Virus record (IMG/VR): IMGVR_UViG_3300032249_000925
Coordinates: 35,363-99,362 of that record
Direction: 5' to 3' (one strand)
Source: a virus
DNA: 64,000 bases
Shown here: piece by piece, positions 1 to 64,000 of the stretch
Position numbering within the stretch: the stretch's first letter is position 1
How the letters are laid out: each line of letters opens with the position of its first letter
Program-made: the position numbers and the translations under genes
Notes under the pieces: model-generated
The model's input: only the letters and a program-made list of their open reading frames with translations
Told to the model about the DNA's origin: nothing
Database searches by the model: none

Positions 1-141
1 CGGCGCGGTTTGGCTATGCAGTGTAATCTTAACGCACTGTTCAACCACTAAGTTGCCAAACTTTTGAAGCGTGTCGTCATTAACACCTTGGGTAGTAAAA
101 CCCGCTTGCTGGTGCAACAGCTTCCACTGCTCACTAAACAT
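1..141 (-). CDS. Small phage protein of unknown function (3' part off the window)
   Basis: The reading frame starts at an ATG at 141 and runs off the left edge, so only about 47 N-terminal residues are visible. The start overlaps the stop of the upstream gene by 8 bases, as in the rest of this minus-strand string. The stretch LQKFGNLVVEQCVKI resembles the 'FAELIVREC' helix of short conserved proteins in many large tailed phages; that resemblance is from memory. No function can be assigned. Confidence 0.6.
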   Translation of the reverse strand, partial: MFSEQWKLLHQQAGFTTQGVNDDTLQKFGNLVVEQCVKITLHSQTAP

Positions 142-283
142 TGTTGTCACTTTCTTCGTGCATATCAACCACGCTTTGTAACACGTTGTTGATTAGCTGG
201 TTTAAGGTAATGTCCTGCTCATGTGCTAGCCGCATTAACCTAAAAAGTTCGTTATCGTCAAGATCTAGTTCAATGGTTTCCAT
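134..283 (-). CDS. Small ribbon-helix-helix-like protein, 49 aa
   Basis: The ATG at 283 forms TAATG with the stop of the upstream gene and has a GGGAG ribosome binding site, so it is preferred over the longer open frame. The protein begins with a short strand (METIELDL) followed by two predicted helices around ITLNQLINNVL, the layout of a ribbon-helix-helix (Arc/CopG) fold. If correct it would be a small DNA-binding protein, but at 49 residues this is an inference from pattern only. Confidence 0.55.
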   Translation of the reverse strand: METIELDLDDNELFRLMRLAHEQDITLNQLINNVLQSVVDMHEESDNNV

Positions 284-471
284 TAGTGATAGTCTCCCAT
301 ACAGTGTTGGATTAGGTAATTGTATACTGGTGTGTGGTCTAAGATCCATTGACCCTCAGGCGTTAAACCTCCAAAAGCTTTGTTTGGTGAGTGCCACCAA
401 GCCCTAACAAAGTCCGGGCCTAATAGTCCCTCTAGCATTAAGTCACAGCGTTGTTTTAAAATTTCTTGCAT
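283..471 (-). CDS. Short protein resembling the Xre/MbcA/ParS toxin-binding domain, 62 aa
   Basis: The start at 471 overlaps the previous stop (TAATG). The segment WWHSPNKAFGGLTPEGQWI resembles the 'W..SPN.AFGG.TP' signature of the Xre/MbcA/ParS toxin-binding domain (old DUF2384). Only this C-terminal domain is present: there is no N-terminal helix-turn-helix and no RES-type toxin next to it. It lies directly upstream of the ribbon-helix-helix-like gene. Whether it antagonises a host toxin or has been co-opted for another task cannot be told. Confidence 0.55.
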   Translation of the reverse strand: MQEILKQRCDLMLEGLLGPDFVRAWWHSPNKAFGGLTPEGQWILDHTPVYNYLIQHCMGDYH

Positions 472-845
472 TAAGAGTGTTCCACATAAGTATCCCAAGT
501 AATCTTAGGGTTGTCACGTTCGTATAGTTCTACTAGCTGGTCTAGTGTCCAAACGTCGTCAGTTTCAAAGGTATCCAGCCAGCGACCAAACCTGCACCAG
601 TCTAGACTAAGCATAGGCGGCACACCAAGTTCCTCGCCGCGTGGGTCACTAGTGCCCATCACATCAATTCTACCACAACTATAGTTGTCAGTAATTAATT
701 CCATTTTGTAGTGCTCACCAGCTTTGCGTCCAGTATATGGATTGTCCTGTTCTTGTACGTGATGTTCTAGTGTGGTCAAACCGCGCTTACGATACCAGTC
801 TAGGCTGACTGGCCCCATCCAGTTTGTAGAGTACTTAACCTTCAT
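471..845 (-). CDS. Hypothetical protein, 124 aa
   Basis: Start ATG at 845 overlaps the stop of the upstream gene as ATGA, suggesting translational coupling. The protein is soluble, acidic and rich in Trp and Asp, with no signal peptide or membrane segment. I recognise no catalytic motif. It sits in a run of overlapping small genes read from the promoter at 2276-2304. Confidence 0.7.
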   Translation of the reverse strand: MKVKYSTNWMGPVSLDWYRKRGLTTLEHHVQEQDNPYTGRKAGEHYKMELITDNYSCGRIDVMGTSDPRGEELGVPPMLSLDWCRFGRWLDTFETDDVWTLDQLVELYERDNPKITWDTYVEHS

Positions 846-1177
846 GCTATTAACCAGTTAATTTTGTCTTTGAGCATTATAGTTTCAATACCATCATACT
901 CCTTGATAATAAACTCCTGCCCCTGTTTAATCCAGGTCAACTTAAGGCCATCAAATCCGCGAAAGGCAACTTCTGGATGTGCGTGCTCAAGGTATAAACG
1001 GGCAGCATACTCAGCCTCGTGCTCTTGTTCGCTACCACAATCAGTGCCCAACCAGCGCAAGTAGTGACCAATAAGTTCACGATCAAACATAGTTTCAGGA
1101 TACCAAGTAGCCCAAGCCGTGCCCCAATCGTCGCTGTGGATAATGGCTACTTCACCGTTTAACACATATTTTTGCAT
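842..1177 (-). CDS. Hypothetical protein, 111 aa
   Basis: Start at 1177 forms TAATG with the preceding stop. The product is Trp-rich and acidic with no membrane segment or recognised motif. Its neighbours on both sides overlap it, so it belongs to one polycistronic unit. Confidence 0.7.
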   Translation of the reverse strand: MQKYVLNGEVAIIHSDDWGTAWATWYPETMFDRELIGHYLRWLGTDCGSEQEHEAEYAARLYLEHAHPEVAFRGFDGLKLTWIKQGQEFIIKEYDGIETIMLKDKINWLIA

Positions 1178-1452
1178 TAGTTTAGGTTCCTGTTAGGTGG
1201 TTCGTTGTCTAAAAAGTCTATAAGCTTTTGTTGCATTTCGGGAGACAGTTCTTGGAAACTATCCTCAGTAACTGGGCGACTTTGCTTAGCAAATTCGCCC
1301 GACTTAAACATACGCTGAAGTTCTGCAATAAATTCGTCTAGCTCGGCCTGCGTACCGTCAAATTCGTCAAAACAACCCGGCGCAAATTCTAGTTGCATTT
1401 GTTCAGGATTAGAGTCTTCAGGCTCAGTAATATCATCAAACTTTCGCATCAT
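1177..1452 (-). CDS. Acidic hypothetical protein, 91 aa
   Basis: Two consecutive ATG codons (1452 and 1449) follow an AGGAG site; spacing favours the second slightly. The protein is strongly acidic (many Glu and Asp) and has no recognisable domain. The start lies inside the 3' end of the upstream 46-residue gene in another frame. Confidence 0.65.
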   Translation of the reverse strand: MMRKFDDITEPEDSNPEQMQLEFAPGCFDEFDGTQAELDEFIAELQRMFKSGEFAKQSRPVTEDSFQELSPEMQQKLIDFLDNEPPNRNLN

Positions 1453-1576
1453 CAGACTCCTGTTTTTTATCCAACAACCACGTCATATGCTCGATTTCAT
1501 CCCAGTAAAGCTGCAGTGCAGTGATGCGGTCTACTTGGTACAATTCCATTACTGCTTCTAGTGCTTGTTTGTTCAT
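1436..1576 (-). CDS. Small hypothetical protein, 46 aa
   Basis: An ATG at 1576 with a GGAGAA site 7 bases upstream opens a 46-codon frame ending in TGA at 1436-1438. Its start overlaps the previous stop (TGATG), and its end overlaps the start of the next gene by 17 bases. The sequence looks helical (LEAVMELYQVDRITALQLYW). The overlap chain and ribosome binding site support it as real. Confidence 0.6.
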   Translation of the reverse strand: MNKQALEAVMELYQVDRITALQLYWDEIEHMTWLLDKKQESDDAKV

Positions 1577-1737
1577 CAGTCTAATTCTCCAGTAGGTACA
1601 CCGGTGCACACAAGAATATCTGCAAGCATATACAGTGCTTCAAGAATCTCGGCATCAGTTAAAAAATCTTTAAGTGGACTACCACATTGTTCCTGCCATA
1701 CAGCATGGACAACTTTTTCTGCTAAATGTTTATTCAC
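1576..1737 (-). CDS. Small hypothetical protein with GTG start, 53 aa
   Basis: A GTG at 1737 preceded by GGAG within the end of the upstream gene opens a 53-codon frame that ends in TGATG, sharing its stop with the next start. It is acidic and probably helical. No function is recognised. Confidence 0.6.
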   Translation of the reverse strand: MNKHLAEKVVHAVWQEQCGSPLKDFLTDAEILEALYMLADILVCTGVPTGELD

Positions 1738-1909
1738 CGCGCAACTCCTTATCCTGTTTGCCTACTTCGTAGGCAGCTTTAAGCCACGGCAGCATTTTGT
1801 CATACAACTCTTCGTTGTTGCCAAGATCCTCCAGCAGTCGCTCAGCACGAAAACCAAAGCCTTCTAGCTCATAAAACCAGGCGTAAAACGCCTCTAAATT
1901 ATTCGGCAT
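1730..1909 (-). CDS. Small hypothetical protein, 59 aa
   Basis: The ATG at 1909 follows a strong GGAGG site 7 bases upstream. The 59-residue product is helical and charged, with an aromatic N-terminal segment (AFYAWFYELEGFGF). It overlaps both neighbours by a few bases. No domain is recognised. Confidence 0.65.
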   Translation of the reverse strand: MPNNLEAFYAWFYELEGFGFRAERLLEDLGNNEELYDKMLPWLKAAYEVGKQDKELRGE

Positions 1910-2093
1910 TGTTATCCTCCACTACTTCCCACATACGCATATAAAAATGATTACCGTAGCTTTCACGTACTTCGTCAGGATAACCTGCCCAGTACAGCCA
2001 GTTGTCTACATCCGGATCTTTAGTGCTATCCCAGATCTGCGGAAATCCATACCGCCAACCGCCCGGCGGGTCAATCCATAGTTTTTTAGTCAT
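1899..2093 (-). CDS. Conserved small phage protein, 64 aa
   Basis: The protein begins MTKKLWIDPPGGWRYGFP, an N-terminal signature I associate with small uncharacterised proteins of many large tailed phages. It is rich in Trp and Tyr. Start ATG overlaps the upstream stop as ATGA. Function unknown. Confidence 0.7.
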   Translation of the reverse strand: MTKKLWIDPPGGWRYGFPQIWDSTKDPDVDNWLYWAGYPDEVRESYGNHFYMRMWEVVEDNNAE

Positions 2094-2248
2094 ATAGTTT
2101 TACCGTCCTTAAGTTTACATTCGCCAACAGCTTTACTAGCACAACGACTAAACTTTACACACCAATCGTTATATGTTTTAGCCAGGTTAGAACCTGGTGG
2201 ATGGCCCGCATTATGATGATGTTTACAGTCCTTACAATGTTTGTTCAC
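2090..2248 (-). CDS. Cysteine/histidine-rich small protein, 52 aa
   Basis: I place the start at a GTG (2248) because an AAAAGGG site lies just upstream, whereas the longer open frame runs back over the promoter at 2276-2304. The product carries HCKDCKHHH followed by three more cysteines, which suggests a small metal-binding knuckle. It is the first gene after the promoter. Confidence 0.6.
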   Translation of the reverse strand: MNKHCKDCKHHHNAGHPPGSNLAKTYNDWCVKFSRCASKAVGECKLKDGKTI

Positions 2249-2275
2249 TGCTATGCCCTTTTCAAAGTATAATAT

Positions 2276-2304
2276 ATTATAGCACAAACACAAAGGGCAT
2301 TCAA
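2276..2304 (-). promoter_or_regulatory. Sigma70-type promoter (minus strand)
   Basis: TTGAAT (2299-2304) and TATAAT (2276-2281) are separated by exactly 17 bases and point at the small genes below 2248. The -35 box lies inside the stem of the hairpin at 2295-2330. Confidence 0.8.
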
Positions 2305-2330
2305 CTGCAAAATATTGCCGCTGAATGCCC
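2295..2330 (-). terminator. Hairpin, probable intrinsic terminator overlapping a promoter
   Basis: A 9-bp perfect stem (GGGCATTCA with TGAATGCCC) is followed on the minus strand by the T-rich TTTGTGTTTGTG. It would end the transcript carrying the 62-aa gene while the same DNA supplies the -35 box of the next promoter. The 18-base loop is long, so terminator strength is uncertain. Confidence 0.55.
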
Positions 2331-2338
2331 CCAAGGTG

Positions 2339-2527
2339 TTACTGATACTTATCTTCTGGTGGTTCAAACTCAAACCATTCGTGCACTTCATTCATTACAT
2401 TATGTAGTACTTGCTCAACAATTTGATCTCTACTAGGTTGTTCTGTGTACTTAAAGCTGCGGTAAACGCCGGTTTGTACGCCGTCTTCAATGCAACGCTC
2501 TAGTAGTTTTAATATGTTAGCTTTCAT
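2339..2527 (-). CDS. Hypothetical protein, 62 aa
   Basis: A small, acidic, helical protein with no cysteine pairs other than Cys12. It is followed closely by the hairpin at 2295-2330, which makes it the last gene of its transcript. No function recognised. Confidence 0.65.
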   Translation of the reverse strand: MKANILKLLERCIEDGVQTGVYRSFKYTEQPSRDQIVEQVLHNVMNEVHEWFEFEPPEDKYQ

Positions 2528-2538
2528 ACATACCTCAA

Positions 2539-2613
2539 TTATTTTCTAGCAGGACAATTCCGGCCCTCTTTACAGTTATGATTACAGGGCGGGCAAGTTT
2601 TAGTGTAGTCCAT
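2539..2613 (-). CDS. Cysteine-rich micro-protein, 24 aa
   Basis: The frame starts at ATG 2613 inside the end of the upstream gene and encodes 24 residues with CPPC, NHNC and NCPARK. The CPPC...C...CP pattern recalls tiny Cys-rich peptides annotated in other large phages. No clear ribosome binding site is seen, so expression would rely on coupling to the overlapping gene. Treat as probable, not certain. Confidence 0.45.
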   Translation of the reverse strand: MDYTKTCPPCNHNCKEGRNCPARK

Positions 2614-2869
2614 AGTGTTTAAGAATTGCTTGATCAACTTTTTCCTCGTCTAATAGTGCTAATTTAGCTTGTAGTGCACATTGCCTAATAATGTTTTCAC
2701 CAAACAACATTAACATTAGTTCAATTTTTTGTTCTTCTGAAAACTTTGCCAGTTGCGGATTGTTTAGCTGCATATGTGCACTGTAGGCAGCTTCCTGCAT
2801 AGGCTTAGGCATTTGAGGAATTTGTGGCTTTTGTTGTGGCAATAGTTGTTGTAATACTTGATCAATCAT
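2600..2869 (-). CDS. Hypothetical protein, 89 aa
   Basis: A Gln/Pro-rich N-terminus (about residues 8-25) is followed by a helical region. The start overlaps the preceding stop (TGATG). No motif recognised. Confidence 0.65.
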   Translation of the reverse strand: MIDQVLQQLLPQQKPQIPQMPKPMQEAAYSAHMQLNNPQLAKFSEEQKIELMLMLFGENIIRQCALQAKLALLDEEKVDQAILKHYGLH

Positions 2870-3072
2870 CGGACTAGGCCGCCTTTGTTGTTAATACCCT
2901 TAAGGTCATTGAGGTTAAATACAGGAAAATAGTGTCCTTTATGCATTGGTACAATAGTACGAGTAACCTGCTTGCTAGCAGCTTCACCACAAGGCATACA
3001 CAATTTTTTAGTGTGTTTAAGTGCCCAACGGCGCGGATCTACTGGTTCATCACAACGGCGACAATTATGCAT
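2866..3072 (-). CDS. Zinc-finger-like small phage protein, 68 aa
   Basis: Two CxxC pairs (CRRC at 4-7 and CMPC at about 25-28) flank a basic linker with PVDPRRWAL. The arrangement is that of a small zinc ribbon, similar to short proteins common in tailed phages. It overlaps the upstream gene by 8 bases. Function unknown; nucleic-acid binding is a reasonable guess. Confidence 0.7.
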   Translation of the reverse strand: MHNCRRCDEPVDPRRWALKHTKKLCMPCGEAASKQVTRTIVPMHKGHYFPVFNLNDLKGINNKGGLVR

Positions 3073-3244
3073 TTGTTTTATCTTTAGTGTGGTTTTTAAT
3101 CTGTTCGTATTGCTCTGGAGTTAGTGGCCCATCGTCTTCAGGATAATGCGGCTGCTGTTGTTGCATCATACGGTATACACGATTACGGCTAGTTCGTTGA
3201 CTTGCAACACTCATCATTTGTTGCAGTATTTGACGTTTACGCAT
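3065..3244 (-). CDS. Basic, Gln-rich small protein, 59 aa
   Basis: ATG 3244 opens a 59-codon frame overlapping genes on both sides (8 bases each). The first 27 residues are basic (MRKRQ...RTSRNRVYRMM), then a glutamine run, then an acidic tail. This charge split suggests nucleic-acid contact but nothing more specific. Confidence 0.6.
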   Translation of the reverse strand: MRKRQILQQMMSVASQRTSRNRVYRMMQQQQPHYPEDDGPLTPEQYEQIKNHTKDKTNA

Positions 3245-3581
3245 TATTATCTCTGTTTATTAACTGCTTAGTAAGTTTTTTAATATGATTGTATAGTAGA
3301 TTATATACTCCACGCTGCCCCGGCAGCCAATCTGGTTTTAGCATTAGTGTAGTTTCTTCGTCTTTGGTAACTAGAATTGGTTTATCTTCGCCGTTAAACC
3401 AACGTATTTTGCACATAACAAGTGTACATATTGGAGGATTTGCTGGATTACCTTCATCGTCTTTTTCCGGACCTAAAGCTAAGCGAATCCCACCAGTTTG
3501 TTCTACTTTATCAAGTACAGTTCTTGGTAAGTCAACTACCGTAATCGGTTCAAAATCTTTAGTATAAATAACAACATTCAC
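3237..3581 (-). CDS. Hypothetical protein with GTG start, 114 aa
   Basis: The start is GTG at 3581 with AGGA 6 bases upstream, directly behind the promoter at 3606-3634. The protein is beta-rich by inspection (MNVVIYTKDFEPITVVDLP at the start) and has no recognised motif. It resembles small conserved phage proteins of unknown role. Confidence 0.65.
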   Translation of the reverse strand: MNVVIYTKDFEPITVVDLPRTVLDKVEQTGGIRLALGPEKDDEGNPANPPICTLVMCKIRWFNGEDKPILVTKDEETTLMLKPDWLPGQRGVYNLLYNHIKKLTKQLINRDNNA

Positions 3582-3605
3582 GGTAAGTCCTCACTAACAA
3601 ATAAT

Positions 3606-3634
3606 ATTATAGCAGGATTAGCTATAAAAATCAA
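3606..3634 (-). promoter_or_regulatory. Sigma70-type promoter (minus strand)
   Basis: TTGATT (3629-3634), 17 bases, TATAAT (3606-3611). It lies in the gap just after thyX and drives the small-gene string beginning at 3581. Confidence 0.8.
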
Positions 3635-3636
3635 GA

Positions 3637-4317
3637 TTAAATACTAAAAGTTTCTTCTGAAATGGTTTCTGGAAAAAACGCATTTACAGTAACGGGCGCA
3701 ACTAACCTAAGTTGTTGTAGCACTAGCTTGGCAATTTCACGATGTTCTTTTTGTGTAGTAATATCCAGGCGTTGCTGTAGGTAAAAAATCCAACTGCGCA
3801 GTGTACCATTCATGTACATTTTACTAGGCGTTAAGCCCTCAGGTAATATGGCTCTGGCCTGCTCTTTGGCTATACCATGATCTAATGCCCACTCATAGAC
3901 TTCAGTAGTTTTTCTAATAAGTGTATCTTGCAGAATTTCCCATTGATATGCTGTTTGTCTTTGCTTATCATTGTTGTAGTCAGTATCAATTGATGCTTGA
4001 CGATTTTTTAAATCTTGAAACCTACACTCGCGTTGCTGTAATTTGCCTAGGCTATTTACATCTGCATAGCGCTGCGAAAACTCTTGAAAACTAAAACTAC
4101 GATGGCGCAAAATCTGTCGGGCAATATCACGGGTAGTAGTAATTTCCAAACACACATTAGCCATTTCAAATGGTGACACATGTCCGTGTTTGATCATGTA
4201 CTGCAATAATCCAGTAATATTTTTATTGTCTTGATTTTTAGGATTACTGACTCTAGCAATGTAAGCAATTTGCTCGTCAATATCCGGTGTTGCCCATTTA
4301 ATTTTAACTTCTTGCAT
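3637..4317 (-). CDS. thyX: Flavin-dependent thymidylate synthase
   Basis: ThyX makes dTMP from dUMP using methylenetetrahydrofolate and NADPH with FAD. The diagnostic motif RHRxxSxxExSxRY is complete at residues 71-84. I start at ATG 4317 because AGGA lies just upstream and the longer frame would run into the upstream gene; this gives 226 residues, normal for the family. It supplies thymidylate for the phage replisome together with the class II ribonucleotide reductase in this window. It is probably cotranscribed with the cell wall hydrolase gene from the promoter at 4801-4829. Confidence 0.95.
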   Translation of the reverse strand: MQEVKIKWATPDIDEQIAYIARVSNPKNQDNKNITGLLQYMIKHGHVSPFEMANVCLEITTTRDIARQILRHRSFSFQEFSQRYADVNSLGKLQQRECRFQDLKNRQASIDTDYNNDKQRQTAYQWEILQDTLIRKTTEVYEWALDHGIAKEQARAILPEGLTPSKMYMNGTLRSWIFYLQQRLDITTQKEHREIAKLVLQQLRLVAPVTVNAFFPETISEETFSI

Positions 4318-4324
4318 TTGCGTC

Positions 4325-4762
4325 CTATGTATAAAATACGTGATTACCAATTTTATCTGTGCGTTCTAGCCTGCGCCAATTGGGCTTGACTTTTGTGTTG
4401 TGATAGTACATAGCAGGTGTTGTTGACACTTCTGGATTTAACATTACTAGTTTAGCTAAGTGTAGGCTTTCTGTCCAAGCCTGTTTATCTAAAATAGGCT
4501 TGTATTTACTTTTAGTCCAACTAAACTGCCCACGTTGATAAACTACACCACAAATACTGTCGCGAAATTTACCGCTAGCAACTCTATTAAGCGTAACTTT
4601 AGCTACTGCTAGTTTTCCACGAAGTGATTCTCCACGAGCTTCGTGATAAATATTTTTAGCCAAACAAACAGTTTCGTCATTATAAACCCAAGACTTAGGT
4701 ATAGGTGCTGAATCAATTAATTGTGGAAATGCTAACAAGCTTAATATTAGGAATTTTATCAT
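4325..4762 (-). CDS. SleB-type cell wall hydrolase with signal sequence (endolysin candidate)
   Basis: After a hydrophobic N-terminus (MIKFLILSLLAFPQLIDSA, likely signal or signal-anchor) the protein shows the Hydrolase_2/SleB core: CLAKNIYHEARGE (about residues 33-45, catalytic Glu among E41/E45), then KLAVAKVTLNRV and a QFSW motif. Members cleave peptidoglycan. Its location next to thyX, far from the spanins, means the phage carries two separate peptidoglycan hydrolases (see 37896-38851). This one may act in lysis or in wall remodelling during infection. Confidence 0.85.
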   Translation of the reverse strand: MIKFLILSLLAFPQLIDSAPIPKSWVYNDETVCLAKNIYHEARGESLRGKLAVAKVTLNRVASGKFRDSICGVVYQRGQFSWTKSKYKPILDKQAWTESLHLAKLVMLNPEVSTTPAMYYHNTKVKPNWRRLERTDKIGNHVFYT

Positions 4763-4800
4763 TGTTATACCCTAAATTTTTGTTAAATTTAACACTATTA

Positions 4801-4829
4801 ATTATAGCATAGGCAATAAACAAAATCAA
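4801..4829 (-). promoter_or_regulatory. Sigma70-type promoter (minus strand)
   Basis: TTGATT (4824-4829), 17 bases, TATAAT (4801-4806). It drives the hydrolase-thyX unit and is divergent from the plus-strand promoter at 4869-4898. Confidence 0.8.
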
Positions 4830-4868
4830 GTTAATTTTGTTAAACCCAGTGTTAAAAAAATTTACATA

Positions 4869-4898
4869 TTGTTTTTTGTTTATTGGTTATGTTATAAT
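4869..4898 (+). promoter_or_regulatory. Sigma70-type promoter, extended -10
   Basis: TATAAT at 4893-4898 is preceded by TGT, an extended -10. A weak TTGTTT -35 lies 18 bases upstream. It is the first plus-strand promoter after the divergent switch point. Confidence 0.6.
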
Positions 4899-4920
4899 TT
4901 ACAAAATCAGGAGAATTATA

Positions 4921-5097
4921 ATGGACAATTATGTTGAACAACTAGAAAGGTTAATTGTTAAAGAGCTGCTGCCAGTATATGAAAAATATAATTGCGAACA
5001 TGGATTAACTAATAGTAATAATATACCTGAAAATTTATTGCAAAACATAAAACGCAAACAACAAATACCTGCGTTGCTAAAACCAAAACAAATTTAA
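4921..5097 (+). CDS. Hypothetical protein, 58 aa
   Basis: ATG 4921 has AGGAG upstream and follows the promoter at 4869-4898; the longer frame begins inside the promoter and is rejected. The protein is helical with a basic C-terminus. No motif recognised. Confidence 0.65.
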   Translation: MDNYVEQLERLIVKELLPVYEKYNCEHGLTNSNNIPENLLQNIKRKQQIPALLKPKQI

Positions 5098-5099
5098 AG

Positions 5100-5128
5100 T
5101 TGACAACAAAAACAAAGTGTTGTATAAT
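5100..5128 (+). promoter_or_regulatory. Perfect-consensus sigma70 promoter
   Basis: TTGACA (5100-5105), 17 bases, TATAAT (5123-5128): an exact consensus match. It drives the dATP/dGTP diphosphohydrolase-like gene and probably the genes through hsp20. Confidence 0.9.
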
Positions 5129-5161
5129 ATTAAAACTATCCACTTATTTATTTAAATTATA

Positions 5162-5611
5162 ATGACTACCACTTTTACCACAAAGCTTCCAGAAATTAAT
5201 ACTACATTTAACACAATGGACGGCCCTGTTACTATTCCGGCTTTTAAAGCCGAAGACCTTAAACAACAAAAGTTTCAATTTACTAATGTTAGCTTTACAA
5301 CAAACGCATTAAAATATGACGAAGACAAGCCGCCAATGAATTTACTAAGCCGAGAAGCCTTAGAGCAAACCGCAAAAGTAATGGCATTTGGCAAAGAAAA
5401 GTATGATGCACACAATTGGCGCAAAGGCTTTGCCTGGAGCCGACCCTTAAGCGCAGCAATGCGGCATATTATGGCATTTAACGATGGCGAAAACAAAGAC
5501 CCCGAATCGGGCTTATCGCATCTAGCACATGCTGCTTGCTGTATTATGTTCCTTTTAGAATTTGAGAAAACTCACCAAGAACTAGATGATCGTTTCAAAC
5601 CAATTAAATAA
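5162..5611 (+). CDS. Putative dATP/dGTP diphosphohydrolase (DUF5664 family)
   Basis: The C-terminal 100 residues carry the family pattern: KYDEDKPPMNLL, then FGKEKYDAHNWRKGF (about residues 76-90), then AMRHIMAFNDGENKDPESGLSHLAHAAC split over two helices. Family members hydrolyse dATP/dGTP to monophosphates or are annotated so in phages, with metal bound by His/Glu/Asp of the last helices. About 45 N-terminal residues look like a disordered extension. Possible roles are dNTP pool balancing or supplying precursor nucleotides; no PurZ homologue (2-aminoadenine pathway) is seen in the window. No Shine-Dalgarno site is visible before ATG 5162. Confidence 0.75.
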   Translation: MTTTFTTKLPEINTTFNTMDGPVTIPAFKAEDLKQQKFQFTNVSFTTNALKYDEDKPPMNLLSREALEQTAKVMAFGKEKYDAHNWRKGFAWSRPLSAAMRHIMAFNDGENKDPESGLSHLAHAACCIMFLLEFEKTHQELDDRFKPIK

Positions 5612-5816
5612 TAAACTTGTTCGTGAACTTGTAGGCACTAGAAAAGACTTAGCTGCCGCTTGTGAAGATTTAGGCCTTAGCTTTGAACAAGTAACAAAAC
5701 AAGGCGGGCCCGGTGTACCACAGTGTACACACTGCGGCCGCTGGGAATTTAAACTAATCCCAGACTTAGACAATAATCCAATCTGCAAGTACTGCAGAGA
5801 CATAGAAGGTATGTAA
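5586..5816 (+). CDS. Zinc-ribbon protein, 76 aa
   Basis: The N-terminal half is helical (LVRELVGTRKDLAAACEDLG); the C-terminal half has CTHC and CKYC, a two-knuckle zinc ribbon. It overlaps the upstream gene by 26 bases. This looks like a small nucleic-acid-binding or adaptor protein; function unknown. Confidence 0.65.
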   Translation: MIVSNQLNNKLVRELVGTRKDLAAACEDLGLSFEQVTKQGGPGVPQCTHCGRWEFKLIPDLDNNPICKYCRDIEGM

Positions 5817-5898
5817 TTATTTTTGCAATAGCCTATTTAGGTATTGCACAACCCCGGGCTATGTGCCCATAACACAATCTTGCTTTTAGGAGATTTCG
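5817..5898 (+). promoter_or_regulatory. ROSE-like RNA thermometer in the hsp20 leader (candidate)
   Basis: Three hairpins fill the 82-base leader. Hairpin I pairs 5824-5830 with 5842-5848 and continues inward. Hairpin II pairs GGGC (5856-5859) with GCCC (5865-5868). Hairpin III pairs AATC (5876-5879) with GATT (5892-5895), and inside it TTGCT (5880-5884) faces AGGA (5888-5891), burying the Shine-Dalgarno site with one extra G. The UYGCU-versus-AGGA pairing with an unpaired G directly before a small heat shock gene is the defining pattern of ROSE thermosensors. Seen in sequence; thermal function is inferred. Confidence 0.65.
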
Positions 5899-6315
5899 AT
5901 GACTTTTGATGTTAGACTATTAAATCGTGCCCTGGTTGGGTTTGATGACTTTTTTAATGCTTTTGAAACACGCCATGCAAATCAGCTAAACACTAACTAT
6001 CCTCCATATAATGTAATTAAATTTGGTGAAAATGACTACATTATTGAAATGGCGGTCGCTGGTTTTAAACGTGATGAAATTACTATTGAACTAGAAAATG
6101 ATGTGCTTAGTATTCGTGGTGTTAAACGCGATCAGAAACCGGATACTGCACAGTATATATACCATGGACTAGGCAGTCGTGGATTTCAACGACAGTTTAC
6201 ACTGCATAATAACTTAGTAATAAAAGATGCCATCTTAGAAGATGGTATTCTTAAAGTACTAATCTTACACGTAATTCCAGAGGATAAAAAACCAAAACTA
6301 ATTAAGATTAACTAA
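5899..6315 (+). CDS. hsp20: Small heat shock protein, Hsp20/IbpA family
   Basis: A 138-residue alpha-crystallin protein: NYPPYNVIKFGENDYIIEMA begins the domain at about residue 34, followed by GFKRDEI, the LSIRGVK strand and the GILKVLI strand of the conserved C-terminal region. The end, PKLIKIN, looks like the short I-x-I type tail used for oligomerisation. Small Hsps hold unfolding proteins in a refoldable state; phage copies are thought to help virion assembly or scaffold maturation. AGGAG sits 6 bases before ATG 5899 and appears sequestered in a ROSE-like hairpin. Confidence 0.93.
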   Translation: MTFDVRLLNRALVGFDDFFNAFETRHANQLNTNYPPYNVIKFGENDYIIEMAVAGFKRDEITIELENDVLSIRGVKRDQKPDTAQYIYHGLGSRGFQRQFTLHNNLVIKDAILEDGILKVLILHVIPEDKKPKLIKIN

Positions 6316-6324
6316 AAACTAATC

Positions 6325-6353
6325 TTGACAGGGCGGGTATAATTTGTTATAAT
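6325..6353 (+). promoter_or_regulatory. Perfect-consensus sigma70 promoter
   Basis: TTGACA (6325-6330), 17 bases, TATAAT (6348-6353). A second TATAAT at 6338-6343 lies inside the spacer but has no matching -35. Confidence 0.9.
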
Positions 6354-6374
6354 ATATCTTTATCGGAGAATATT

Positions 6375-6560
6375 ATGGCTGGTTATACCCGCGATTTTTT
6401 GATTCAAGCATATGTTAGTCGTTATGAACCACTAGGATTGGAAGCAGTAGAATCGCTATATAAACTTGCTGAAGCAGCTTATACTAAGTACGGCAAAGAT
6501 AAATTTCGTGCTTATGCAAGCCTTGACGCAGAAACCCTACGAAAATACAAAGGAAAATAA
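6375..6560 (+). CDS. Hypothetical protein, 61 aa
   Basis: GGAG precedes ATG 6375, 22 bases after the promoter. The sequence is helical and Ala/Tyr-rich. It heads the unit that includes the UV endonuclease gene. No domain recognised. Confidence 0.65.
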   Translation: MAGYTRDFLIQAYVSRYEPLGLEAVESLYKLAEAAYTKYGKDKFRAYASLDAETLRKYKGK

Positions 6561-6561
6561 A

Positions 6562-6858
6562 ATGACTTATACACCTCAAGGTTGGATTGTTGTTGAAATT
6601 ACAAGTGTTACAGGCGAAAAAATTGAAAAAGTTTTAGCTACTTGGGGCATTGATCAATGGAAGCTAAACAGCGGCAATAAGTACGCAGAAGAATTGCCAG
6701 ACCGCTGGAAATTCCATGGCTATAGTGGTAGTATCTATGTGTGCTATAAAGATAGCTATGGCACATCAGCATTTATACAAGATATTTACGACGACTTTGA
6801 ACGTCAACTAAACCTAAGTGGAGGCAGTATTAAAATTGTAGACAAGTATAATGTTTGA
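6562..6858 (+). CDS. Hypothetical protein, 98 aa
   Basis: Start ATG 6562 has AAAGGA upstream and follows the previous stop directly; the longer frame would overlap that gene entirely. The product mixes Trp/Tyr-rich beta-like stretches with an acidic helix. No recognised motif. Confidence 0.65.
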   Translation: MTYTPQGWIVVEITSVTGEKIEKVLATWGIDQWKLNSGNKYAEELPDRWKFHGYSGSIYVCYKDSYGTSAFIQDIYDDFERQLNLSGGSIKIVDKYNV

Positions 6859-7864
6859 TCAAACTGTGCAACGCATTGGTTTTGCCTGCAAAATTCAAGA
6901 ATCGCAAGGCAAAGCTAATCCTAGCCTAAATACTAAAACTACTACACTTACTTGGCTTAACAAACAAACACGCGATGTAGCAGTTGAGCGACTGTATGAA
7001 ATTGCTGAACAAAATATTCAAGCACTACAACGTCAGCTTGTGTGGGTTGCTGCTCAACCAAAACACCTGCGTATGTTTAGATTGAGCAGCGATTTGCTGC
7101 CTGCGTATACTCATGAGGACTGGATGTGGGCCTACTTTGAACCTAGTATGGTTAAACTACTAGAAACTGGATTTGCAAAAGTAGGTGACTTAGCACGCAA
7201 ACACGACATTAAAATCAGCTTTCACCCAGGTCAATTTTGTGTGTTAGCTAGTGAAAATCCCAATGTAGTAGAGAACTCAATTCAAGAATTCGAATATCAC
7301 TGTGACATAATTCGTTACATGGGATATGGTCAACAATTTCAAGACTTTAAGTGCAATGTGCATATTGGCGGCAAGCTAGGTCCTGAAGGTATTAAACAAG
7401 CTGTGCGTAAACTTAGTCGCGAAGCACGCAACACACTAACTATTGAAAATGCAGAATTTACGTGGGGCCTTGATGCCAGTCTTGAACTTGTGGATACTTG
7501 TGCTCTTGTTGTGGACATTCATCACCACTGGATTAACACTGGTGAGTATTTGGATTGCAATGACCCTAAGCTAGAGCAAGTTTTAGAAAGCTGGCGCGGA
7601 GTCAGACCTACGCTACACTACAGTGTTAGCCGAGAAGATCTACTCATTGATCATGATCCAAATGTCCTGCCCAATCTCAAAGAACTAAAGCTACAAGGAT
7701 TTACTAGTGCTAAACTTAGAGCACATAGTGACTACTACTGGAATAGTGCTGTTAATACCTGGGCTATGAGTTTTTTACCACGTTTTGACATTATGTGCGA
7801 GTCTAAAGAAAAGAATTTAGCCAGCCATGAATTTGCAAAATTTGCACTTGATTTTGCTTGCTAA
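6851..7864 (+). CDS. uvsE: UV damage endonuclease UvsE/UvdE
   Basis: UVDE nicks DNA 5' of pyrimidine dimers and other lesions with a TIM-barrel, metal-dependent active site. Family hallmarks are present: IGFACK near the start, FRLSSDLLP (76-84), SFHPGQF (123-129), the His171 strand, the EN pair at 199-200, DIHHH (222-226), His256 in HYSVS and His292 in AHSDYYW. The 337-residue length is normal. Its ATG overlaps the upstream gene by 8 bases. A phage-carried UVDE would give excision repair independent of host UvrABC, fitting a sunlit-water habitat (inference). Confidence 0.93.
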   Translation: MFDQTVQRIGFACKIQESQGKANPSLNTKTTTLTWLNKQTRDVAVERLYEIAEQNIQALQRQLVWVAAQPKHLRMFRLSSDLLPAYTHEDWMWAYFEPSMVKLLETGFAKVGDLARKHDIKISFHPGQFCVLASENPNVVENSIQEFEYHCDIIRYMGYGQQFQDFKCNVHIGGKLGPEGIKQAVRKLSREARNTLTIENAEFTWGLDASLELVDTCALVVDIHHHWINTGEYLDCNDPKLEQVLESWRGVRPTLHYSVSREDLLIDHDPNVLPNLKELKLQGFTSAKLRAHSDYYWNSAVNTWAMSFLPRFDIMCESKEKNLASHEFAKFALDFAC

Positions 7865-7876
7865 TTGTAGTATAAT
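7848..7876 (+). promoter_or_regulatory. Sigma70-type promoter
   Basis: TTGATT (7848-7853), 17 bases, TATAAT (7871-7876). The -35 box lies inside the end of uvsE. Transcription would begin near 7883, just before the structured leader. Confidence 0.85.
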
Positions 7877-7882
7877 TTAAAT

Positions 7883-7980
7883 ATGCCCCTTGATCAAGGG
7901 AAAATCTGGTCGAGCAATTAGTTCGCGGCACATCCAGACACGGCGGCTAAACCCTTAGGCCGCTACTAACAAAGCATTTT
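7883..7980 (+). promoter_or_regulatory. Structured leader RNA of unknown class
   Basis: The leader of the 7981 gene folds into three adjacent hairpins. A: perfect palindrome CCCTTGATCAAGGG (7887-7900). B: TCTGG (7905-7909) with CCAGA (7934-7938), enclosing CGAGC (7911-7915) with GTTCG (7921-7925). C: GCGGCTAA (7943-7950) with TTAGGCCGC (7955-7963), one bulged G. No Shine-Dalgarno sequence precedes ATG 7981, so the fold may control initiation. I could not match it to a riboswitch class I know. Confidence 0.5.
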
Positions 7981-8580
7981 ATGGAACTAATTAACGATAG
8001 CGATGTTTGGATTAACTGTCCCACAGAGCACTTATGGGTATATGATAAACTTATTTTAGCAAAAAAGCTAGGATATAGTGCTGGTCCTGCTGGTATTTGT
8101 GTACCTAAAGCAGACTGGTATGTAGTAAGACCAATTACTAATTGTCGTATGATGGGACTAGGCGCATATAGGGCTTGGTTAGTGCCGGACAAGGACACTA
8201 TTCCAGATGGATATTTTTGGTGTGAATGGTTTAGTGGTAGACATATTACCATAGACTATAATTTTGGTCAACAAGGTTTAACAGCAGAAGGTATAAAATT
8301 TACTGGTTCCTTAAACAGATTTTCTAGTTGGGAAAAGATTAAATACATTTACAAATTGCCAGATTGTTTGCAACAAGTAGCCAATGCTAGTAAGTGGTTA
8401 AACATTGAGTTAATTGATGGTAAGATTATTGAAGTACACCTAAGATACAACGATGATTTTTCTGGACATAATGGTAGCATAATATGGCCTGTATGGGCGG
8501 ACAAAAAAATTAGTCAGCCATCTAACACTAAATTTATAGAAAATGCCTGCGGCGCTAGACAGGGATTTTGGTATAAATAA
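7981..8580 (+). CDS. Conserved phage protein of unknown function, 199 aa
   Basis: The N-terminal part (LWVYDKLILAKKLGYSAGPAG, split over residues 19-39, then VPKADWYVVRPI) resembles uncharacterised proteins I associate with cyanophages and marine viral sequences. The protein is rich in Trp and Tyr, soluble, and has no membrane segment. It has its own promoter and a structured leader without a Shine-Dalgarno site, so it seems individually regulated. Biochemical role unknown. Confidence 0.75.
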   Translation: MELINDSDVWINCPTEHLWVYDKLILAKKLGYSAGPAGICVPKADWYVVRPITNCRMMGLGAYRAWLVPDKDTIPDGYFWCEWFSGRHITIDYNFGQQGLTAEGIKFTGSLNRFSSWEKIKYIYKLPDCLQQVANASKWLNIELIDGKIIEVHLRYNDDFSGHNGSIIWPVWADKKISQPSNTKFIENACGARQGFWYK

Positions 8581-8590
8581 AGGACATAAC

Positions 8591-8914
8591 ATGAGTCGTA
8601 CACTAAAAGACAAAAAATGGAAACTTAAATTTCCTGAATTAGACTATAGATTTGATAGCATTAAAATTACTAGCGATAATAGTTATAGTATTAGGTATAT
8701 TCAACTACCTGGTGTAAAGCCCAAAAAGAAACGAGAATTAGATACTGATTGGCACTGGCTTAATACAACGCCTAGTTGGTGGACTCGCCTAACCATGAAT
8801 CGTCCACAGCGTCGTGCAGGACATATGTGGGAACAAAAAGTTTTACTAGAAACTGATTTAGAAATAACTGATCCTCCTGGTGTGGGACATAAACCGCACG
8901 TATATTATTATTAA
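8591..8914 (+). CDS. Basic conserved phage protein, 107 aa
   Basis: ATG 8591 has AAAGGA 6 bases upstream; the longer frame overlaps the previous gene. The sequence is very basic at the start (MSRTLKDKKWKLKFPE) and contains ELDTDWHWLNTTPSWWTRL and NRPQRRAGHMWE, patterns shared by small uncharacterised proteins of T4-like phages. Function unknown; nucleic-acid contact is plausible. Confidence 0.75.
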   Translation: MSRTLKDKKWKLKFPELDYRFDSIKITSDNSYSIRYIQLPGVKPKKKRELDTDWHWLNTTPSWWTRLTMNRPQRRAGHMWEQKVLLETDLEITDPPGVGHKPHVYYY

Positions 8915-8916
8915 TT

Positions 8917-9008
8917 AGAGAGTTGGCTGAGCGGCCGAAGGCAGCGGTTTGCTAAACCGTCGTATGCAGCGATGTGTACCGTGGGTTCGAATCCCACACT
9001 CTCTGCCA
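8917..9008 (+). tRNA. tRNA-Ser (GCU anticodon)
   Basis: Acceptor stem AGAGAGT (8917-8923) pairs with ACTCTCT (8998-9004), then G73 and an encoded CCA (9006-9008). The anticodon loop TTTGCTAAA gives GCT, the long variable arm is class II, and the T arm has GGTTCGAATCC. It would read AGC/AGU serine codons. Confidence 0.95.
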
Positions 9009-9016
9009 CAAATACT

Positions 9017-9328
9017 ATGAGCAGTAAAAGACAACAAGTAACAGCAATTATATACGACAAACGTGGGCGCGTGCTTAGCGTTGGACAGAATAGCTACATA
9101 AAGTCGCATCCTGTTCAAGCTCGGCACGCTAAACGCGTTGGTAAAGAACACCATATTTATCTACACGCAGAAATTGCAGCTATTACCCGTTGCCAAGACA
9201 TTAGTCGTGCACACAAAATATTCGTTACTAGATATGATGCTAATGGCAATCCTACCCTAGCCAAGCCCTGTGAAATATGTTGCAGCGCTATTAGTGTTAC
9301 ACCAATTAAAATTATAGAACATACTTAG
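9017..9328 (+). CDS. Cytidine/deoxycytidylate deaminase-like protein
   Basis: Zinc site motifs of the deaminase fold are present: HAE at residues 50-52 and PCEIC at 84-88 (Cys85, Cys88). The protein is 103 residues, nearer to cytidine-deaminase size than to phage dCMP deaminase. The substrate could be a cytosine nucleotide feeding dUMP to ThyX, but a nucleic-acid substrate is not excluded. ATG 9017 lies only 8 bases after the CCA of tRNA-Ser and has no Shine-Dalgarno, so translation would start near a processed 5' end. Confidence 0.8.
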   Translation: MSSKRQQVTAIIYDKRGRVLSVGQNSYIKSHPVQARHAKRVGKEHHIYLHAEIAAITRCQDISRAHKIFVTRYDANGNPTLAKPCEICCSAISVTPIKIIEHT

Positions 9329-9337
9329 GAGAGCACT

Positions 9338-9589
9338 ATGCCATGTATGCGATGCAGCAATGGTAAATATAAATACGGCGAACATGGCGACTGTATGTTT
9401 GATACACTAGCTAAATGTAAAGCGGCCGCGGCCGCTATTCATATTAGTGAACCAGGACCACATGGTCCAATACCAGCAGGAAAAGATATGACACCAGTTC
9501 AACCTGTACAGCCCACAAACCCTATGCATGACCCAATGTGTCAATGTGCTGGGTGTAAGGGTATGTATCCTAAATATCCCACAAAATAA
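9338..9589 (+). CDS. Cys-rich small protein, 83 aa
   Basis: AGGAG precedes ATG 9338. The N-terminus has CMRC and a later CMF...C, and the C-terminus has CQCAGC, with a proline-rich middle. The GDCMFDTLAKCKAA stretch looks like a short helical Cys motif. Probably metal-binding or disulphide-linked; function unknown. Confidence 0.65.
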   Translation: MPCMRCSNGKYKYGEHGDCMFDTLAKCKAAAAAIHISEPGPHGPIPAGKDMTPVQPVQPTNPMHDPMCQCAGCKGMYPKYPTK

Positions 9590-9591
9590 TC

Positions 9592-9906
9592 ATGGACGCG
9601 TATACACAAAAAATTAGTGAGTACAATACTGCACTAGATAAGATTATTGAAAAAGCTCAAAACCTAAAACGCGGCGATAGTGTAAGCTGGAACAGCAGCG
9701 GCGGCACAGCACGCGGAAAGATTACTAAAATAATTACTAGTGGCAGCGAGCAAGTACCAAATAGTAGTTTTAAAATTACTGGCACTGAGGAAGATCCCGG
9801 CGCTCTTATCAGAGTTTACGCTAAAGATGGTGATGTATACAAACCTACAGATACAATTGTAGGACATAAAGTAAAAACTTTAACAAAAATACCTAATCTA
9901 GATTAA
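9592..9906 (+). CDS. DUF2945/HVA1 TUDOR-like protein, 104 aa
   Basis: KRGDSVSWNSSGGTARGKI (about residues 26-44) is the core of the small Tudor/SH3-like DUF2945 fold, followed by a second strand set with GALIRVY and VGHKVKTLTKI. In several phages this domain is found within head-associated proteins; here it stands alone. It is likely beta-barrel and may bind protein or nucleic acid. Starts 2 bases after the previous stop. Confidence 0.7.
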   Translation: MDAYTQKISEYNTALDKIIEKAQNLKRGDSVSWNSSGGTARGKITKIITSGSEQVPNSSFKITGTEEDPGALIRVYAKDGDVYKPTDTIVGHKVKTLTKIPNLD

Positions 9907-9916
9907 AGGAACTAAC

Positions 9917-10102
9917 ATGATCAGATATGAACAAGTAGAAAGTTATGTAGATGAAATGCCAGAAAAACCGCCTAATCCTAAAACAGGGCGAGATGAAGAC
10001 GACATGCCACAAGGCGGTGCAGAAACCATGCAAATCAACATTGTTGACCGCGGTGGAGTTACACACGAAGGCGATATGGGTCGCCTAGGCAAAAGCGAAT
10101 AA
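9917..10102 (+). CDS. Hypothetical protein, 61 aa
   Basis: AAAGGA precedes ATG 9917. The product is Pro/Gly/Asp-rich and probably disordered (MPEKPPNPKTGRDEDDMPQ). No motif recognised. Confidence 0.6.
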   Translation: MIRYEQVESYVDEMPEKPPNPKTGRDEDDMPQGGAETMQINIVDRGGVTHEGDMGRLGKSE

Positions 10103-10142
10103 GCCTTAATTATTTGCAACACACAACACACAAGGATATAAT

Positions 10143-10370
10143 ATGAATCCCTTTGAATTACGAACAAAATTACTAGAGATGGCCACAGACCATCTTAAAC
10201 GTCAACATGAAATTAACTGCGACTTTGCCAAAGAAAGTTTTTCGCAGATGATTAAAACTGGTCAAGCTATTCAACAAGACTATCAAAAGTATATGCCTAA
10301 AATGTATACTTTTGAAGATGTGGTTAGCGAAGCACAAAAGCTATACGGGTTTGTCAATAATGCTAAGTAA
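10143..10370 (+). CDS. Conserved small helical phage protein, 75 aa
   Basis: Begins MNPFELRTKLLEMATDHLK, a start I associate with small conserved proteins of T4-like phages. Entirely helical by inspection. AAGGA precedes the ATG. Function unknown. Confidence 0.65.
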   Translation: MNPFELRTKLLEMATDHLKRQHEINCDFAKESFSQMIKTGQAIQQDYQKYMPKMYTFEDVVSEAQKLYGFVNNAK

Positions 10371-10521
10371 ATTGTGGCATAACCTACAGCAGCTATTTAA
10401 ACCTTATGATCTTGACGATTATATCCGTGATTGTGACCCTAAAGACATTATGGAGCTAGAAGCTCGTATGCGTAACTGGGAACGCTACCAGCACGGCATG
10501 GATTTTCGTAACAGCTATTGA
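10360..10521 (+). CDS. Small protein, DUF3563-like, 53 aa
   Basis: ATG 10360 overlaps the previous gene by 11 bases. The pattern LFKPYDLDDYIRDCDPKDIMELEARMR resembles short DUF3563-type proteins of Betaproteobacteria and their phages (weak match, from memory). Predicted helical; function unknown. Confidence 0.55.
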   Translation: MLSKLWHNLQQLFKPYDLDDYIRDCDPKDIMELEARMRNWERYQHGMDFRNSY

Positions 10522-10530
10522 GATAATACA

Positions 10531-10665
10531 ATGAATAAATATGAATGTGAAGTTTGTGGCAATGTGCATGACGAAGCAGTAGACGGCAAGTGGGACGAGT
10601 TACCACAGTTCTACTTGTGCCCTGAATGTGGATGCCACAAAGACGAATACTTTTTAGTAGAGTAA
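10531..10665 (+). CDS. Mini rubredoxin-like protein, 44 aa
   Basis: The 44-residue product has CEVC (Cys6, Cys9) and CPEC (Cys30, Cys33), with YECEVCGNVHDE near the start and an aromatic before the second pair, as in rubredoxin (iron bound by four Cys). The loop between pairs is shorter than in typical 50-55-residue rubredoxins. An electron carrier role is possible; a zinc ribbon is the alternative. It ends directly before a strong terminator. Confidence 0.7.
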   Translation: MNKYECEVCGNVHDEAVDGKWDELPQFYLCPECGCHKDEYFLVE

Positions 10666-10666
10666 T

Positions 10667-10702
10667 AAAAGCCGCAAGTTAACCGCTTGCGGCTTTTATT
10701 TT
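10667..10702 (+). terminator. Intrinsic terminator
   Basis: A 12-bp stem (AAAAGCCGCAAG with CTTGCGGCTTTT, 10667-10697) ends in a T-rich tail. It closes the unit ending with the rubredoxin-like gene. Confidence 0.9.
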
Positions 10703-10819
10703 GACTATTTAATTTATAACTAGTAATGTGACAAGTTTTGTCGTATAGAAATAAAATTATAATTTTTAAGAAAATATTCGCACAAAAACACGTATAATTT
10801 TGGTAAAAAAATTAAGACA

Positions 10820-10848
10820 TTGACTTTTAATGCTCAACACTGTATAAT
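10820..10848 (+). promoter_or_regulatory. Sigma70-type promoter of the structural-type cluster
   Basis: TTGACT (10820-10825), 17 bases, TATAAT (10843-10848). A weaker TTGACT-17-TAATGT pair at 10701-10729 lies upstream. Between the terminator and this promoter I see only AT-rich DNA. Confidence 0.85.
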
Positions 10849-10854
10849 ATTAAA

Positions 10855-10964
10855 AGTTACAAAAATAATAACTAACTAGCATAGTTGGTTAAACACCAGA
10901 TAATACTTGTTAGTATTATCTATTATTATAAACCCTAAAAAATAATAATAACAAGGGGAATATT
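10855..10964 (+). promoter_or_regulatory. 110-base leader with two hairpins
   Basis: The leader has an 8-bp hairpin (10870-10877 with 10883-10890) and a perfect 9-bp hairpin AGATAATAC/GTATTATCT (10898-10921), then GGGG before ATG 10965. Such 5' hairpins may stabilise an abundant mRNA; there is no evidence of ligand control. Confidence 0.5.
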
Positions 10965-11729
10965 ATGGCAGAAGTTTTAAGCCCAGGTGGCATGATGATG
11001 GCTGGCGGAGACGGCGGTCTTGGTTTTGGTAGTGGTGGTGGTTTAATTGGTGGTCTTATTCTTGGCAGCCTACTACGTAACAATGGCAATCTACTTGGCA
11101 ACGACGGCGCAGCTGCAGGTGGTGCAGTATTACGTAGCCCTCCAGAACAAGTAACAGCAAATATGTCACTAATGCAAAGCATTGGTCAAGTTGACAAAGC
11201 AGTAGCTGTTAGTACAGCTGCAATGGAAGCTAGTCAAGCTAATCAAAGTATTGGCCTTACTAATCAATTTAATAGCGTAACAGGTTCATTAGCAACTCGT
11301 GTTGAAGGTGTTAAAGATACAGTTAACAGTAATAGTGTTGCACTAATGCAGCAACTTAACACAGTTAACACAAATCTGTTAACTGGTTTTAATCAAACAC
11401 AACAAGTTGTTCAAAATGATGGTGATAAAACTCGTGCACTAATTACTGCACAGTACGAAGCTACACTTAATCGTCAGCTTTCAGACGCTAATGCAGCAGT
11501 TATTGCGCTACAAAATCGTTTTGAAAATGCTGAACGTGCACGCGGTATTGAAGTTAATACAACTACTACCGTTAATCAAATGCAGCAACAAACTCAACAG
11601 CAACAACAATATGGCCATTTAGCAAATCTAATTTACGGATTAGGTCAAAACATTACTAACGGCGCAATTAACGTTGGTAGCGGAACACTTACCGCCAACC
11701 CAACTAACACAAATACAAGCATTCGGTAA
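10965..11729 (+). CDS. Glycine-rich-N-terminus protein with helical body, 254 aa (structural candidate)
   Basis: Residues 4-40 are a Gly/Met/Leu-rich stretch (GGLGFGSGGGLIGGLILGSLL) that could be a glycine-zipper membrane segment. Residues 65-215 are helical and Gln/Asn/Ala-rich, probably coiled coil, and the C-terminus is low-complexity Thr/Asn. It is a single-gene unit with strong promoter, stable leader and terminator, which suggests high expression. A membrane-penetrating virion protein or a decoration protein would fit; neither is shown. Confidence 0.75.
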   Translation: MAEVLSPGGMMMAGGDGGLGFGSGGGLIGGLILGSLLRNNGNLLGNDGAAAGGAVLRSPPEQVTANMSLMQSIGQVDKAVAVSTAAMEASQANQSIGLTNQFNSVTGSLATRVEGVKDTVNSNSVALMQQLNTVNTNLLTGFNQTQQVVQNDGDKTRALITAQYEATLNRQLSDANAAVIALQNRFENAERARGIEVNTTTTVNQMQQQTQQQQQYGHLANLIYGLGQNITNGAINVGSGTLTANPTNTNTSIR

Positions 11730-11746
11730 TCCTGAAGCAAGTAAAC

Positions 11747-11780
11747 AGCCCCTTCAGTCAAAAGCTTTAGGGGCTTTTTT
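11747..11780 (+). terminator. Intrinsic terminator
   Basis: AGCCCCT (11747-11753) pairs with AGGGGCT (11769-11775) and is followed by six Ts. It isolates the glycine-rich gene from the next three genes. Confidence 0.85.
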
Positions 11781-11794
11781 ATAAGGATTACAAA

Positions 11795-12292
11795 ATGGCT
11801 CAACAGCAACAACAACGACAAGGAATGCCTTTTGGTTTTCCTATGACTCCTTATATAGCACCAGGAGCCCCAATTATACCGCCTTGGTGCCCTCCGCCTT
11901 TTCCAGATCATGATCTATTTATTAGATATAATCCACCTGGACCTCCCGGCCCGCCCGGACCCGAAGGCCCGCCAGGCCCGCCTGGACCACAGGGTCCCCC
12001 TGGTTCGCTGGCAAACTTGCCGGTTACCTTAGTAGATTCGGCAACTTATGCTGCTAGTAATGATGACTACTTTATTGGAGTAATTTTTGATGGCAGCACT
12101 ACAATTACTTTGCCCGTTGGTACTCTTGGTAAAATATTTATTATCAAGGATAGCACGGGCGATGCACTGGCTAATCCAATTACGGTGGTTGCGCTTGCTA
12201 GTACCATTGATGGTGCGGCAAACTACATAATTGATTCGCCTTGGGGCTCCATTGGCCTTATATACAATGGAATTGAATGGAACGTAACTTAA
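11795..12292 (+). CDS. Collagen-like plus beta-domain structural protein, 165 aa
   Basis: A Gln/Pro-rich N-terminus (1-45) leads into a short collagen-type Gly-X-Y run (about residues 46-71, PPGPPGPPGPEGPPGPPG and onward), then a 90-residue beta domain ending YNGIEWNV. Collagen-like stretches trimerise phage fibres. The beta domain is shared with the next two genes (DDYFIG, ITLPVGT, GKIFIIKD, IDG, NGIEW), so the three are paralogous. Probably a small trimeric head or tail fibre or decoration protein. Confidence 0.75.
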   Translation: MAQQQQQRQGMPFGFPMTPYIAPGAPIIPPWCPPPFPDHDLFIRYNPPGPPGPPGPEGPPGPPGPQGPPGSLANLPVTLVDSATYAASNDDYFIGVIFDGSTTITLPVGTLGKIFIIKDSTGDALANPITVVALASTIDGAANYIIDSPWGSIGLIYNGIEWNVT

Positions 12293-12317
12293 CAGCCTGA
12301 TAAAAAGGAATAATAAA

Positions 12318-12722
12318 ATGGCTTTTAATTCTCCCTTAGCTTCACCCACCAGTTATGGTGTGGTTGAAATCGGTACCGGTATTTCAGTAACCAACGGTGT
12401 GATCTCGGTCGCGCCAAATGGTCAAGTAAATACTTTTCTTGTCAACAACGCAGCTAGTCCATATACACTAGACAGTGCAGGCACTACACCTAACTACTAT
12501 CTTGGAGTTGTAGGAACTGGTGCTGCTATTACTATCAACCTTACAGCCGGAGTAGATGGCCGTGAAGTTGTAATTAAATCTGAAGCTACTAATACTAGTG
12601 ACATTACAATTGTGCCTAACGGTGCAGAAACAATTGAAAATGCTGCTACATACCCAATCTTAGCTGTTACCGATGGTAGTGTAACGCTAGTTTTCCGTGG
12701 ATCAAACTGGAACGCAGTTTAA
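12318..12722 (+). CDS. Small structural beta-domain protein, 134 aa
   Basis: The N-terminal YGVVEIGTGISVTNGVIS motif is typical of repeats in phage virion fibres. The rest is the beta domain shared with the flanking genes: NYYLGVVG, a hydrophobic-Thr strand, VVIKSEA and a final RGSNWNAV. AAAAGGA precedes ATG 12318. Likely a virion surface protein. Confidence 0.7.
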   Translation: MAFNSPLASPTSYGVVEIGTGISVTNGVISVAPNGQVNTFLVNNAASPYTLDSAGTTPNYYLGVVGTGAAITINLTAGVDGREVVIKSEATNTSDITIVPNGAETIENAATYPILAVTDGSVTLVFRGSNWNAV

Positions 12723-12738
12723 TTAACCGGGGGTTAGT

Positions 12739-13212
12739 ATGAGTTATACCAGACCCCCAGCATCTACCCTTGCAGGTGTTGCCTTAAAGCAGACACCTGC
12801 TCCCAGTACTCAGGCCTTAGTTCCTGTAGTATTAGATGCTGAAATTGCTACTGCTGGGCAACTTGGTGTTGTACAAGTAGGCAGTGGTTTATCAATTACT
12901 CCGCAAGGAGTATTAAGTGCTACGACTAGTAGCAGCTTATTTGCAGTAAAAATAGTTTCTGCAAATTACATGGTAGTTGCTAATGACTATTATATTGGCG
13001 CTATTAAAAAAGATATTACCATAACACTTCCCCTAGGTGTAACTGGTAAAGTATATGTAGTAAAAAACGAAGAAAATGGCGAAATTACCGTAACTGGTAG
13101 TGCTGGCCAAAAAATAGACGGCAGTGTTTCTGAAAAATTAAGTACCAATAAATCACTAATGGTTATATTTAATGGTACTGAGTGGCAATCTATTGCCAAA
13201 AATAATAGTTAA
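12739..13212 (+). CDS. Small structural beta-domain protein, 157 aa
   Basis: Third member of the trio. LGVVQVGSGLSITPQGVLSA (about residues 42-61) is the same fibre motif as in the previous gene, followed by DYYIGAIKKDITITLPLG, GKVYVVKNE and NGTEWQ. Gene duplication followed by divergence is evident. Probably virion-exposed. Confidence 0.7.
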   Translation: MSYTRPPASTLAGVALKQTPAPSTQALVPVVLDAEIATAGQLGVVQVGSGLSITPQGVLSATTSSSLFAVKIVSANYMVVANDYYIGAIKKDITITLPLGVTGKVYVVKNEENGEITVTGSAGQKIDGSVSEKLSTNKSLMVIFNGTEWQSIAKNNS

Positions 13213-13232
13213 CCCTTTAACCTTAAATTAAA

Positions 13233-13424
13233 ATGTTTACCAACGATATTTCTAGCCTAACAGTTAATCAAATTAGCGCAGTTGAAAGCGCAGTTGAATC
13301 CCTAGACGACTTAATTGAATCTACTACCACTTTTGTTAAACAAGGTGGTCAAAGTTACAGAACTTTTTTAGAAGATCGCAAACAAGTAATTGCAAAAATC
13401 TTTAATTTACCAAACTGCAAATAG
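13233..13424 (+). CDS. Small helical protein, 63 aa
   Basis: A Ser/Val-rich helical peptide (ISAVESAVESLDDLIESTTTF) without recognised domain. No Shine-Dalgarno site is clear before ATG 13233. It is the last gene before the promoter at 13440-13468. Confidence 0.55.
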   Translation: MFTNDISSLTVNQISAVESAVESLDDLIESTTTFVKQGGQSYRTFLEDRKQVIAKIFNLPNCK

Positions 13425-13439
13425 ACAAAAATTTTCAAC

Positions 13440-13468
13440 TTGAAATTTGCTAATGATTAGGGTATAAT
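13440..13468 (+). promoter_or_regulatory. Sigma70-type promoter
   Basis: TTGAAA (13440-13445), 17 bases, TATAAT (13463-13468). It drives the 71-aa gene and is the only promoter visible upstream of the tmRNA. Confidence 0.85.
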
Positions 13469-13503
13469 ACTTATTCTATGGGAAATTTTAACACAGCAAA
13501 ACT

Positions 13504-13719
13504 ATGCAAAAACCAAACCGCTTTGATTTTGAGCAACAAATGATGGATTGCTGGGGTGTAGTAGATGACATTAAAACCATCTACTATCTCCAAGACTTGC
13601 GAGATAGTACAGAAGACGAAATGCAGAATTTACTGCTAGGTTTGTTTACAATGTATCAGGTCAAGTTTGAAATTTTGCAAAAAATGTTTGAGGACTTGGT
13701 TCACAGCAAACAGTTGTAA
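13504..13719 (+). CDS. Conserved small phage protein, 71 aa
   Basis: FDFEQQMMDCWGVVDDIKTIYY and DEMQNLLLGLFTMYQVKFE are motifs I associate with a widespread small phage protein of unknown role. All-helical. It lies directly upstream of the tmRNA and may share its transcript. Confidence 0.75.
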   Translation: MQKPNRFDFEQQMMDCWGVVDDIKTIYYLQDLRDSTEDEMQNLLLGLFTMYQVKFEILQKMFEDLVHSKQL

Positions 13720-13726
13720 ACGGGTA

Positions 13727-13790
13727 GCTACTTGGCAATACTGTCAAGTAGCACCATACCAAAGCCTAGTTTATCTGGGCTTTGGTATGG
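13727..13790 (+). other. Two tandem perfect hairpins before the tmRNA
   Basis: GCTACTTG (13727-13734) pairs with CAAGTAGC (13745-13752); immediately after, a 13-bp perfect stem pairs 13754-13766 with 13778-13790. No T tract follows the second, so they are not ordinary terminators. They may form the 5' part of the tmRNA precursor, a processing site, or protect the RNA end. Confidence 0.6.
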
Positions 13791-14058
13791 TTGTATGAAA
13801 CAAGCCGAAAGGCGCGCTGGACGTGGGTTCGACTCCCACCTGGTCCACCAAAAGCACATATAGTTGTCCTAGATGAAAGAAACCTCTGAGGGCTCTAGCG
13901 GGGATTATTGTGTGCTTCTGATGGGCCAGTCATGGTTTCGACAGTGTGATAAGTATGCAAGTGGACAACTCGGTAGGCGATCTCCGCAAAAGAAGCAAAC
14001 TATATAAATGCCAACGATGAGGTATTTGCTCTAGCCGCTTAAGCTAGTGCCGAGGTAT
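13791..14058 (+). ncRNA. ssrA: Circularly permuted two-piece tmRNA
   Basis: The 3' acceptor half comes first: T arm GTGGG-TTCGACT-CCCAC (13823-13839), acceptor strand CTGGTCC (13840-13846), then ACCA ending at 13850. A 72-base intervening segment follows, then the 5' half starts with GGGCCAG (13923-13929) and the tRNA-like GGTTTCGACA. The two acceptor strands pair over 7 bp, with G3-U70, the alanine identity element. The resume codon GCA at 13995 opens the tag ANYINANDEVFALAA, stop TAA at 14040. Permuted tmRNAs are known in alpha- and some betaproteobacteria and in cyanobacteria. The exact 5' end of the acceptor piece and the 3' end of the coding piece are not determined. Confidence 0.93.
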
Positions 14059-14089
14059 GCCCCCGCCTTGTAACCAAGGGGGGCTTTTT
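14059..14089 (+). terminator. Intrinsic terminator of the tmRNA
   Basis: GCCCCC (14059-14064) with the G run at 14078-14084, an inner CCTTG/CAAGG stem, and five Ts. It separates the tmRNA from clpP. Confidence 0.85.
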
Positions 14090-14103
14090 ATCGGATAAAT
14101 CTT

Positions 14104-14736
14104 ATGGCTAACAAAAAACTTGATAGTGATGATTTTATGCTGGACACAGGTCTTAGCCGAGGATTTCGTAAATCTGGTTCTGCTATCTACGAGTTCTACC
14201 TAAGTGGAACTATTACAGGACCTGAAGACTATATTGAGTGGTTTAACACTATTCGTAGTGCAGGACCACAAGACGAAGTAAAAATTTATATTAACAGCAG
14301 CGGCGGCGATTTAAATTGTGCACTACAATTTATGCGTGTACTTAGTGAAACACAGGCCACTGTTATTTGTAGTGTTGAAGGCAGTTGCATGAGTGCTGCT
14401 ACAATGATCTTTTTATGTGCTGATGTATTTGAGGTTACTCCACACAGTTTATTTATGTTTCATAACTACAGCGGCGGCATTTTTGGCAAAGGCGGCGAGA
14501 TCTATGATCAAGCTGTTTTTGAACGTGAGTGGTCTAAGCAGTTTTTACAGCATATTTACAAAAATTTCTTAACCAGCAAAGAAATTGATAGTTTACTAGA
14601 AAACAAAGACTTGTGGCTACACAGCGAAGAAGTAAGTAATCGTGTAGAAAAATTGTGTGAAGCTAGAACTAAGGAACAAGAAGATGCTCGTAACGCCCTG
14701 TCAGGGGATTTGCAAGATGAATCCAACAACGAATAA
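14104..14736 (+). CDS. clpP: ClpP-like serine protease
   Basis: The 210-residue protein has the ClpP fold signatures: YINSSGGDLNCAL, the nucleophile Ser97 in GSCMSAAT, His120 in MFHNYSGG and Asp169 in NKDLWLHSEE, giving a complete Ser-His-Asp triad. ClpP forms a barrel fed by ClpX or ClpA; no ATPase is encoded nearby, so a host unfoldase would be needed. Phage ClpP-like proteins can be prohead proteases, but no capsid genes are adjacent. The position 15 bases after the tmRNA terminator suggests a link to degradation of tagged peptides (inference). Confidence 0.85.
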   Translation: MANKKLDSDDFMLDTGLSRGFRKSGSAIYEFYLSGTITGPEDYIEWFNTIRSAGPQDEVKIYINSSGGDLNCALQFMRVLSETQATVICSVEGSCMSAATMIFLCADVFEVTPHSLFMFHNYSGGIFGKGGEIYDQAVFEREWSKQFLQHIYKNFLTSKEIDSLLENKDLWLHSEEVSNRVEKLCEARTKEQEDARNALSGDLQDESNNE

Positions 14737-14866
14737 GTGTATTGGGTGTTTTAGAACACTAGAAGAAATTACTGACTGGACTAGTTATACAGAACAACAA
14801 AGATTGGATGTAATGCAAAGGTTGTATTATGAAAACGATTTTGTCTTTGTTCGACTACAGCGGTAA
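14684..14866 (+). CDS. DUF1289 family protein, 60 aa
   Basis: ATG 14684 with AAGGA upstream lies inside the end of clpP in another frame. CQGIC (Cys6, Cys10), CIGC (Cys19, Cys22), RTLEEITDW and a final helix match DUF1289, a short four-cysteine family common in Proteobacteria. A metal or iron-sulphur site is expected. The overlap of about 50 bases with clpP suggests coupled translation. Role in phage unknown. Confidence 0.8.
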   Translation: MLVTPCQGICKMNPTTNKCIGCFRTLEEITDWTSYTEQQRLDVMQRLYYENDFVFVRLQR

Positions 14867-15392
14867 TTGGCCTAAGTACTACCGCGAAGCTGGTTACAAT
14901 GTACTACAAGTAGATATTAAACATGATATTGATATTCTAGAGCTACAACCCGAGGATTTGCCTAAAGAAATTTATGGTATTTTAGCAGCTCCGCCTTGCA
15001 CAGACTTTGCTGGCAGTGGCGCACAATATTGGAAACAAAAAGATCTAGACGGCAGAACTGATCAAAGCTTAAAGCTAGTAGACAAAGTTTTGCGAATGGT
15101 AGACTACTATAATCCACAATTCTGGGCACTAGAAAATCCAGTTGGCAGACTACAAAAACTGCGTCCTGAATTGGGCGATCCCTGGTATTTTCAGCCACAC
15201 TGGTTTGGAGATGCCTATACCAAGAAAACTGGATTATGGGGCAAGTTTAACCGTGACTTGCCTAAGTCTCCGGTAGAGCCTGACCCTAATTCGTGGATAA
15301 TGAAACTGGGGGGCAAATCGGAACGAACTAAAGAATTACGATCAATGACACCGCTGGGATTTGCTTTTGCATTTTTCCTAGCTAATCCATAG
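14829..15392 (+). CDS. C5-cytosine methyltransferase-like protein, 187 aa
   Basis: The N-terminus ILSLFDYSGNW resembles motif I (SAM binding); AAPPCTDF (PPC at 55-57) is motif IV with the catalytic Cys57; ALENPVG (102-104) corresponds to motif VI. At 187 residues it lacks a full target recognition domain and clear motif IX/X, so it is short for a Dcm-type enzyme. It could still methylate cytosines in phage DNA, or may act on another substrate. It overlaps the DUF1289 gene by 38 bases. Confidence 0.75.
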   Translation: MKTILSLFDYSGNWPKYYREAGYNVLQVDIKHDIDILELQPEDLPKEIYGILAAPPCTDFAGSGAQYWKQKDLDGRTDQSLKLVDKVLRMVDYYNPQFWALENPVGRLQKLRPELGDPWYFQPHWFGDAYTKKTGLWGKFNRDLPKSPVEPDPNSWIMKLGGKSERTKELRSMTPLGFAFAFFLANP

Positions 15393-15400
15393 AGGTTAAT

Positions 15401-15994
15401 ATGGCGGAAACTTATACGCCCACAACGGGCATGGCAACAGCAGCTAAGCGTGCGCTTAAATGGCGTGAAGAAGGCTATCCTGGTGGCACACTAGTAGGCC
15501 TAGCCAGAGCTAATCAACTTAAAAATCGTGAACCACTAAGCGCTAGTGTTGTGCTTAGAATGCATAGTTTTTTTAGCAGACACGAAGTAGATAAGCGCGC
15601 AACTGGTTTTAATAGCGGCGAAGAGGGCTTTCCTAGCAAAGGTAGAGTAGCTTGGGATTTATGGGGCGGCGATGGCGGCCAGACCTGGGCAGAGGCTAAA
15701 CGCAATCAGATTATGCGTGATCGTGAAGGCAAAGCAATAAAATTAGTTAAGATTAGTACAAAATCTACTATGCCACAGTATATGTTAGATGTAGTAGCAC
15801 AGTATTTAGAAGACTATGCAAATGAAAATATTAGTGAAAGCCTAGAAGCATTTGGTCAATTTATGTATCATGCTGAATTACTTAGAAATTGTCACTTAGA
15901 TATTTACTTACTAGACCTACACATGGTTGAACAACCATATCGTGATATATTAGTAAATGTATTTATGGAACTAGAAAGCAAATACGACGATTAA
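15401..15994 (+). CDS. Phage protein with conserved RHEVDK...WDLWGG domain, 197 aa
   Basis: Residues 10-103 carry a motif set found in many tailed-phage proteins: AAKRALKWREEGYPGGT, VGLARANQL, SFFSRHEVDKRATGF, GFPSKGRVAWDLWGGDGG. In other phages this module accompanies portal or protease-region proteins; I know no biochemical function. The C-terminal 70 residues are acidic and helical and may be phage-specific. Confidence 0.75.
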   Translation: MAETYTPTTGMATAAKRALKWREEGYPGGTLVGLARANQLKNREPLSASVVLRMHSFFSRHEVDKRATGFNSGEEGFPSKGRVAWDLWGGDGGQTWAEAKRNQIMRDREGKAIKLVKISTKSTMPQYMLDVVAQYLEDYANENISESLEAFGQFMYHAELLRNCHLDIYLLDLHMVEQPYRDILVNVFMELESKYDD

Positions 15995-16000
15995 GTTTGT

Positions 16001-16038
16001 GTCCCCGTGTGTGCTTGTAGCACTATCGGGGACTTTTT
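16001..16038 (+). terminator. Intrinsic terminator
   Basis: GTCCCCG (16001-16007) pairs with CGGGGAC (16027-16033), then TTTTT. It ends the clpP unit just before the tRNA cluster. Confidence 0.85.
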
Positions 16039-16043
16039 ATTTA

Positions 16044-16120
<77 letters not shown>

Positions 16121-16124
16121 GAAA

Positions 16125-16200
16125 CTGCCCATAGCTCAGTGGATAGAGCAACAGCCTTCTAAGCTGTTGGTCGAAGGTTCGATTCCTTCTGGGCAGGCCA
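16125..16200 (+). tRNA. tRNA-Arg (UCU anticodon)
   Basis: Acceptor CTGCCCA with TGGGCAG, anticodon loop CTTCTAA (TCT), T arm GGTTCGATTCC, encoded GCCA end. It would read AGA/AGG, codons often rare in bacterial hosts and frequent in AT-rich phage genes. Confidence 0.95.
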
Positions 16201-16206
16201 AACAAT

Positions 16207-16281
16207 TCCTTAGTAGCTCAGCGGTAGAGCAGCAGACTGTTAATCTGTTGGTCCGTGGTTCGATCCCACGCTGGGGAGCCA
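16207..16281 (+). tRNA. tRNA-Asn (GUU anticodon)
   Basis: Acceptor TCCTTAG with CTGGGGA (two G-T pairs), anticodon loop CTGTTAA (GTT), T arm GGTTCGATCCC, GCCA end. Six bases separate it from tRNA-Arg. Confidence 0.94.
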
Positions 16282-16288
16282 AATTTAT

Positions 16289-16362
16289 GCCGGTGTAGTA
16301 TAATGGCAGTGCGGCGGTCTCCAAAACCGCTAGTGGTGGTTCGATTCCATCCACCGGTGCCA
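16289..16362 (+). tRNA. tRNA-Trp (CCA anticodon)
   Basis: Acceptor GCCGGTG with CACCGGT, anticodon loop CTCCAAA, discriminator G73 as expected for Trp, encoded CCA. Last of the four-tRNA cluster. Confidence 0.92.
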
Positions 16363-16391
16363 ATTGCCTTGCCACCACAAAAATTATTTTC

Positions 16392-16420
16392 TTGAAAATA
16401 ATAGTTAACTTTGCTATAAT
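16392..16420 (+). promoter_or_regulatory. Sigma70-type promoter
   Basis: TTGAAA (16392-16397), 17 bases, TATAAT (16415-16420), driving the four genes from 16460. Confidence 0.85.
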
Positions 16421-16459
16421 ATTTGTTCTCGGAAATTATTTTTAAAAAGGACCAAGCAC

Positions 16460-16774
16460 ATGAAAATTTATTTTGGATCGCAAGAAAAAGATGTAGTACT
16501 TGATACTGATGGTATGTTTTACACTGAAGCTGAACCAGACTTCTACTTTTACTACGGCCTAGAATTTGGAACTAATCCTGGCGGTACTAATGAAGTAATG
16601 ATTTTTGATGGTTGTGAGCGTGCCGTTCCTGTAGACATTGAGTCTGTTCCTGCATTAATTGAAGCTCTTCAGCGCTGTTATGATATGCATCAACAGATTG
16701 AGCATGCTGAACAGCTAAAACTTAATATAGAAGACGACAACTACGAAACCGCTATCGTTTTTGATGACGAATAA
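16460..16774 (+). CDS. Acidic hypothetical protein, 104 aa
   Basis: AAAAAGGA precedes ATG 16460. The protein is strongly acidic with beta-like N-terminal half and helical C-terminal half. It leads the short operon to 17621. No motif recognised. Confidence 0.7.
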   Translation: MKIYFGSQEKDVVLDTDGMFYTEAEPDFYFYYGLEFGTNPGGTNEVMIFDGCERAVPVDIESVPALIEALQRCYDMHQQIEHAEQLKLNIEDDNYETAIVFDDE

Positions 16775-17009
16775 TCCTATTAAAGAATTGTTATTTGAAT
16801 TAGGTACTAGTAGTCAAGAAATTACTCTTGACTACTTACACAAAGTTAATAAGCTGTTGCTAAACCACGGTGTTGATCTTAAAACTTATGGTCATATATT
16901 TAACTTTTTAGAGTACTTAGAAGAAAATAATTGTGTTAAAATACACAAAGATAATAACAAAGACGTTTTTGTATTAACAGGACTACATAACTATGGCAAA
17001 AACATCTAG
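16764..17009 (+). CDS. Hypothetical protein, 81 aa
   Basis: Start at ATG 16764, overlapping the previous gene; a TTG one codon earlier is less likely. Helical, ending LTGLHNYGKNI. No function recognised. Confidence 0.65.
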   Translation: MTNNPIKELLFELGTSSQEITLDYLHKVNKLLLNHGVDLKTYGHIFNFLEYLEENNCVKIHKDNNKDVFVLTGLHNYGKNI

Positions 17010-17373
17010 TAAAGGCAAACAAGCCTGCTACGACCTTTATAAAAGTAAACAAACTTGGAAACACAATCGTGAACGCAAACTACTGCGTGCACTACAAAAA
17101 AATCCTGGTAATAGCAAACAAATTGAAGCTGCTATAAAAAACATTACATATAGGCGTAAAACACCCAACTCCACAATCTGGAATAAAACTAGAATTCGTG
17201 AAGCACAACTAATACGACAAGTATGCGGCAGTTGTCCACATGATATATTTAGTAGTAATTCTAAAATTGCAGATTCTACACTAGCAAGTTTAAGAACTAA
17301 CTTTAACCCTAAAGCGTTGCAAGCGCAAACAGTTAGTTTTAAGCTAGGGGATAGAGCCATATGGAAACTGTAA
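16993..17373 (+). CDS. Very basic protein, 126 aa
   Basis: Rich in Lys and Arg over the first 75 residues (KQTWKHNRERKLLRALQKN and YRRKTPN), with a CGSC pair near residue 77. The charge suggests nucleic-acid or ribosome binding. It overlaps both neighbours. Confidence 0.65.
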   Translation: MAKTSSKGKQACYDLYKSKQTWKHNRERKLLRALQKNPGNSKQIEAAIKNITYRRKTPNSTIWNKTRIREAQLIRQVCGSCPHDIFSSNSKIADSTLASLRTNFNPKALQAQTVSFKLGDRAIWKL

Positions 17374-17621
17374 CCCTATACCTAATCTTTTGTATAACCA
17401 CTTCGATTTGTTGTTTATATGAAATAATTTGGCCCGCTATGCGGGGCGCTAAACAAGAAGGCATTGTAAATCCATTTACTGAACAACCACTACTAAGTTC
17501 AATAGTATTTTTTATAATTAATGCGTTGTTTGCACCTATAATTATTTTTGTACTATTTGTTCCTAAAATGTTTGAACAAGCCAGCTTAGGAATCAACAAA
17601 GCAATTAGAGAAGCCAAATAA
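17361..17621 (+). CDS. Membrane protein with two transmembrane segments, 86 aa
   Basis: Hydrophobic segments at about residues 4-25 (VTLYLIFCITTSICCLYEII) and 46-68 (SIVFFIINALFAPIIIFVLF) with a short hydrophilic loop. An inner-membrane location is expected. Its place far from the lysis genes argues against a main holin; superinfection or membrane functions are possible. Confidence 0.65.
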   Translation: METVTLYLIFCITTSICCLYEIIWPAMRGAKQEGIVNPFTEQPLLSSIVFFIINALFAPIIIFVLFVPKMFEQASLGINKAIREAK

Positions 17622-17626
17622 CACAC

Positions 17627-17655
17627 TTGAATTTGCAATCAATTGTTGATATAAT
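17627..17655 (+). promoter_or_regulatory. Sigma70-type promoter
   Basis: TTGAAT (17627-17632), 17 bases, TATAAT (17650-17655). Confidence 0.85.
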
Positions 17656-17684
17656 ATTATTTCTGTTGCAATAAAGGATTTAAG

Positions 17685-17957
17685 ATGAAACTTATGCAAT
17701 TTATGTACACAAAAACCAATGGTGATAAAAGTGATCGCGCTATTGTTGTTACACAAGAGCCTACTCACCTAATTGCTGGCTTTGATGTTAGTGAGTTGCC
17801 TGAAATAGAATTTGAAGTATTTACTCGTGAAATGCGCGAACTAAAAAATCGTCAACATGAAGAAATGCTAGAACTTGTAGCAAAGCACGATCTAAAGCAC
17901 AACTATCGTCAGTTTACTCCAAGTAAAATGACTAATGTAACTACTGAACTTATTTAA
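17685..17957 (+). CDS. Hypothetical protein, 90 aa
   Basis: AAAGGA precedes ATG 17685. Residues 1-40 look beta-rich, 40-70 form a charged helix (FEVFTREMRELKNRQHEEML). Possibly a small regulator; nothing specific is recognised. Confidence 0.65.
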   Translation: MKLMQFMYTKTNGDKSDRAIVVTQEPTHLIAGFDVSELPEIEFEVFTREMRELKNRQHEEMLELVAKHDLKHNYRQFTPSKMTNVTTELI

Positions 17958-17966
17958 GGAAATATT

Positions 17967-18329
17967 ATGACACAATGGAATGACGAACTCAAAGCTAATG
18001 TAATTAAAATGTATCAAGACGCAGAGCCAACGCCTGAGTCTAGTACTGAAATTATCAAAGACATTGCCGAAGAAATTGAAGCCTCGCCTAACGGCGTTCG
18101 TATGGTACTAGTTCAAGCCGGTGTTTATGTTAAAAAAGATGCAACAGCCGCTAAGCCTAGTGGTGATAAAAAAGCTGCTGGTGATGCACCTAAACGTGTA
18201 AGCAAAGAATCCTCAATTGCTGATCTCAAAGCTGCAATTGAAGCTAAAGGTGCTCCGGTTGATGACGACATTCTTGGCAAACTGACTGGCAAAGCAGCAG
18301 TGTACTTTTTGAGTGTGCTTAAAGCATAA
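17967..18329 (+). CDS. Helix-turn-helix-like phage protein, 120 aa
   Basis: Residues 1-55 (WNDELKANVIKMYQDAEPT, then DIAEEIEASPNGVRMVLVQAG) resemble the SANT/HTH-like units repeated in the 21740 gene: a helix, then a DNA-reading helix with NGVR. A Lys/Ala linker follows (57-80) and then a small SAP/HeH-like helical end (IADLKAAIEAKGAPVDDDIL). A DNA-binding architectural or regulatory protein is likely. A terminator follows. Confidence 0.65.
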   Translation: MTQWNDELKANVIKMYQDAEPTPESSTEIIKDIAEEIEASPNGVRMVLVQAGVYVKKDATAAKPSGDKKAAGDAPKRVSKESSIADLKAAIEAKGAPVDDDILGKLTGKAAVYFLSVLKA

Positions 18330-18334
18330 AAATA

Positions 18335-18355
18335 GGCAGCCTAGTGCTGCCTTTT
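18335..18355 (+). terminator. Intrinsic terminator
   Basis: GGCAGC/GCTGCC stem (18335-18351) with 5-base loop, followed by TTTT. Confidence 0.75.
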
Positions 18356-18373
18356 GTTATTTAAGGATGTATT

Positions 18374-18997
18374 ATGGCTCGTAAACGCACTGAACTTGAA
18401 CAAGAACGCATGACTGACGCTAATATTGAGCGCGTTATTGGCTTGCTTGAACCTAAAGAGCAAGGCGTTAAACCTATTACTAAAAAAGATGCTTGCCAAA
18501 TCTTAGGCATGAGCTATAATACTACCAGGCTTGATCAAATTATTCAAACACACAAGGACCGCAAGGAGAAGACTGCTAAACGCAGAGCTGAAAAACGCGG
18601 CAAACCTATTACACTAGACGAAGTACAGTTTATAATTCAAAGCTATCTTGCTGGCGAGCCTGTAAGTGAAATCAGCAATAATACCTATCGCGGCACTCAG
18701 CTTATTAAGCAAGTTCTAGATACACACAATGTGCCTGTTCGTAAAAGTAGCCCAGACTATTTTAAGCCTGAGTTAATTCCTGAAGGTGCTATGCAAGACA
18801 AATTTGTTATAGGCGAAGTAGTGTACAGTGCTCGTTATGATTCTATGTGCAAAATACAAGCAGAACAAACACATCCAGAATATGGTTGGATTTATCGAGT
18901 ATGGCTGCTTAGCGAGCGCTGGTTACAAAGCGCATATCAACCAGCTTGTGAATTAGCTAGTCTTAAACATTTGCGTGAACTAGGAATTAAAGTTTAA
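18374..18997 (+). CDS. DNA-binding regulator candidate with two HTH regions, 207 aa
   Basis: Residues 34-60 (ITKKDACQILGMSYNTTRLDQII) and 82-108 (ITLDEVQFIIQSYLAGEPVSEISN) each look like helix-turn-helix units, separated by a basic linker (KDRKEKTAKRRAEKRGK). The C-terminal 80 residues are a mixed domain with IGEVVYSARYDSM and YGWIYRVWLLSE. AAGGA precedes the ATG. Probably a phage transcription factor. Confidence 0.65.
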   Translation: MARKRTELEQERMTDANIERVIGLLEPKEQGVKPITKKDACQILGMSYNTTRLDQIIQTHKDRKEKTAKRRAEKRGKPITLDEVQFIIQSYLAGEPVSEISNNTYRGTQLIKQVLDTHNVPVRKSSPDYFKPELIPEGAMQDKFVIGEVVYSARYDSMCKIQAEQTHPEYGWIYRVWLLSERWLQSAYQPACELASLKHLRELGIKV

Positions 18998-19284
18998 TGG
19001 ATTCAAATATTCTATATGAAAAATTAATTGAGGAAAACTTAGATAAAGGTTTTCAGGTTAGGCTAGTAGTCAATGACTTTAAAGACGTTACTTACCTACA
19101 GCTTAGAAAATATTTTTTAAGCTATGAAGGTGACTGGATTCCTAGTCGCGAAGGTGTAAGTATTCCCGCCTCACTACAAAATATCTATAGTTTGCTAGAC
19201 GGATTATTTGATATTTGTAGTCAAGCAGAAGGTGAAGAAATTATTAAAAGCTATGCTCGTCAGTTACTAGAAAAACCTACTTGA
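18997..19284 (+). CDS. PC4-like ssDNA-binding protein candidate, 95 aa
   Basis: Residues 20-68 match the PC4/p15 pattern: VRLVVNDFKDVTYLQLRKYF, then GDWIPSREGVSIP, then a helix (LQNIYSLLDGLFDI). PC4-type proteins bind ssDNA through a curved beta-sheet dimer and occur in T5-like phages. The start TAATG overlaps the upstream regulator gene, linking the two. Assignment is from pattern only. Confidence 0.6.
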   Translation: MDSNILYEKLIEENLDKGFQVRLVVNDFKDVTYLQLRKYFLSYEGDWIPSREGVSIPASLQNIYSLLDGLFDICSQAEGEEIIKSYARQLLEKPT

Positions 19285-19309
19285 TTTTAGCCCATTAAAC
19301 TGGTATAAT
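19281..19309 (+). promoter_or_regulatory. Sigma70-type promoter
   Basis: TTGATT (19281-19286), 17 bases, TATAAT (19304-19309). Confidence 0.85.
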
Positions 19310-19336
19310 ATATTATATTTTGAATAAGGAAATATC

Positions 19337-19969
19337 TTGAAACAAACCGTTGCAATTTTTGTTCATGATCCTGTGTGTGAAGTAGAGTGTGCACTTGCTA
19401 TGGAAGCCGCACTTGAAGATAAATTTGAAGTAAAACTATTTGGCATTGAAGATCTTAACAGTAAATTTTTGCTTAATGTAAATATTTTGGCTTTTCCTGG
19501 CGGTATTGGTGAAAGTGATCAGTTTGATGAAATTTTTGAGCCAGATCATGTTGACGCAGTTCGTGACTTTGTTAGTGATGGTGGCAAATATTTAGGTATT
19601 TGTATGGGCGCTTACTGGGCTGGCAGCTATTACTTTGATATTCTTCACGGTATTGAGCCTGTGCGATATATTTCTCAAACAGATGCAGACATTATAACCG
19701 AAGGCCCTACCCTTGCTTGTGTAGAGTGGAATGGCAAACAAGAAGATATGTATTTTTATGATGGCTGCGCTTTTGTTGGTAACTTAAGTTTTATTGATGT
19801 TATTGCTACTTATGCCAACGGCGATGCAATGGCAGTTTATCAAAACACAGTAGGTTTGATTGGTTGTCATCCAGAAAGCGAACAGTGGTGGTATGAGCTA
19901 GATGACTTTGTTGGTTGGCACGAAGGGTATCATAATCAACTTTTTTGTGAGTTTGTGGAAGGTCTATGA
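19337..19969 (+). CDS. BPL_N-like class I glutamine amidotransferase-fold protein, 210 aa
   Basis: Start is TTG 19337 with AAGGA 7 bases upstream. FPGGIGESDQF (53-63) and the nucleophile elbow LGICMGAYWAG with Cys89 are typical of the biotin-protein-ligase N-terminal-like family (BPL_N), a DJ-1/GATase-like fold; GCHPESE near residue 175 could supply His and Glu. No biotin-ligase catalytic domain is attached. The enzymatic role in a phage is unknown. It is cotranscribed with the ligase gene, sharing ATGA at the junction. Confidence 0.75.
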   Translation: MKQTVAIFVHDPVCEVECALAMEAALEDKFEVKLFGIEDLNSKFLLNVNILAFPGGIGESDQFDEIFEPDHVDAVRDFVSDGGKYLGICMGAYWAGSYYFDILHGIEPVRYISQTDADIITEGPTLACVEWNGKQEDMYFYDGCAFVGNLSFIDVIATYANGDAMAVYQNTVGLIGCHPESEQWWYELDDFVGWHEGYHNQLFCEFVEGL

Positions 19970-20919
19970 CAATTAAACAGTATCTAGATAGTGCAAGTCA
20001 GGCTTATTATGCAGGCTCGCCTATTATTAGTGATGTGCAATTTGATCGCCTAGCCGAAATTGCAAAATATTCGGCTGTAGGCGCTCAAGCTACAGGCGCT
20101 AAGGCTAAACATTACTATCCTATGTACTCGCTACAAAAGCACTATGAGGATGAAGGCAAGGCCAATCCACTAGCAGGCATGGGCGATATTAGCATGAGTG
20201 TTAAACTAGACGGCGCTGCTATTAGCTTGCTTTATGTAGACGGTCAACTAGTACAAGCGCTTACTCGCGGTGATGGAGTAGAAGGTCAACTAATTACTGA
20301 CAAGCTGCTTAGTAGCACTAGTCTAGTTCCGCATACTATTTTATCTAAAAAAATAGTACAAATTACTGGCGAGATTGTAGCACCTAATCATATTCCTAAT
20401 GCTAGAAACTATGCTGCTGGTAGTCTTAATCTAAAAGATGCGGACGAGTTTGCTACTCGTGCAATTAGTTTCTTTGCCTATAATGTATCACCTAATTTTC
20501 ATGATACATATGACAAAGATATGGTTCACCTAAAAATGTTAGGATTTAATACAGTTCAGGAAACTGATCTAGAAAAAATCTATCCTACTGACGGCGTGGT
20601 ATTTAGACTTAACAATAATAAAAAATTTGAAGAACTTGGCTATACTAGTAAACATCCTCGCGGTGCTTATGCTCGTAAAGAACGTGCTGATCATGTAGAG
20701 ACTAAATTGCTAGATGTTGAATGGCAAGTTGGCAAGTCTGGTAAGGTAACACCAGTAGCAATCTTAGAACCTGTGTTAATAGGTGATGCTATGGTTAGCA
20801 GAGCTACATTAAATAATCCAGGCTTTATTGAAGCACTAGGCCTAGAAATTGGTGATACTGTAGCGGTAGTACGCAGCGGAGAAATAATTCCCTGCATTTT
20901 ACACAAGGTAGAGGCATAG
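19966..20919 (+). CDS. ligA: NAD-dependent DNA ligase, adenylation and OB part
   Basis: Residues 1-225 form the adenylation domain: nucleophile Lys80 in VKLDGAA, RNYAAGSLNLKD and DGVVFRL. Residues 230-317 are the OB domain (GKVTPVAILEPV, VSRATLNNP, GDTVAVVRSGEIIP). The protein stops where the zinc finger would begin, and the remaining domains are in the separate gene at 20986. The N-terminal Ia domain that binds NMN is short but an YYxxxPIISDxxFD equivalent is seen (YYAGSPIISDVQFD). Split ligase subunits are known from phage T5. Confidence 0.92.
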   Translation: MTIKQYLDSASQAYYAGSPIISDVQFDRLAEIAKYSAVGAQATGAKAKHYYPMYSLQKHYEDEGKANPLAGMGDISMSVKLDGAAISLLYVDGQLVQALTRGDGVEGQLITDKLLSSTSLVPHTILSKKIVQITGEIVAPNHIPNARNYAAGSLNLKDADEFATRAISFFAYNVSPNFHDTYDKDMVHLKMLGFNTVQETDLEKIYPTDGVVFRLNNNKKFEELGYTSKHPRGAYARKERADHVETKLLDVEWQVGKSGKVTPVAILEPVLIGDAMVSRATLNNPGFIEALGLEIGDTVAVVRSGEIIPCILHKVEA

Positions 20920-20930
20920 AAAATTTTCAC

Positions 20931-20959
20931 TTGCAAAACCTAGCCTAATACTGTATAAT
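20931..20959 (+). promoter_or_regulatory. Sigma70-type promoter between the ligase halves
   Basis: TTGCAA (20931-20936), 17 bases, TATAAT (20954-20959). It lets the second ligase half be made independently of the first. Confidence 0.8.
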
Positions 20960-20985
20960 ACATTATTAAATTTAAAAAACGCACA

Positions 20986-21747
20986 ATGAAGATCAAAATT
21001 CCCACTAATTGTCCGTGTTGTGAATATACCCTAGAGCTTGTTAACGATCAACTTTTTTGTCGTAACCAAGCCTGTGGTGCACAGTTAGGTAAAAAATTAG
21101 AGCATTTTTGTAAAACATTGGGCATCAAAGGCATGGGTGCTAAAACCCTAGAAAAACTTCAACTAAGTGATATTACTGAAATTTACTATCTTGAGCTTGA
21201 CGAAATTATCAAAGCACTAGGCAGTGAAAAAATTGCAGTAAAACTATTAGATGAGATTAATCGTTCTCGTAACAGTGATTTAGCAACCATACTGCCTGCT
21301 TTTAGTATTCCGCTTGTAGGTAACACAGCAGCACAAAAAATTAGCAAAGTAGTGCATAGCATTGATGAGATTACCCAAGAACAGTGTAAACAAGCAGGTC
21401 TAGGAGAAAAAGTTACTAATAATCTAATCTCTTGGCTAGAGACAGATTTTCAAGAAATGAAAGAGTTCTTGCCATTCTCTTTTACAGTAGATAATAAACC
21501 AGTAGCCAATGCAATCGGCGAAGTTGTTTGCATAACTGGTAAGTTAACTTCATTTAAAACCAAATCAGAAGCCACAAAAGCACTAGAAAATGCAGGTTTT
21601 AAAGTTACTGATTCAGTAACTAAACAAACTAATTATCTAGTAGATGAAGATAATAAAGGCAGTTCAAAACGTATTAAAGCCGATCAGCTCGGTATTACAA
21701 TCATCAAAAACTTATTACACTTCTTAAACGAGAAAAAATATGACTGA
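20986..21747 (+). CDS. ligB: NAD-dependent DNA ligase, zinc finger-HhH-BRCT part
   Basis: Four cysteines (Cys9, Cys12, Cys25, Cys30) make the LigA zinc finger. Residues 40-165 contain helix-hairpin-helix units (GIKGMGAKTLEKL, SIPLVGNTAAQKI, GLGEKVTNNLISWL). Residues 175-250 are a BRCT domain (VVCITGKLTSFKTKSEATKA, TNYLVDEDNKG). Together with the 19966 product it reconstitutes a full LigA. The name follows T5 usage for the second subunit. Its end overlaps the next gene as ATGA. Confidence 0.92.
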   Translation: MKIKIPTNCPCCEYTLELVNDQLFCRNQACGAQLGKKLEHFCKTLGIKGMGAKTLEKLQLSDITEIYYLELDEIIKALGSEKIAVKLLDEINRSRNSDLATILPAFSIPLVGNTAAQKISKVVHSIDEITQEQCKQAGLGEKVTNNLISWLETDFQEMKEFLPFSFTVDNKPVANAIGEVVCITGKLTSFKTKSEATKALENAGFKVTDSVTKQTNYLVDEDNKGSSKRIKADQLGITIIKNLLHFLNEKKYD

Positions 21748-22486
21748 AAAACTTAAAAAATGGTCCGACGAAGCCGTTGCTCAACTTCTACAAATTGTAG
21801 GACATGAGTCTCCTGTATCGGTTTCTAAAGTTGAACAAGCCGCCGAAGCACTTGACGTTAGCACACGTAGTGTAGCTGCAAAACTACGTCAACTAGACCA
21901 TGAAGTAGTTAGCATGGCAAAAGAAAAAGTTAGCGCATTTACCGAAGACGAAGGTAATGCACTTGCTAATTTTGTTAATAGCAATGCCAATGTATTTACC
22001 TACAAACAAATTGCAGAAAAATTTGCTGATGGCAAATTTACAGCTAAACAAATTCAGGGCAAACTACTTGCTCTAGAAATGACTGGCAGCGTTAAAGCTG
22101 CTGAAAAAGTTGAAGTAGCACGTAGCTATACAGAAGCCGAAGAAAACAAGTTTGTTCAGATGGCTGAGCGCGGTAGCTTTATTGAAGATATTGCACAAGC
22201 TCTTGGTAAAACTGTTGCTTCAGTTCGTGGTAAAGCACTTAGCCTTACTCGTAAAGGCCAAATTGCAAAAATTCCAGTACAACGCGAATCACACGCTAAA
22301 GACCAAGTAGATCCAATCGTTGCACTTGGTGAGCGTATTACAACTATGACTGTTGCAGAAATTGCAGCTAAAGTTGATAAAACTGAGCGAGGTCTACGCA
22401 CCCTGCTTACACGTCGCGGCATTAATGTTGCTGACTACAAAGGAGCCGATAAAAAGGCTAAAGCAGAAGCTAAACTAGCTGCTTAA
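21740..22486 (+). CDS. Tandem HTH/SANT-like DNA-binding protein, 248 aa
   Basis: Four repeated helical units are visible: residues 5-55 (WSDEAVAQLLQIV, STRSVAAKLRQLD), 65-115 (FTEDEGNALANFV, TAKQIQGKLLALE), 125-172 (YTEAEENKFVQMA, TVASVRGKALSL) and about 192-230 (MTVAEIAAKVDKTERGLRTLL). Each ends in a reading helix like those of Myb/SANT-type domains, and the tail is Lys/Ala-rich. The first unit resembles the 17967 protein. Likely a chromatin-like or regulatory DNA binder; it ends at a strong terminator. Confidence 0.7.
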   Translation: MTEKLKKWSDEAVAQLLQIVGHESPVSVSKVEQAAEALDVSTRSVAAKLRQLDHEVVSMAKEKVSAFTEDEGNALANFVNSNANVFTYKQIAEKFADGKFTAKQIQGKLLALEMTGSVKAAEKVEVARSYTEAEENKFVQMAERGSFIEDIAQALGKTVASVRGKALSLTRKGQIAKIPVQRESHAKDQVDPIVALGERITTMTVAEIAAKVDKTERGLRTLLTRRGINVADYKGADKKAKAEAKLAA

Positions 22487-22503
22487 ATCCCTTTAAACAG
22501 CAG

Positions 22504-22537
22504 GGCCGGGAGTTTTTATAGGCTCCCGGCCTTTTTT
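22504..22537 (+). terminator. Intrinsic terminator
   Basis: A 9-bp GC-rich stem GGCCGGGAG/CTCCCGGCC (22504-22531) and six Ts. Confidence 0.92.
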
Positions 22538-22554
22538 ACTTTGGAAACCAGTAA

Positions 22555-22854
22555 ATGAAAGTTACAATTACATATCACGATTCAGAATCGTTTACTGTTG
22601 AAGAAGTAGTAAAACAAGCAGTTCATAATTATGGCCGTTTAGCTCAGGTAGACGTAATGCCTGATTCTACAATGGCCTATGATCATATCTATTTTGGTTT
22701 GCAACAATTAGTTACTCATGAACAGCTAAGTATGTTGTTTGATAAAGGTTCTAGTTATCAGCAAGATATTAAACGTCTGCGTAATCAAATTATTTACAAA
22801 GTAACAGAAATTATAGACCAAGTAATAGTAGATAATGAATCTAAGGTAGGTTAA
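22555..22854 (+). CDS. Hypothetical protein, 99 aa
   Basis: Mixed alpha/beta small protein directly upstream of the helicase gene (2-base gap). GGAAACC upstream of ATG 22555 is a weak binding site. No motif recognised; position suggests a replication accessory role, for example helicase loading, but there is no sequence proof. Confidence 0.65.
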   Translation: MKVTITYHDSESFTVEEVVKQAVHNYGRLAQVDVMPDSTMAYDHIYFGLQQLVTHEQLSMLFDKGSSYQQDIKRLRNQIIYKVTEIIDQVIVDNESKVG

Positions 22855-22855
22855 T

Positions 22856-24238
22856 ATGGATGTTTCAGCCGTAGTCTTAAACAAACTGCTTCAAGAGCAG
22901 AGCCTAGATATTTGGGCTAAGCTAAAGCTAGTGTTTTTAGATCCGGCTTACTCGTCCTTGTATAGTGTTATCAATAAGCATTATGAAAAGTATAATGCAC
23001 TTCCAAATTTTGATGACCTAGAACTTACATTGCGAGAAGGTCCTGCATCAAAAATATTAGCTACGCTAAAATTAACAGAAATTCCGGACGTAACAGCAGA
23101 AATAGCACTTGATGCACTTATAGATCAATATACGCAAAATGAAACTGTAAAACTACTAGATAAATTTGTGGATAAGCTTCCACTATACGATTCAAATGAA
23201 ATAAAAGAAAACTTAGCATCAATTGCACTAGTAATTGAAGAAAAAACGCATACTAGTGAAAAAGTGTTTACTATGGCTGATATAATGCTTTTTCAACATC
23301 CTGAAGATTTAGAAAAAGAACGCGTTTATCTTGGCCTTAATAATACTTTTGATAGTGTGCTTGGTGGTGTTGCTAGACAAGAACTTATCTTAATTGGCGG
23401 TAAACGAGGCAGCGGTAAAAGTATTACTTGTAGTAATATTTTTATTAATCAATACGAAGCTGGAAACAGCAGTATTTATTTTAGTATTGAAATGACTGCC
23501 TACGAAACTATGCAACGAAACTTAGCAATCTTAGCTAATGTAAATTTGCAAAATTTAAAGCAAAACAAACTAACTGATCAAGAAATATTACAAGTAGTAC
23601 AAGCTAGAGCTTCAATGTTTGAAGGCGCGGAGTCTGTAGCCGATGAGTTTTTACGTCACAGAGACAGATTTAAATTTGAAGAAACTTTAGTTAGAAACTT
23701 TAAACTAAAACCCGATAATCAAATGATTATTGTTGATGACAGAGATTTGACCCTAGGCGCTATTGATTTGCACATTGGTAAAACTAAAGCTAAATTTGGT
23801 GATAAACTATCAGTTGTAGTTGTAGATTATTTAAATCAAATTGTTATAGAGGGCAATAGTCAATACGATTGGCAACCACAAATCGAAGTCTCAAAGAAAT
23901 TAAAAAACTTAGCTAGAAAATACGAAGTAGTTATTGTAAGTCCTTATCAAATTGATGCTAGTGGTGAAGCCAGATTCGCCAAAGGCATTTTAGATGCAGC
24001 AGATATAGCATTAGTAATGGAAGCACATGAAAAAGATGCACAAGCAATTAGTTTTGAAACAACAAAGATTCGTGGGGGAAAAGAGATGGCATTTACATGC
24101 CCTATTAATTGGGACACACTTAGAATTGCCCCCCAAAGCATTGATCAACCATCTAAAAAAGAACCTGTTAAAAAAGCAAATAAAAAAACAAATAATCAAA
24201 CACAAGAACTCGCAACTGATTTACCTTGGGACGCGTAG
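22856..24238 (+). CDS. dnaB: DnaB-type replicative helicase
   Basis: RecA-like motor with Walker A GGKRGSGKS (181-189), Walker B VVVVDYLNQ (about 320-328), the SIEMTAYETMQRN motif and FETTKIRGG near the end (arginine-finger region). Residues 1-135 are an N-terminal helical domain for primase contact. The length of 460 fits DnaB/T4 gp41. It forms a hexamer on the lagging strand and works with the primase encoded next. The C-terminus ends DLPWDA after a Lys-rich linker, an acidic-aromatic tip that may bind another replication protein. Confidence 0.93.
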   Translation: MDVSAVVLNKLLQEQSLDIWAKLKLVFLDPAYSSLYSVINKHYEKYNALPNFDDLELTLREGPASKILATLKLTEIPDVTAEIALDALIDQYTQNETVKLLDKFVDKLPLYDSNEIKENLASIALVIEEKTHTSEKVFTMADIMLFQHPEDLEKERVYLGLNNTFDSVLGGVARQELILIGGKRGSGKSITCSNIFINQYEAGNSSIYFSIEMTAYETMQRNLAILANVNLQNLKQNKLTDQEILQVVQARASMFEGAESVADEFLRHRDRFKFEETLVRNFKLKPDNQMIIVDDRDLTLGAIDLHIGKTKAKFGDKLSVVVVDYLNQIVIEGNSQYDWQPQIEVSKKLKNLARKYEVVIVSPYQIDASGEARFAKGILDAADIALVMEAHEKDAQAISFETTKIRGGKEMAFTCPINWDTLRIAPQSIDQPSKKEPVKKANKKTNNQTQELATDLPWDA

Positions 24239-24240
24239 AG

Positions 24241-25092
24241 ATGGATCCCGTTTTAGACCTGATTCAAAAAAACGGATTGCAATTCCAGGTATCCGGTCGC
24301 GACTATTTAATCAAATGTTTAAACCCAGAGCATCCGGATACAAATCCTAGTTTTCGTGTAGACAAAATAAGTGGAATAGCACATTGTTTTAGTTGTGGAT
24401 TTAAAACTAATATATTCAAATATTATGGAATTTTTAGTAACCCTATACCCATAAAAATTGCTAAACTAAAAGAAAAACTGCAAGATTTAAAAATGCAAGC
24501 ACACGGTGTAGACCTTCCTGCAGGCGCTACACCGTTTACTAAAACTTTTAGAGGCATTAGCCAACAAACTCTAAAACATTTTGAAGCTTTTTACACTAAT
24601 CAAGTAGAAAAACTACAAGATAGAATTATTTTTCCTATAAAAGATATAACTGGAAAAACTGCAGTATATGTTGCTAGACATATGCTATCAAACGGTAATC
24701 CTAGATATATTAATTATCCTAGCAAAGTTCAAATGCCTATTTTTCCTGCACAAATACCAGGAGGGTATAAAAGTTTAGTAATTGTAGAAGGCATATTTGA
24801 TATGCTAAATCTTTATGATAAAGGTTTAAAAAATGTAGCTTGTGCATTTGGCACAAATACCCTACAAGCAGACACAAAACTAAAAATGTTTCCGTATAAA
24901 GCTCAGGGCATTAGTCATATATACATATTATTTGACGGAGACGATGCAGGAAAAAAAGCAGCTGAAAGTTTAAAACTAACGCTTGAACAACTAGAATTTA
25001 TAGTTGAAATTATTAAATTGCCAGACGGAACTGATCCAGGTGATTTAGATCAGATTAATGTACAAAGCATTGCAGAATATATTAAAAAATAA
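24241..25092 (+). CDS. dnaG: DnaG-type DNA primase
   Basis: A CHC2-type zinc finger (Cys26, His31, Cys49, Cys52) begins the protein: CLNPEHP and CFSCGF. The Toprim core has Glu183 in IVEGIFDML and FDGDDAG (231-237) with three acidic residues for metal. At 283 residues it lacks a DnaB-binding C-terminal domain. ATG 24241 directly follows the helicase stop; a TTG 15 bases earlier is an alternative start. It makes RNA primers for the lagging strand. Confidence 0.93.
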   Translation: MDPVLDLIQKNGLQFQVSGRDYLIKCLNPEHPDTNPSFRVDKISGIAHCFSCGFKTNIFKYYGIFSNPIPIKIAKLKEKLQDLKMQAHGVDLPAGATPFTKTFRGISQQTLKHFEAFYTNQVEKLQDRIIFPIKDITGKTAVYVARHMLSNGNPRYINYPSKVQMPIFPAQIPGGYKSLVIVEGIFDMLNLYDKGLKNVACAFGTNTLQADTKLKMFPYKAQGISHIYILFDGDDAGKKAAESLKLTLEQLEFIVEIIKLPDGTDPGDLDQINVQSIAEYIKK

Positions 25093-25093
25093 C

Positions 25094-25122
25094 TTGATTA
25101 TTCTAGCCAAATACGCTATAAT
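25094..25122 (+). promoter_or_regulatory. Sigma70-type promoter
   Basis: TTGATT (25094-25099), 17 bases, TATAAT (25117-25122), directly before the polymerase gene. Confidence 0.85.
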
Positions 25123-25142
25123 AAAGTATTACTGGAGAAATT

Positions 25143-27425
25143 ATGAAAAAAGTTGCGCTAATAGACAAAGCACCAAATCGCACTAGATATAGTGAATATT
25201 TCAATTTTGACTTTGATCACTATCATATGAGTGATGTGCCTATTACAAAACTGTTGAAAAAAGACGTTACACTGCAGTTTGATGCAGAGCCTTATGATTT
25301 AATTATACTTGTAGGTGCTGAAGCTGCAAAAGAATATGCTAAAATTACTAGTGTAACTAATTATGCAGGCCAACTAGTTAACGAAAAATTTGTTTGTATT
25401 ACAAATCCAGCAATGTTAGCTTTTAAACCTGAAGGCAAACCTGATTTTCAACGTGCTGTAGACAAAATTCTTAAATATTATAATGATAGCATTGTTGCAC
25501 CTAGTACTGGTGATTTTAGCGGTATTGATAACACAGACCAAGCAAAAGCGTACTTAAAAGAAATCTTAGCAAATGCACAAGGATATGTTGCCTGGGATAC
25601 AGAAACTACTAGTTTGTACCCTAGAGATGGATATGTACTAGGCGTTAGTTTAACCTATAAAGCCAAACAAGGCAGATATGTTATTACAGACTGCATGGAT
25701 GAGGAGTGCATAGATTTACTGCAACAAATTGCCAATAAATTTTATACCATTTTTCATAATATGAAATTTGACTATAAAATGATTAACTATCACTTAGGCA
25801 TTAATTTTCCTCGTGATAGAGTGCACGATACTATGGTTATGCACTATGTACTAGATGAAACAGATAGTCATGGGCTAAAACAACTAGCATTAAAATACAC
25901 AGACTATGGCGATTATGACAGTGCACTAGATGATTTTAAAAAGAGTTATTGCAGTCAATACAATATTTTGCAAGAAAACTTTAGCTATGACTTAATTCCT
26001 TTTGAAATTATTAGCGAATATGCCGCAATTGACACAGCCGTAACTTTTGAGTTATTTCACAAATTTTGGCCTATTGTGCAGGCTAATGAAAAATTTACTT
26101 GGGTATATAAAAATTTACTAGTAGACGGTACATTATTTTTAATGGATATGGAAGAAGTAGGTATTCCAATCTGTAAAGATCGTATGCACAGAGCTAACCT
26201 TTACCTAGACGATGAAATTCAGCGTGCTAAAGAAGTAGTATTTAGTTTTGATGCAGTTAAACAGTTTGAACAAGCTAGTGGAAAAATCTTTAATCCTAAC
26301 AGCGTAATGCAATTACGTGAAGTATTATTTGACTACTTGGGCCTAGAGCCTACTGGCAAGAAAACTGGTACTGGTGCAGTTTCAACCGATGCTGAAGTAT
26401 TGGCACAACTAGCCGAAGAACATGAGCTGCCAGGCGCAATTTTAAAAGTGCGACAACTAGGCAAAATTCAAAATACTTATATTCAAAAAATCTTACCGGA
26501 GTTAGACAAAGATGGGCGAATTCGTACAAATTTTAATCTTATTTTTACCACTAGTGGCCGGTTGTCTAGTAGTGGCAAATTTAACGCTCAGCAGATTCCA
26601 CGTGATAATCCAATCATCAAAGGATGTATCCGCGCACCACAGGGATATAAAATAGTATCACAAGATTTAGCTACTGCTGAAATGTACTATGCTGCTGTAC
26701 TTAGCGGCGACAAAAACCTGCAACAAGTATTTAGTAGCGGCGGAGATTTTCATAGCACAATTGCTAAAATGGTATTTAACCTGCCCTGTCCCGTAGAAGC
26801 GGTTAAAAAAGAATATACTAGTATGAGGCAAAGTGCAAAAGCAATTAGTTTTGGTATTCTTTATGGTAGTGGTGCAAATAAAGTTTCACAAACTGTAAGT
26901 AAAGCAACTGGCGAAGTATATCCAGTTGAGCAAGCTCGTGAAGATATTAAAGCGTATTTTGGTAAATTTAGCAGGCTAAAACATTGGCTAGACGAGCGCA
27001 AAAGTTTTATTGAACAAAATGGGTTTACTTATAGCTTTTTTGGCAGAAAACGCAGATTATCTAATGTGTTTAGCAGTGATAAAGGTATTGCAGCTCATGA
27101 AGTACGCAGCGGTATTAATGCAGAAGTACAGTCACTAGCCAGTGATGTTAATTTACTTGGAGCTATGCGAACTGCCAAGCATATCAAACAAGAAAAACTA
27201 GATGCAAAAATCTTTATGCTTGTACATGATTCTATTGTAGCACTGGTAAAAGACGAACACGTTGCGCAGTATTGCAAAATACTTAAATTAAATACTCAGT
27301 ATGATCATGGCTGTAGTATTCCTGGTACGCCTATTGGTGTAGATCAAGATATAGGCGAAGACTATAGCTTTGGTGATTTTGAGGTACGCTATGAATTTGC
27401 TGGAGATAAGTTGGCCCGTATTTAG
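25143..27425 (+). CDS. polA: Family A DNA polymerase with 3'-5' exonuclease
   Basis: Residues 1-125 are a phage-specific N-terminus. The exonuclease domain starts at WDTETTS (Asp152, Glu154) with HNMKFD and a later AAIDTAVT. The polymerase domain has motif A SQDLATAEMYYAA (Asp508), motif B RQSAKAISFGILYGSG (from 562) and motif C LVHDS (Asp696). There is no 5'-3' exonuclease domain; that activity is encoded at 34132. Motif A is atypical: the usual DYSQIELR is DLATAEMY, keeping the catalytic Asp and Glu. GGAG precedes the ATG. Confidence 0.95.
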   Translation: MKKVALIDKAPNRTRYSEYFNFDFDHYHMSDVPITKLLKKDVTLQFDAEPYDLIILVGAEAAKEYAKITSVTNYAGQLVNEKFVCITNPAMLAFKPEGKPDFQRAVDKILKYYNDSIVAPSTGDFSGIDNTDQAKAYLKEILANAQGYVAWDTETTSLYPRDGYVLGVSLTYKAKQGRYVITDCMDEECIDLLQQIANKFYTIFHNMKFDYKMINYHLGINFPRDRVHDTMVMHYVLDETDSHGLKQLALKYTDYGDYDSALDDFKKSYCSQYNILQENFSYDLIPFEIISEYAAIDTAVTFELFHKFWPIVQANEKFTWVYKNLLVDGTLFLMDMEEVGIPICKDRMHRANLYLDDEIQRAKEVVFSFDAVKQFEQASGKIFNPNSVMQLREVLFDYLGLEPTGKKTGTGAVSTDAEVLAQLAEEHELPGAILKVRQLGKIQNTYIQKILPELDKDGRIRTNFNLIFTTSGRLSSSGKFNAQQIPRDNPIIKGCIRAPQGYKIVSQDLATAEMYYAAVLSGDKNLQQVFSSGGDFHSTIAKMVFNLPCPVEAVKKEYTSMRQSAKAISFGILYGSGANKVSQTVSKATGEVYPVEQAREDIKAYFGKFSRLKHWLDERKSFIEQNGFTYSFFGRKRRLSNVFSSDKGIAAHEVRSGINAEVQSLASDVNLLGAMRTAKHIKQEKLDAKIFMLVHDSIVALVKDEHVAQYCKILKLNTQYDHGCSIPGTPIGVDQDIGEDYSFGDFEVRYEFAGDKLARI

Positions 27426-27918
27426 ACTTGGTGAACATAAGCCTACTATAGAAAATAACCTTGTCTACTATTCAAAAGAATACGTAGACAAGGAGTCACT
27501 AGAAACTAGAATAGGTTTACGTATTGTAGATGATAAATCTGTGCAAGGAAGTACACTAGGGCTACGTAGGCTAGTTATTACAGGCGCTAGACTTTTTCCT
27601 ATACGACAAGCTATATACTTTTTAGGTGATTTGATTAAAATAGCCAAACAAACTACATGGTTTATTGATAACACCGGAAAAGTATTTCAGTATAGAAAAT
27701 CTAGTCGCGCCAAGCTGACTGCATACAAGATTAAAAAAGTTTTGCCGCTTGAGGGTATGGGTGCTATTATCGAAGTGCAAGGTCTACCACAACGATTTAA
27801 ATGTATGTATGCACCTAAACCAGAGCAATATTATGCAGGCATACTTCGTTGGGGTTTAAGCTATGTATTATACGGATTTTATGATGAACAATTTAAAGCA
27901 ACATATAGGTTAGTATAA
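27391..27918 (+). CDS. Hypothetical protein, 175 aa
   Basis: ATG 27391 has GAGGT 5 bases upstream, inside the polymerase gene, so translation overlaps by about 35 bases. The protein is basic and beta-rich (VFQYRKSSRAKLTAYKIKK). It sits between polymerase and a UvsW-like helicase with TAATG coupling, suggesting a DNA-metabolism accessory role. No domain recognised. Confidence 0.7.
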   Translation: MNLLEISWPVFRLGEHKPTIENNLVYYSKEYVDKESLETRIGLRIVDDKSVQGSTLGLRRLVITGARLFPIRQAIYFLGDLIKIAKQTTWFIDNTGKVFQYRKSSRAKLTAYKIKKVLPLEGMGAIIEVQGLPQRFKCMYAPKPEQYYAGILRWGLSYVLYGFYDEQFKATYRLV

Positions 27919-29213
27919 TGGCTAAAGCAATTATAAGTAACAGAATTTACTTAGATAACCCTGGTGTAGAAGAAACCAAGCAAATTATAAAAACGCTTAC
28001 CTATAAAATTCACAAAGACACGGGAAGTAAGCAATTTAGTACTGTAGAAACTATCAGAAACTATAAAATTTTACCTAAAAACGTATTAAGTATACCACAA
28101 GGACGATTAGATTTAGTTCCTAAAAATTACGAAATTATAGAAAAACGCACACAAGTACCAGCACCTTTTCCTGAAACTAAATTTCCACTACGTGATACGC
28201 AACAAGTAGTTTATGATGAAGTTACAGATACGTGTTTTATTAATGCTTTAGTTGGTTGGGGCAAAACTTTTACTGCACTGCATCTTGCTAAAAAATTTGG
28301 TCAAAAAACACTAGTAGTTACACACACTACCGCACTACGCGATCAGTGGCGTGAAGAAGTAGAAATATTGTTTGGTATGCGTGCAGGAGTTATTGGTGGT
28401 GGTGGCCTAGATTGGGAAGATCATGCTATTACAATAGCCAATGTTCAAACACTGGTAAAACACAGCGCAAAATTAGCAAAAGAATTTGGCACAATAATCT
28501 TAGACGAAGCACATCACTGTCCTGCTAGTACATTTTCGCAACTAATAGATGATTTTCATGCCCGTTATAGAATAGCACTTAGTGGAACTATGATTCGTAA
28601 AGACGGCAAACACATAATGTTTGCAGACTTTTTTGGTCAACAAGTATATAAACCTCCACAATCTCATACTTTAAACCCTGAAGTTAAACTAATACAAACT
28701 GGTATTACGTTAAAACCTGGAGCTACTTGGGTAGAAAAAATTAATGCACTTACAGAAGACAAAGAGTATCAACAATTTATTTCTGCATTAGCAAAAATAC
28801 AAGTAGGATTAGGGCATCAAGTTTTAGTTATTGCAGATAGAGTTGGATTTTTACAAAAGGTAAAAGACTATGTTGGAGAAACCTGTGTGTTGGTTACTGG
28901 GGAAACCAGTTTTGAACAGCGACAACAAATCAAGCAACAACTACTCTCAAAAGAAAAAATGTGCATTGCTGGCAGTCGCCAGATCTTTAGCGAAGGCATC
29001 TCAATAAATTCTCTTAGTTGCGTTATCCTAGCAGTACCTATTGCAAATGATAGTTTACTAGAACAAATTGTTGGCAGAATTCAACGTCAACATGAGAATA
29101 AGCTGGTGCCGGTAGTCTTAGATATGCAATTTTCTGGTTTTATGGATAAAAAACAAAACAGGGATCGACTAGGATTCTATATGCGCAAAGGTTGGGAAAT
29201 TGAAACGGTATAA
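27918..29213 (+). CDS. uvsW: SF2 helicase, UvsW/RAD25-like
   Basis: Motif I GWGKT (113-117), motif II DEAH (195-198), motif III ALSGT, and motif VI region EQIVGRIQRQ near residue 393 define a superfamily 2 helicase of the UvsW/XPB type. Residues 1-90 form an N-terminal DNA-binding part. T4 UvsW unwinds branched DNA and R-loops and helps switch origin use; a similar role is expected. The symbol reflects family resemblance, not proven orthology. Confidence 0.88.
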   Translation: MAKAIISNRIYLDNPGVEETKQIIKTLTYKIHKDTGSKQFSTVETIRNYKILPKNVLSIPQGRLDLVPKNYEIIEKRTQVPAPFPETKFPLRDTQQVVYDEVTDTCFINALVGWGKTFTALHLAKKFGQKTLVVTHTTALRDQWREEVEILFGMRAGVIGGGGLDWEDHAITIANVQTLVKHSAKLAKEFGTIILDEAHHCPASTFSQLIDDFHARYRIALSGTMIRKDGKHIMFADFFGQQVYKPPQSHTLNPEVKLIQTGITLKPGATWVEKINALTEDKEYQQFISALAKIQVGLGHQVLVIADRVGFLQKVKDYVGETCVLVTGETSFEQRQQIKQQLLSKEKMCIAGSRQIFSEGISINSLSCVILAVPIANDSLLEQIVGRIQRQHENKLVPVVLDMQFSGFMDKKQNRDRLGFYMRKGWEIETV

Positions 29214-29223
29214 AAATTTACAC

Positions 29224-29252
29224 TTGTAAACTTATACTTATTATGTTATAAT
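29224..29252 (+). promoter_or_regulatory. Sigma70-type promoter
   Basis: TTGTAA (29224-29229), 17 bases, TATAAT (29247-29252), preceded by TG at position -2 to -3 of the -10 region. Confidence 0.75.
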
Positions 29253-29271
29253 ATATTCTTAAATCACAAAA

Positions 29272-29658
29272 ATGACTTTATTTTTTAACCTAAAAATCTT
29301 AGAACAAGACACAAAAGGTGATGCAGAATATTTGGTAGAAGCCCTTAACAAATTTTACAAGGGTATAACTATACCAAAAAACAAACATGAAAAATACAAG
29401 CCACTACCAAGGTTACAGGCAGGCAGTAGTTTTATACTCAAACCTAAACCATTTTTTGATAACACGGGCATAGATTCAGTCTATAGAGCACAGTACATTA
29501 AATTAGCTGCATTAAGAAATTACGGTTTATATAAAACTAATGGCATTAAATTTGTAGACTTAACTCTGTATCCTGATATTGATTTAAACAATATAAAATC
29601 AAACCCGCTTTTAATAATTGCTAACAAACAAATTAAATTTATACACGAGGAAACTTAA
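29272..29658 (+). CDS. Hypothetical protein, 128 aa
   Basis: Leads the unit that contains the ssDNA-binding protein. The sequence is Lys/Asn/Ile-rich, with a short hydrophobic start but no real membrane span. No motif recognised. Confidence 0.65.
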   Translation: MTLFFNLKILEQDTKGDAEYLVEALNKFYKGITIPKNKHEKYKPLPRLQAGSSFILKPKPFFDNTGIDSVYRAQYIKLAALRNYGLYKTNGIKFVDLTLYPDIDLNNIKSNPLLIIANKQIKFIHEET

Positions 29659-29660
29659 AA

Positions 29661-30296
29661 ATGGCACTAACTTTTAAGCAAACTAAAGGCCGCGCACAAA
29701 AAAGTTCAGTTGAAAGCTATGAGTACAAAGACGGTGAAAATACTGTTCGCTTAATTGGCGGTGTACTACCACGCTATGTTTACTGGGTAAAAGGTACTAA
29801 TAACAAAGACATTCCTATTGAATGTTTAGCCTTTAGCCGTGAAAAAGAAAAATTTGATAACCTAGAAAAAGACTGGGTTCCTGAATTTCATCCTGATCTT
29901 AAATGCAGTTGGAGCTATGCAGTTAATTGCATTGATTCCAAAGACGGCAAAGTTAAAGTTCTTAACTTAAAAAAGAAACTATTTGAGCAAATTATCACTG
30001 CTGCAGAAGATTTAGGCGATCCTACAGATCTAGAAACTGGTTGGGATGTAGTGTTTAAACGAGTAAAAACTGGGCCTCTTGCATATAATGTAGAGTACAC
30101 CTTGCAAGTACTACGTTGCAAACAGCGTAAACTAAACTCACAAGAAATAGAACTAGCAGAAAAAGCTCAGCCTATTGATGAAAAATATCCTCGTGGAAAC
30201 CCTGATGAAATCAAAGCATTGCTTGAAAAACTCCAGGCTGGTGCAGAAGAAGAACAGACTCAAAGCGAACAAGAAGCTGTAAAAGAGCTAGGTTAA
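29661..30296 (+). CDS. Single-stranded DNA-binding protein, phage gp32-like
   Basis: Motifs GENTVRLIGGVLPRYVYWVK (26-45) and WVPEFHPDLKCSW, NLKKKLFEQI, DLETGWDVVFKR and the strongly acidic Glu-rich tail (190-211) fit a family of ssDNA-binding proteins in large phages. The acidic tail is the usual docking site for helicase and primase. A functional gp32 zinc module is not evident. GAGGAA precedes ATG 29661 and a terminator follows, suggesting dosage control by its own promoter. Confidence 0.78.
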   Translation: MALTFKQTKGRAQKSSVESYEYKDGENTVRLIGGVLPRYVYWVKGTNNKDIPIECLAFSREKEKFDNLEKDWVPEFHPDLKCSWSYAVNCIDSKDGKVKVLNLKKKLFEQIITAAEDLGDPTDLETGWDVVFKRVKTGPLAYNVEYTLQVLRCKQRKLNSQEIELAEKAQPIDEKYPRGNPDEIKALLEKLQAGAEEEQTQSEQEAVKELG

Positions 30297-30303
30297 ATAA
30301 CAA

Positions 30304-30340
30304 AGCCCGCTAAAGCTAATACTTTAGCGGGCTATTTTGT
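30304..30340 (+). terminator. Intrinsic terminator
   Basis: A 12-bp stem AGCCCGCTAAAG/CTTTAGCGGGCT (30304-30333) with a 6-base loop, then ATTTTG. Confidence 0.88.
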
Positions 30341-30350
30341 CTGGTAAAAA

Positions 30351-31301
30351 ATGAACATATTATTCACAGCAGATATACACATAAAACTGGGTCAAAAAAA
30401 TGTTCCAGTTGATTGGGCTAAAAATAGATTTCAGCTATTTACAGAACAGTTTAAAAAAATGCAACAACACGCCGACTTAGTAGTTTTAGGTGGTGATATT
30501 TTTGACAGATTGCCTACAATGGATGAAGTAGAGCTTTATTTTGATTTAATAGCTGGCATTGATGTAGAGTGCATAGTCTACCCTGGCAATCATGAAATGC
30601 TTAAAAAAGACACTACTTTTTTAAGTTATCTAAAACGCGCTACTACTAGAATTAATCCACTAGTAACTATTGTAGATGACTTCTATACACGACACGGTAT
30701 TGATTTTGTGCCCTACAATAAGTTAAAAGAATTAGAAACTACAAAGTACACTTTTGATGAAAAGATTCTTTGTACTCATGTACGCGGCGAAATTCCACCA
30801 CACGTTAAATCTGAAATTGACCTTAATTTATTAGATCGTTGGCAGCTAGTATTAGCAGGAGATTTACACAGCTATGAAAATTCGCAACGTAATATACTTT
30901 ATCCTGGAAGTCCTTACACGACCAGTTTTCATCGCAATACTGTTAGCACTGGTTGTATATTGCTGGACTCTAAAAACCTTACTCATATCTGGTTAAATTT
31001 TAATTTACCACAGCTTATCAAACAAACCGTAGGAGTGCATGACCCTAAACCGCAGACCCTATTTCATCATACAATTTATGAAATTGAAGGCGATTTGCAT
31101 GAACTAGGGCAGCTTGAGGACAGCGATCTTATTGACAAAAAAGTAGTTAAACGTGCACAAGAAACTCAACTAATCCTAGATCCAGAACTTTCACTAGGCG
31201 AAGAAGTTCGTGAGTATTTAACTTATATTTTACAGCTTAATGAAACTGCAGTTGTTGAAACACTAAAAGAATTTTACAATTATGCGGATAAATTAGAATG
31301 A
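30351..31301 (+). CDS. sbcD: SbcD/gp47-like nuclease subunit
   Basis: A calcineurin-type metallophosphoesterase: ADIHI (Asp7, His9), GGDIFD, GNHE, a THVRG strand and GDLHS supply the two-metal site. With the SbcC-like partner it processes DNA ends and hairpins and starts recombination-dependent replication (T4 gp47 role). The C-terminal 90 residues should bind the coiled coil of the partner. It overlaps the next gene as ATGA. No binding site or promoter is seen between the terminator and ATG 30351. Confidence 0.9.
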   Translation: MNILFTADIHIKLGQKNVPVDWAKNRFQLFTEQFKKMQQHADLVVLGGDIFDRLPTMDEVELYFDLIAGIDVECIVYPGNHEMLKKDTTFLSYLKRATTRINPLVTIVDDFYTRHGIDFVPYNKLKELETTKYTFDEKILCTHVRGEIPPHVKSEIDLNLLDRWQLVLAGDLHSYENSQRNILYPGSPYTTSFHRNTVSTGCILLDSKNLTHIWLNFNLPQLIKQTVGVHDPKPQTLFHHTIYEIEGDLHELGQLEDSDLIDKKVVKRAQETQLILDPELSLGEEVREYLTYILQLNETAVVETLKEFYNYADKLE

Positions 31302-33094
31302 TTACACTAAAGCAATTAAATTGGTCCAATGCTTTTAGTTATGGTTTGGGTAATAAGATTGATTTTACTCAAAGCCCACTTATTCAACTTGTGGGTAAAA
31401 ATGGACATGGTAAAAGCAGCATTGCATTAATCTTAGAAGAAGTTTTATTCAACAAAAATAGCAAAGGTATTAAAAAAGGCGATATTTTAAATCGTTATAC
31501 AAAAGACAAAAACTATCAAATTGAACTTATTTTTATTAAAGATGGTTGTGAGTATAAAATTGAAACAAAACGTGGTGCTCAACAACAAGTAAAACTCTAC
31601 AAAGGTTTAGAAGATATTAGTGGACATACAGCTACTACAACTTATAAATTAATAGAGCAACTTATAGGTATAGACCACAAAACTTTTTCACAAATTGTAT
31701 ATCAAAGTCATGCAGGTAGCCTAGAGTTTTTAACTAGTGCAGATACTGCTAGAAAAAAGTTTTTAATTGAGTTATTAAACCTAGGCAAGTATACACAAGC
31801 TGGAGAAGTATTTAAACAAGCAGCTACAGAAGTAGGTAAAGACCTTACAGAAGCACAAGCTAAATTAAGTACTATTCAACAGTGGATTGCTAAATATACT
31901 AAAACAAATTTTCAATTAAAAAATTATACTCCGGTTTCCGTTTTAGACGATAGTCTGGTTGCAGAAGCTAGTAGACTATCAACTACTATTCAAGATATTG
32001 AAAAAACCAATAAAAAAATTACGCAAAATAATACCTACAAACAACTAAAAGATAAAATCAACTTGTTGCCAGTGCCTGATAAACCCGAAACAGATATAAG
32101 TTTATCAGTAACTAAAAAAGCTGAATATGATAAAACTATTCAAGATGCTACCATATTCAAAAAGAAAATGACAGCATTGCATGGTAACTGCCCTACGTGC
32201 TTACAAACTATTGATAGTGAAAAAACTAAAAATCTAGTAACAGAACAAGATACAATTATTTTACTAGCTAAAGCCCAAGCAGATCGTGAAACCGCAAAAA
32301 TTAAAAATTATAATGAACAGTTAAACAAATGGAATACAGCGCAACGTAATCAAGAAGATTGGGAAAAATATCATCAATTAATTGATGTAGAACTACCAGA
32401 AAATCTATTAGACGAAGCAATATTACAAAAACAATTAAAAAATTTACAACAACAAATCTTAAAAACAAAACAAGATATTGCAGATGCAGAAAAACACAAT
32501 CACGAAGTAACGGCACACAATAATCGACTAGAGTTAATAAAATCACAAATAGTTGAAATGGAAACGGAACTTGGCGAATGGACTGCAAAAGCTAATCAAT
32601 TAACTGCAAAATTAAACACTATTAATACACTAGTAAAAACTTTTAGTACTACTGGTTTAGTAGCGTATAAAATTGAAAATCTTGTTAAAGACCTAGAAGT
32701 TATTAGTAATGAATATCTAGGCGAATTAAGTAGCGGTAGATTTCAAATAAGTTTTCAAATCAGCGGCAGTGACAAATTAAATGTTGTTATTACCGATAAC
32801 GGAACAGATATTGATATTTTAGCGCTTAGCGGGGGTGAACGAGCAAGAGTTAATGTGGCAACACTATTAGCAATTAGAAAGCTAATGCAAAGTTTAAGTC
32901 ATAGCAGAATTAATTTGTTAATCTTAGATGAAACTATTGAAGCACTAGACGTAGATGGTAAGGAGAAACTAATTGAAGTCTTACTTAAAGAAGAATCTCT
33001 CAATACAATACTCGTTAGTCACGGATTCAGCCACCCCTTATTGGAAAAAGTACACGTTGTTAAACAAAACAACATTTCTAAAATCGATGGATAA
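31298..33094 (+). CDS. sbcC: SbcC/gp46-like ATPase subunit
   Basis: An ABC ATPase split by a coiled coil: Walker A VGKNGHGKS (32-40), a zinc-hook CPTC (298-301) at the coil apex, ABC signature LSGGERARV (near 510) and Walker B LLILDE (near 541). The 598-residue length is close to T4 gp46. It forms a complex with the nuclease encoded just upstream. Confidence 0.93.
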   Translation: MITLKQLNWSNAFSYGLGNKIDFTQSPLIQLVGKNGHGKSSIALILEEVLFNKNSKGIKKGDILNRYTKDKNYQIELIFIKDGCEYKIETKRGAQQQVKLYKGLEDISGHTATTTYKLIEQLIGIDHKTFSQIVYQSHAGSLEFLTSADTARKKFLIELLNLGKYTQAGEVFKQAATEVGKDLTEAQAKLSTIQQWIAKYTKTNFQLKNYTPVSVLDDSLVAEASRLSTTIQDIEKTNKKITQNNTYKQLKDKINLLPVPDKPETDISLSVTKKAEYDKTIQDATIFKKKMTALHGNCPTCLQTIDSEKTKNLVTEQDTIILLAKAQADRETAKIKNYNEQLNKWNTAQRNQEDWEKYHQLIDVELPENLLDEAILQKQLKNLQQQILKTKQDIADAEKHNHEVTAHNNRLELIKSQIVEMETELGEWTAKANQLTAKLNTINTLVKTFSTTGLVAYKIENLVKDLEVISNEYLGELSSGRFQISFQISGSDKLNVVITDNGTDIDILALSGGERARVNVATLLAIRKLMQSLSHSRINLLILDETIEALDVDGKEKLIEVLLKEESLNTILVSHGFSHPLLEKVHVVKQNNISKIDG

Positions 33095-33098
33095 TAAT

Positions 33099-33356
33099 AT
33101 GTATATAATCGAACGTATAATCAGAGCCAAAGCTACAGCAATCGTAGACGGCAGAGAAACAGAACTTAAGGAAGGTGATTACATTACCAAAGAACAACTT
33201 GAAACATTAAAAGTTTATGGTGATAAATTAATCTATAGGATCGATCAAAATTGTACAGGAGAAATTTGTGGAATTGATATTGAAGCATATTTAGCACCAG
33301 TACACACAAATAGTGCACCTATGGTACAAATATCTCCTGAATCTGCAACAAAATAA
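33099..33356 (+). CDS. Hypothetical protein, 85 aa
   Basis: Start ATG 33099 lies just after the sbcC stop; an ATG at 33087 inside sbcC is the alternative. Residues 8-30 (RIIRAKATAIVDGRETELKEGD) look like a small beta-barrel edge, and CTGEICGIDIE contains two Cys. Function unknown. Confidence 0.65.
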   Translation: MYIIERIIRAKATAIVDGRETELKEGDYITKEQLETLKVYGDKLIYRIDQNCTGEICGIDIEAYLAPVHTNSAPMVQISPESATK

Positions 33357-33814
33357 TGGTAGATTCTAGAGCTAAAGGCGCTAGAACAGAAACAGTAATC
33401 AGGGACCTTTTTCGCAAACATACCAACTTAGGGTGGGAACGGGTTCCTGGTTCAGGTGCACTAGATGAAAAACATGGATTAAAAGGCGATTTATACGTTC
33501 CTAATTACAAGAACACGTTTTGTGTTGAAGCAAAAGGATACGCAGATGATCACTTAACTAGCGCAATATTAACATCCAAGTCTCCACAATTACTAGAATT
33601 TTGGCAACAAACTATTCGTCAGGCTAAACAAGTTAGTAAATTGCCGTTGTTAACTTTTAAACATGATCGTAGTAAAGTATTTGTAGCCTTTAGCAGTGAT
33701 TATTGTATACCAGAAAACTATCACCATTTTTATGTGCACAGACAGCCACATAGTTTCTATGTTGCGCTTTTAGAAGACTGGTTAACATTTGAGCACCCAC
33801 AATTTGTGTCTTGA
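33356..33814 (+). CDS. PD-(D/E)XK nuclease, Holliday junction resolvase-like
   Basis: KGARTETVIRDLF, then ERVPGSGALDEKHGLKGDLY and CVEAKGY give the acidic-Asp-ExK core of PD-(D/E)XK resolvases (active residues around Glu11, Asp45, Glu58 and Lys60). At 152 residues it matches small Hjc-like phage resolvases, which cut branched DNA before packaging. A general endonuclease role is the alternative. Start overlaps the previous stop as TAATG. Confidence 0.8.
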   Translation: MVDSRAKGARTETVIRDLFRKHTNLGWERVPGSGALDEKHGLKGDLYVPNYKNTFCVEAKGYADDHLTSAILTSKSPQLLEFWQQTIRQAKQVSKLPLLTFKHDRSKVFVAFSSDYCIPENYHHFYVHRQPHSFYVALLEDWLTFEHPQFVS

Positions 33815-33839
33815 CTTAACGGTTAATATTTAGTATAAT
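33811..33839 (+). promoter_or_regulatory. Sigma70-type promoter
   Basis: TTGACT (33811-33816), 17 bases, TATAAT (33834-33839). The ATG at 33845 is only 5 bases after the -10 box, so this promoter would serve a re-initiating or internal start and mainly the flap nuclease and RNR genes downstream. Confidence 0.7.
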
Positions 33840-33844
33840 ATTAA

Positions 33845-34135
33845 ATGAAAAATATTTTAATAAAGCCAACACTAGACTGGATATACAATGATTACAAGTC
33901 CAATCGTTTTAGGTTTACTATGGAGCTGGTTGCTTGGGCTCTTAGTATTGGGTGTGCTGCTATTATGGCTGGAACAGTACCAAACCCTCCACTTATGGCT
34001 CTTTATCCCACTTGGATTACTGGTTGTGCTATTTATGCCTGGTGTGCTTGGTCTCGCCGTTCATTTGGTATGTTGGCTAACTACCTCTTGCTTGTCTCCA
34101 TTGATATACTAGGACTTATAAGACTATTAACATGA
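33845..34135 (+). CDS. Conserved phage membrane protein, 96 aa
   Basis: After a soluble start (LDWIYNDYKSNRFRF) three hydrophobic segments follow (about 26-45, 50-70, 76-95) with the signature YPTWITGCAIYAWCAWSRRS. I associate this pattern with small membrane proteins of T4-like phages of unknown function. The ATG lies inside the likely transcript start of promoter 33811-33839, so it may be read from an upstream transcript. It overlaps the next gene as ATGA. Confidence 0.72.
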   Translation: MKNILIKPTLDWIYNDYKSNRFRFTMELVAWALSIGCAAIMAGTVPNPPLMALYPTWITGCAIYAWCAWSRRSFGMLANYLLLVSIDILGLIRLLT

Positions 34136-34977
34136 GTAAAACATTTCAACAAGTTTCAGAACAAGAAAATTGCTTAATAGTAGTAGATGCACTAAACCTA
34201 GCTTTTCGTTGGAAACACAGCGGTGCTACAAATTTTGCAGAAGATTATAAGCGCACAATAGAAAGTTTAAAGAAAAGCTATAAAGCTCGTTGGGTTATTA
34301 TTGCAGCAGATCAAGGTTCTAGTAGTTATCGCAAAGAAATTTATCCTGAATACAAGCAAAATCGTAAAGATAAATTTGCTGAACAAACCGACGCTGAACG
34401 TGCAGCTTTTGAACTTTTCTTTGAAGACTATCAAGCTAGCTTAGACTATATTCGTGAAACTACTGACTATCCAGTTATACAATTTAAACAAACAGAAGCA
34501 GATGATATCGTCGCATATATTACTAGTGTTTATCATACTCGGCCTATTGATCACATATGGATGATTTCTAGCGACAAAGACTGGGATTTATTAATTAGTG
34601 ACAAAGTAAGCAGATTTAGTTATGTAACACGTAAAGAAATAACTGCTAATAATTGGCATACACATTATGATTTTCCACATGAACATTATATTTCCATAAA
34701 GTGTTTAATGGGCGACACTGGTGATAATGTACAAGGTGTAGAAGGTATAGGCCCAAAACGCGCACAACAATTAGTTAGCGAATACGGCACTGCGCTAGAC
34801 ATAGTGGCAGAACTACCTATTCAAAGTAAATTAAAATACATTAAATCACTAAATCAAGCTGCTGATAAAATTTTACTTAACTATCAGCTCATGGATTTAG
34901 TAACTTTTTGCAGAGATGCGCTGGGTGAAAACACCAAGCAAATAGATGAAATTTTAAAAGAGTATTGCAAGGATTAA
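34132..34977 (+). CDS. 5'-3' exonuclease/flap endonuclease (T4 RNase H-like)
   Basis: VVDALNLAFRW (first Asp), YKQNRK, EADDIVAY, SSDKDWDLL and the helix-hairpin-helix GDTGDNVQGVEGIGPKRA are the FEN-family metal and DNA-binding motifs in order. The enzyme removes RNA primers, supplying the 5'-exonuclease absent from the family A polymerase in this genome. 281 residues is typical for phage members. Confidence 0.92.
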   Translation: MSKTFQQVSEQENCLIVVDALNLAFRWKHSGATNFAEDYKRTIESLKKSYKARWVIIAADQGSSSYRKEIYPEYKQNRKDKFAEQTDAERAAFELFFEDYQASLDYIRETTDYPVIQFKQTEADDIVAYITSVYHTRPIDHIWMISSDKDWDLLISDKVSRFSYVTRKEITANNWHTHYDFPHEHYISIKCLMGDTGDNVQGVEGIGPKRAQQLVSEYGTALDIVAELPIQSKLKYIKSLNQAADKILLNYQLMDLVTFCRDALGENTKQIDEILKEYCKD

Positions 34978-34978
34978 T

Positions 34979-36940
34979 ATGGTTAGCACAAGAGCACAAG
35001 TAATTACACGTCGTACATATAATCGTCCTACTAGTGACGACGGAAAACAATTTGAAACATGGGAAGAAACAGTTGCCCGTGTAATTGATCATCAAGCATG
35101 GCTATGGGAACGTGCAGTTAATCGTGAATTAAATGATCAAGAATATGCAGAACTTTATGACTTAGAACAGCTAATGTTAGATCGCAAAGTATTAATGAGC
35201 GGTCGCACGCTTTGGCTTGGCGGAACTAAAGTAGCTAAAACACGAGAAGCAAGTCAGTTTAATTGCAGCTTTACTCATGTAGAAACTGTATATGATGTAG
35301 TAGATGTGCTATGGTTATTGCTACAAGGTTGCGGTGTAGGATTTAAACCTATTGTAGGTACTCTTAATGGATTTTCAAATCCAATTAAAAATATCAAAAC
35401 AATTCGTAGTCAGCGCACTGAAAAAGGCGGCAATGAATACAATACAGAAACTTGGGATGCAACAACTAAAACTTGGACACTGCAAATTGGTGACAGTGCA
35501 GAAGCTTGGGCTAAAAGTATTGGTAAGCTATTAGCAGGCAAATATCCAGCAGAAACACTAGTTTTAGATTTTTCGCAGTTGCGTCCAGCAGGAGAAAGGT
35601 TAAAAGGTTATGGTTGGATTTCTTCAGGCGATACTGCAATTAGTGCTGCATATACTAGCATTGCCAATATTCTTAATGGTAGGGCTGACAGTCTACTTAC
35701 TAGGATGGATATTCTGGACATTGTTAATCATCTGGGCACTATTCTTAGCAGCCGCCGAAGTGCTGAAATCGCTCTTTTCGACTATGGTCAGCCTGAGTGG
35801 GAAGAGTTTGCAGTAGCTAAAAAAGACTGGTGGCTACACAACAATGAACATCGTACTCAAAGTAATAATAGCCTAGTGTTTAAAGAAAAACCACTGCGCG
35901 AAGACTTAGAAAAGATTTTTCACCTAATGCAAGAAGCAGGCGGTAGTGAGCCAGGTTTTATTAATGAAGTAGAAGCTCTTAGACGAGCACCTTGGTTTAA
36001 AGGCGCTAATCCTTGTGTAGAAATTTTACTGGGCAATAAAAGTTTTTGCAACTTAACAGAAACTGACTTAGCTAAATTTCGTGGCGACAATGCAGGACTA
36101 CACGCTGCTATTAGATTAGCTGCTAGAGCCAACTATCGTCAAACTTGTGTTGACTTACAAGATGGTATCTTACAAGAATCTTGGCATTTAAACAACTACT
36201 TTTTACGATTGTGCGGTGTAGGTTTAACAGGCATTGCAATGCGTCCAGATATGGGCAGTTACGATTACGAATACTTAAAGCGCACAGCAACAGCTGCTGC
36301 TGTAGGTATGGCACAAGAACTAGGTTTACCAGCTCCAAAAAATGTAACTTGTATTAAGCCTAGTGGTACACTAAGCAAAATTATGGATACTACTGAAGGA
36401 GTGCACAAGCCACTAGGCAAGTACATTTTTAACAATGTACAGTTTAGTAAACACGATCCAGTAGTAGACAAACTGCGTGAAGCAAACTATCATGTTATTA
36501 ATCATCCAGTAGACGATAGCGGCGTGTTAGTAACTTTTCCAGTATGTTGGGATGGTGTAGTGTTTGATAAAGTTGATAGTAAAGAAATTAACTTAGAAAG
36601 TGCTGTTACGCAATTAGAACGATATAAATTGCTACAAACTAGCTGGAATCAACAAAATACTAGTGTAACTATTAGCTATGATCCTAGTGAAATTAGTGAT
36701 ATTATTGATTGGTTACTAGATAACTGGGATTGTTATGTAGGTGTTAGTTTTATTTACAGAACTGATCCTACTAAAACAGCAAAAGATCTAGGCTACCTAT
36801 ATCTTCCACAAGAAGTAGTAGATGAACGTACTTACAGAGACTATATAGCACAACTTAAACCAGTTACGCTAGATAATGCTAATAGTTTTGATGAAATTAT
36901 AGATCAAGAGTGTGCAACCGGCGCATGTCCAATTAGGTAA
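34979..36940 (+). CDS. nrdJ: Class II (adenosylcobalamin-dependent) ribonucleotide reductase
   Basis: A single-chain RNR of 653 residues. Cys96 in FNCSF and Cys357 in SFCNL form the redox pair, Cys346 in ANPCVEI is the thiyl radical site with Glu348, and Cys645/Cys650 in CATGACPIR are the C-terminal shuttle pair. No radical-generating small subunit or activase is adjacent, and the CPIR end resembles the monomeric B12-dependent enzymes. The residue usually Gly in NPCGE is Val here. It needs host or scavenged cobalamin. AAGGA precedes the ATG. Confidence 0.9.
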   Translation: MVSTRAQVITRRTYNRPTSDDGKQFETWEETVARVIDHQAWLWERAVNRELNDQEYAELYDLEQLMLDRKVLMSGRTLWLGGTKVAKTREASQFNCSFTHVETVYDVVDVLWLLLQGCGVGFKPIVGTLNGFSNPIKNIKTIRSQRTEKGGNEYNTETWDATTKTWTLQIGDSAEAWAKSIGKLLAGKYPAETLVLDFSQLRPAGERLKGYGWISSGDTAISAAYTSIANILNGRADSLLTRMDILDIVNHLGTILSSRRSAEIALFDYGQPEWEEFAVAKKDWWLHNNEHRTQSNNSLVFKEKPLREDLEKIFHLMQEAGGSEPGFINEVEALRRAPWFKGANPCVEILLGNKSFCNLTETDLAKFRGDNAGLHAAIRLAARANYRQTCVDLQDGILQESWHLNNYFLRLCGVGLTGIAMRPDMGSYDYEYLKRTATAAAVGMAQELGLPAPKNVTCIKPSGTLSKIMDTTEGVHKPLGKYIFNNVQFSKHDPVVDKLREANYHVINHPVDDSGVLVTFPVCWDGVVFDKVDSKEINLESAVTQLERYKLLQTSWNQQNTSVTISYDPSEISDIIDWLLDNWDCYVGVSFIYRTDPTKTAKDLGYLYLPQEVVDERTYRDYIAQLKPVTLDNANSFDEIIDQECATGACPIR

Positions 36941-36945
36941 TAAAT

Positions 36946-37146
36946 ATGGCAACAAAACAAACAATAAGTATTAATGTTACAAAAGAAGAGCTAGGTATTC
37001 TTTTAATTGCATTACAAGAAATTCCTGCTAAAATTTGTAATCCACTATCAGAAAAACTAAAAATTCAAGCACAAGAACAATTAGGCAAAACTATTGAACA
37101 TAAAATTAACGAAAGCATTAACATAGACGAAAAATTTGGAAATTAA
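36946..37146 (+). CDS. Hypothetical protein, 66 aa
   Basis: Small helical protein with ISINVTKEELGILLIALQEIP. It is the last plus-strand gene and ends at the bidirectional terminator. Function unknown. Confidence 0.65.
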   Translation: MATKQTISINVTKEELGILLIALQEIPAKICNPLSEKLKIQAQEQLGKTIEHKINESINIDEKFGN

Positions 37147-37184
37147 AAAAAAAAGCCCCTAGTACTTCTACTAGGGGCTTTTTT
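37146..37184. terminator. Bidirectional intrinsic terminator
   Basis: A stem of at least 11 bp (AGCCCCTAGTA with TACTAGGGGCT, CTTC loop) is flanked by A and T runs so both strands end in Ts. It separates the plus-strand replication genes from the minus-strand late region. Confidence 0.92.
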
Positions 37185-37185
37185 A

Positions 37186-37878
37186 TTAGTCGTTATAGGC
37201 TAAGATAATTTGCTTACACATTCTGCTACGTACAATGTCTTCGTCTAGGAATCTAACAATTTCCACACCAGAGATACCTTCAAGTCGTTTAACGCTATCT
37301 TCTAATCCACTGTCTGGAATATCTACTTGTTTAGGATCACCACTTAGGATAATTTTACAGCCTTTGCCAATTCTGCTTAACAACATTTTTAGTTCAGTTT
37401 TGGTTAAATTTTGTGCTTCATCGACTAGTACAATTGCATACTCAAAGCTACTACCTCGCATAAACCCAATAGGTCTAGGATCAATGTCTTTGTTTTTAAC
37501 AGCATACTCGTAGAATCCACGACCTAGTGTTTTTGTAAATACTGAGTCAAATGGCTGTAGGTAGGGCGCATATTTATCGTCAATTTTACCTGGTAAAAAT
37601 CCCATGCCACGACCTGTTTCTACATTTGGTCGGGTAAGAATAATTTTTGAAATTTTACGGTGAAATAATAATCCTGCTGCATAACTAGCGGCTACATAAG
37701 TTTTACCGGTACCAGCACTACCTATGCCAAAAATAATATCGTTTTGTTTAATTGCTTCTAAATAAATGCTTTGAATTTCATTTAGTGGTTTAATTTCCTT
37801 AAAGCCATTTTCAATTGGATTTTTATTTTCAAGAAGTATAGCTTTACGAACTTGTTTTCCAGATGGTTGATTACCCAT
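37186..37878 (-). CDS. phoH: PhoH-like ATPase
   Basis: Walker A GSAGTGKT (53-60), the ILTRPNVETGRGMGFLPG motif and Walker B VLVDEAQN, then ILSGDPKQVD, define the PhoH family. PhoH is very common in marine and freshwater phages; it is an ATPase with proposed RNA helicase or RNase-linked function. It is the last gene of the minus-strand region, just before the bidirectional terminator. Confidence 0.92.
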   Translation of the reverse strand: MGNQPSGKQVRKAILLENKNPIENGFKEIKPLNEIQSIYLEAIKQNDIIFGIGSAGTGKTYVAASYAAGLLFHRKISKIILTRPNVETGRGMGFLPGKIDDKYAPYLQPFDSVFTKTLGRGFYEYAVKNKDIDPRPIGFMRGSSFEYAIVLVDEAQNLTKTELKMLLSRIGKGCKIILSGDPKQVDIPDSGLEDSVKRLEGISGVEIVRFLDEDIVRSRMCKQIILAYND

Positions 37879-37895
37879 ACAAACCCTTTAATAGG

Positions 37896-38471
37896 TTAAT
37901 GAAGAAACTTTGTATACTTATCGCTACGTGTGTTAATTACATCCTTTACATGATGACGGTTAATATCACAAGCACTACGACTACCGTAAAGTGCCACCTT
38001 AGATTTTAAACAAAGTTTTTCTACATTATCAAACCACCTATTAGGATCACACCAACTTGTTAATTTACAAGCTCTACGCTCGTGATTAACACCACCTAAT
38101 CCACCATTATAGGCAGCATCTGCAAATGCATATGCTTCACGTTTGTCTAACACATACTTATCAAAAGTTTGATAATTATCGCGCATCATTAGTGTTAATG
38201 CACGAATTTGTAGGTCTGGTCGAGTATAAACTACTTGCCACGACAATTCTGATAGCTCTTTAGGATACTTATGTTTTAGTTCTGATAGAGCATCAAACCT
38301 AATAGATCCATCTGCTTTAAAAGCCCTGGTAATCTGACCAAGTCCTGCACCTTCTTCACGATCGCTGCGCAGGCGACTTTGTGAATTCCAGCACTTACTG
38401 TGCTTAAGTGATATGCAAGACTCGTGCTCTATTAGACTAGCAAGGTAAGCTGCTTTGGGTGTGTAGGCCAA
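37896..38471 (-). CDS. Lytic transglycosylase domain, -1 frame part of the lysis fusion
   Basis: EHESCISLKHSKCWNSQ (catalytic Glu likely E17 of this frame, ES motif), EEGAGLGQITRAF, DAAYNGGLGGVNHERRAC and INRHHVKDVI match phage SLT-type transglycosylases. No ATG or GTG start exists before the active site; the only candidate is TTG 38471 without a usable binding site. The frame overlaps the upstream holin-like gene, and relatives as I recall them carry this domain fused behind a VWPTHPK linker. I therefore read it as the C-terminal half of a -1 frameshift product of about 318 residues. Confidence 0.8.
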   Translation of the reverse strand: MAYTPKAAYLASLIEHESCISLKHSKCWNSQSRLRSDREEGAGLGQITRAFKADGSIRFDALSELKHKYPKELSELSWQVVYTRPDLQIRALTLMMRDNYQTFDKYVLDKREAYAFADAAYNGGLGGVNHERRACKLTSWCDPNRWFDNVEKLCLKSKVALYGSRSACDINRHHVKDVINTRSDKYTKFLH

Positions 38472-38851
38472 ACCTTGTCTTTTTCTTGCTGTAGGGTAGG
38501 CAAGTGTTCATATGCTTGTTTAGGAATATAAGTTTCTGGTGATTGTGCGTAGACTTGTGAGCCAAAAAGACTTAACAAACCGTAGATAATAATACACAAT
38601 CCTATAAATGCTAAACCTGCGCCAGTGGCAGTTTCACGTGCTTTTTTAAGCAGTGATTCCATGTCTGCATAATCAAATAGTGCACGACGTGCAAGATGTG
38701 CAAACCACACAGCTACAATTGGCGTAGCTAATTTAGCTAAAAATGGGATAGTCATGTTACCACCATTAGGGTCGCTGATAAAAAGATACAGCATAACAAT
38801 AAGGGTGCCGCCAATCATAAAAATGTTGCGAAAACGAAAATGTTCTTTCAT
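38432..38851 (-). CDS. Holin-like membrane protein, frame-0 product of the lysis fusion
   Basis: Three hydrophobic segments (about residues 11-26, 40-55, 77-95) are followed by VYAQSPETY, which looks like an export cleavage region, and the linker EHLPTLQQEKDKVWPTHPKQ. In frame 0 translation ends 8 residues later (139 aa). The linker is the known N-terminal part of phage transglycosylases, which argues that a share of ribosomes shift -1 at 38453-38459. Frame-0 product could be a holin; the shifted product a membrane-tethered or secreted lysin. Confidence 0.78.
   Translation of the reverse strand: MKEHFRFRNIFMIGGTLIVMLYLFISDPNGGNMTIPFLAKLATPIVAVWFAHLARRALFDYADMESLLKKARETATGAGLAFIGLCIIIYGLLSLFGSQVYAQSPETYIPKQAYEHLPTLQQEKDKVWPTHPKQLTLLV
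38453..38459 (-). promoter_or_regulatory. Putative -1 ribosomal frameshift heptamer CCCAAAG
   Basis: On the minus strand the frame-0 codons are C-CCA-AAG, fitting X-XXY-YYZ exactly; after slipping they read CCC-AAA. This moves ribosomes from the membrane-domain frame into the transglycosylase frame 19 bases before the frame-0 stop. No strong stimulatory stem is obvious within 10 bases downstream; a small stem AGCAC/GTGCT lies about 50 bases on. Confidence 0.65.
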
Positions 38852-39141
38852 GGATTGTCCAAATTGGAAAGTTTGCGAATAGCCTCTATGCCAACCGCTT
38901 GTTTAAGTGCACACGTGCCGTATAGCCTAATAATTTGAATATAATGTTGAGCTATATCGTCGTATGTGGAATTTTGTGGTAGTAGTGGCAATAGTTCGCA
39001 ACCAATTAATAGTTCTGGTTCTACTACTACACGTTTTTGTGTTGCTGCAATCGCTGGTGTTTCTACAGATTTTTTAGAAAAAATTCCACATCCAGCAAGC
39101 ATTGCAAGAAGGCAAAAACTAAATAATATTTGTGTTTTCAT
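38848..39141 (-). CDS. Rz1-like outer membrane spanin lipoprotein
   Basis: A lipoprotein signal with lipobox LAGC (Cys18) begins the protein. The rest has CELLPLLPQNSTYDDIAQH and YGTCALKQAVGIEAI, the pattern of outer-membrane spanins (Rz1-like, two Cys, C-terminal helix). It overlaps the upstream i-spanin gene by 4 bases. Together they would fuse inner and outer membranes at lysis. Confidence 0.85.
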   Translation of the reverse strand: MKTQILFSFCLLAMLAGCGIFSKKSVETPAIAATQKRVVVEPELLIGCELLPLLPQNSTYDDIAQHYIQIIRLYGTCALKQAVGIEAIRKLSNLDNP

Positions 39142-39500
39142 TTTTCGTTGGCTCGCATAATTGCCTCGCCGATACTATCTAAAAATGCTTGTGATGGTAA
39201 ACATTCACCATTTTTTACAATAGTAACCTGCCGCAGTTTTAACTGTTCGCTAATACTAATTATTTGTTTGTTTAATTTTTGTTGTTTTTGTGTTGCTTGT
39301 TGTTGAGCAGCGGTTAAACTACCCTCTAACTGTGTAATTTTTTGTTGTAATTCTAGTTCATATTGTTGCTGAGCTTGTACACACTCTAAGCGTGCTTGTT
39401 CATAGCCGCGAGTATAAATTTTATTGTAGATAAAAAATCCAGCTATAGCTAAGCCTACGCACACAAATATGCTAATTATTATTTTTATATCATTAAGCAT
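39138..39500 (-). CDS. Rz-like inner membrane spanin
   Basis: One N-terminal transmembrane segment (IKIIISIFVCVGLAIAGFFI) and a long Gln-rich coiled-coil periplasmic part, as in Rz i-spanins. I place the start at ATG 39500; a GTG at 39509 is possible. Partner of the Rz1-like lipoprotein just downstream. Confidence 0.85.
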   Translation of the reverse strand: MLNDIKIIISIFVCVGLAIAGFFIYNKIYTRGYEQARLECVQAQQQYELELQQKITQLEGSLTAAQQQATQKQQKLNKQIISISEQLKLRQVTIVKNGECLPSQAFLDSIGEAIMRANEK

Positions 39501-39948
39501 TTTGTTCACTAGGATTAAAATGCGGGTATCTGTACGACTCTGGTCTAACTATGGGCATAATTTCAGTAGCCTGCAAACCATTAATAATCGATTGTGGAAA
39601 TTCTTCATACATATCCCTGGTGCCGGTTAATCTGTAAGGTTTTGAACCTTCAAAAGTTCCTAGAGATTCATACCAATCATTTTGTTTATCATAAGGCTGT
39701 ACAGGACCAGTATAATGTGTAACAATTTTACCATCAATATTAGTTTTACCAATAAAATGCAATGTTTTAAATGGAATATGTGGTAATTTCAAGGTAAACG
39801 CATTCCAGTCATATAATTCAAACACTGTAACAAGACTAAAATCTACTGGTGATGACTGTGTTGGCGGTGTTCCAATTTCTGTTGTTGGGTCATAAGGAAA
39901 TTGTGCTTCTAACTCTTCAAGTGTTGGCGCATTCGTTGTATTAACCAT
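39493..39948 (-). CDS. Hypothetical protein, 151 aa
   Basis: AAGGA precedes ATG 39948. An acidic, aromatic-rich soluble protein, likely beta. It overlaps the i-spanin gene by a few bases. In the phage late region it may be a minor structural protein; no motif proves that. Confidence 0.65.
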   Translation of the reverse strand: MVNTTNAPTLEELEAQFPYDPTTEIGTPPTQSSPVDFSLVTVFELYDWNAFTLKLPHIPFKTLHFIGKTNIDGKIVTHYTGPVQPYDKQNDWYESLGTFEGSKPYRLTGTRDMYEEFPQSIINGLQATEIMPIVRPESYRYPHFNPSEQNA

Positions 39949-39951
39949 AAT

Positions 39952-40152
39952 TTATCCTTGATTATTAGTAGGTTGTAAGTCTTGCCATTTATTCAATGGA
40001 CACATAGAAGACTTTATTTTTGCTTTTGCTGGCATAATGCAGCCGCATTCTTTGCAGCGATATATTGGTTTTTGTAAACTGTCACACTGCGTGCATGTTT
40101 GTAGTCGTGCATAATATGTAGTTTTATCTGCTAAAAAATCTTGAATTGCCAT
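39952..40152 (-). CDS. Zinc-ribbon protein, 66 aa
   Basis: CTQC and CKECGC followed by MPAKAKIKSSMCPLNKW form a zinc ribbon of the type found in small phage proteins near lysis or tail genes. AAAGG precedes the ATG. Function unknown. Confidence 0.7.
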   Translation of the reverse strand: MAIQDFLADKTTYYARLQTCTQCDSLQKPIYRCKECGCIMPAKAKIKSSMCPLNKWQDLQPTNNQG

Positions 40153-40180
40153 TATTTTAATACCTTTTTGAATCGTTTTA

Positions 40181-40218
40181 TATTGCTGTAATATTTTTAT
40201 AAAAGTACTACAGCAATA
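40181..40218. terminator. Hairpin with T run on the plus strand
   Basis: A 10-bp perfect stem TATTGCTGTA/TACAGCAATA is followed on the plus strand by CTTTTTG and on the minus strand only by ATAAAAC. It marks one border of the accessory block at 40244-43323. Orientation of any terminator activity is unclear. Confidence 0.5.
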
Positions 40219-40243
40219 CTTTTTGTTATTTGCTCAAGTTGAA

Positions 40244-40858
40244 TTAAAACTTACGAGTATAAGTTACTTGATAAGCAGTTTGTCCTGGCCCAATGTCGTT
40301 GTTTGCTTTATCAAAATTAAAACCAACGGTATCAACCTTAGTTAAGTCGTACGCTAGACCCATTCTAACAGTAGTGCTAGTGTCGTTCTGAGTAGGTGTA
40401 GTGCTAAATGCTTGTCTCCAGCGATACCCGACTCTAGCGCGGACATTAAAAGGAGTATGGTAAACTAGACCCACTTCTTCAGTATTGTAAGCAAATGATT
40501 GAGCACCATTTACAATTTTTACACCAAGTCCTAAACGAGCGTAACCATCAACTGGTCCAAAAATTTGTTTTTGTGCATTAAAACCTGCTTCAACACGACC
40601 TCCTACTCGATAAGAACTTGGCGTTGGTTTTCCTGAAGGTCCTTCAAAATAATCATTTTGGTTTGATGCAAGTAAAAAATCTCCTGCAAAAAGATCAGTA
40701 AATTTTTGTCTAAGCTGAAAGTTGATTTGTTGTTGATTTGGTCCACTGTTATCGTCAACTGATTGGGTTAGATAACCAACAGTTACGGAAGTTCCTGCAG
40801 CTAAAGCTGACGAACTAATAGCAGCGCAAATTGTTGTGGCGATAAAAACTTTTTTCAT
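40244..40858 (-). CDS. Outer-membrane beta-barrel protein, 204 aa
   Basis: A clear signal peptide ends SSSALA before AGTSVTVGYL. The mature part has alternating-residue strands (INFQLRQKF, YRVGGRVEAGF, GYARLGLGVKI, RARVGYRWRQAF, TVRMGLAYDL) and ends in VTYTRKF with the terminal Phe recognised by the BAM machinery. About eight strands are expected. Host-derived barrels in phages can change the cell surface or block superinfection. It sits next to a periplasmic binding protein gene. A 6-bp hairpin (40893-40907) lies just upstream. Confidence 0.8.
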   Translation of the reverse strand: MKKVFIATTICAAISSSALAAGTSVTVGYLTQSVDDNSGPNQQQINFQLRQKFTDLFAGDFLLASNQNDYFEGPSGKPTPSSYRVGGRVEAGFNAQKQIFGPVDGYARLGLGVKIVNGAQSFAYNTEEVGLVYHTPFNVRARVGYRWRQAFSTTPTQNDTSTTVRMGLAYDLTKVDTVGFNFDKANNDIGPGQTAYQVTYTRKF

Positions 40859-40906
40859 GTTATATTTCCTTTTAAAAGTTTTGTTTTATTGTATGACAGT
40901 ATGTCA

Positions 40907-41848
40907 TTATTTTAATACCTTTTCAAATAGTTCTCTATCTGTTGCAGTACCTTTTGTATATCCAGCAGGAGTTAATTCATTTGTTAAGATTATCAACCCT
41001 GTTGCGTTGTAAATTGGTGTAGCTTGTTCACTTCTAATTGCTTTAACAAATTTTTCTTCGAACCAATCTTTAATTTCTTTTGCGGTATTTTTAGGCAATC
41101 CAATTCCCCAAGAGGAATGAAATACTAAACTTTTATCAAAATCTTTGGCTAAAGGTGTTGAAGGAAATTCTTTTACTTTTGAATCACTGAATACAGCAAT
41201 AAATTTAATTTTACCAGAATCATGCAAATTAAGTGCTGTTATTAGCGGCACAATAGTAATTTTTGTTTCTTTTTGTGCAACTGAGACTTGTGATTCTAAT
41301 GGTCCTTTATAATTAACTAAAGTTACTTTATCTTCAGACGAATCCGTTAGTTTAAGATAGTGTCTAAATGCAGCTTCTGTATTGCCGCCATTAGATGCCA
41401 CTAACGTTGGTGCGGTTGAAGATTTTATAAGATTTTTTAAATCATTTAAATTGTTCAATGGCGAATCTGCACTAACAACTGCTACCATAGGGCTAGCGGC
41501 CATGGTAAGAATTTTATCAAAATCTGATTCTTGATATTTTACAATGTCTTTATTTAAAATTGGACTTGTGGTAAAAGCATGTCTACCAATTACTTTTAAA
41601 TGATGCCCGTCATTGGGTTTATCTACAAAACTATTTAAATCAATAAGTCCGCCTGCTCCCGGTCTATTATTGAGAATAAACTTTGTTTCTGGGTTTTGTT
41701 TTTCTATAATCTTTGTTAAAGCTCTTGTAACACTATCATCCCCAGAGCCAGGTGGAAAACCTATGTAGACATTAATAGGTTTTGTAGGTTCCCAAGCAAG
41801 TGCTTGTGTGCAAACCAATGTAAGTATAAGTAATAGTTTTTTAAACAT
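40907..41848 (-). CDS. Bug/TctC-family periplasmic substrate-binding protein
   Basis: Signal peptide MFKKLLLILTLVCTQALA, then KPINVYIGFPPGSGDDSVTRAL (split across 23-44) and NNRPGAGGLI, the hallmark motifs of tripartite tricarboxylate transporter receptors (Bug family), with 313 residues as usual. These proteins capture carboxylates in the periplasm and are hugely expanded in Burkholderiales. No TctA/TctB membrane subunits are present, so it would have to work with host permeases or act as a decoy. GFPPGSGDDS differs from the common FPPGGxxD, showing divergence. Confidence 0.88.
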   Translation of the reverse strand: MFKKLLLILTLVCTQALAWEPTKPINVYIGFPPGSGDDSVTRALTKIIEKQNPETKFILNNRPGAGGLIDLNSFVDKPNDGHHLKVIGRHAFTTSPILNKDIVKYQESDFDKILTMAASPMVAVVSADSPLNNLNDLKNLIKSSTAPTLVASNGGNTEAAFRHYLKLTDSSEDKVTLVNYKGPLESQVSVAQKETKITIVPLITALNLHDSGKIKFIAVFSDSKVKEFPSTPLAKDFDKSLVFHSSWGIGLPKNTAKEIKDWFEEKFVKAIRSEQATPIYNATGLIILTNELTPAGYTKGTATDRELFEKVLK

Positions 41849-41874
41849 AATATGTGTAGGTTAAAGTGTGTTTG

Positions 41875-43323
41875 TTAAAGGGTTTGAGGATCTACAATCT
41901 CAAAAGTTGTATAATCAATCATTCTAAATCTCTGTGTTAATTCTTGCTCTACTTCTTTACTATACAGTTCTGTGAATGTAGAGCCTACTAGTTTTATAGT
42001 TGTAGTTTTACCAAAATCTTTTACTTGTATTATACTAATACTATCTAAAAGGATTTCATATTTTATAAAATCGCCAAAAAATACGAAAAAGTTTTCTAGA
42101 GTAGCCGGAGTATTCTCCTTAAATCCACAAATGCAAATATAATTAGTAAAATTTATTTCTTCTTTATTTACTGTGTCTATTCGTTTAGCATCAGCAAATT
42201 TATAAATTTTCCAATTTACTAATCCAGTATTAGAAGAAAAAGTTTGATTTTTTGGAACTACAGGCACTGGAATTCCTGGCTGATCTACAATAAAATTTAA
42301 ATCACTAGATGTTTTGGTATAGTTAACTGGTATATAATATTTGTTCCAATTTACATCAATTGTGTTAAGTGTGTCCGGCCCGTATTTTAAAATAGCAGGA
42401 CCCTTGAGTTTATTGTTAAAATAATCTTGATCTTTAGTATAGTCTAATATCAACTTTTTTAAAGGCAATTTATTATTTGGAGAACGGTGATCTTGATCCC
42501 CTAACTGTTCTAAAGGCATGCTTAATATATAATAGTTGAACTCTTTTGTATCATAAAAATGAAATAAATTTTTATTCAATATTGCATTAGCCATATGTAA
42601 ACTTGTTCTTAATTGAACTCGTTGGTATTTAAAATTAAACCTAACAGCTTTTAAAAATTCTTTAACAGTTGTAATGGGAATAGGATAGTTATTTACAAAA
42701 TATTCAACAGTGCTATGGTATTCTGTAAAACTTGGATTTAATAACAGTTGCCAAGGATCTTTATTCCAATCCGCTATGTGTGTTAGCAAATGTATAAGCC
42801 TATCAACTACGAATAATTGATCTGTTACTTCTCCAGAAATAATAATACTATTGTCTGTAAATAATTCATTCAATACCGTGCCATAACTAAATATACTCAA
42901 ATCCACAAATTTATGTTTTTGAATTATTTGATTGTATAAATTGGGATATTCCCTAAATGCTGTTGTATTGCTTAAAATGATTAAATCTTCTGGATTTTTC
43001 ATATAAGTCATTAATGCACAGTATATACTGGTACTGTCTATTCCCCCGCTCCACAATAATTGTAATGGTTGATTTCGTTGGTTGCTCAAATCAACTAATT
43101 CGCGAACTCTTGATTCTATTAACTGATTAAAATCATAAGTTTTTGTTTTATCATAATCTAAAAGAGGTTGTAGAACTACAATATCTGGATCAGTTCCAAG
43201 TATCGCCATTCTATCAATATACATTAGATCAGTGTAATCAAAAATAATTGGATCAAGTGCTCGTCTAAACTCAACCATTTTAGGATAGTTTGTTACTAGG
43301 TAGGGGTGTATATAGTATTTCAT
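41875..43323 (-). CDS. Asparagine-synthase-like ATP-pyrophosphatase domain protein, 482 aa
   Basis: The PP-loop LLWSGGIDSTS (SGGIDS at 92-97) and IISGEVTDQLF, equivalent to the SGEGADELF motif, mark an asparagine-synthase (AsnB C-domain) fold. There is no N-terminal glutaminase with Cys2, so ammonia or another amine would be the donor, or the enzyme adenylates a different carboxylate. Residues 330-482 are an unrecognised beta-rich extension. It lies between tail genes and the binding-protein gene; modification of a virion or surface molecule is possible. Confidence 0.75.
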   Translation of the reverse strand: MKYYIHPYLVTNYPKMVEFRRALDPIIFDYTDLMYIDRMAILGTDPDIVVLQPLLDYDKTKTYDFNQLIESRVRELVDLSNQRNQPLQLLWSGGIDSTSIYCALMTYMKNPEDLIILSNTTAFREYPNLYNQIIQKHKFVDLSIFSYGTVLNELFTDNSIIISGEVTDQLFVVDRLIHLLTHIADWNKDPWQLLLNPSFTEYHSTVEYFVNNYPIPITTVKEFLKAVRFNFKYQRVQLRTSLHMANAILNKNLFHFYDTKEFNYYILSMPLEQLGDQDHRSPNNKLPLKKLILDYTKDQDYFNNKLKGPAILKYGPDTLNTIDVNWNKYYIPVNYTKTSSDLNFIVDQPGIPVPVVPKNQTFSSNTGLVNWKIYKFADAKRIDTVNKEEINFTNYICICGFKENTPATLENFFVFFGDFIKYEILLDSISIIQVKDFGKTTTIKLVGSTFTELYSKEVEQELTQRFRMIDYTTFEIVDPQTL

Positions 43324-43337
43324 TTTTATAATTTACA

Positions 43338-43952
43338 TTAGAAGACGCCACAACAATAGTTAGAGTAGCAATAATCATAAGTTCCGCAACATCCATTAGC
43401 ATAATAAAAGGTGGTATCACACCCGGGGCTGCCGGAACATCCATCGCAACCAGACTGCCCTGCTGGTGTATTGTAGGGAGGACAACCCGCGCAAGGATTA
43501 GCTACATATCCACAATATCCTGAATTATATTCGGTGTCTACACGATAAAATCCACAACTACCGTTGGTGTATGTATCATACCTAGTATAACCATCACAAT
43601 TATCTCGAGTATAGTTAACACCAGAGTAAGCACAAGCAGCACCTCCACCAGCAACACTGCTATTACCTATCATGTTTACTGCATATACATAGCCATTATA
43701 ACTACCATGGCTATCTGTACCAAATGAAACTGAAAAAGTAGTAGAACTTACTGACGTACTAGCAGCTACTGCACCACCATTTTGATTAGTAATATAAGGA
43801 ATATATGCAGTAATAGGCCTATTACCACTACTACTAGGAGCTCCCCAACTAATACATACTGTAGCGCCACCACATCTACTTACACTAACACTTACTGGTG
43901 GACCTGGGACTGAACCTTTTGGCAGCCCTGAAAATTTAAGTGTAGAAAACAT
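43338..43952 (-). CDS. FnIII plus Cys/Tyr-rich tail-tip protein, 204 aa
   Basis: Residues 16-95 form a fibronectin type III-like domain (PGPPVSVSVSRCGGATVCIS, then NRPITAYIPYI and NGYVYAVNMIG). Residues 110-204 are repetitive and rich in Cys, Tyr and Gly (CDGYTRYDTYTNGSCGFY, CDGCSGSPGC, ANGCCGTYDYCY), probably disulphide-stabilised. It is in the tail-fibre cluster and is probably surface-exposed, for example a tip adhesin. Confidence 0.72.
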   Translation of the reverse strand: MFSTLKFSGLPKGSVPGPPVSVSVSRCGGATVCISWGAPSSSGNRPITAYIPYITNQNGGAVAASTSVSSTTFSVSFGTDSHGSYNGYVYAVNMIGNSSVAGGGAACAYSGVNYTRDNCDGYTRYDTYTNGSCGFYRVDTEYNSGYCGYVANPCAGCPPYNTPAGQSGCDGCSGSPGCDTTFYYANGCCGTYDYCYSNYCCGVF

Positions 43953-44476
43953 TAGAAATTTGCACCTGATTGACTTGCATACCAGTTTACGCCATCACTA
44001 ATAAATACGTAAATATCTGTTTTACCATTAGTTAGTGTAGGAATAGGAGCACTACCAAAATTATATTTAATAGTACCTCTAGTAGTTGCAAATGTTAACG
44101 TAGTAGGAGTATTTACATAGTTTACTTGAATAGTTAAACTTTTGCCTGCTAGGGGCGGTGGCAGAGTAATTGCATTTGCACCCGCCATGGTAGTAATACT
44201 TTGATAGCTACCGTTGCCTAGTGACAGTGTTAGTGCGTTTCGTGTAACTGTTACAAAGTACAGTTGTTCAGTATAGTCTTTAATAGTTGGATTAGTAATA
44301 ATTTTATTACCAGCGTTATCTAAAGTAGTTAGTTCTGTCCAACTAACTACTCCCCTATTACTAACTAATCTTTTATATAATATATTTGTTGAGGAATTGT
44401 ACCACTCATCCCCAACCGCAACCCCCGTAGGTTCCGTTGGAGACCAGAAATGTTGTATGCTATTTCTGGTTGACAT
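43952..44476 (-). CDS. Tail fibre-associated protein, 174 aa
   Basis: Begins with an N-terminal motif TRNSIQHFWSPTEPTGVAVGDEW common in phage fibre proteins (short 'WSPTEP..GDxWYNS' element). The C-terminal beta domain (AITLPPPLAGKSLTIQV, FISDGVNWYAS) resembles the beta domain of the trio at 11795-13212. It is likely a small fibre or adaptor protein. Confidence 0.7.
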   Translation of the reverse strand: MSTRNSIQHFWSPTEPTGVAVGDEWYNSSTNILYKRLVSNRGVVSWTELTTLDNAGNKIITNPTIKDYTEQLYFVTVTRNALTLSLGNGSYQSITTMAGANAITLPPPLAGKSLTIQVNYVNTPTTLTFATTRGTIKYNFGSAPIPTLTNGKTDIYVFISDGVNWYASQSGANF

Positions 44477-44478
44477 GA

Positions 44479-47400
44479 TTATGCCTGCGCTTCGGTCCAG
44501 CTAATACGAGCTAGAATTGAGTTTGTGGTAACTGTGGTAACATTAGTAGCACAAATTGTAATAATATCCGGACCGTCTGGATATAAATTCAAAAAGCTAT
44601 TTGGACAAGTATTAGTTGTGCCACCACCAAGAATACAAGTACCCAAGTCACGAACTTGATTTAAGTCCTCGGTATTAACACCGCCGCTGGTATAGAAACC
44701 AAACACAGTTTCGCCACCAGTAATTGTAGTGCTAGCAGGATGAATAGCTAGTTGTGCTAAGCTTGAACCACCTACCTGTGCAAATTGACCGGCACTAACT
44801 CTGCCATTTAGTCTTAGTGAAATTAAGAATGCAATACCAGTACCTGTAGCAACTGTAGATAGACTACGCATAATTAACTGCATACGGTTAATTAATTCAC
44901 GTGAACCAAGTACACCAGTTAATCCATTATCTACTGTAGGAGCAATACGAATACTGACTAGTGGAACTGTAACGTCTTGGCCAACGTTAGTAATAGTCTG
45001 CGTACGATTCATACCGCCAACGAACACTAGTGACTTATCGTCGTCGTACCTGCCGTCCATCATTACCGCGGAACCCCAATGACTAATAGTACTTGCCTGA
45101 CTTGGACCATATAGTTCTACTTTAATTGGAGCTGTACCTGCTAAACTGCCTGTAGTTTGACCAGTAACTGTAAATGCAGTTGCAACAGCACTACCACCAC
45201 CAGCAGTACCAGCACCTACAATAGCAATATCTCGAACATTGCGAGTAAGGTTGTTTAAAACATTACCAGTTTTACTAGTATAACTAACGTATTCAATTAC
45301 ACCTCCAGTATCAGATGCTTGACTTAAAACCACAGTACCTGCTGGCGGAAAATTACTAGCATCTGCTACACTCATTGAAGTAGTAAAACCACTAGCTAGT
45401 GTTGAGGTAAGATAAGTATAAGGTGTATGCGTATTAGTTTCATAACGTGCAACCAAATTACCAGTGCGCATATAAGCTTCGGTATTAAGGTTGTTATTAG
45501 CAATTCTGTGGCAGTAAATAACTTCACCACGATTATTTTTTACACCAAATCTAATTGCACCTGCACCATACCACGTAAAGTCAATATAGAACATTTGCAT
45601 TTTAGTCAAGTCCATATTAAATAAACTTGCACCAGTACCGTCTAGTTTATCAATATTCCACTGACTTTGCGGATATTTGGTATCAATGGTTTTACTAACC
45701 ACTGCACCGCTAATATTAGCCGCACCTCGATATTCTGGATAAATGGTCATTGCTGTGTCTGTGGTAATTTGCTGTACTGTATAGCTCATACCACGAATAA
45801 CTACATAATCACCAGGTTTTAATTGTTGACTAAATTTTGTGTTAGTACCAGTAACTGCATTACTACCAGCATTAACTGCAATAGCTCCAGAAATTTGTGT
45901 AGTACTACTACGTTTTACACAATTTAGTGTTTGACCATCATATTCAAAGAAAAATCCGTTTTGATTGTCAAACATACCAATACGGTTATAACTACCATAC
46001 CAAGTAAAAGGACTTACGGTAATTGGAAATCCCGGTGCTGGTGCTATAGCAGGAATAGCTCCTGCAGCATCAATACGAGCAGTGCTTGTATAAGTAAATG
46101 TTAAACCACTTACTGTAACTACTGCAAAATTACCATTATAAGCCGCGTCTGTACTACCAATAACCCTAATAATAGATCCTGGCAATAGTCCGTGCGGATA
46201 TTTGCAAGTTACAGTAACAGTACTACCGCTGCCACCATTAGTTAAATTTTCAACAAATAGTGCAGGTTTTAAAATACTGCCAGTTGAAAACTGAATGCCT
46301 TTACCGCTTTGATAACGGAACTGACGGCGTGTTTGTCTGATGACTTGATAACCATGATAAGGGCTAACATTACTAAATTGTACACCACCATCAAATGGTC
46401 TGTGTTGTACGTAACCCATTGAGCGTGGATATACGCAAGCATTAAGCGGCGTAGTATGCGTTGTAGCTGCAGCAGCGGTTAAAAATGTAAATGTATTTGT
46501 AGTAGGAGTAGTTTCAACAACCCAAGTATTATTAAGTGCTGTGTTAGTAGTACTACCAACAATATATACAGTATCACCAATACGCAAACCGTGACCAAAA
46601 GTAGTTGTTACTGTAGCGCGAGTACCGTTTGTAACAATTGCTGTAGTTCCAGCTGGAATTGCTGCACCTGTGTAAAAATTTCCAAGCCAAATATAGCTTT
46701 TAGTTGCGTCAACTAGCGGTGTAACCACAGGGTTAACAATAGTACTAAAAGTAAATGTGCCGCTGGCCACGGTACTAGCTGTACATAACCACCAACCATC
46801 TGCATTTGCTGCGTCTAAACTACCTTGCATAAACAGTGGTTGACCAACTGAAGGTAGTTGTGTAGTAAATACAAATGCACCCGCAGTCATAGCACTACCA
46901 CTTTGTACAGTAATTTGTGTTGCGCTATCTACGGATAATACAGTTGTAGTACCAGTACCAAAAGTACCAGTACCACTTTGTTTAATTAAAATTGCGCCTG
47001 GATATAAATTAGCTGTGCTAGCAATACCAGTAATTGTAGATACAATAGCTGCACTAGTAATACTGCCACTAAATGCTTGTAGGGTAGCGGTGACCACATT
47101 ACCACTAGCAGTAATATTACTAAGTACTGCGGGTTGCGTACTATCATAGCTAGCACTAGGGCGATTATTTAAGAGTGTAATACTTTCCCATTTAGTTGGT
47201 TGCTGACCATATTCAAAGTCAGTATCAATCAAACTTTGCGGAGTACTTACGCGCAGTTTATCAACTGGATCGCGCATAATTTCAGCGGGAATTAACTCAG
47301 TATAAGTTTCTTCTACTAAAATGCTTAGTTTATCTGTAGCCGACATTGCGGCAGTATTGTAACTTAGCACAATAGTTGTAGTTTCAGTTCCGCTGTTTGC

Positions 47401-47598
47401 GTCAACAGCAGTAACATAACTAGTTGCACCTAATGCAGGATCACTAAAATTATATAACACAGTGCCTTGATAAGCAACATTTTGTGTTACATTAGTAATT
47501 AGTAATAATTGTTCTTTTCTAATATTCTTACCCACAACAACAATAGTTTTTGTTGTTGGGCTAAATGTATAACTTTCAATGATTACGTGTTTTGCCAT
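44479..47598 (-). CDS. Large tail/baseplate structural protein, 1039 aa
   Basis: The N-terminal region includes LIDTDFEYGQQPTKWE (about 122-137), a signature I associate with large structural proteins of T4-like aquatic phages. The rest is Thr/Ser/Ala-rich beta sequence with YPHGLLPGSIIRVIGS and FGHGLRIGDTVYIVGS repeats, which look like short barrel modules, and MGYVQHRPFDGGVQFS. It is probably a tail-fibre or baseplate-attached spike. No enzymatic motif seen. Confidence 0.8.
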   Translation of the reverse strand: MAKHVIIESYTFSPTTKTIVVVGKNIRKEQLLLITNVTQNVAYQGTVLYNFSDPALGATSYVTAVDANSGTETTTIVLSYNTAAMSATDKLSILVEETYTELIPAEIMRDPVDKLRVSTPQSLIDTDFEYGQQPTKWESITLLNNRPSASYDSTQPAVLSNITASGNVVTATLQAFSGSITSAAIVSTITGIASTANLYPGAILIKQSGTGTFGTGTTTVLSVDSATQITVQSGSAMTAGAFVFTTQLPSVGQPLFMQGSLDAANADGWWLCTASTVASGTFTFSTIVNPVVTPLVDATKSYIWLGNFYTGAAIPAGTTAIVTNGTRATVTTTFGHGLRIGDTVYIVGSTTNTALNNTWVVETTPTTNTFTFLTAAAATTHTTPLNACVYPRSMGYVQHRPFDGGVQFSNVSPYHGYQVIRQTRRQFRYQSGKGIQFSTGSILKPALFVENLTNGGSGSTVTVTCKYPHGLLPGSIIRVIGSTDAAYNGNFAVVTVSGLTFTYTSTARIDAAGAIPAIAPAPGFPITVSPFTWYGSYNRIGMFDNQNGFFFEYDGQTLNCVKRSSTTQISGAIAVNAGSNAVTGTNTKFSQQLKPGDYVVIRGMSYTVQQITTDTAMTIYPEYRGAANISGAVVSKTIDTKYPQSQWNIDKLDGTGASLFNMDLTKMQMFYIDFTWYGAGAIRFGVKNNRGEVIYCHRIANNNLNTEAYMRTGNLVARYETNTHTPYTYLTSTLASGFTTSMSVADASNFPPAGTVVLSQASDTGGVIEYVSYTSKTGNVLNNLTRNVRDIAIVGAGTAGGGSAVATAFTVTGQTTGSLAGTAPIKVELYGPSQASTISHWGSAVMMDGRYDDDKSLVFVGGMNRTQTITNVGQDVTVPLVSIRIAPTVDNGLTGVLGSRELINRMQLIMRSLSTVATGTGIAFLISLRLNGRVSAGQFAQVGGSSLAQLAIHPASTTITGGETVFGFYTSGGVNTEDLNQVRDLGTCILGGGTTNTCPNSFLNLYPDGPDIITICATNVTTVTTNSILARISWTEAQA

Positions 47599-47604
47599 TT
47601 TTAT

Positions 47605-48072
47605 TTAATCTCCAAGTGCGACTGTTGCCGCTGAAAAAGGATATCTAGAAGTTTGGGGGGTAGAAAATGATCTTAAAATTAGTAAAGCATTACTACCAGC
47701 ATCAGGTGCATTATATATAGTAATATAATTTTGAGAATCAAAAGTTCTTACCCTATAACCTTTAAAAGAGTCATATACCATTAGCCAAGGCCAAGTATAT
47801 CTAGCAATATATGGTGATAAACGTAAACCATCTACTACTACTTCTAAGTCTTTACTATTTGTAATAGTATTTATTGCGTTTTGTTCTAATCTTAGCTCAA
47901 AGTGTCTGGTTATACCATCAAATTGATTAGAAATATCGTTTAATATTACACCAGAATTTAGTATATTACTAATATCATTATTAAGATTAATAAAATTAGT
48001 ATCTATTTCTATATTAGTTAGTGGCCTATTTAGTGCAGTAGTGCCTACTTGTCTGGTAACAATTGTTGCCAT
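47605..48072 (-). CDS. Short tail protein with anchor module, 155 aa
   Basis: Starts MATIVTRQVGTTALNRPLTN and continues with EIDTNFINLN, the same 35-residue anchor that begins the two large LamG proteins next to it. The remainder is a single small beta domain. It may be an adaptor or a shortened receptor-binding protein. Confidence 0.75.
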   Translation of the reverse strand: MATIVTRQVGTTALNRPLTNIEIDTNFINLNNDISNILNSGVILNDISNQFDGITRHFELRLEQNAINTITNSKDLEVVVDGLRLSPYIARYTWPWLMVYDSFKGYRVRTFDSQNYITIYNAPDAGSNALLILRSFSTPQTSRYPFSAATVALGD

Positions 48073-48099
48073 ATTAAGTCCTTTTTTGTAATAATATAT

Positions 48100-51000
48100 T
48101 TACCAACTAATAGTACCGCTGCCACTGGTAAAAGTATAAATTCTATAACCAGTTCTAGTATCAGTATCTAGTGTGTAGGTTAGTGTTCCTGTAACACTTA
48201 GTAGGTTACTAATAGTATTAGAGTATGCAATAATAACTACGCCTCTACCACCTGCAAGTCTACTACCACCGCCAGCACCACCACCTAATCCATCAGTTCC
48301 TGGAGCACCAGGACTAGCAGCATAAGAACCTATACCTCCGCCACCTAAACCACCACTACCTCGGTTAAAGTCAAAAGCGCTATATCCACTGCCACCGCCA
48401 CCGCCAGCATAATAAACACTAGTACCAGTAATACTAGAAGTTAGCCCATTACCGCCATTACCACCAGGAGTACCGCCAGCACCGTTACCACGAATTCCTT
48501 CTGCACCAGCGCCGCCACCACCACCGCCACCGCCTTCTCCAAATTGTGGACTACTGCCACCAGAGTAACCTTGTACAGTAGTTGTTTCACCTGCAATTGG
48601 TGTTATAGCAGGAGTATTACCGGCACTTCCAGGACCATTATAAGTAACTTGACCACCGCCACTACCGCCAGTGGTACTTGAACTACCATATTCACCTCCT
48701 GCACCACCACCAGTAGATACAATAGTATGAAACTGTGAGTCTTTACCTTTACGATTAGCTGCTATACTACTAGATGAACCGCCTTCACCCACAGTAACTT
48801 GATAGCTAGTACTTGCGCTAACAGTATAATTACCCTGCCTAAAACCGCCTGCTCCACCACCACCGGCAATATAATACAAATAATCTACAAGTTGATTTGA
48901 ACCGCTAGCACCTCCGCCACCAACTACTAAAAATTCTACACTAGTAGTTTGCGTAGGAGTTTGTGATAGCGGAACTGGTAAAGAGCCTTGATTAGGAAAT
49001 TCTCTAGAAGGTACAGTTGTAACTTTTGTTCTATTTATACCTTTAGTAATTCGTACGTCTTGAATATAACCATTAAACCAATAATTATTAAAACCTGTAT
49101 TAGAGCCACCACCAATACTTAAAACTTGATTAGCTGAATAGTTTCTAGTATCTGAGCCGCTGCCAACAGCTGTGCCATTTCTGTATATAGTAGTTGTTGA
49201 ACCACTTTTAACAATTGCAATATAGTACCAAGTTTCTGCTACAACAGTTGTACCAGTTTCTGCAGCAACTAAAACGCCGCTAGGCGCCTGATAATAAAAG
49301 TTTATTTTGCCGTCGCCATTGCCAGTTTGAATAAGCCATCCTCCAGCAACAGCACCGCCAACATAACCTGTTGACATAATTGTTTGATAACCAGCTAAAT
49401 TAGAGTAATATTGCCAAAACTCAATTGTAAAGTTACTAGTACCGAATTGTCCGGTATAATTAGCAGGTATTGTTAAACAGTCTGTGGAACCATCAAATTT
49501 TATGCTTGTTGGAGACCACTTGTATTGAACACTATTAACTTGTGCATTATCTTGTGTACTTATTACGTTCTGTGCACTAGCATCGTAAATTCCTGCGTTG
49601 GTGAAGTTGAGCAGGAGACTGGTGTTGGCGGCTGCAAAACTTGTATTGACGTTGGTCGTGCTTGAGTAGCTTGCTGCGCTGGCCGGTCCTGTCGTGGCTA
49701 ACGGTGCGAGCGTGGGTGGGGTGAATGCTCCGGTATAGACTGCCGTGCCTTCAACCATCCTAAAATTAGACAAATACCCTTTCAAATAATCAGCGGCCCC
49801 GCCAACGGTCCTTGCTCCAACTATTATTGACGCAGAAGCAACCCCAGCAGCATCAGTTGTTGACAGGCTATAACTAACGCCGTTTACATATCCAGTATGA
49901 ACACCAGCGGAACGAACTACAGCAACGTGGTACCAAGTGAAAGGACTAAGAGTTGCTGGGCCAAAATTGACAAAGCTAACACCATTCCACAAATACTGGA
50001 ATCTAGATGTATTTTGTAAAGTCACCAACGGGGATTGTGACGGTTGCGCTGTTCTAGCATCAAAAACGACCTGAAATCCCGTCACATCTGTAAAATAAAC
50101 CCACGTCTCAATCGTAAAGTCTAAACTGCCAACCCCTAACGCCGCATTACTGGCCGCACTCAAATAATCCGTACTACCATTAAAGTATCCGCTGCCACCA
50201 TGCAGCACAGGGGTATACGCGTCTGCAGGAAAAAATGGTTGAAATGTTTGAACTTGAGGAGTGTTGGTAGGAGTAAGTGTAAAATTGTTACTGCTGTTGT
50301 CTCGAAATCTGTTGCTTTGGCAAGTTAATAAAGTTGTATTAGCAATTGGTGTTAATGGCGTTGTAGAAGGAGTAAAATTAGAAGTATAAGTTGCAGAATT
50401 AACAATTCTTAGGTTGCTGATATACCCTAGCCAAGACGAAGTTGCTGGATTTGATTCTTCTCTGCCAATATAAAGATTATTTCCACCACTACCAGCAGCC
50501 CATGTTAAACTACTAAATGTTCCAGTAGCACTTAATACACCGTTAACATAAATTTTTAAATTATTAGAACCTGATCCGTTAAATACTGCTGCAATATGAG
50601 ACCAAGTATTTACTTTAACTGCAGTAGAAGAAGTTACTGCATTTTGTCCGCCTGAAGAGTACGAATATACTTTTGGTAATCCGTTATCAACTCCAAAATT
50701 AAAATATGTAGATCCAAGACCAAGAATGCAAGGAAATGTATATGTAAGACTTCCTGCTCTAAGGCTAGTTGGATATACCCATGCTTCAATAGTTAGGACT
50801 GCTCCAGCGGTGATTAAAGGAGTTATTGGTCCTGGCGTAGAACCAATTTGAATATAATCTCCACTGCCATTAAAGTAGTTACTCCACTGACCATTAGGCC
50901 AATACGGAGTGCGCGAACCTTGTGTTGGTGTGCCGTTTCGAGCAATTGAAAAGTTATTGGTGCTGCTATCTAAAAATGTGTTATTTTGTTGAGTAGTTAA

Positions 51001-51729
51001 ATTAGTAGTTTTTAATAGTAGTGACACTTTATTAAAATAATAATCGCCCGCTGAAATATTAACACTAAAAACTTTAGGTGTAAGTTGATTTTCTAGATCA
51101 GTGGCATTAATAGTAAATGTATAAGTAGTATCATCCAATAAACTACCTACGCTCCCACTTAGTAATCCACCACTAGTAAGCGTTAAACCTGTAGGCAGCG
51201 TGCTGCCACTAGCAACAGAATAAACTACTGTACTATCACTAGTAGCTTGAAGCTGAATATTAACATTAATACCTGTAGAAAGTGGACTTGTAGTACTCCA
51301 AGTGGGACTTTGGCTGTAGCTTAGTGCACCTACTTTAATAGCTACACTACCATCAATTAACACTAAATATAAAACATAACTACCACCACTAAGTGGTGGT
51401 AGCTGTGCACGAACTTCTGTGCTGCTAATAAAAGTTACACTGCTAGCATAGCTATTGTTTACTAATACTTGGCAACCACTAGTAAATCCAGTACCAGTAA
51501 TTTTAATATAGCCGCCAGTAGAATCTAAAGAATTAGCACCTGTAGCTGTATAACTACTGTCTGTTATAGTTATACCAGTAATTTTTGGTATACCTGCACC
51601 AGTACTAATATCGCTTTGAGCTTTAATAATATCAGCATTTAAGTTAATAAAATTATTATCTACTTCTGTATTAGTTAGTGGCCTATTTAAAGCAGTGGCT
51701 CCTGTTTCTCTAGTTACAATTATTGCCAT
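48100..51729 (-). CDS. Receptor-binding tail fibre: anchor, IPT/TIG, Ig, LamG x3, polyglycine, 1209 aa
   Basis: Domains in order: anchor (1-35), IPT/TIG (45-135, GGYIKITGTGFTSGCQVLVN), Ig-like He_PIG (140-228, STLPTGLTLTSGGLLSGS), three LamG/concanavalin-like domains (about 232-460, 470-700, 710-905, each with YFNGS-type and TIExWVY motifs), then a glycine-rich region (930-1150) with GGGG blocks as in polyglycine-II receptor-binding tips. It likely binds surface glycans. GC-rich patches near 49600-50200 suggest recent exchange of LamG modules. Confidence 0.82.
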   Translation of the reverse strand: MAIIVTRETGATALNRPLTNTEVDNNFINLNADIIKAQSDISTGAGIPKITGITITDSSYTATGANSLDSTGGYIKITGTGFTSGCQVLVNNSYASSVTFISSTEVRAQLPPLSGGSYVLYLVLIDGSVAIKVGALSYSQSPTWSTTSPLSTGINVNIQLQATSDSTVVYSVASGSTLPTGLTLTSGGLLSGSVGSLLDDTTYTFTINATDLENQLTPKVFSVNISAGDYYFNKVSLLLKTTNLTTQQNNTFLDSSTNNFSIARNGTPTQGSRTPYWPNGQWSNYFNGSGDYIQIGSTPGPITPLITAGAVLTIEAWVYPTSLRAGSLTYTFPCILGLGSTYFNFGVDNGLPKVYSYSSGGQNAVTSSTAVKVNTWSHIAAVFNGSGSNNLKIYVNGVLSATGTFSSLTWAAGSGGNNLYIGREESNPATSSWLGYISNLRIVNSATYTSNFTPSTTPLTPIANTTLLTCQSNRFRDNSSNNFTLTPTNTPQVQTFQPFFPADAYTPVLHGGSGYFNGSTDYLSAASNAALGVGSLDFTIETWVYFTDVTGFQVVFDARTAQPSQSPLVTLQNTSRFQYLWNGVSFVNFGPATLSPFTWYHVAVVRSAGVHTGYVNGVSYSLSTTDAAGVASASIIVGARTVGGAADYLKGYLSNFRMVEGTAVYTGAFTPPTLAPLATTGPASAASYSSTTNVNTSFAAANTSLLLNFTNAGIYDASAQNVISTQDNAQVNSVQYKWSPTSIKFDGSTDCLTIPANYTGQFGTSNFTIEFWQYYSNLAGYQTIMSTGYVGGAVAGGWLIQTGNGDGKINFYYQAPSGVLVAAETGTTVVAETWYYIAIVKSGSTTTIYRNGTAVGSGSDTRNYSANQVLSIGGGSNTGFNNYWFNGYIQDVRITKGINRTKVTTVPSREFPNQGSLPVPLSQTPTQTTSVEFLVVGGGGASGSNQLVDYLYYIAGGGGAGGFRQGNYTVSASTSYQVTVGEGGSSSSIAANRKGKDSQFHTIVSTGGGAGGEYGSSSTTGGSGGGQVTYNGPGSAGNTPAITPIAGETTTVQGYSGGSSPQFGEGGGGGGGGAGAEGIRGNGAGGTPGGNGGNGLTSSITGTSVYYAGGGGGSGYSAFDFNRGSGGLGGGGIGSYAASPGAPGTDGLGGGAGGGSRLAGGRGVVIIAYSNTISNLLSVTGTLTYTLDTDTRTGYRIYTFTSGSGTISW

Positions 51730-51795
51730 ATTAAAATCCTATATAGGCTTAAACTACTATTTTATTTAAAATACTATGGTTAATAGACTGCACTA

Positions 51796-54447
51796 TTACC
51801 TTGTTTGAAATGCTAAAGTTGGTGTTGTAATAGTGCGGGCTACGCCTCTAGTTATGCGAAGATCTTGGATGTAACCGTTTGTGTTATAACTGGTATCCCA
51901 ACCATAAGCAGTACTTATTCCCCCAATGGCAATTGGGCTTGAAGATGCCGTAATTGTTGGGGTTCCCTGAGCTTGCTGAACCCCGTTTATATAAATTTTT
52001 GTATTGTTTGTTGCAGTGCCAGACCTTACTACAGCAACATAATACCAAGTTCCAGTGGAAGTTATTACATTTCCAGTTGAAATAGTACTAAGTCCAACGC
52101 CGGCCCACAAAAACCTAATTGCTTGATTAAATTGAAAAATGGACCAACCTGCGCCAGTTGACCCATTCCAGTTTGTTTTGCCAACAATAAAAGCAAAACC
52201 AGGATCGCCGGGTCCGGTTGGCGTTAACGTGTTTGTATTAAACCAAAACTCAATCGTAAAGTCACCAGACGCCAAATCAAGCGCAACATTACTTGGGGCG
52301 TATAATAAATCCCCAGTCCCGTCAAATTTCACACTACTTAGCGGCCACTGTTTAATTGTGGTGTCGGTCTTAGCATCTGCAACCGTAATAAAATCGTTCT
52401 GCACGGCGGCGTCGTAGATTCCTGCGTTGGTCATGTTGAGCAGGAGACTGGTGTTTGTGACTGCCGTTACTGGTGCGGTTGGGACGGTAAGAGTTGTCAG
52501 CGTTGGATCGTAGACTGCGGTTCCTTTTACAACCCTAAAATTGCTCATGTACCCATTTAAATATCCGGCGGCGCTTCCAAAATATCTGTTAATAAATGCG
52601 CTTGAAAAGTCTGCCGTACTACTAAATGAGGCATTGGTTCCAACCCTAGAGCCGTTTACAAACATTGAAACAGTTGAGCCGCTTCTAACGCAAACAACGT
52701 GGTTCCACTGGTTATTTGGCAAAACTGTTGTGGCTGTTGTAATAATTGCGGAACCTACAAAAAGGCATAGACCCCTGTTTGAACCACTTGATTCGTAAAA
52801 TATAGAAGCTGGAGAGGTGTTAAAAAGACTTGGGTTGGATGCGCCACTTGCAAACGCACCGCTATACACCCAAAACTCAATTGTGAAATCAGCCGTTAAA
52901 GTTAATACCGAACTTGCGGGCAGAGTCAAATAATCCGTACTACCATTAAAGTACCCGCTCCCACCATACAGCGCAGTGGTGTACGATGCCGTTGGGGAGA
53001 ACGGTTGGAATGCTTGGACGGTTGGGGTTCCGTTTACTGTGAGCGCGAAATTGTTGGTGCTGTTGTCGCAAAAACGGTTGGATTGACAAGTGAGTAGTGA
53101 TGTATTGGTAATTGCTGTTAGCGGAGTTGTTGGCGGAGTAAATGCCGTAGTGTAGACAGCAGTACCTTTTACGTATCTAAAGTTACTAATATATCCGTTC
53201 CACAATCCATAGACAGCATGCGAATACGAACCTATAGTTGGAGTATAAGAGACGTTTGTTAAATCTGTGGTATTACTAGTCGGCGTTCCAGAAACGCCAT
53301 TTACAAAAACACGAACAATTCCGCTTAATCTAGTAACAGCAATATGATACCAAGTATTTGTGTTGATAGCTGTTGAGTTACCAATTCCTGTGCCAGCTCC
53401 ACCTGAAGTTGCTGTAAAACCAACTCCAGTAGGTCCAAAATTAAGAACAAAATAGTTGTGACCACTTGCTGATTGAGAATAAATCCAGTTACCTTGAGCA
53501 ACATTATGTGCTATAACATAAATCCAACACTCTACAGTAAAATCACTAGTGCCCGGGGCAAACGCTGTATTTGGAGAAAGCTGAAAATAACTACTGCCAT
53601 TTAAATAATTACTCCACTGCCCAACAGGCCAATACGGAGTGATTGAACCCTGCGTCGGTGTGCCGTTGCGCGCGATAGTAAAATTGTTTGTTGAAGAATC
53701 TAAAAACGTGTTGTTTTGTTGACCATTAGTGCTGCCTGTATTTAACAACAATGAAACATAGGAAAAGTAGGGGTCTTTAACAGTAATAGTAATACTAAAT
53801 GTTCTAGGACTGTCTTGATTTTCTAAGTCGACGGCATTAATGGTAAAATTATATGTAGTGTCTACTGTCGGCTCAGTAACAGTACCTGACAACAGCCCGC
53901 TGTTACTTAAACTTAAACCAGTCGGCAGCGTACTACCAGCAGCTAAAGAATAAGTTATAGTGGTGTCGCTGACAGCAGCCAACTGTATGTTAATAGTTAT
54001 ACCACTAGTGCCAAGAGTGCTGCTAGTAGTCCAAGTTGGTGTAGCACTAAAAGTTATGCCGTTAACACGAATAGCTACGCTGCCGTCTGTGGCTACTACA
54101 TACACAACATAAGTACCAGCTGCAGTAGCTGGTACTTGTGCTCGTAATTCAGTGCTGCTAACAAAACTAACACTAGTTGCAGCTACAGTTCCTATTAATA
54201 CCTGACTGCCACTAGTAAACCCTGTGCCTGTAATCTTAATATAACCACCGCTAGTAGTTACTGCGGTATCATCTAGTACTGCATAGCTGCTATCAGTTAC
54301 AACTATACCAGTAATTTTAGGTACAGTAATAGCGCTAATAGCACTAATAGCAGCATCAAGATTAATAAAGTTATTATCAAGTTCGCTAATAGTTAGAGGA
54401 CGACTAACAGCGCTCGCCCCAGTATCTCTTGTGACAATAGTTGCCAT
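51796..54447 (-). CDS. Receptor-binding tail fibre paralogue: anchor, IPT/TIG, Ig, LamG x3, 883 aa
   Basis: Same order as the 48100 protein (anchor, IPT/TIG with GGYIKITGTGFTSGSQVLIG, He_PIG with STLPTGLSLSNSGLLSG, three LamG domains) but it ends after the third LamG (ITRGVARTI), without the polyglycine region. The N-terminal 230 residues are closely similar between the two, the LamG parts less so. The pair arose by duplication; they may offer alternative receptor specificities. Confidence 0.82.
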   Translation of the reverse strand: MATIVTRDTGASAVSRPLTISELDNNFINLDAAISAISAITVPKITGIVVTDSSYAVLDDTAVTTSGGYIKITGTGFTSGSQVLIGTVAATSVSFVSSTELRAQVPATAAGTYVVYVVATDGSVAIRVNGITFSATPTWTTSSTLGTSGITINIQLAAVSDTTITYSLAAGSTLPTGLSLSNSGLLSGTVTEPTVDTTYNFTINAVDLENQDSPRTFSITITVKDPYFSYVSLLLNTGSTNGQQNNTFLDSSTNNFTIARNGTPTQGSITPYWPVGQWSNYLNGSSYFQLSPNTAFAPGTSDFTVECWIYVIAHNVAQGNWIYSQSASGHNYFVLNFGPTGVGFTATSGGAGTGIGNSTAINTNTWYHIAVTRLSGIVRVFVNGVSGTPTSNTTDLTNVSYTPTIGSYSHAVYGLWNGYISNFRYVKGTAVYTTAFTPPTTPLTAITNTSLLTCQSNRFCDNSTNNFALTVNGTPTVQAFQPFSPTASYTTALYGGSGYFNGSTDYLTLPASSVLTLTADFTIEFWVYSGAFASGASNPSLFNTSPASIFYESSGSNRGLCLFVGSAIITTATTVLPNNQWNHVVCVRSGSTVSMFVNGSRVGTNASFSSTADFSSAFINRYFGSAAGYLNGYMSNFRVVKGTAVYDPTLTTLTVPTAPVTAVTNTSLLLNMTNAGIYDAAVQNDFITVADAKTDTTIKQWPLSSVKFDGTGDLLYAPSNVALDLASGDFTIEFWFNTNTLTPTGPGDPGFAFIVGKTNWNGSTGAGWSIFQFNQAIRFLWAGVGLSTISTGNVITSTGTWYYVAVVRSGTATNNTKIYINGVQQAQGTPTITASSSPIAIGGISTAYGWDTSYNTNGYIQDLRITRGVARTITTPTLAFQTR

Positions 54448-54466
54448 AATCGCCCACTAATTAAAT

Positions 54467-54919
54467 TTAAGCTACTGTAACCTTCCAGGTAACTACTAGT
54501 GTATCTAATGCACCTTTATTAATAACTGCAAATACTGTGCGGCAAAGCATAGCTCCAGCACTACTTGCATTAAACAGACCAGCTTCAGTAAGTGGTCCAC
54601 TACCACTACCAGGAGCAAATGTAGCAACATATTGAACTGTGTCATTTGTTACTGCTGTAGTAGTAATAGAAGTACTGTCTAAAGCTACTCTAGCTAGTTC
54701 ACTGCCTAAAATAGCATCTGGTTTAAGAGCTGTAGCTGTTCCCTGACCTACTGCCATATGGCTCATTGCAGTTGAGCTGCTGTCTTTAATTCTGCTAGCA
54801 ATATAAGCTAAGCCATTATTTACTACTAAATTTTCTTCTTTTCTTAGTGTAACATTGCCTTGGGAATCTATTAGTTTTAGTTCTAATGTGCCCTTGGCTT
54901 TTAATAAATCATTTAACAT
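54467..54919 (-). CDS. Small tail-associated protein, 150 aa
   Basis: LKAKGTLELKLIDSQGNVTL and NLVVNNGLAYIASRI begin a beta-rich protein with HMAVGQGTATAL and GPLTEAGLFN, motifs common to small structural proteins in aquatic tailed phages. AAAGGA precedes ATG 54919. Likely a fibre-attachment or baseplate protein. Confidence 0.7.
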   Translation of the reverse strand: MLNDLLKAKGTLELKLIDSQGNVTLRKEENLVVNNGLAYIASRIKDSSSTAMSHMAVGQGTATALKPDAILGSELARVALDSTSITTTAVTNDTVQYVATFAPGSGSGPLTEAGLFNASSAGAMLCRTVFAVINKGALDTLVVTWKVTVA

Positions 54920-54945
54920 TTTAAATCCTTTTTAAAATAATTAGG

Positions 54946-57900
54946 TTAACCAGCAATAATTTCAATGCCAGAATACCTTGCGCTTACATAACCACTACTT
55001 AAATATCTTATACCGCTTGCATAAGCATCTGAATTAATTACAGCATAAGAAACAATATTACTTAAATCTGTAAATAGAACGCTAGACTGTGTAATTACTA
55101 TGCCTGCATAATCTTCTACAGCATAGTCTTCAAGTGCATAGTCTTGTTGTCTAAAAGTTATATTTTCTTGTACAAAAGATACTTGATCTTCTAAAGCTTT
55201 AATTTTTGATGATAAGAATTTATCATAGCTAAAAAGCTCTGTGCTAGTAAAACTATCGGCGAATTCAGTACTGTACACAAAACCTAATATATCTTGAATT
55301 ATACCTTGGTCTGCTAAATTAAAATATGCGCTGTATATTAAACTTGTACCCCCAATACCATCAGTGCTATCTATTAGTGCCTTATTAATACTAACGTACT
55401 CATCATCACCTAAAGTAGCTGTGCCGTAATAATCGTCTGTGATATTTATGGTATCAAACAGATCTTTAACACGTGTAATATCAAGGGTTTCTATAATAGA
55501 AGCATAGCTATTAATATTAACAGTATTATAGTTAAATGTTATACCAGCATAATCTTCTATGGCATAGTCTTCAAGTGCATAATCTTGTTGTCTAAAGTTT
55601 ATAGCTTCTTTTACAAGTGATATTTGTTCTATAAAGTTTTTAATATCTTTTGCTTCTAGTTTAATATAGGTAAAAAACTCTGAGCTAGTAAAACTATCGG
55701 CGAATTCAGTACTGTACACAAAACCTAATATATCTTGAATTATACCTTGATCCGCTAAATTAAAATATGCGCTGTATATTAAACTTGTACCCCCAATACT
55801 ACTAGTATCTATAATAACGTTATTGATACTAGCATATGCACTGTCTGCAACAACTAAAGTATCAAATAAGTCGTCTTTAACACGTGTAATATCAAGAGTT
55901 TCTATAATAGAAGCATAGGTAGTAATATTAACATTATTATAGTTAAAAACTATACCTAAATAATCATCTTTAATATAATCGCTTAAAAAGTAATTTTGCT
56001 TATTAAGCTTAAATTTAGTAGTTTCAAGATTATTTGCTAACAATAGCTCTTTAATAAGTTTTCTTGTTCCCTTAAACTGATGATCGTATACAAAATCCTC
56101 TGTGGCAATTAAGCTATCTTGTAAGTTAGTTGTAACAAATGCAGATAAAATTTCACTAGAATTTATTAAGTCAATTAAGGTATTACCAACTAAAACTGAA
56201 AATACTTCTTGTTGTGAGTTAATTGTCTCCAACAATACTTTATAGGGAGTTAATGGATTAGTATCTTGAACATTGCTTAATGTATCCTGTAGATTAGCAC
56301 TAGATAAAAAGCCTAAATCATCACTAGTAATTGCTAAGTCTAGTAAAACATTAAATATATCATAAACCATTGTTGTGCTTATGATGCCATCAGTACTGTC
56401 TATTAGTGCCTTATTAATACTAACGTATTCATCGTCGCCTAAAGTAGCCGCACCGTAATAATCGTCTGTGATATTTACAGTAGTAAACAGATCTTTAACG
56501 CGTATAATTTTAAAATCGTCAGTAATTATGCTATTTTCATCTGGAGCATATACGCGTATATAATTTTCTATTATTTCTGTAGCACTATACAGTTGAGGGT
56601 CGAGAATCTTTTCTACTCTAGTAAATAAGTTATCTAATAAAAAATAATTACTAGTAGCTGGTTTTTCATACTGTTTATAAGTTTTTTCATCCGGCAATAA
56701 TTGCTCTGGATCGTTTTCACGTTTATATAAAAAGTAAGGATCTGACTCTATTATACTAGTATTTTCAAGAGGTACATTAAGTAGGTACTTAATAATACTT
56801 ACATCACTAGCTAAATATCTATCATCATCTAGTTTAGTGTCAACAAAGAATTTTATAGGATCTAATGTTATGCCTATGTCTTGTAGTACTAAACCTATAT
56901 TAAAATAAATTGGTTCGTCTGTAACTTTATTAGAATCACTAATAGTTATTTTAAATAGTAGTTCTACTAAATCTGTATTATTTATTAGGTCTAGATCAAC
57001 AAACTTATTAAGATAATTTATAATAAAATCGTCAGTTGCTGTAGAATCTACTAATACACTATCAATATTAAAATAGTAATCACTATCGTTAAAAGCAATA
57101 AGATCTCTTACGTCTTTATTAACATTAGCATACTGATCATCATCTATATTACTTATGCCGTAAAAATCATCAGTAGTATAGAAAGAATCATAAAAGTTAT
57201 AGATAAATGTAAATGCTGGATCTGCAGTAACAGTTACGCTATCTAGTAAAACTTTATTAAAGTCTACAAAATTAAACTCAGTAGTTAAAACGTTATCTTC
57301 AGCAAGTTTAATAAATAACAATTCATTAAAATCACTTTGACTAACTGTTTCACTTCTAGGTTTTCTTACTAGAAAGCTAATTAGATCTAAGTTTTTTAAG
57401 TTAGTTAGTTCATTAACCGGTTTGCGTATTAATAAACTAAATACAGAATCAGTGTTAACAGTGTCTAGTCTTTCTAATAAGTATTCTAATAATACTTCGT
57501 CATTAACTAAATACTTGTCTGTAAAATCGCGTTTCCAAGTAAATCTAATATAGTCACTATCAGTAATTACTTTGTCTAATTTAACAAGTTGAGGTTTTGT
57601 TATTATCTTATCAATAGGACCAATTGGATCTATATAACTAGTATAAATTGCTAGTTTAAATTCAGGGTCATCAATATAACTAGTATCTTGATACTCACGT
57701 TTATAATCTATAGATAGTAAAATACTTTCTGTTACTTTTGGACTGTCTTGTAGCTGTTTAAGTATAAATAGTGACTGTACAACACTAATAAACTGATCTT
57801 CAAAAAATCGTCGAAATACTCCTAGTAAAGGCGTTACTATAGTACTTTCAACGCCAGGAATTACTACATTAAGATTGCCTTCTGGAACTTTAGTAGTAAA

Positions 57901-58053
57901 ACCATTTTCGCTATAAGTAACTACTGCAAAAGGTAAAGTATAGTTACTAACTGTACCAGGAATAATAGTACCATTACTACTAATTTGTGGAATAGATACA
58001 CCAACACTAACTCCTGGAATAGTATAACTTGTAGTTATTGGTGTAGTTGCCAT
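54946..58053 (-). CDS. Large repetitive tail fibre protein, 1035 aa
   Basis: The N-terminus (IPGVSVGVSIPQI) is followed from residue 85 by Asp-rich repeats of about 90-150 residues with units like TDDYYGTATLGDDEYVSINK, DYALEDYAIEDYAGI and LDITRVKDLFDT. Alternating hydrophobic and Asp/Ser/Thr residues suggest a long beta-fibre, perhaps Ca-binding. Near-identical DNA blocks within the gene show recent intragenic duplication. No enzymatic domain seen. Confidence 0.78.
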   Translation of the reverse strand: MATTPITTSYTIPGVSVGVSIPQISSNGTIIPGTVSNYTLPFAVVTYSENGFTTKVPEGNLNVVIPGVESTIVTPLLGVFRRFFEDQFISVVQSLFILKQLQDSPKVTESILLSIDYKREYQDTSYIDDPEFKLAIYTSYIDPIGPIDKIITKPQLVKLDKVITDSDYIRFTWKRDFTDKYLVNDEVLLEYLLERLDTVNTDSVFSLLIRKPVNELTNLKNLDLISFLVRKPRSETVSQSDFNELLFIKLAEDNVLTTEFNFVDFNKVLLDSVTVTADPAFTFIYNFYDSFYTTDDFYGISNIDDDQYANVNKDVRDLIAFNDSDYYFNIDSVLVDSTATDDFIINYLNKFVDLDLINNTDLVELLFKITISDSNKVTDEPIYFNIGLVLQDIGITLDPIKFFVDTKLDDDRYLASDVSIIKYLLNVPLENTSIIESDPYFLYKRENDPEQLLPDEKTYKQYEKPATSNYFLLDNLFTRVEKILDPQLYSATEIIENYIRVYAPDENSIITDDFKIIRVKDLFTTVNITDDYYGAATLGDDEYVSINKALIDSTDGIISTTMVYDIFNVLLDLAITSDDLGFLSSANLQDTLSNVQDTNPLTPYKVLLETINSQQEVFSVLVGNTLIDLINSSEILSAFVTTNLQDSLIATEDFVYDHQFKGTRKLIKELLLANNLETTKFKLNKQNYFLSDYIKDDYLGIVFNYNNVNITTYASIIETLDITRVKDDLFDTLVVADSAYASINNVIIDTSSIGGTSLIYSAYFNLADQGIIQDILGFVYSTEFADSFTSSEFFTYIKLEAKDIKNFIEQISLVKEAINFRQQDYALEDYAIEDYAGITFNYNTVNINSYASIIETLDITRVKDLFDTINITDDYYGTATLGDDEYVSINKALIDSTDGIGGTSLIYSAYFNLADQGIIQDILGFVYSTEFADSFTSTELFSYDKFLSSKIKALEDQVSFVQENITFRQQDYALEDYAVEDYAGIVITQSSVLFTDLSNIVSYAVINSDAYASGIRYLSSGYVSARYSGIEIIAG
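55243..55358. repeat. Intragenic direct repeat A, copy 1
   Basis: A 116-bp block nearly identical to 55684-55799, with two mismatches by my reading. Both encode the same segment of the fibre (SAYFNLADQGIIQDILGFVY and flanks). Confidence 0.85.
55359..55470. repeat. Intragenic direct repeat B, copy 1
   Basis: A 112-bp block similar to 56388-56499, encoding the TLGDDEYVSINKALIDSTDGI segment. Differences are scattered and mostly silent. Confidence 0.8.
55684..55799. repeat. Intragenic direct repeat A, copy 2
   Basis: Second copy of the 116-bp block at 55243-55358, 441 bp away, in the same frame (147 codons apart). Confidence 0.85.
56388..56499. repeat. Intragenic direct repeat B, copy 2
   Basis: Second copy of block B, 1029 bp from copy 1 and in the same frame (343 codons). 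Confidence 0.8.
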
Positions 58054-58065
58054 AAAACTCTCTTA

Positions 58066-58689
58066 TTACGCAGTTTGGAACAATAAGTCCGTTACTTGAT
58101 CAGTAGGACTAAACATTAGTTGAATCATACCTCTAATAGGTTTAAAAGTTCTACTAAATACTGCACTAGGCGGCTCAGTAACACGTAATTCAAAGAATCC
58201 ATATACATCACTGTTTGCACTAGGTTGTACTTTCCAAGTTGTGCCTAAATTACCGGGAAATTGTACATAGATTTTATTTAATACAGTTTCTGACCAACGT
58301 ACAGGATCAAAAGTAGGATCTTGGAGACTTGTATAAGCAAAACCATAATTTAATTTATAGTACTTATCATTAAATTTTACTATTTCTTCTACATTATACA
58401 CTCCAGTAGGTGACCAAACACCAACATAAGTAGGTATTCTTACAAACAATCTAGTAAAAGCTCCGCCGGGTTCTACTGCCTTAGGTTTATCTGATTGATC
58501 AGGAGCATTAGCTGCTTCAATAACAACAGCTTCATAAATATAGTTACCGCTGGGTTTTAGTGTAGCATCAAAAATAAAGTTTAAAGTAATAGGAAACTCT
58601 AACTGTTCGCCACGCACCATTGACCATAGTATTGATCCAGCATCGCTAATTATATCTAAGCTAGTATTTGTTAATCTTGATCGTGCCAT
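58066..58689 (-). CDS. Tail protein, 207 aa
   Basis: A beta-rich protein: LWSMVRGEQLEFPITLNF, VGVWSPTGVYNVEEIVKFNDKYY (split) and LRVTEPPSAVFSRTFKP. The WSPTGVYNVGEIVKF type motif resembles carbohydrate-binding-like CBM5/12 repeats in phage fibres. It overlaps the upstream gene by 19 bases and sits in the fibre operon. Confidence 0.68.
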   Translation of the reverse strand: MARSRLTNTSLDIISDAGSILWSMVRGEQLEFPITLNFIFDATLKPSGNYIYEAVVIEAANAPDQSDKPKAVEPGGAFTRLFVRIPTYVGVWSPTGVYNVEEIVKFNDKYYKLNYGFAYTSLQDPTFDPVRWSETVLNKIYVQFPGNLGTTWKVQPSANSDVYGFFELRVTEPPSAVFSRTFKPIRGMIQLMFSPTDQVTDLLFQTA

Positions 58690-59033
58690 GAGGTTTCCTT
58701 TAGTTTAACTATAGAAAGGTCTTTTAATTTACTAATCTCAGCAGTTAGTTTTACAATTTCAGCATGTAATGCTTGATTTTCTACAGTTAGGGTTCTTAAT
58801 TGTTGATTTAATTCAATTACTTCGGTTTGTAGTTTACCTAATTCTTCACTTAGTTTAGAGTTTTGCTGACTCATACGCTCTAATTCAGTGTGCATAATTG
58901 TAATAATATGCGACTCTGTTTTATCGGTTTTAAATAGAGTAAAAAATTTTTGTAATAAAAAAGCTAATGCTACTAATCCGCCAGTACCTGCAATAAGTAT
59001 TTGTAGTATTGAGTTAGTTTCTTCTGGATTCAC
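58671..59033 (-). CDS. Membrane-anchored coiled-coil protein, 120 aa
   Basis: GTG start at 59033 with AGGAG 7 bases upstream. One transmembrane segment (IAGTGGLVALAFLLQKFFTL) is followed by a long coiled coil with Leu heptads (residues 45-105). This looks like a spanin-like or membrane-tethered protein, but it opens the tail-fibre unit right behind a perfect promoter, so early membrane function is also possible. Confidence 0.7.
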   Translation of the reverse strand: MNPEETNSILQILIAGTGGLVALAFLLQKFFTLFKTDKTESHIITIMHTELERMSQQNSKLSEELGKLQTEVIELNQQLRTLTVENQALHAEIVKLTAEISKLKDLSIVKLKETSWHDQD

Positions 59034-59079
59034 TATTAGCTCCTACAAGAAAGTTACGTTAAATTAATAATTTTGTTCT

Positions 59080-59108
59080 ATTATATCATAGCACCATATA
59101 AGTGTCAA
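59080..59108 (-). promoter_or_regulatory. Perfect-consensus sigma70 promoter (minus strand)
   Basis: TTGACA (59103-59108), 17 bases, TATAAT (59080-59085), pointing into the fibre genes from 59033 downwards. It is the only such promoter I see in the minus-strand region from 37 to 64 kb. Confidence 0.9.
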
Positions 59109-59111
59109 TAT

Positions 59112-59144
59112 AAAAAAATACCTACCCCATTGGAGTAGGTATTT
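59112..59144 (-). terminator. Intrinsic terminator (minus strand)
   Basis: ATACCTAC (minus strand, from 59142) pairs with GTAGGTAT, followed by seven Ts (59112-59118). It ends the transcript from the right and lies directly before the promoter at 59080-59108. Confidence 0.85.
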
Positions 59145-59147
59145 AAC

Positions 59148-59576
59148 TTAAACAGGTTTTGTAGGCCACTCTATTGTATTAGGATAGCCTGGTTGTGCGT
59201 CTATATCTCGTAATTTTTGTCTGTAGGTTTGCCAGTCTTTGGGAATTGGTACGCCTTGGTCCAATGCTCTAATAACAATCCAATCAGATTCTCTTAATAA
59301 TCTTTGTTGTAGTTTTTTAATTTTTAAAAGCATTAATCCTTCAGAAAGTTCCCACTGTTTTGAATCTGGGTCCCACATATGATTAGAACTAGGTTGTGGT
59401 GGTATAGTAACTATAGAATTATCTTGTATATAGTAATCACTATTTTCAGGTAAACCATCTGCTAATTTTGCACCTATATCTTCTGATAACATATGTGTAA
59501 TATCTTCTAGATTACAGTCTTTCATTACCTGTATAAGTTGTCCTGTTTTTTTATTATAAAGTATATAAGTATTCAT
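59148..59576 (-). CDS. Tail fibre assembly chaperone-like protein, 142 aa
   Basis: The C-terminal half has RLLRESDWIVIRALDQGVPI, WQTYRQKLRDI and PNTIEWPTKP, the pattern of the phage tail assembly chaperone family (Phage_TAC/APC type). The N-terminal half has a small beta domain with MWDPDSKQWE. It would help fold or attach fibres. The gene ends just before a terminator. Confidence 0.8.
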   Translation of the reverse strand: MNTYILYNKKTGQLIQVMKDCNLEDITHMLSEDIGAKLADGLPENSDYYIQDNSIVTIPPQPSSNHMWDPDSKQWELSEGLMLLKIKKLQQRLLRESDWIVIRALDQGVPIPKDWQTYRQKLRDIDAQPGYPNTIEWPTKPV

Positions 59577-59629
59577 TTTTAAAATATGTATATTTGTACA
59601 AGGTCAATAAAATATTGATTAATTAAGAC

Positions 59630-60157
59630 TTATTTAATTGTTAATGTAGCATTGTGTGTCCAAATCCAACGATCTGGTTCATCACCAGCAGCATAACATT
59701 GATTATCACAAAAGATAGTTGCTACTTCTCCTCGACCTGCATCAATGATTTCTACAATTTCTTCCCAACGGAAACCATACTTGTAATCTTGTACAGGTAA
59801 TAAATTACCTACGGCCTCAGTGCTGTTGATACAAGATCCATCTTGCAATGTAAGTGGTGTATTATCCGAACAAGTTAGTTTAATTCCAGAACTAGATACT
59901 AAAGTTAATAGTTTTTGTTCACTAATTCTATTAGATATTACGTTGCCAGTTACTATGCCTTTACGGTTTGGAGATAATAGTAATAATGGATCTCCTGCTG
60001 TCATTGTACCAGCTAACTTATTATAAGGCATATAGGCATTTACCGAAACGCTACTTCCAGTTGTTGCAATTTTCATTATATATGCTAATGCATAGTAAGG
60101 TGACAAATTTTGATTAGTGCCACTAACACCTGTAGAGTCAGTAGTAATAGTGCTCAT
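59630..60157 (-). CDS. Collar-type N-terminus with Hint-like domain, 175 aa
   Basis: Residues 1-30 (TDSTGVSGTNQNLSPYYAL and on) match the first residues of the next gene and resemble a 'LPPYYALAYIIKI' tail-collar fragment. From Cys96 (KLTCSDNTPLTLQDGSCI) to His168-Asn169 (WIWTHN) the pattern resembles a Hint (hedgehog/intein) fold: a starting Cys, an acidic turn, and a final HN. No C-extein nucleophile follows (Ala170). It may cleave itself or be an inactive structural Hint. Confidence 0.6.
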   Translation of the reverse strand: MSTITTDSTGVSGTNQNLSPYYALAYIMKIATTGSSVSVNAYMPYNKLAGTMTAGDPLLLLSPNRKGIVTGNVISNRISEQKLLTLVSSSGIKLTCSDNTPLTLQDGSCINSTEAVGNLLPVQDYKYGFRWEEIVEIIDAGRGEVATIFCDNQCYAAGDEPDRWIWTHNATLTIK

Positions 60158-60215
60158 GTTTTTTCTCCAATCAGTGGATTTTTATTTTCTAACAGCATAT
60201 TTAAAATTTTATCTT

Positions 60216-61106
60216 TTAAAAGCTTGTTTTACTAATTTTAAGAGTTTTTGTTCCAGATAAACCAAAAACAAATGGACCAGTGCCGTCGTGTCCTGTCGGT
60301 TCTGAGAAGTTAGTGTTACCGCTAACGCCACTGACTGACACTGTAAGTCCTCCAACAATTTCGATAGTGTACCTACCTGTATAACTCTGGGCAGTGTCAA
60401 AAACTAACTCAATGTCGTTGTAACCACCGTCAGCCCCACTTGCATCATCAAATGAATGCTGCAATGCAATAATATTACCAGTCCATAGACTACTAGTGGT
60501 AGGACTTAAACTTCCAAAAGCGTAAGAAGAGCCACCCATAGAATTATATCCAGTTTGGCCAACAGCACCAGTACCACTGCTACTATACCCGCCAACAGTC
60601 ATAGTAAGGGTAACACTTGTTGGTGCTGCTGGTGCCTGGCTAGTATCAATGACTGAAATGTAGCCGCTTTGTAAAACAGGGGTATTGCTAATACCGTTAA
60701 TATTTATTACAAATTGCTCAGTACCTTCAGTTAAATTATCAGCTATAAGATTTAATGTAAATGAACCAGTATTGCTATTAATTATAAATGTTCCAGTAAG
60801 TGGTCCAGTAATACCAAAATCACTACTACTAATAGCACCAGGGCTTGCCGTGCCAATTCCCCAATAACATGTACTACCATTAGGTACATTAGTAGTGTTA
60901 ACAGTCACTGTTAAACTACTGCTTTCATTAATACTAGTTGGTAAGGGGCCAAATGCATATGTTGGCGATGTTGGTGGTGCTGGTGGTGCTGGTGGTGTTA
61001 TAATTGTGCCACTTGCAAGTTTCATTATAAATGGTAGTGCATGGAAGGGTGGCAAGTTTTGATTGAGGCCAGTAGTGCCTGTAGAATCAGTAGTAATAGT
61101 GCTCAT
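60216..61106 (-). CDS. Tail protein with Calx-beta-like domain, 296 aa
   Basis: The N-terminus TDSTGTTGLNQNLPPFHAL is paralogous to the previous gene. A Pro/Ala-rich linker (36-50) is followed by a Calx-beta-like Ig domain (residues 51-150, LNLIADNLTEGTEQFVINI) and a C-terminal lectin-like domain with a Gly/Ser/Thr-rich sequence. Probably a small receptor-binding fibre. Confidence 0.7.
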   Translation of the reverse strand: MSTITTDSTGTTGLNQNLPPFHALPFIMKLASGTIITPPAPPAPPTSPTYAFGPLPTSINESSSLTVTVNTTNVPNGSTCYWGIGTASPGAISSSDFGITGPLTGTFIINSNTGSFTLNLIADNLTEGTEQFVININGISNTPVLQSGYISVIDTSQAPAAPTSVTLTMTVGGYSSSGTGAVGQTGYNSMGGSSYAFGSLSPTTSSLWTGNIIALQHSFDDASGADGGYNDIELVFDTAQSYTGRYTIEIVGGLTVSVSGVSGNTNFSEPTGHDGTGPFVFGLSGTKTLKISKTSF

Positions 61107-61171
61107 GTTTTTTTGACTAATGCGTTTACAATAGGATTGCCTAGCCTATTAATTACAAATGCTATTAGCAT
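61103..61171 (-). CDS. Micro-protein, 22 aa, coupled to the next gene
   Basis: ATG 61171 with AAGGA 7 bases upstream encodes MLIAFVINRLGNPIVNALVK plus KT and ends in TGA sharing bases with the next ATG (ATGA). It is amphipathic or weakly hydrophobic. Either a real small peptide or a translation leader that delivers ribosomes to the 61106 start. Confidence 0.45.
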   Translation of the reverse strand: MLIAFVINRLGNPIVNALVKKT

Positions 61172-61226
61172 AGTTTAATCCTTATTTTATTATTTAATTG
61201 TAGTACTGCAGCCAAAGCTTTTAGTT

Positions 61227-61709
61227 TTAAAAAACTTTCCTAGCATTAAACATTCTAGGTACCCTGTTAGGAGTTAAATCGTCAAATGGTAGCGCAGGAG
61301 GAATTAAAAATTTTCCAGTTTGTTTGTGTACACTTTCTATTGTTTCTCGCAATGATGTTGGAACTGGAATCATTTCAGGATCAATAATAGTTTCTGTTTC
61401 ATCACGTAAAGCATGAATGCAACAAACAACGGTGTTATCTTCTAAAGAAGTTATTTGATGGGCAATATTTTTTTCAATCATTACCATTGATGGAGCATGA
61501 TAGACAACAGGGTCTAATAATTCTTGAGTATTATCGTTGTATACTTGAATCGCAATAGATCCAGATGCTACAAGACTAGTATGTGAATATGGATGTCTAT
61601 GTCCAACTTCGACAATGCCTTCTTTTGAAAATAGCATACGCCTAACGTACACATTGGAAAGACAAGAAATTTTAATTTCGGGTCCTTGTTGTGTTGCTTG
61701 TGGTTTCAT
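61227..61709 (-). CDS. Cupin-fold protein, 160 aa
   Basis: VGHRHPYSHTSLVASGSIAI (about 36-55) is cupin motif 1 (two His and following Gly strand), and YHAPSMVMIEKNIAHQI (about 69-85) is motif 2 with a metal-type His. A small enzyme or binding protein; phage tail cupins of unknown role are known in aquatic phages. It overlaps the upstream gene by 4 bases. Confidence 0.75.
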   Translation of the reverse strand: MKPQATQQGPEIKISCLSNVYVRRMLFSKEGIVEVGHRHPYSHTSLVASGSIAIQVYNDNTQELLDPVVYHAPSMVMIEKNIAHQITSLEDNTVVCCIHALRDETETIIDPEMIPVPTSLRETIESVHKQTGKFLIPPALPFDDLTPNRVPRMFNARKVF

Positions 61710-61933
61710 CTTACAAATGATCCTAACTCAATAGTTTGAAATTGACGTGTTTCGTAATTCCATTTTAAAATTCGACGAGCTTTACCACTACTAATATTTT
61801 GAATTCGAATTTCAAGTGCCCAGTCTGGAAGTGGCACAACTGACATACCGTCTGGTTCAGAATACACAATATTTTCTTCTGTACCAACACCGTGCTCTAC
61901 TATTATTCCATTTATAATTTTAGCTATATTCAT
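61706..61933 (-). CDS. Hypothetical tail-region protein, 75 aa
   Basis: ATG 61933 lies 2 bases after the stop of the collar protein; a longer start at 61951 would overlap it. A small beta-rich protein (IIVEHGVGTEENIVYSEPDG, WALEIRIQN). Function unknown. Confidence 0.62.
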   Translation of the reverse strand: MNIAKIINGIIVEHGVGTEENIVYSEPDGMSVVPLPDWALEIRIQNISSGKARRILKWNYETRQFQTIELGSFVR

Positions 61934-61935
61934 TA

Positions 61936-64000
61936 TTAAGTACTCTGCCATAAACGTGCTGTAATTATGTGGGGACCACCATTTGCTGGGTGATATACGT
62001 GTACCTGGTGTCGATTAATTCCTGAAGCAAGAATTTGTCTTTTAACGTTTGCTACCTCAAATTCTGCGTCGATGCCAGCGCTACCATAAGTTACCCAGTA
62101 ATCAAAATCAATTTCTACTAGTCCTAGACTACCGCCAGCGGGTATGGTAACAATATCCGTTGCCTCTTCCGGAGCAACATTAATAGACCCTGTAACTGTT
62201 CCTGTTGCAGTTTGTTTAAGTACTCCACCAGTATTAGTAATGGTATGAGTGTGTGCTACTACTACTGCATCAGCTGTGCCACCTCTACTTCCTGGAGTAA
62301 AAGTACTACTAGAACCCATAACAAATCGATCGCGTAGATCAGGTGTACCATTTCCTCCATCACATAATGCCCAGCCAGGGGGTATTGTAGACCCGGAAAA
62401 CGTAATAATACCACCAGTTGGAAAAGCTGCTCCAAGATCTAGTTTATCAGCAGTAATTGTTCCAACTTTAATATTACCACCAGCAATAACGTTACCATTA
62501 AAATTAAGTGCGCCACCATTATAGGTAATATTAGTAGTACTATTGCCAAAAGCAAAATGTCCGTCTTTATTAATTAGACCACCAGCTCCAGTCATTGTAG
62601 TACCACTTATAGCAGCTGTACCAGCCTTAAAATCACCAGTTACTGTTAAGTCACCAGTATTTGCAGTAATTGCTGATAAAGTACCTACTTTAAGTGTACT
62701 TAAGTAGGGAACATTCCAAGTAGTGTTATCGGTAACAACATTATAAAAACCATCACTTTGATATACACTTTCACCAGCTGTTATACTAGGAGGAGTTGCT
62801 TGCCAAACTGTGCCTGCTCCCCAGGAGTCATTAGCAGGAAAACTAATATTTCCTGTAGTTACAATAGTAGTAGGTGTAGAGCCCAGACTTGTTAAAGTGG
62901 TTTTAGTGTAAGCTGTTCTAGCGGAAACTCCTTGATATCCGCGTCTAGATAGACTATAACTAATAGTTGTGGTTAATTTAGTTAAAACATTTGCAGCATC
63001 TCTAATACTTACTTCTATTATAGCATTTGCAGTATCACTGGTCATAGCAACGGGATCATTAACAGTAAACACATTACCACTACCACTACCAGTTACAGTA
63101 ATGCCTGAAGTAGAGAATACCATAGCACTAAATGTTTTAGCACCGCTAGTAGCATAGTTAAGTTGTTCTGTACCTATATAAGCTCTTATTAGTGCAAGAC
63201 TACCACTAAAATCAATACCTGCATAACCAGAAGCCGCGCCAGCAAAAGTAATATTTTCATTACTATTAGTAATACTAATAGCACTGCTTGCGTCTATTAA
63301 TAGCGGAATAGTTATTTGATCGGCTACTGTAGTTGTAATATTATTAAATTTGCATGTTAATTCACACTTATATGTGTTTGTAACAACTGTACTGCTATAG
63401 TCAGTATTAGCTACTGTATAGCTACTAGCAGTAGCACCACTAATTAGATCAAAAGTACCCGTACTACTAGTTTGTTTATACCACTTATAACTTTCTGAAC
63501 CAGCATCAGTATTTTGTGCTATAGTAGTTAATGTAACATTTGTAGGAGTTATAGTAGTATCTACAGCTCTTTTAAACGTAACAGCACTATTTTGAATAGA
63601 AAATATTCCTGCATAAAAACCAGTTCTAGCTAAACTATAACTAATAGTTGAAGTTAGTGTGCTTAAAGTACCAGCAGCATCTCTAATATTTACTGTTACT
63701 ACTGCAGTAGCTGTATCTTTGCTCATGGCACTAGGTTGAGTAACATTAAACACATTACCACTGCCACTACCAGTTACAGTAACACCATCAGTAACTATTG
63801 TACAATCAAATGTTTTAGCACCAGTAGTAGCATAGTTAAGCTGTTCTGTGCCTATATAAACTCTTATTACTGCACTACCACCAGTAAAATCAATACCTGT
63901 ATAACCAAAAACAGGTCCTGCAAAAGTAATATTTTCATTACTATTAGTAATACTAATAGCACTGCTTGAGTCTATTAGTAGCGGAATAGTTATTTGATCA
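61936..64000 (-). CDS. Large tail protein with Ig-like repeats and tail collar domain (5' end off the window)
   Basis: The frame is open to the right edge, so the visible 687 residues are the C-terminal part. Upstream are repeated modules of about 226 residues (IPLLIDASSAISITNSNENI, GIDFSG, YIGTEQLNYAT, SIRDAANVLTKLTT). Near the end is a tail collar domain: GGIITFSGSTIPPGWALCDG, then TPDLRDRFVMGSSS and VVAHTHTI. This fits the distal end of a large central fibre or host-specificity protein. Confidence 0.85.
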   Translation of the reverse strand, partial: DQITIPLLIDSSSAISITNSNENITFAGPVFGYTGIDFTGGSAVIRVYIGTEQLNYATTGAKTFDCTIVTDGVTVTGSGSGNVFNVTQPSAMSKDTATAVVTVNIRDAAGTLSTLTSTISYSLARTGFYAGIFSIQNSAVTFKRAVDTTITPTNVTLTTIAQNTDAGSESYKWYKQTSSTGTFDLISGATASSYTVANTDYSSTVVTNTYKCELTCKFNNITTTVADQITIPLLIDASSAISITNSNENITFAGAASGYAGIDFSGSLALIRAYIGTEQLNYATSGAKTFSAMVFSTSGITVTGSGSGNVFTVNDPVAMTSDTANAIIEVSIRDAANVLTKLTTTISYSLSRRGYQGVSARTAYTKTTLTSLGSTPTTIVTTGNISFPANDSWGAGTVWQATPPSITAGESVYQSDGFYNVVTDNTTWNVPYLSTLKVGTLSAITANTGDLTVTGDFKAGTAAISGTTMTGAGGLINKDGHFAFGNSTTNITYNGGALNFNGNVIAGGNIKVGTITADKLDLGAAFPTGGIITFSGSTIPPGWALCDGGNGTPDLRDRFVMGSSSTFTPGSRGGTADAVVVAHTHTITNTGGVLKQTATGTVTGSINVAPEEATDIVTIPAGGSLGLVEIDFDYWVTYGSAGIDAEFEVANVKRQILASGINRHQVHVYHPANGGPHIITARLWQST
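63254..63321. repeat. Direct repeat in the large tail gene, copy 1
   Basis: Nearly identical to 63932-63999, 678 bp away (226 codons), marking tandem protein modules. Confidence 0.75.
63932..63999. repeat. Direct repeat in the large tail gene, copy 2
   Basis: Partner of 63254-63321; the repeat continues past the window edge. Confidence 0.75.

Follow-up and report, generated by a model that had tools for sequence, protein, structure and literature searches.

A phage-encoded, circularly permuted tmRNA gene directly upstream of a ClpP-like protease gene

The tmRNA locus described here comes from a 99,362-base virus record that represents a tailed phage; the window, meaning the whole 64,000-nucleotide stretch analysed, covers positions 35,363 to 99,362 of that record. 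Terminase, portal, major tail, tail-fibre J-like and fused protease/capsid genes lie on the minus strand of the record, bearing out the phage encoding proposed in an earlier note on this DNA, and genes for DnaB, a family A DNA polymerase, an SbcC-like protein and ribonucleotide reductase lie on the plus strand. The nearest named isolates by DNA polymerase are Vibrio phages (49%), which we take to be T5-type. The tmRNA gene is situated in the plus-strand arm, near a row of four tRNA genes at 16044–16362: Met(CAT), Arg(TCT), Asn(GTT) and Trp(CCA). The stretch with the Met tRNA shows up to 96% similarity to Acinetobacter phage tRNAs, and a Ser(GCT) tRNA gene stands apart at 8917–9008. Features of the locus, in window positions, are as follows.

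13440–13468, plus strand: sigma-70-like promoter, TTGAAA-17-TATAAT, 11/12; a consensus match only, such matches being no more numerous than in shuffles
13504–13719, plus strand: small ORF of 71 aa (MQKPNRFDFEQQMMDCWGVV..., by translation), downstream of the promoter-like site and upstream of the tmRNA
13789–13850, plus strand: acceptor (3') piece, with the long-helix 5' strand, T arm GUGGG-UUCGACU-CCCAC, acceptor 3' strand CUGGUCC, discriminator A and encoded CCA
13851–13922, plus strand: intervening segment of 72 nt, presumably excised, with low identity among relatives and an end helix
13923–14089, plus strand: coding (5') piece, with the acceptor 5' strand GGGCCAG, D-loop-like UGGUUUCGAC, tag frame and 3' hairpin
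14010–14042, plus strand: tag reading frame ANDEVFALAA and UAA stop, with resume codon GCC (ARAGORN, translation)
14059–14089, plus strand: G+C-rich hairpin GCCCCC...GGGGGGC and U run, the final tmRNA helix and a likely intrinsic terminator
14104–14736, plus strand: ClpP-fold serine protease of 210 aa (phrog_1827 'ATP-dependent protease', E 2e-62), with triad Ser97, His120 and Asp169

Rfam and ARAGORN agree that 13789–14089 (+) is a circularly permuted tmRNA gene. The RF01850 model (beta_tmRNA) matched this interval at 139.8 bits (E 1.2e-42; gathering cut-off 84), its alignment reaching 14102, and RF04321 (tmRNA_permuted) matched the same strand from 13789 at 135.2 bits (E 2.5e-26; gathering cut-off 47), while ARAGORN called a permuted 'tmRNA*' with a tag; a chance origin of the match is excluded. 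The earlier note had proposed this gene order, with an acceptor half upstream of the coding half and a spacer between, and had named a covariance-model search as the test of its reading. Both models scored above their gathering cut-offs, and the details it gave are borne out: the encoded ACCA ends at 13850, the spacer is exactly the 72 bases claimed, and GGGCCAG starts at 13923 and pairs over 7 bp with CUGGUCC, including G3-U70. The alanine identity set (G3-U70, A73 and CCA) is present in the sequence. Against this, the minimum-energy fold of the tmRNA strand was only weakly better than that of shuffles (z = -1.7, by a measure that ignores pseudoknots). The inner stem of the 14059–14089 hairpin is terminator-like in a scan for which chance alone would give about one hit of this kind, and a transcript containing the tmRNA could possibly start at the promoter-like site at 13440–13468.

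The tag belongs to the usual ANDE type. The earlier note was right that it ends in ALAA but read it as 15 residues (ANYINANDEVFALAA), whereas ARAGORN gives the 10-aa ANDEVFALAA from the GCC at 14010; the ANYIN segment taken as the start of the tag sits upstream of the resume codon and outside the tag. The longer reading arose because the 15 nt upstream of GCC are open in the same frame by chance, and these nucleotides align with the conserved pre-resume segment of the Rfam models (consensus ...ccaUAAAuGCcAAcGAU). The frame at 14010–14042 has a resume codon, a stop and a hydrophobic ALAA-like end, and such an ending would fit recognition by host Clp proteases. These features also bear on whether the phage RNA might inhibit host trans-translation rather than help it: phage tmRNA-like RNAs can inhibit endogenous tmRNA (PMC11915505, citing earlier work), and mycobacteriophage DS6A is reported to do so to host trans-translation with a tag-less tmRNA (PMC11915505), but the RNA in the window keeps an intact, conserved tag frame with its stop codon and ALAA ending, which makes interference very unlikely here.

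Conservation follows the boundaries of the two pieces. In the window and nine relatives obtained via the downstream gene, mean identity was 95.5% in the acceptor piece and 96.2% in the coding piece (over 125 nt), against 38% in the spacer, whose length ranges from 55 to 153 nt, and 45% in the 40 nt before the gene. ANDEVFALAA is intact in close relatives (by ARAGORN for the complete ones). Across 112 loci, acceptor pairs 4–6 vary with compensation, while G3-U70 and ACCA are constant: G3-U70 occurs in 14 of 15 distinct acceptor stems, the lone stem without it being apparently a spurious second hit in L016, and ACCA is encoded in all. One relative, L012, carries a double change in the acceptor stem, A6-U67 to C6-G67. 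Its locus (L012:3700–3850) has the tag ANDEVFALAA, the compensated stem GGGCCCG/CGGGUCC and a non-canonical T arm, in which GGGGAG-GGCAGUU-CUCCCC replaces the UUCGANU loop; the D-loop-like segment is altered as well, and this tmRNA was missed by ARAGORN though its Rfam score is still 130.9 bits.

The spacer is variable in sequence but structured at its ends. Positions 13851–13860 and 13909–13918 form a helix beside the acceptor stem, separated from the 5' piece by the 4 nt UGAU. Among 88 distinct phage spacers this end helix averages 10.8 bp, compared with 6.7 bp with shuffled partners, and usually stops 4 nt before the 5' piece; within the window's clade it covaries, with compensatory changes at most positions. 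Conserved pieces, a variable spacer and a covarying end helix are together the pattern expected of a precursor that is cleaved at each acceptor end. The permuted Hodgkinia tmRNA has already been noted to have complementary spacer sequences (PMC6581868), and we therefore claim no novelty for the helix. In one relative (L014, at 1711–1850) the 153-nt spacer holds an RBS-like AAGGAG and an ORF (MDILCAHHAKDPETCKWVIENCDENTDNITVKLWLKASKEYLESLY...) extending into the 5' piece, with a 38% homologue at L185:3362–3496; a small gene appears to lie inside this spacer.

As judged from these alignments, the phage tmRNA gene is under strong purifying selection. This matters for the possibility that the gene is a passenger, that is, a copy of host ssrA acquired by the phage (e.g. 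via excision at ssrA) and functionless in infection. The ssrA gene is a frequent integration target and fragments of it are known in prophages (PMC9004378), which speaks for this reading, but the gene in the window is complete, its conservation and covariation disfavour a passenger, the same neighbouring gene is retained across relatives, and phages of many kinds carry permuted tmRNAs; we regard this explanation as very improbable.

Our data are best explained by a phage-encoded, circularly permuted beta-type ssrA that very probably works as a two-piece tmRNA on host factors; its transcription, processing, charging and use in tagging we infer from sequence. A single precursor would be transcribed from the permuted gene and kept together by the acceptor stem and the adjoining spacer helix, and the spacer would be removed by host RNase P and 3'-end nucleases, leaving two RNAs paired via the acceptor stem and the long helix. 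The product could then be charged by host alanyl-tRNA synthetase, which would recognize G3-U70, A73 and CCA, and brought by host SmpB to ribosomes that have stalled on messages broken in the course of infection. Such ribosomes would resume at the GCC at 14010, add ANDEVFALAA, stop and be recycled, and the tagged fragments would pass to host ClpXP/ClpAP-type proteases; the adjacent phage ClpP-like protease may take part in their degradation, judging from gene linkage only. Neither SmpB nor a ClpX-like unfoldase (AAA_2 family) had a match in the 99,362-base record, so host ones would be needed.

The match to a beta-type model was considered as proof of the host and rejected, since RF01850 also fits a cyanophage tmRNA (L001). 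Pattern scans of genome contigs with ANDEVFALAA and with general beta-type tags gave zero matches, and since the second pattern should match the Rfam beta consensus, these zeros are uninformative.

The less expected feature of the locus is that a ClpP-like protease gene directly follows the tmRNA, an arrangement shared by many related viruses. The product of this next gene (14104–14736) matches PF00574 at 41.6 bits (cut-off 20.2), and its triad is nearly invariant: Ser97 and His120 are present in 77/77 homologues and Asp169 in 76/77. An AlphaFold model of the 210-aa protein (mean pLDDT 76.6) has as its best PDB matches only ClpP chains (Foldseek, TM-score ~0.53–0.68). Scores fell below the NCBIfam cut-offs both for the ClpP equivalog TIGR00493 (22.3 vs 308.6) and for the ClpP-related head maturation protease NF045542 (68.8 vs a curated 120), and for this reason we use the name ClpP-like rather than ClpP. 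A prohead-protease role is unlikely given the NF045542 score and the separate protease/capsid fusion gene.

In close relatives (L004–L017), the tmRNA or a remnant of it lies directly upstream of the clpP-like gene on the same strand in 14/14 cases: nine complete genes, the L012 variant, the partial L005, and three that are truncated at a contig end and still have the tag (L009, L011 and L015). The association was also evident in 24 long contigs that had been picked only for the permuted-tmRNA pattern and proved to include a gene of the Clp family. The two genes are no more than 4 kb apart in 13 of these, compared with 2.8 expected (maximum 9 in 5000 trials), and in 10 of 21 contigs after dereplication (2.5 expected), under a random-placement null that ignores phylogeny; they share a strand in every linked contig. 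Viewed from the clpP side, permuted tmRNAs occur in 29 of the 80 loci fetched; these invariably share the strand of the clpP gene and, with few exceptions, precede it. The clpP gene comes first in three of the long contigs (G012, G017 and G032) and two of the clpP loci (L026 and L068). ARAGORN found permuted tmRNAs in 115 fetched loci, which form 64 clusters at 85% identity, and a ClpP-like neighbour is present in 9 of these clusters. The idea that ClpP is the main neighbour of phage tmRNAs was rejected, since other families recur in more clusters, although the top families listed include frames that overlap the tmRNA itself. With more frequent neighbours and a null that ignores phylogeny, we treat tmRNA–clpP as a recurrent association and not as proof of joint function. 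Full-text searches of open-licence papers gave no earlier report of this adjacency in phages.

Joint function would extend, and not replace, the two-piece tmRNA explanation: the tmRNA and protease would form a working cassette in which tagged proteins are degraded by phage ClpP-like rings acting on host ClpX/ClpA. The linkage described above, the intact protease triad and the presence of a separate head maturation protease/capsid protein in the phage are all consistent with such a cassette. However, the lack of a ClpX-like AAA+ gene in the record, a score far below the NCBIfam cut-off for true ClpP, gene order that varies outside the close clade and the modest share of clusters with a ClpP-like neighbour argue against it, and we consider it doubtful. 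Equally tentative is its general form, in which many aquatic phages would carry a cassette of permuted tmRNA and ClpP-fold protease that tags the products of stalled ribosomes and, with a host unfoldase, degrades them. The recurrent neighbourhood nevertheless hints at what phages may gain from ssrA, namely control over ribosome rescue and the disposal of tagged products, and the conservation evidence is clear that selection maintains the phage copies as working RNAs.

The window's tmRNA is a well-supported addition to the phage two-piece tmRNAs, a known but little-studied kind that is common in aquatic viruses. The earlier note had thought permuted phage copies rare, and this view does not hold: 53 two-piece forms, of which marine or aquatic samples supplied 50, were reported among 133 unique phage tmRNA structures in 2022 (PMC9004378), and our exact pattern scan, though narrow, matched at least 119 viral stretches. 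In PMC11915505, which also sets out the RF04321 model, 79 sequences of phage tmRNAs are listed. Long predicted tags, such as the 31-aa ANADTFDFSAMSFTGNTVRGAANESRFALAA, occur in the permuted tmRNAs of ten loci (L091, L113, L115, L118, L122, L124, L138, L168, L179 and L193), and tags that do not end in LAA or VAA (AKASTGEVTVSGKNIKFRTLAAKGQSLAV and similar) are predicted at L141:3964–4398, L142:2486–2931 and L169:2277–2698.

Compared with the permuted beta-type tmRNAs of Rfam (RF01850/RF04321), the window's copy has the same gene order, tRNA-like domain, G3-U70 pair and ANDExxALAA-type tag but is phage-encoded, and its post-tag end fits RF01850 less well, a hairpin and U run replacing the terminal hairpin of the model. 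Methylophilales phage Melnitz and other aquatic phages with two-piece tmRNAs likewise carry a permuted tmRNA in a tailed phage. The Melnitz ssrA is alpha-type, has a glutamine riboswitch and lies upstream of a transcription coactivator gene (PMC9004378), whereas the window's gene is beta-type and upstream of a ClpP-like gene, and the window has no Rfam riboswitch match. Synechococcus phage BUCT-ZZ01 (ON615601) and Stenotrophomonas phage Marzo (MZ326868) resemble the window in having a permuted tmRNA (ARAGORN) near tRNA genes, but their tags differ (ANDETFSMALAA and VAANDDSYTVRIAA, respectively) and neither has an annotated Clp protease gene within 4 kb of the tmRNA. The BUCT-ZZ01 tmRNA (L001:3980–4398; ON615601.1) is unannotated in the deposited record, where it overlaps hypothetical-protein calls. 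Finally, the phrog_1827 ClpP-like proteins of T5-type, Vibrio and other phages match the window's protease over nearly its whole length and share its triad, with only ~29–37% identity to those of the named isolates listed; what sets the window's gene apart from these is that it adjoins a tmRNA.

Follow-up and report, generated by a model that had tools for sequence, protein, structure and literature searches.

A putative programmed -1 frameshift between holin-like and endolysin genes in the lysis cassette of an uncultured phage group

Organization of the lysis cassette

The window, meaning the whole 64,000-nucleotide stretch analysed (positions 35363-99362 of a 99,362-base virus record), carries spanin-like genes of the Rz and Rz1 types directly upstream of a holin-like gene, whose 3' end is overlapped by the reading frame of an endolysin, so that the locus makes up a whole lysis cassette. 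Its features are as follows.

39138-39509, minus strand: i-spanin (Rz-like), matching the Rz-like spanin family phrog_214 (E 1e-5)
38848-39141, minus strand: o-spanin (Rz1-like lipoprotein), matching the Rz-like spanin family phrog_456 (E 9e-7), with an ATGA overlap with the holin start
38432-38851, minus strand: frame-0 open reading frame of 139 aa, holin-like with its three transmembrane segments, after which come the first lysin-domain helix and a short tail, QLTLLV (hydropathy and profile match)
38473-38476, minus strand: AAGG, Shine-Dalgarno-like, 13 nt 5' of the heptamer, a possible weak stimulator
38453-38459, minus strand: slippery heptamer C CCA AAG in X_XXY_YYZ phase, on which a -1 slip would take the P-site codon from CCA to CCC and the A-site codon from AAG to AAA
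38432-38452, minus strand: two-frame overlap with reduced synonymous variation, down to the frame-0 stop TAA (38434-38432)
37896-38453, minus strand: endolysin catalytic domain in the -1 frame (phrog_669), 185 codons plus stop, with the catalytic Glu in IEHESC

The 139-aa frame (38851-38432, minus strand) ends in ...KDKVWPTHPKQLTLLV, also given as ...QQEKDKVWPTHPKQLTLLV, and the overlapping -1 frame, which runs down to 37896, encodes ...TPKAAYLASLIEHESC... and reads AAYLASLIEHESCISLKHSKCWN... past the slip. The sequence-only reading of this DNA had set a heptamer, C-CCA-AAG, at the crossing point and had let the catalytic domain continue in the -1 frame. The heptamer is indeed exact and in phase at 38459-38453, where CCA and AAG are frame-0 codons inside the overlap of the two frames, and the domain that continues past the 139-aa frame for 185 codons is that of a lytic-transglycosylase-type endolysin. 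A fusion made by slippage here is predicted to be 133 + 185 = 318 aa long; the Glu-C peptide spanning its junction would be KDKVWPTHPKAAYLASLIE, with a trypsin site at the junction Lys. In the roughly 18,000 codons of those window reading frames that are 120 codons or longer, C CCA AAG occurs in phase only here, and of the 27 in-phase XXXAAAR heptamers in window reading frames only the lysis site opens onto a long -1 frame (185 codons, the others at most 29).

The enzyme half matches the PHROG 'endolysin' family phrog_669 with an E value of 1.8e-14, and its match to Pfam SLT lies below the cut-off (12.1 versus 21.3 bits). Residues E15, E17 and C19 of the enzyme domain are invariant, and a conserved catalytic-type Glu ends the first helices of the domain. 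A Foldseek search with the predicted structure of an in-frame fused homologue gave MltF, MltC and MltE as its best matches (probability 1.00, E about 2e-3, moderate TM scores), and the enzyme profile aligns weakly with MltF. The fold likeness (E about 2e-3), which is at the level of the superfamily, together with the profile match marks the enzyme half as a predicted endolysin of the lytic transglycosylase type.

The end of the 139-aa frame had also been claimed to belong to the N-terminus of the enzyme. In L226, an in-frame homologue modelled with AlphaFold, helix 110-126 lies within the confident enzyme domain at a pLDDT of 95-97, and its equivalent, YIPKQAYEHLPTLQQEKDKVW, is encoded 5' of the slip site. 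If translation of the enzyme began past the heptamer, the product would be without the first helix of its domain as well as without any export signal.

By hydropathy, the holin-like sequence has three transmembrane segments, making it a small multi-spanning protein with spanins adjacent, and an hhalign comparison matches it to the annotated holins of phages YuA, Mecenats66 and PHB04 with a probability of 97.6. Positive charge is found at its N-terminus and in the loop between the second and third transmembrane segments, which by the positive-inside rule would place the C-terminus in the periplasm. The short 139-aa product may be a working holin.

The order spanins, holin-like gene, lysin, PhoH-like ATPase is common to the window and a distant relative, L024. 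A class II (B12-dependent type) ribonucleotide reductase gene (window 34979-36940, plus strand) follows downstream of the PhoH-like gene but on the other strand, and this pair is likewise present in L024. Near the cassette, at 40907-41848 on the minus strand, lies a gene for a TctC (Bug-type) solute-binding receptor (Pfam TctC, E 1e-20), possibly a host-derived metabolic gene, and adjoining it at 40244-40858 (minus strand) is a possible outer-membrane beta-barrel protein that bears a signal peptide and scores under the cut-off for Pfam OMP_b-brl (E 5e-4). The plus strand of the window carries tRNA genes for Ser(gct) and, in a cluster, Met, Arg(tct), Asn and Trp (8917-9008 and 16044-16362), along with a permuted tmRNA of betaproteobacterial type at 13718-14133 (tag ANDEVFALAA; Rfam RF01850, 139.8 bits, and RF04321, 135.2 bits), which points to a betaproteobacterial host.

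Conservation and distribution of the slip site

In 25 loci the two frames are split in this way at one and the same residue; these are the window and 24 viral contigs whose enzymes are 57-94% identical to that of the window; all members of this clade are metagenomic contigs. Eighteen of these contigs are close relatives (L002-L019, 81-94% identity), and the six more distant two-frame contigs are L075 (68%), L076 and L077 (67%), L078 (64%), L095 (60%) and L024 (57%). Of the 25 loci, 22 have C CCA AAG as their slippery heptamer; L075 and L078 have C CCA AAA, and L024 has A AAA AAG, which is the dnaX site. Furthermore, a DNA-level scan of 2.9 million IMG/VR viral contigs for CACCCAAA followed by the enzyme motif in the -1 frame returned exactly 23 contigs with C CCA AAR, all of which had already been found. 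A search of isolated phages yielded no frameshift member and almost no match to the holin half.

The codons at the site are strongly constrained. In 18 close members CAC-CCA-AAG (His-Pro-Lys) is invariant, with 0 synonymous pair differences observed against 156.5 expected, and the neighbouring codons vary freely. In this phage CAC makes up 40% of His codons, CCA 41% and AAG 13% of Lys codons, a usage under which CAC-CCA-AAG would be expected for His-Pro-Lys in about 2% of cases. Around the site synonymous variation falls to 0.55-0.6 of expectation; it stays low for about 10 codons past the heptamer and exceeds 1 again within about 14 codons. Purifying selection acts on both halves: at a dS of about 1 the holin half has a median dN/dS of 0.071 and the enzyme half one of 0.099, a value that becomes 1.2 and 2.2 when the enzyme half is translated in the other frames.

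The frameshift members cluster as a single group (support 92/84, recovered in 93% of bootstrap trees) in a tree built from 126 enzyme domains. The adjoining lineage has separate genes, and in-frame fusions originate at several points elsewhere in the tree. The single group and its varied heptamers suggest that the site was acquired once, was kept over deep divergence and had its heptamer exchanged in one lineage. Such a history, of single acquisition, deep retention and replacement by another slippery heptamer, is what selection for slippage would predict.

The L024 locus (L024:1-6561) lies in a 100.5-kb contig whose genes are open only with TAG as an amino acid, taken here as glutamine. Its phage appears to read TAG as glutamine, because the holin-like gene is open only under such a code, and at the lysis site (A AAA AAG) both frames end in TAA.

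Holin-lysin fusions in a single frame are widespread (L126, L138, L139, L141, L147-L151, L226, L230 and others), with about 40 or slightly fewer true loci, duplicates discounted, in betaproteobacterial prophages and viral contigs. Six further candidates (L108, L119, L130, L131, L153 and L154) were rejected as fusions, being separate short lysins mislabelled by the profile. Comparison with fused homologues, which had been proposed together with the frameshift, places their join at the frameshift residue (YWPDHPKPELLAALVEQESC). None of 31 inspected in-frame fusions has a slippery heptamer at the join that could release a free holin by dnaX-like truncation.

With respect to efficiency, C_CCA_AAG came first among 64 heptamers that were assayed in E. 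coli together with stimulators, reaching 54% with the IS3 pseudoknot (PMC4066793), and a review terms it highly shift-prone (PMC5009743). No conserved hairpin emerged 3' of the site when individual sequences and the alignment were folded, the z-scores being around zero or positive and compensated pairs absent. An AAGG or AGGG motif of Shine-Dalgarno type lies 13-14 nt 5' of the heptamer in only 13 of 24 clade members, and a universal Shine-Dalgarno stimulator was therefore rejected. Because the downstream hairpin is lacking and the upstream element is so unevenly present, slippage may be of low efficiency, or may depend on an unseen element such as a pseudoknot.

Readings of the split gene

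Comparison of the 25 loci shows a two-frame architecture in which the heptamer and both frames are constrained and the enzyme has no apparent alternative start. The programmed -1 frameshift that had been put forward as putative gains strong comparative support from the number of loci, from the invariant codons and from the dN/dS values of 0.07 and 0.10. We put at roughly 90% the probability that a programmed -1 ribosomal frameshift in this cassette yields both a short protein and a holin-lysin fusion; slippage itself presumably occurs, at some rate, and the enzyme can apparently be made in this uncultured phage group only by way of it.

Most ribosomes would reach the TAA of the holin-like gene and release the 139-aa three-helix membrane protein, and a fraction would shift back by one base at C CCA AAG, reading on into the 318-aa fusion. 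The third transmembrane helix of the fusion (ending in VYA, with Q next) would act as a signal-anchor or export signal, like the separate signal sequences of relatives, and the transglycosylase domain, with its first helix encoded 5' of the slip site, would probably lie in the periplasm. It is plausible that the ratio of short product to fusion sets the timing of lysis. A more specific proposal, for which we would give slightly less than even odds, is that a single three-helix domain serves as both free holin and lysin anchor, so that the slip rate fixes their ratio and hence the lysis clock, possibly through mixed oligomers of holin and holin-lysin.

Alternatively, frameshifting may be real and the short product a mere by-product, the site serving only to throttle a fusion protein that does everything. 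The roughly 40 in-frame fusions without a slippery heptamer lend weight to this, since they imply that a phage can sometimes do without free holin and that the fusion alone may suffice. However, the nearest outgroup and many other relatives keep a separate homologous holin gene, and the annotated holins of isolates are homologous to the holin-like half; we regard this reading as less likely than not, though by no means remote.

A second alternative dispenses with frameshifting and has the enzyme translated separately from an internal start, perhaps by coupled re-initiation. The absence of a proper start in the enzyme frame had been part of the original claim, and it stands in part: from the preceding stop to the catalytic motif, this frame is devoid of ATG, GTG and TTG in 10 of the 25 loci, whereas the window does hold a TTG at 38471, which is not conserved among its relatives. 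Several of these have TTG, ATG or GTG at the corresponding place, and the start codons of the remaining loci are likewise not conserved. Yet the AAGG of the window lies only 2 nt from its TTG, too close for a ribosome-binding site, and the product would have neither an export signal nor the confidently modelled first helix encoded upstream. An internal start would moreover leave the invariant CAC-CCA-AAG codons unexplained, and it is refuted for L024, L075 and L078, in which the enzyme frame carries a stop just 5' of the heptamer and no start after it. Separately started homologues were also looked for; they exist only outside the frameshift clade and have a signal-like N-terminus of their own. 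Taken together, this makes internal initiation very improbable.

Slippage of the RNA polymerase in place of the ribosome might be entertained for L024, whose site contains six A residues, but the CCCAAAG or CCCAAAA of the other members offers no homopolymer longer than 4 bases, and the chance of a transcriptional origin is correspondingly slight, at a few per cent at most. Finally, although every sequence comes from assembled metagenomes, a spurious indel from sequencing or assembly, or a pseudogene in decay, has next to no probability and was rejected, the artefact being excluded in practice by 24 other contigs that share the frame relation and a slippery heptamer, across many samples, at a dS of about 1 and a dN/dS of 0.07-0.10.

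Comparison with known systems

In tailed phages, the known cases of programmed -1 frameshifting lie mainly in tail and head genes. The predicted lysis site resembles that of lambda gpG/gpGT, in which a -1 slip on X XXA AAG near the end of a short frame gives a minor, C-terminally extended product, but the lambda proteins are tail assembly chaperones, whereas the window locus is a lysis cassette that joins a membrane protein to an enzyme. According to a review, the lambda-type chaperone frameshift is broadly conserved among tailed phages (PMC5009743, which cites Xu et al. 2004). Expression of a lysis gene has been tied to frameshifting in phage MS2, where the frameshift occurs in the gene upstream of L (Kastelein 1982, as cited in PMC5009743 and PMC10885494); MS2 is, however, an RNA phage, in which out-of-frame ribosomes terminate and re-initiate at L, and no fusion protein is made. 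PRFect includes 'lysins' in its list of genes known to frameshift, with reference to a Lactococcus paper from 1994, and our full-text literature search found no report of a -1 frameshift that joins a holin to an endolysin. Frameshifting itself is thus known, and its holin-endolysin form in lysis genes, for which no earlier report was found, would be a new variant.

A conserved case in a lysis cassette would add a translational means of fixing the stoichiometry of holin and lysin. Standard gene callers would call the enzyme half of such a gene truncated, with a false start, or would miss it. A lysin of Gram-positive origin is said to be an endolysin spread over overlapping genes, in which it would resemble the window locus, and we know of no holin fusion in that case.

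The nearest comparisons come from the protein family itself. In phages YuA (holin gp61, endolysin gp62), PHB04 and Mecenats66, an endolysin of 42-48% identity stands beside a holin of the same profile family, but the two are separate genes with separate starts. The in-frame fusions (for example L126, L226 and L138) combine a homologous three-helix domain with the enzyme at the same join residue, but do so in a single frame with no slippery heptamer at the join, and free holin is not made in this way. One protein family would therefore present three solutions, as separate genes, as an in-frame fusion and, in the group described here, as a probable frameshift fusion.
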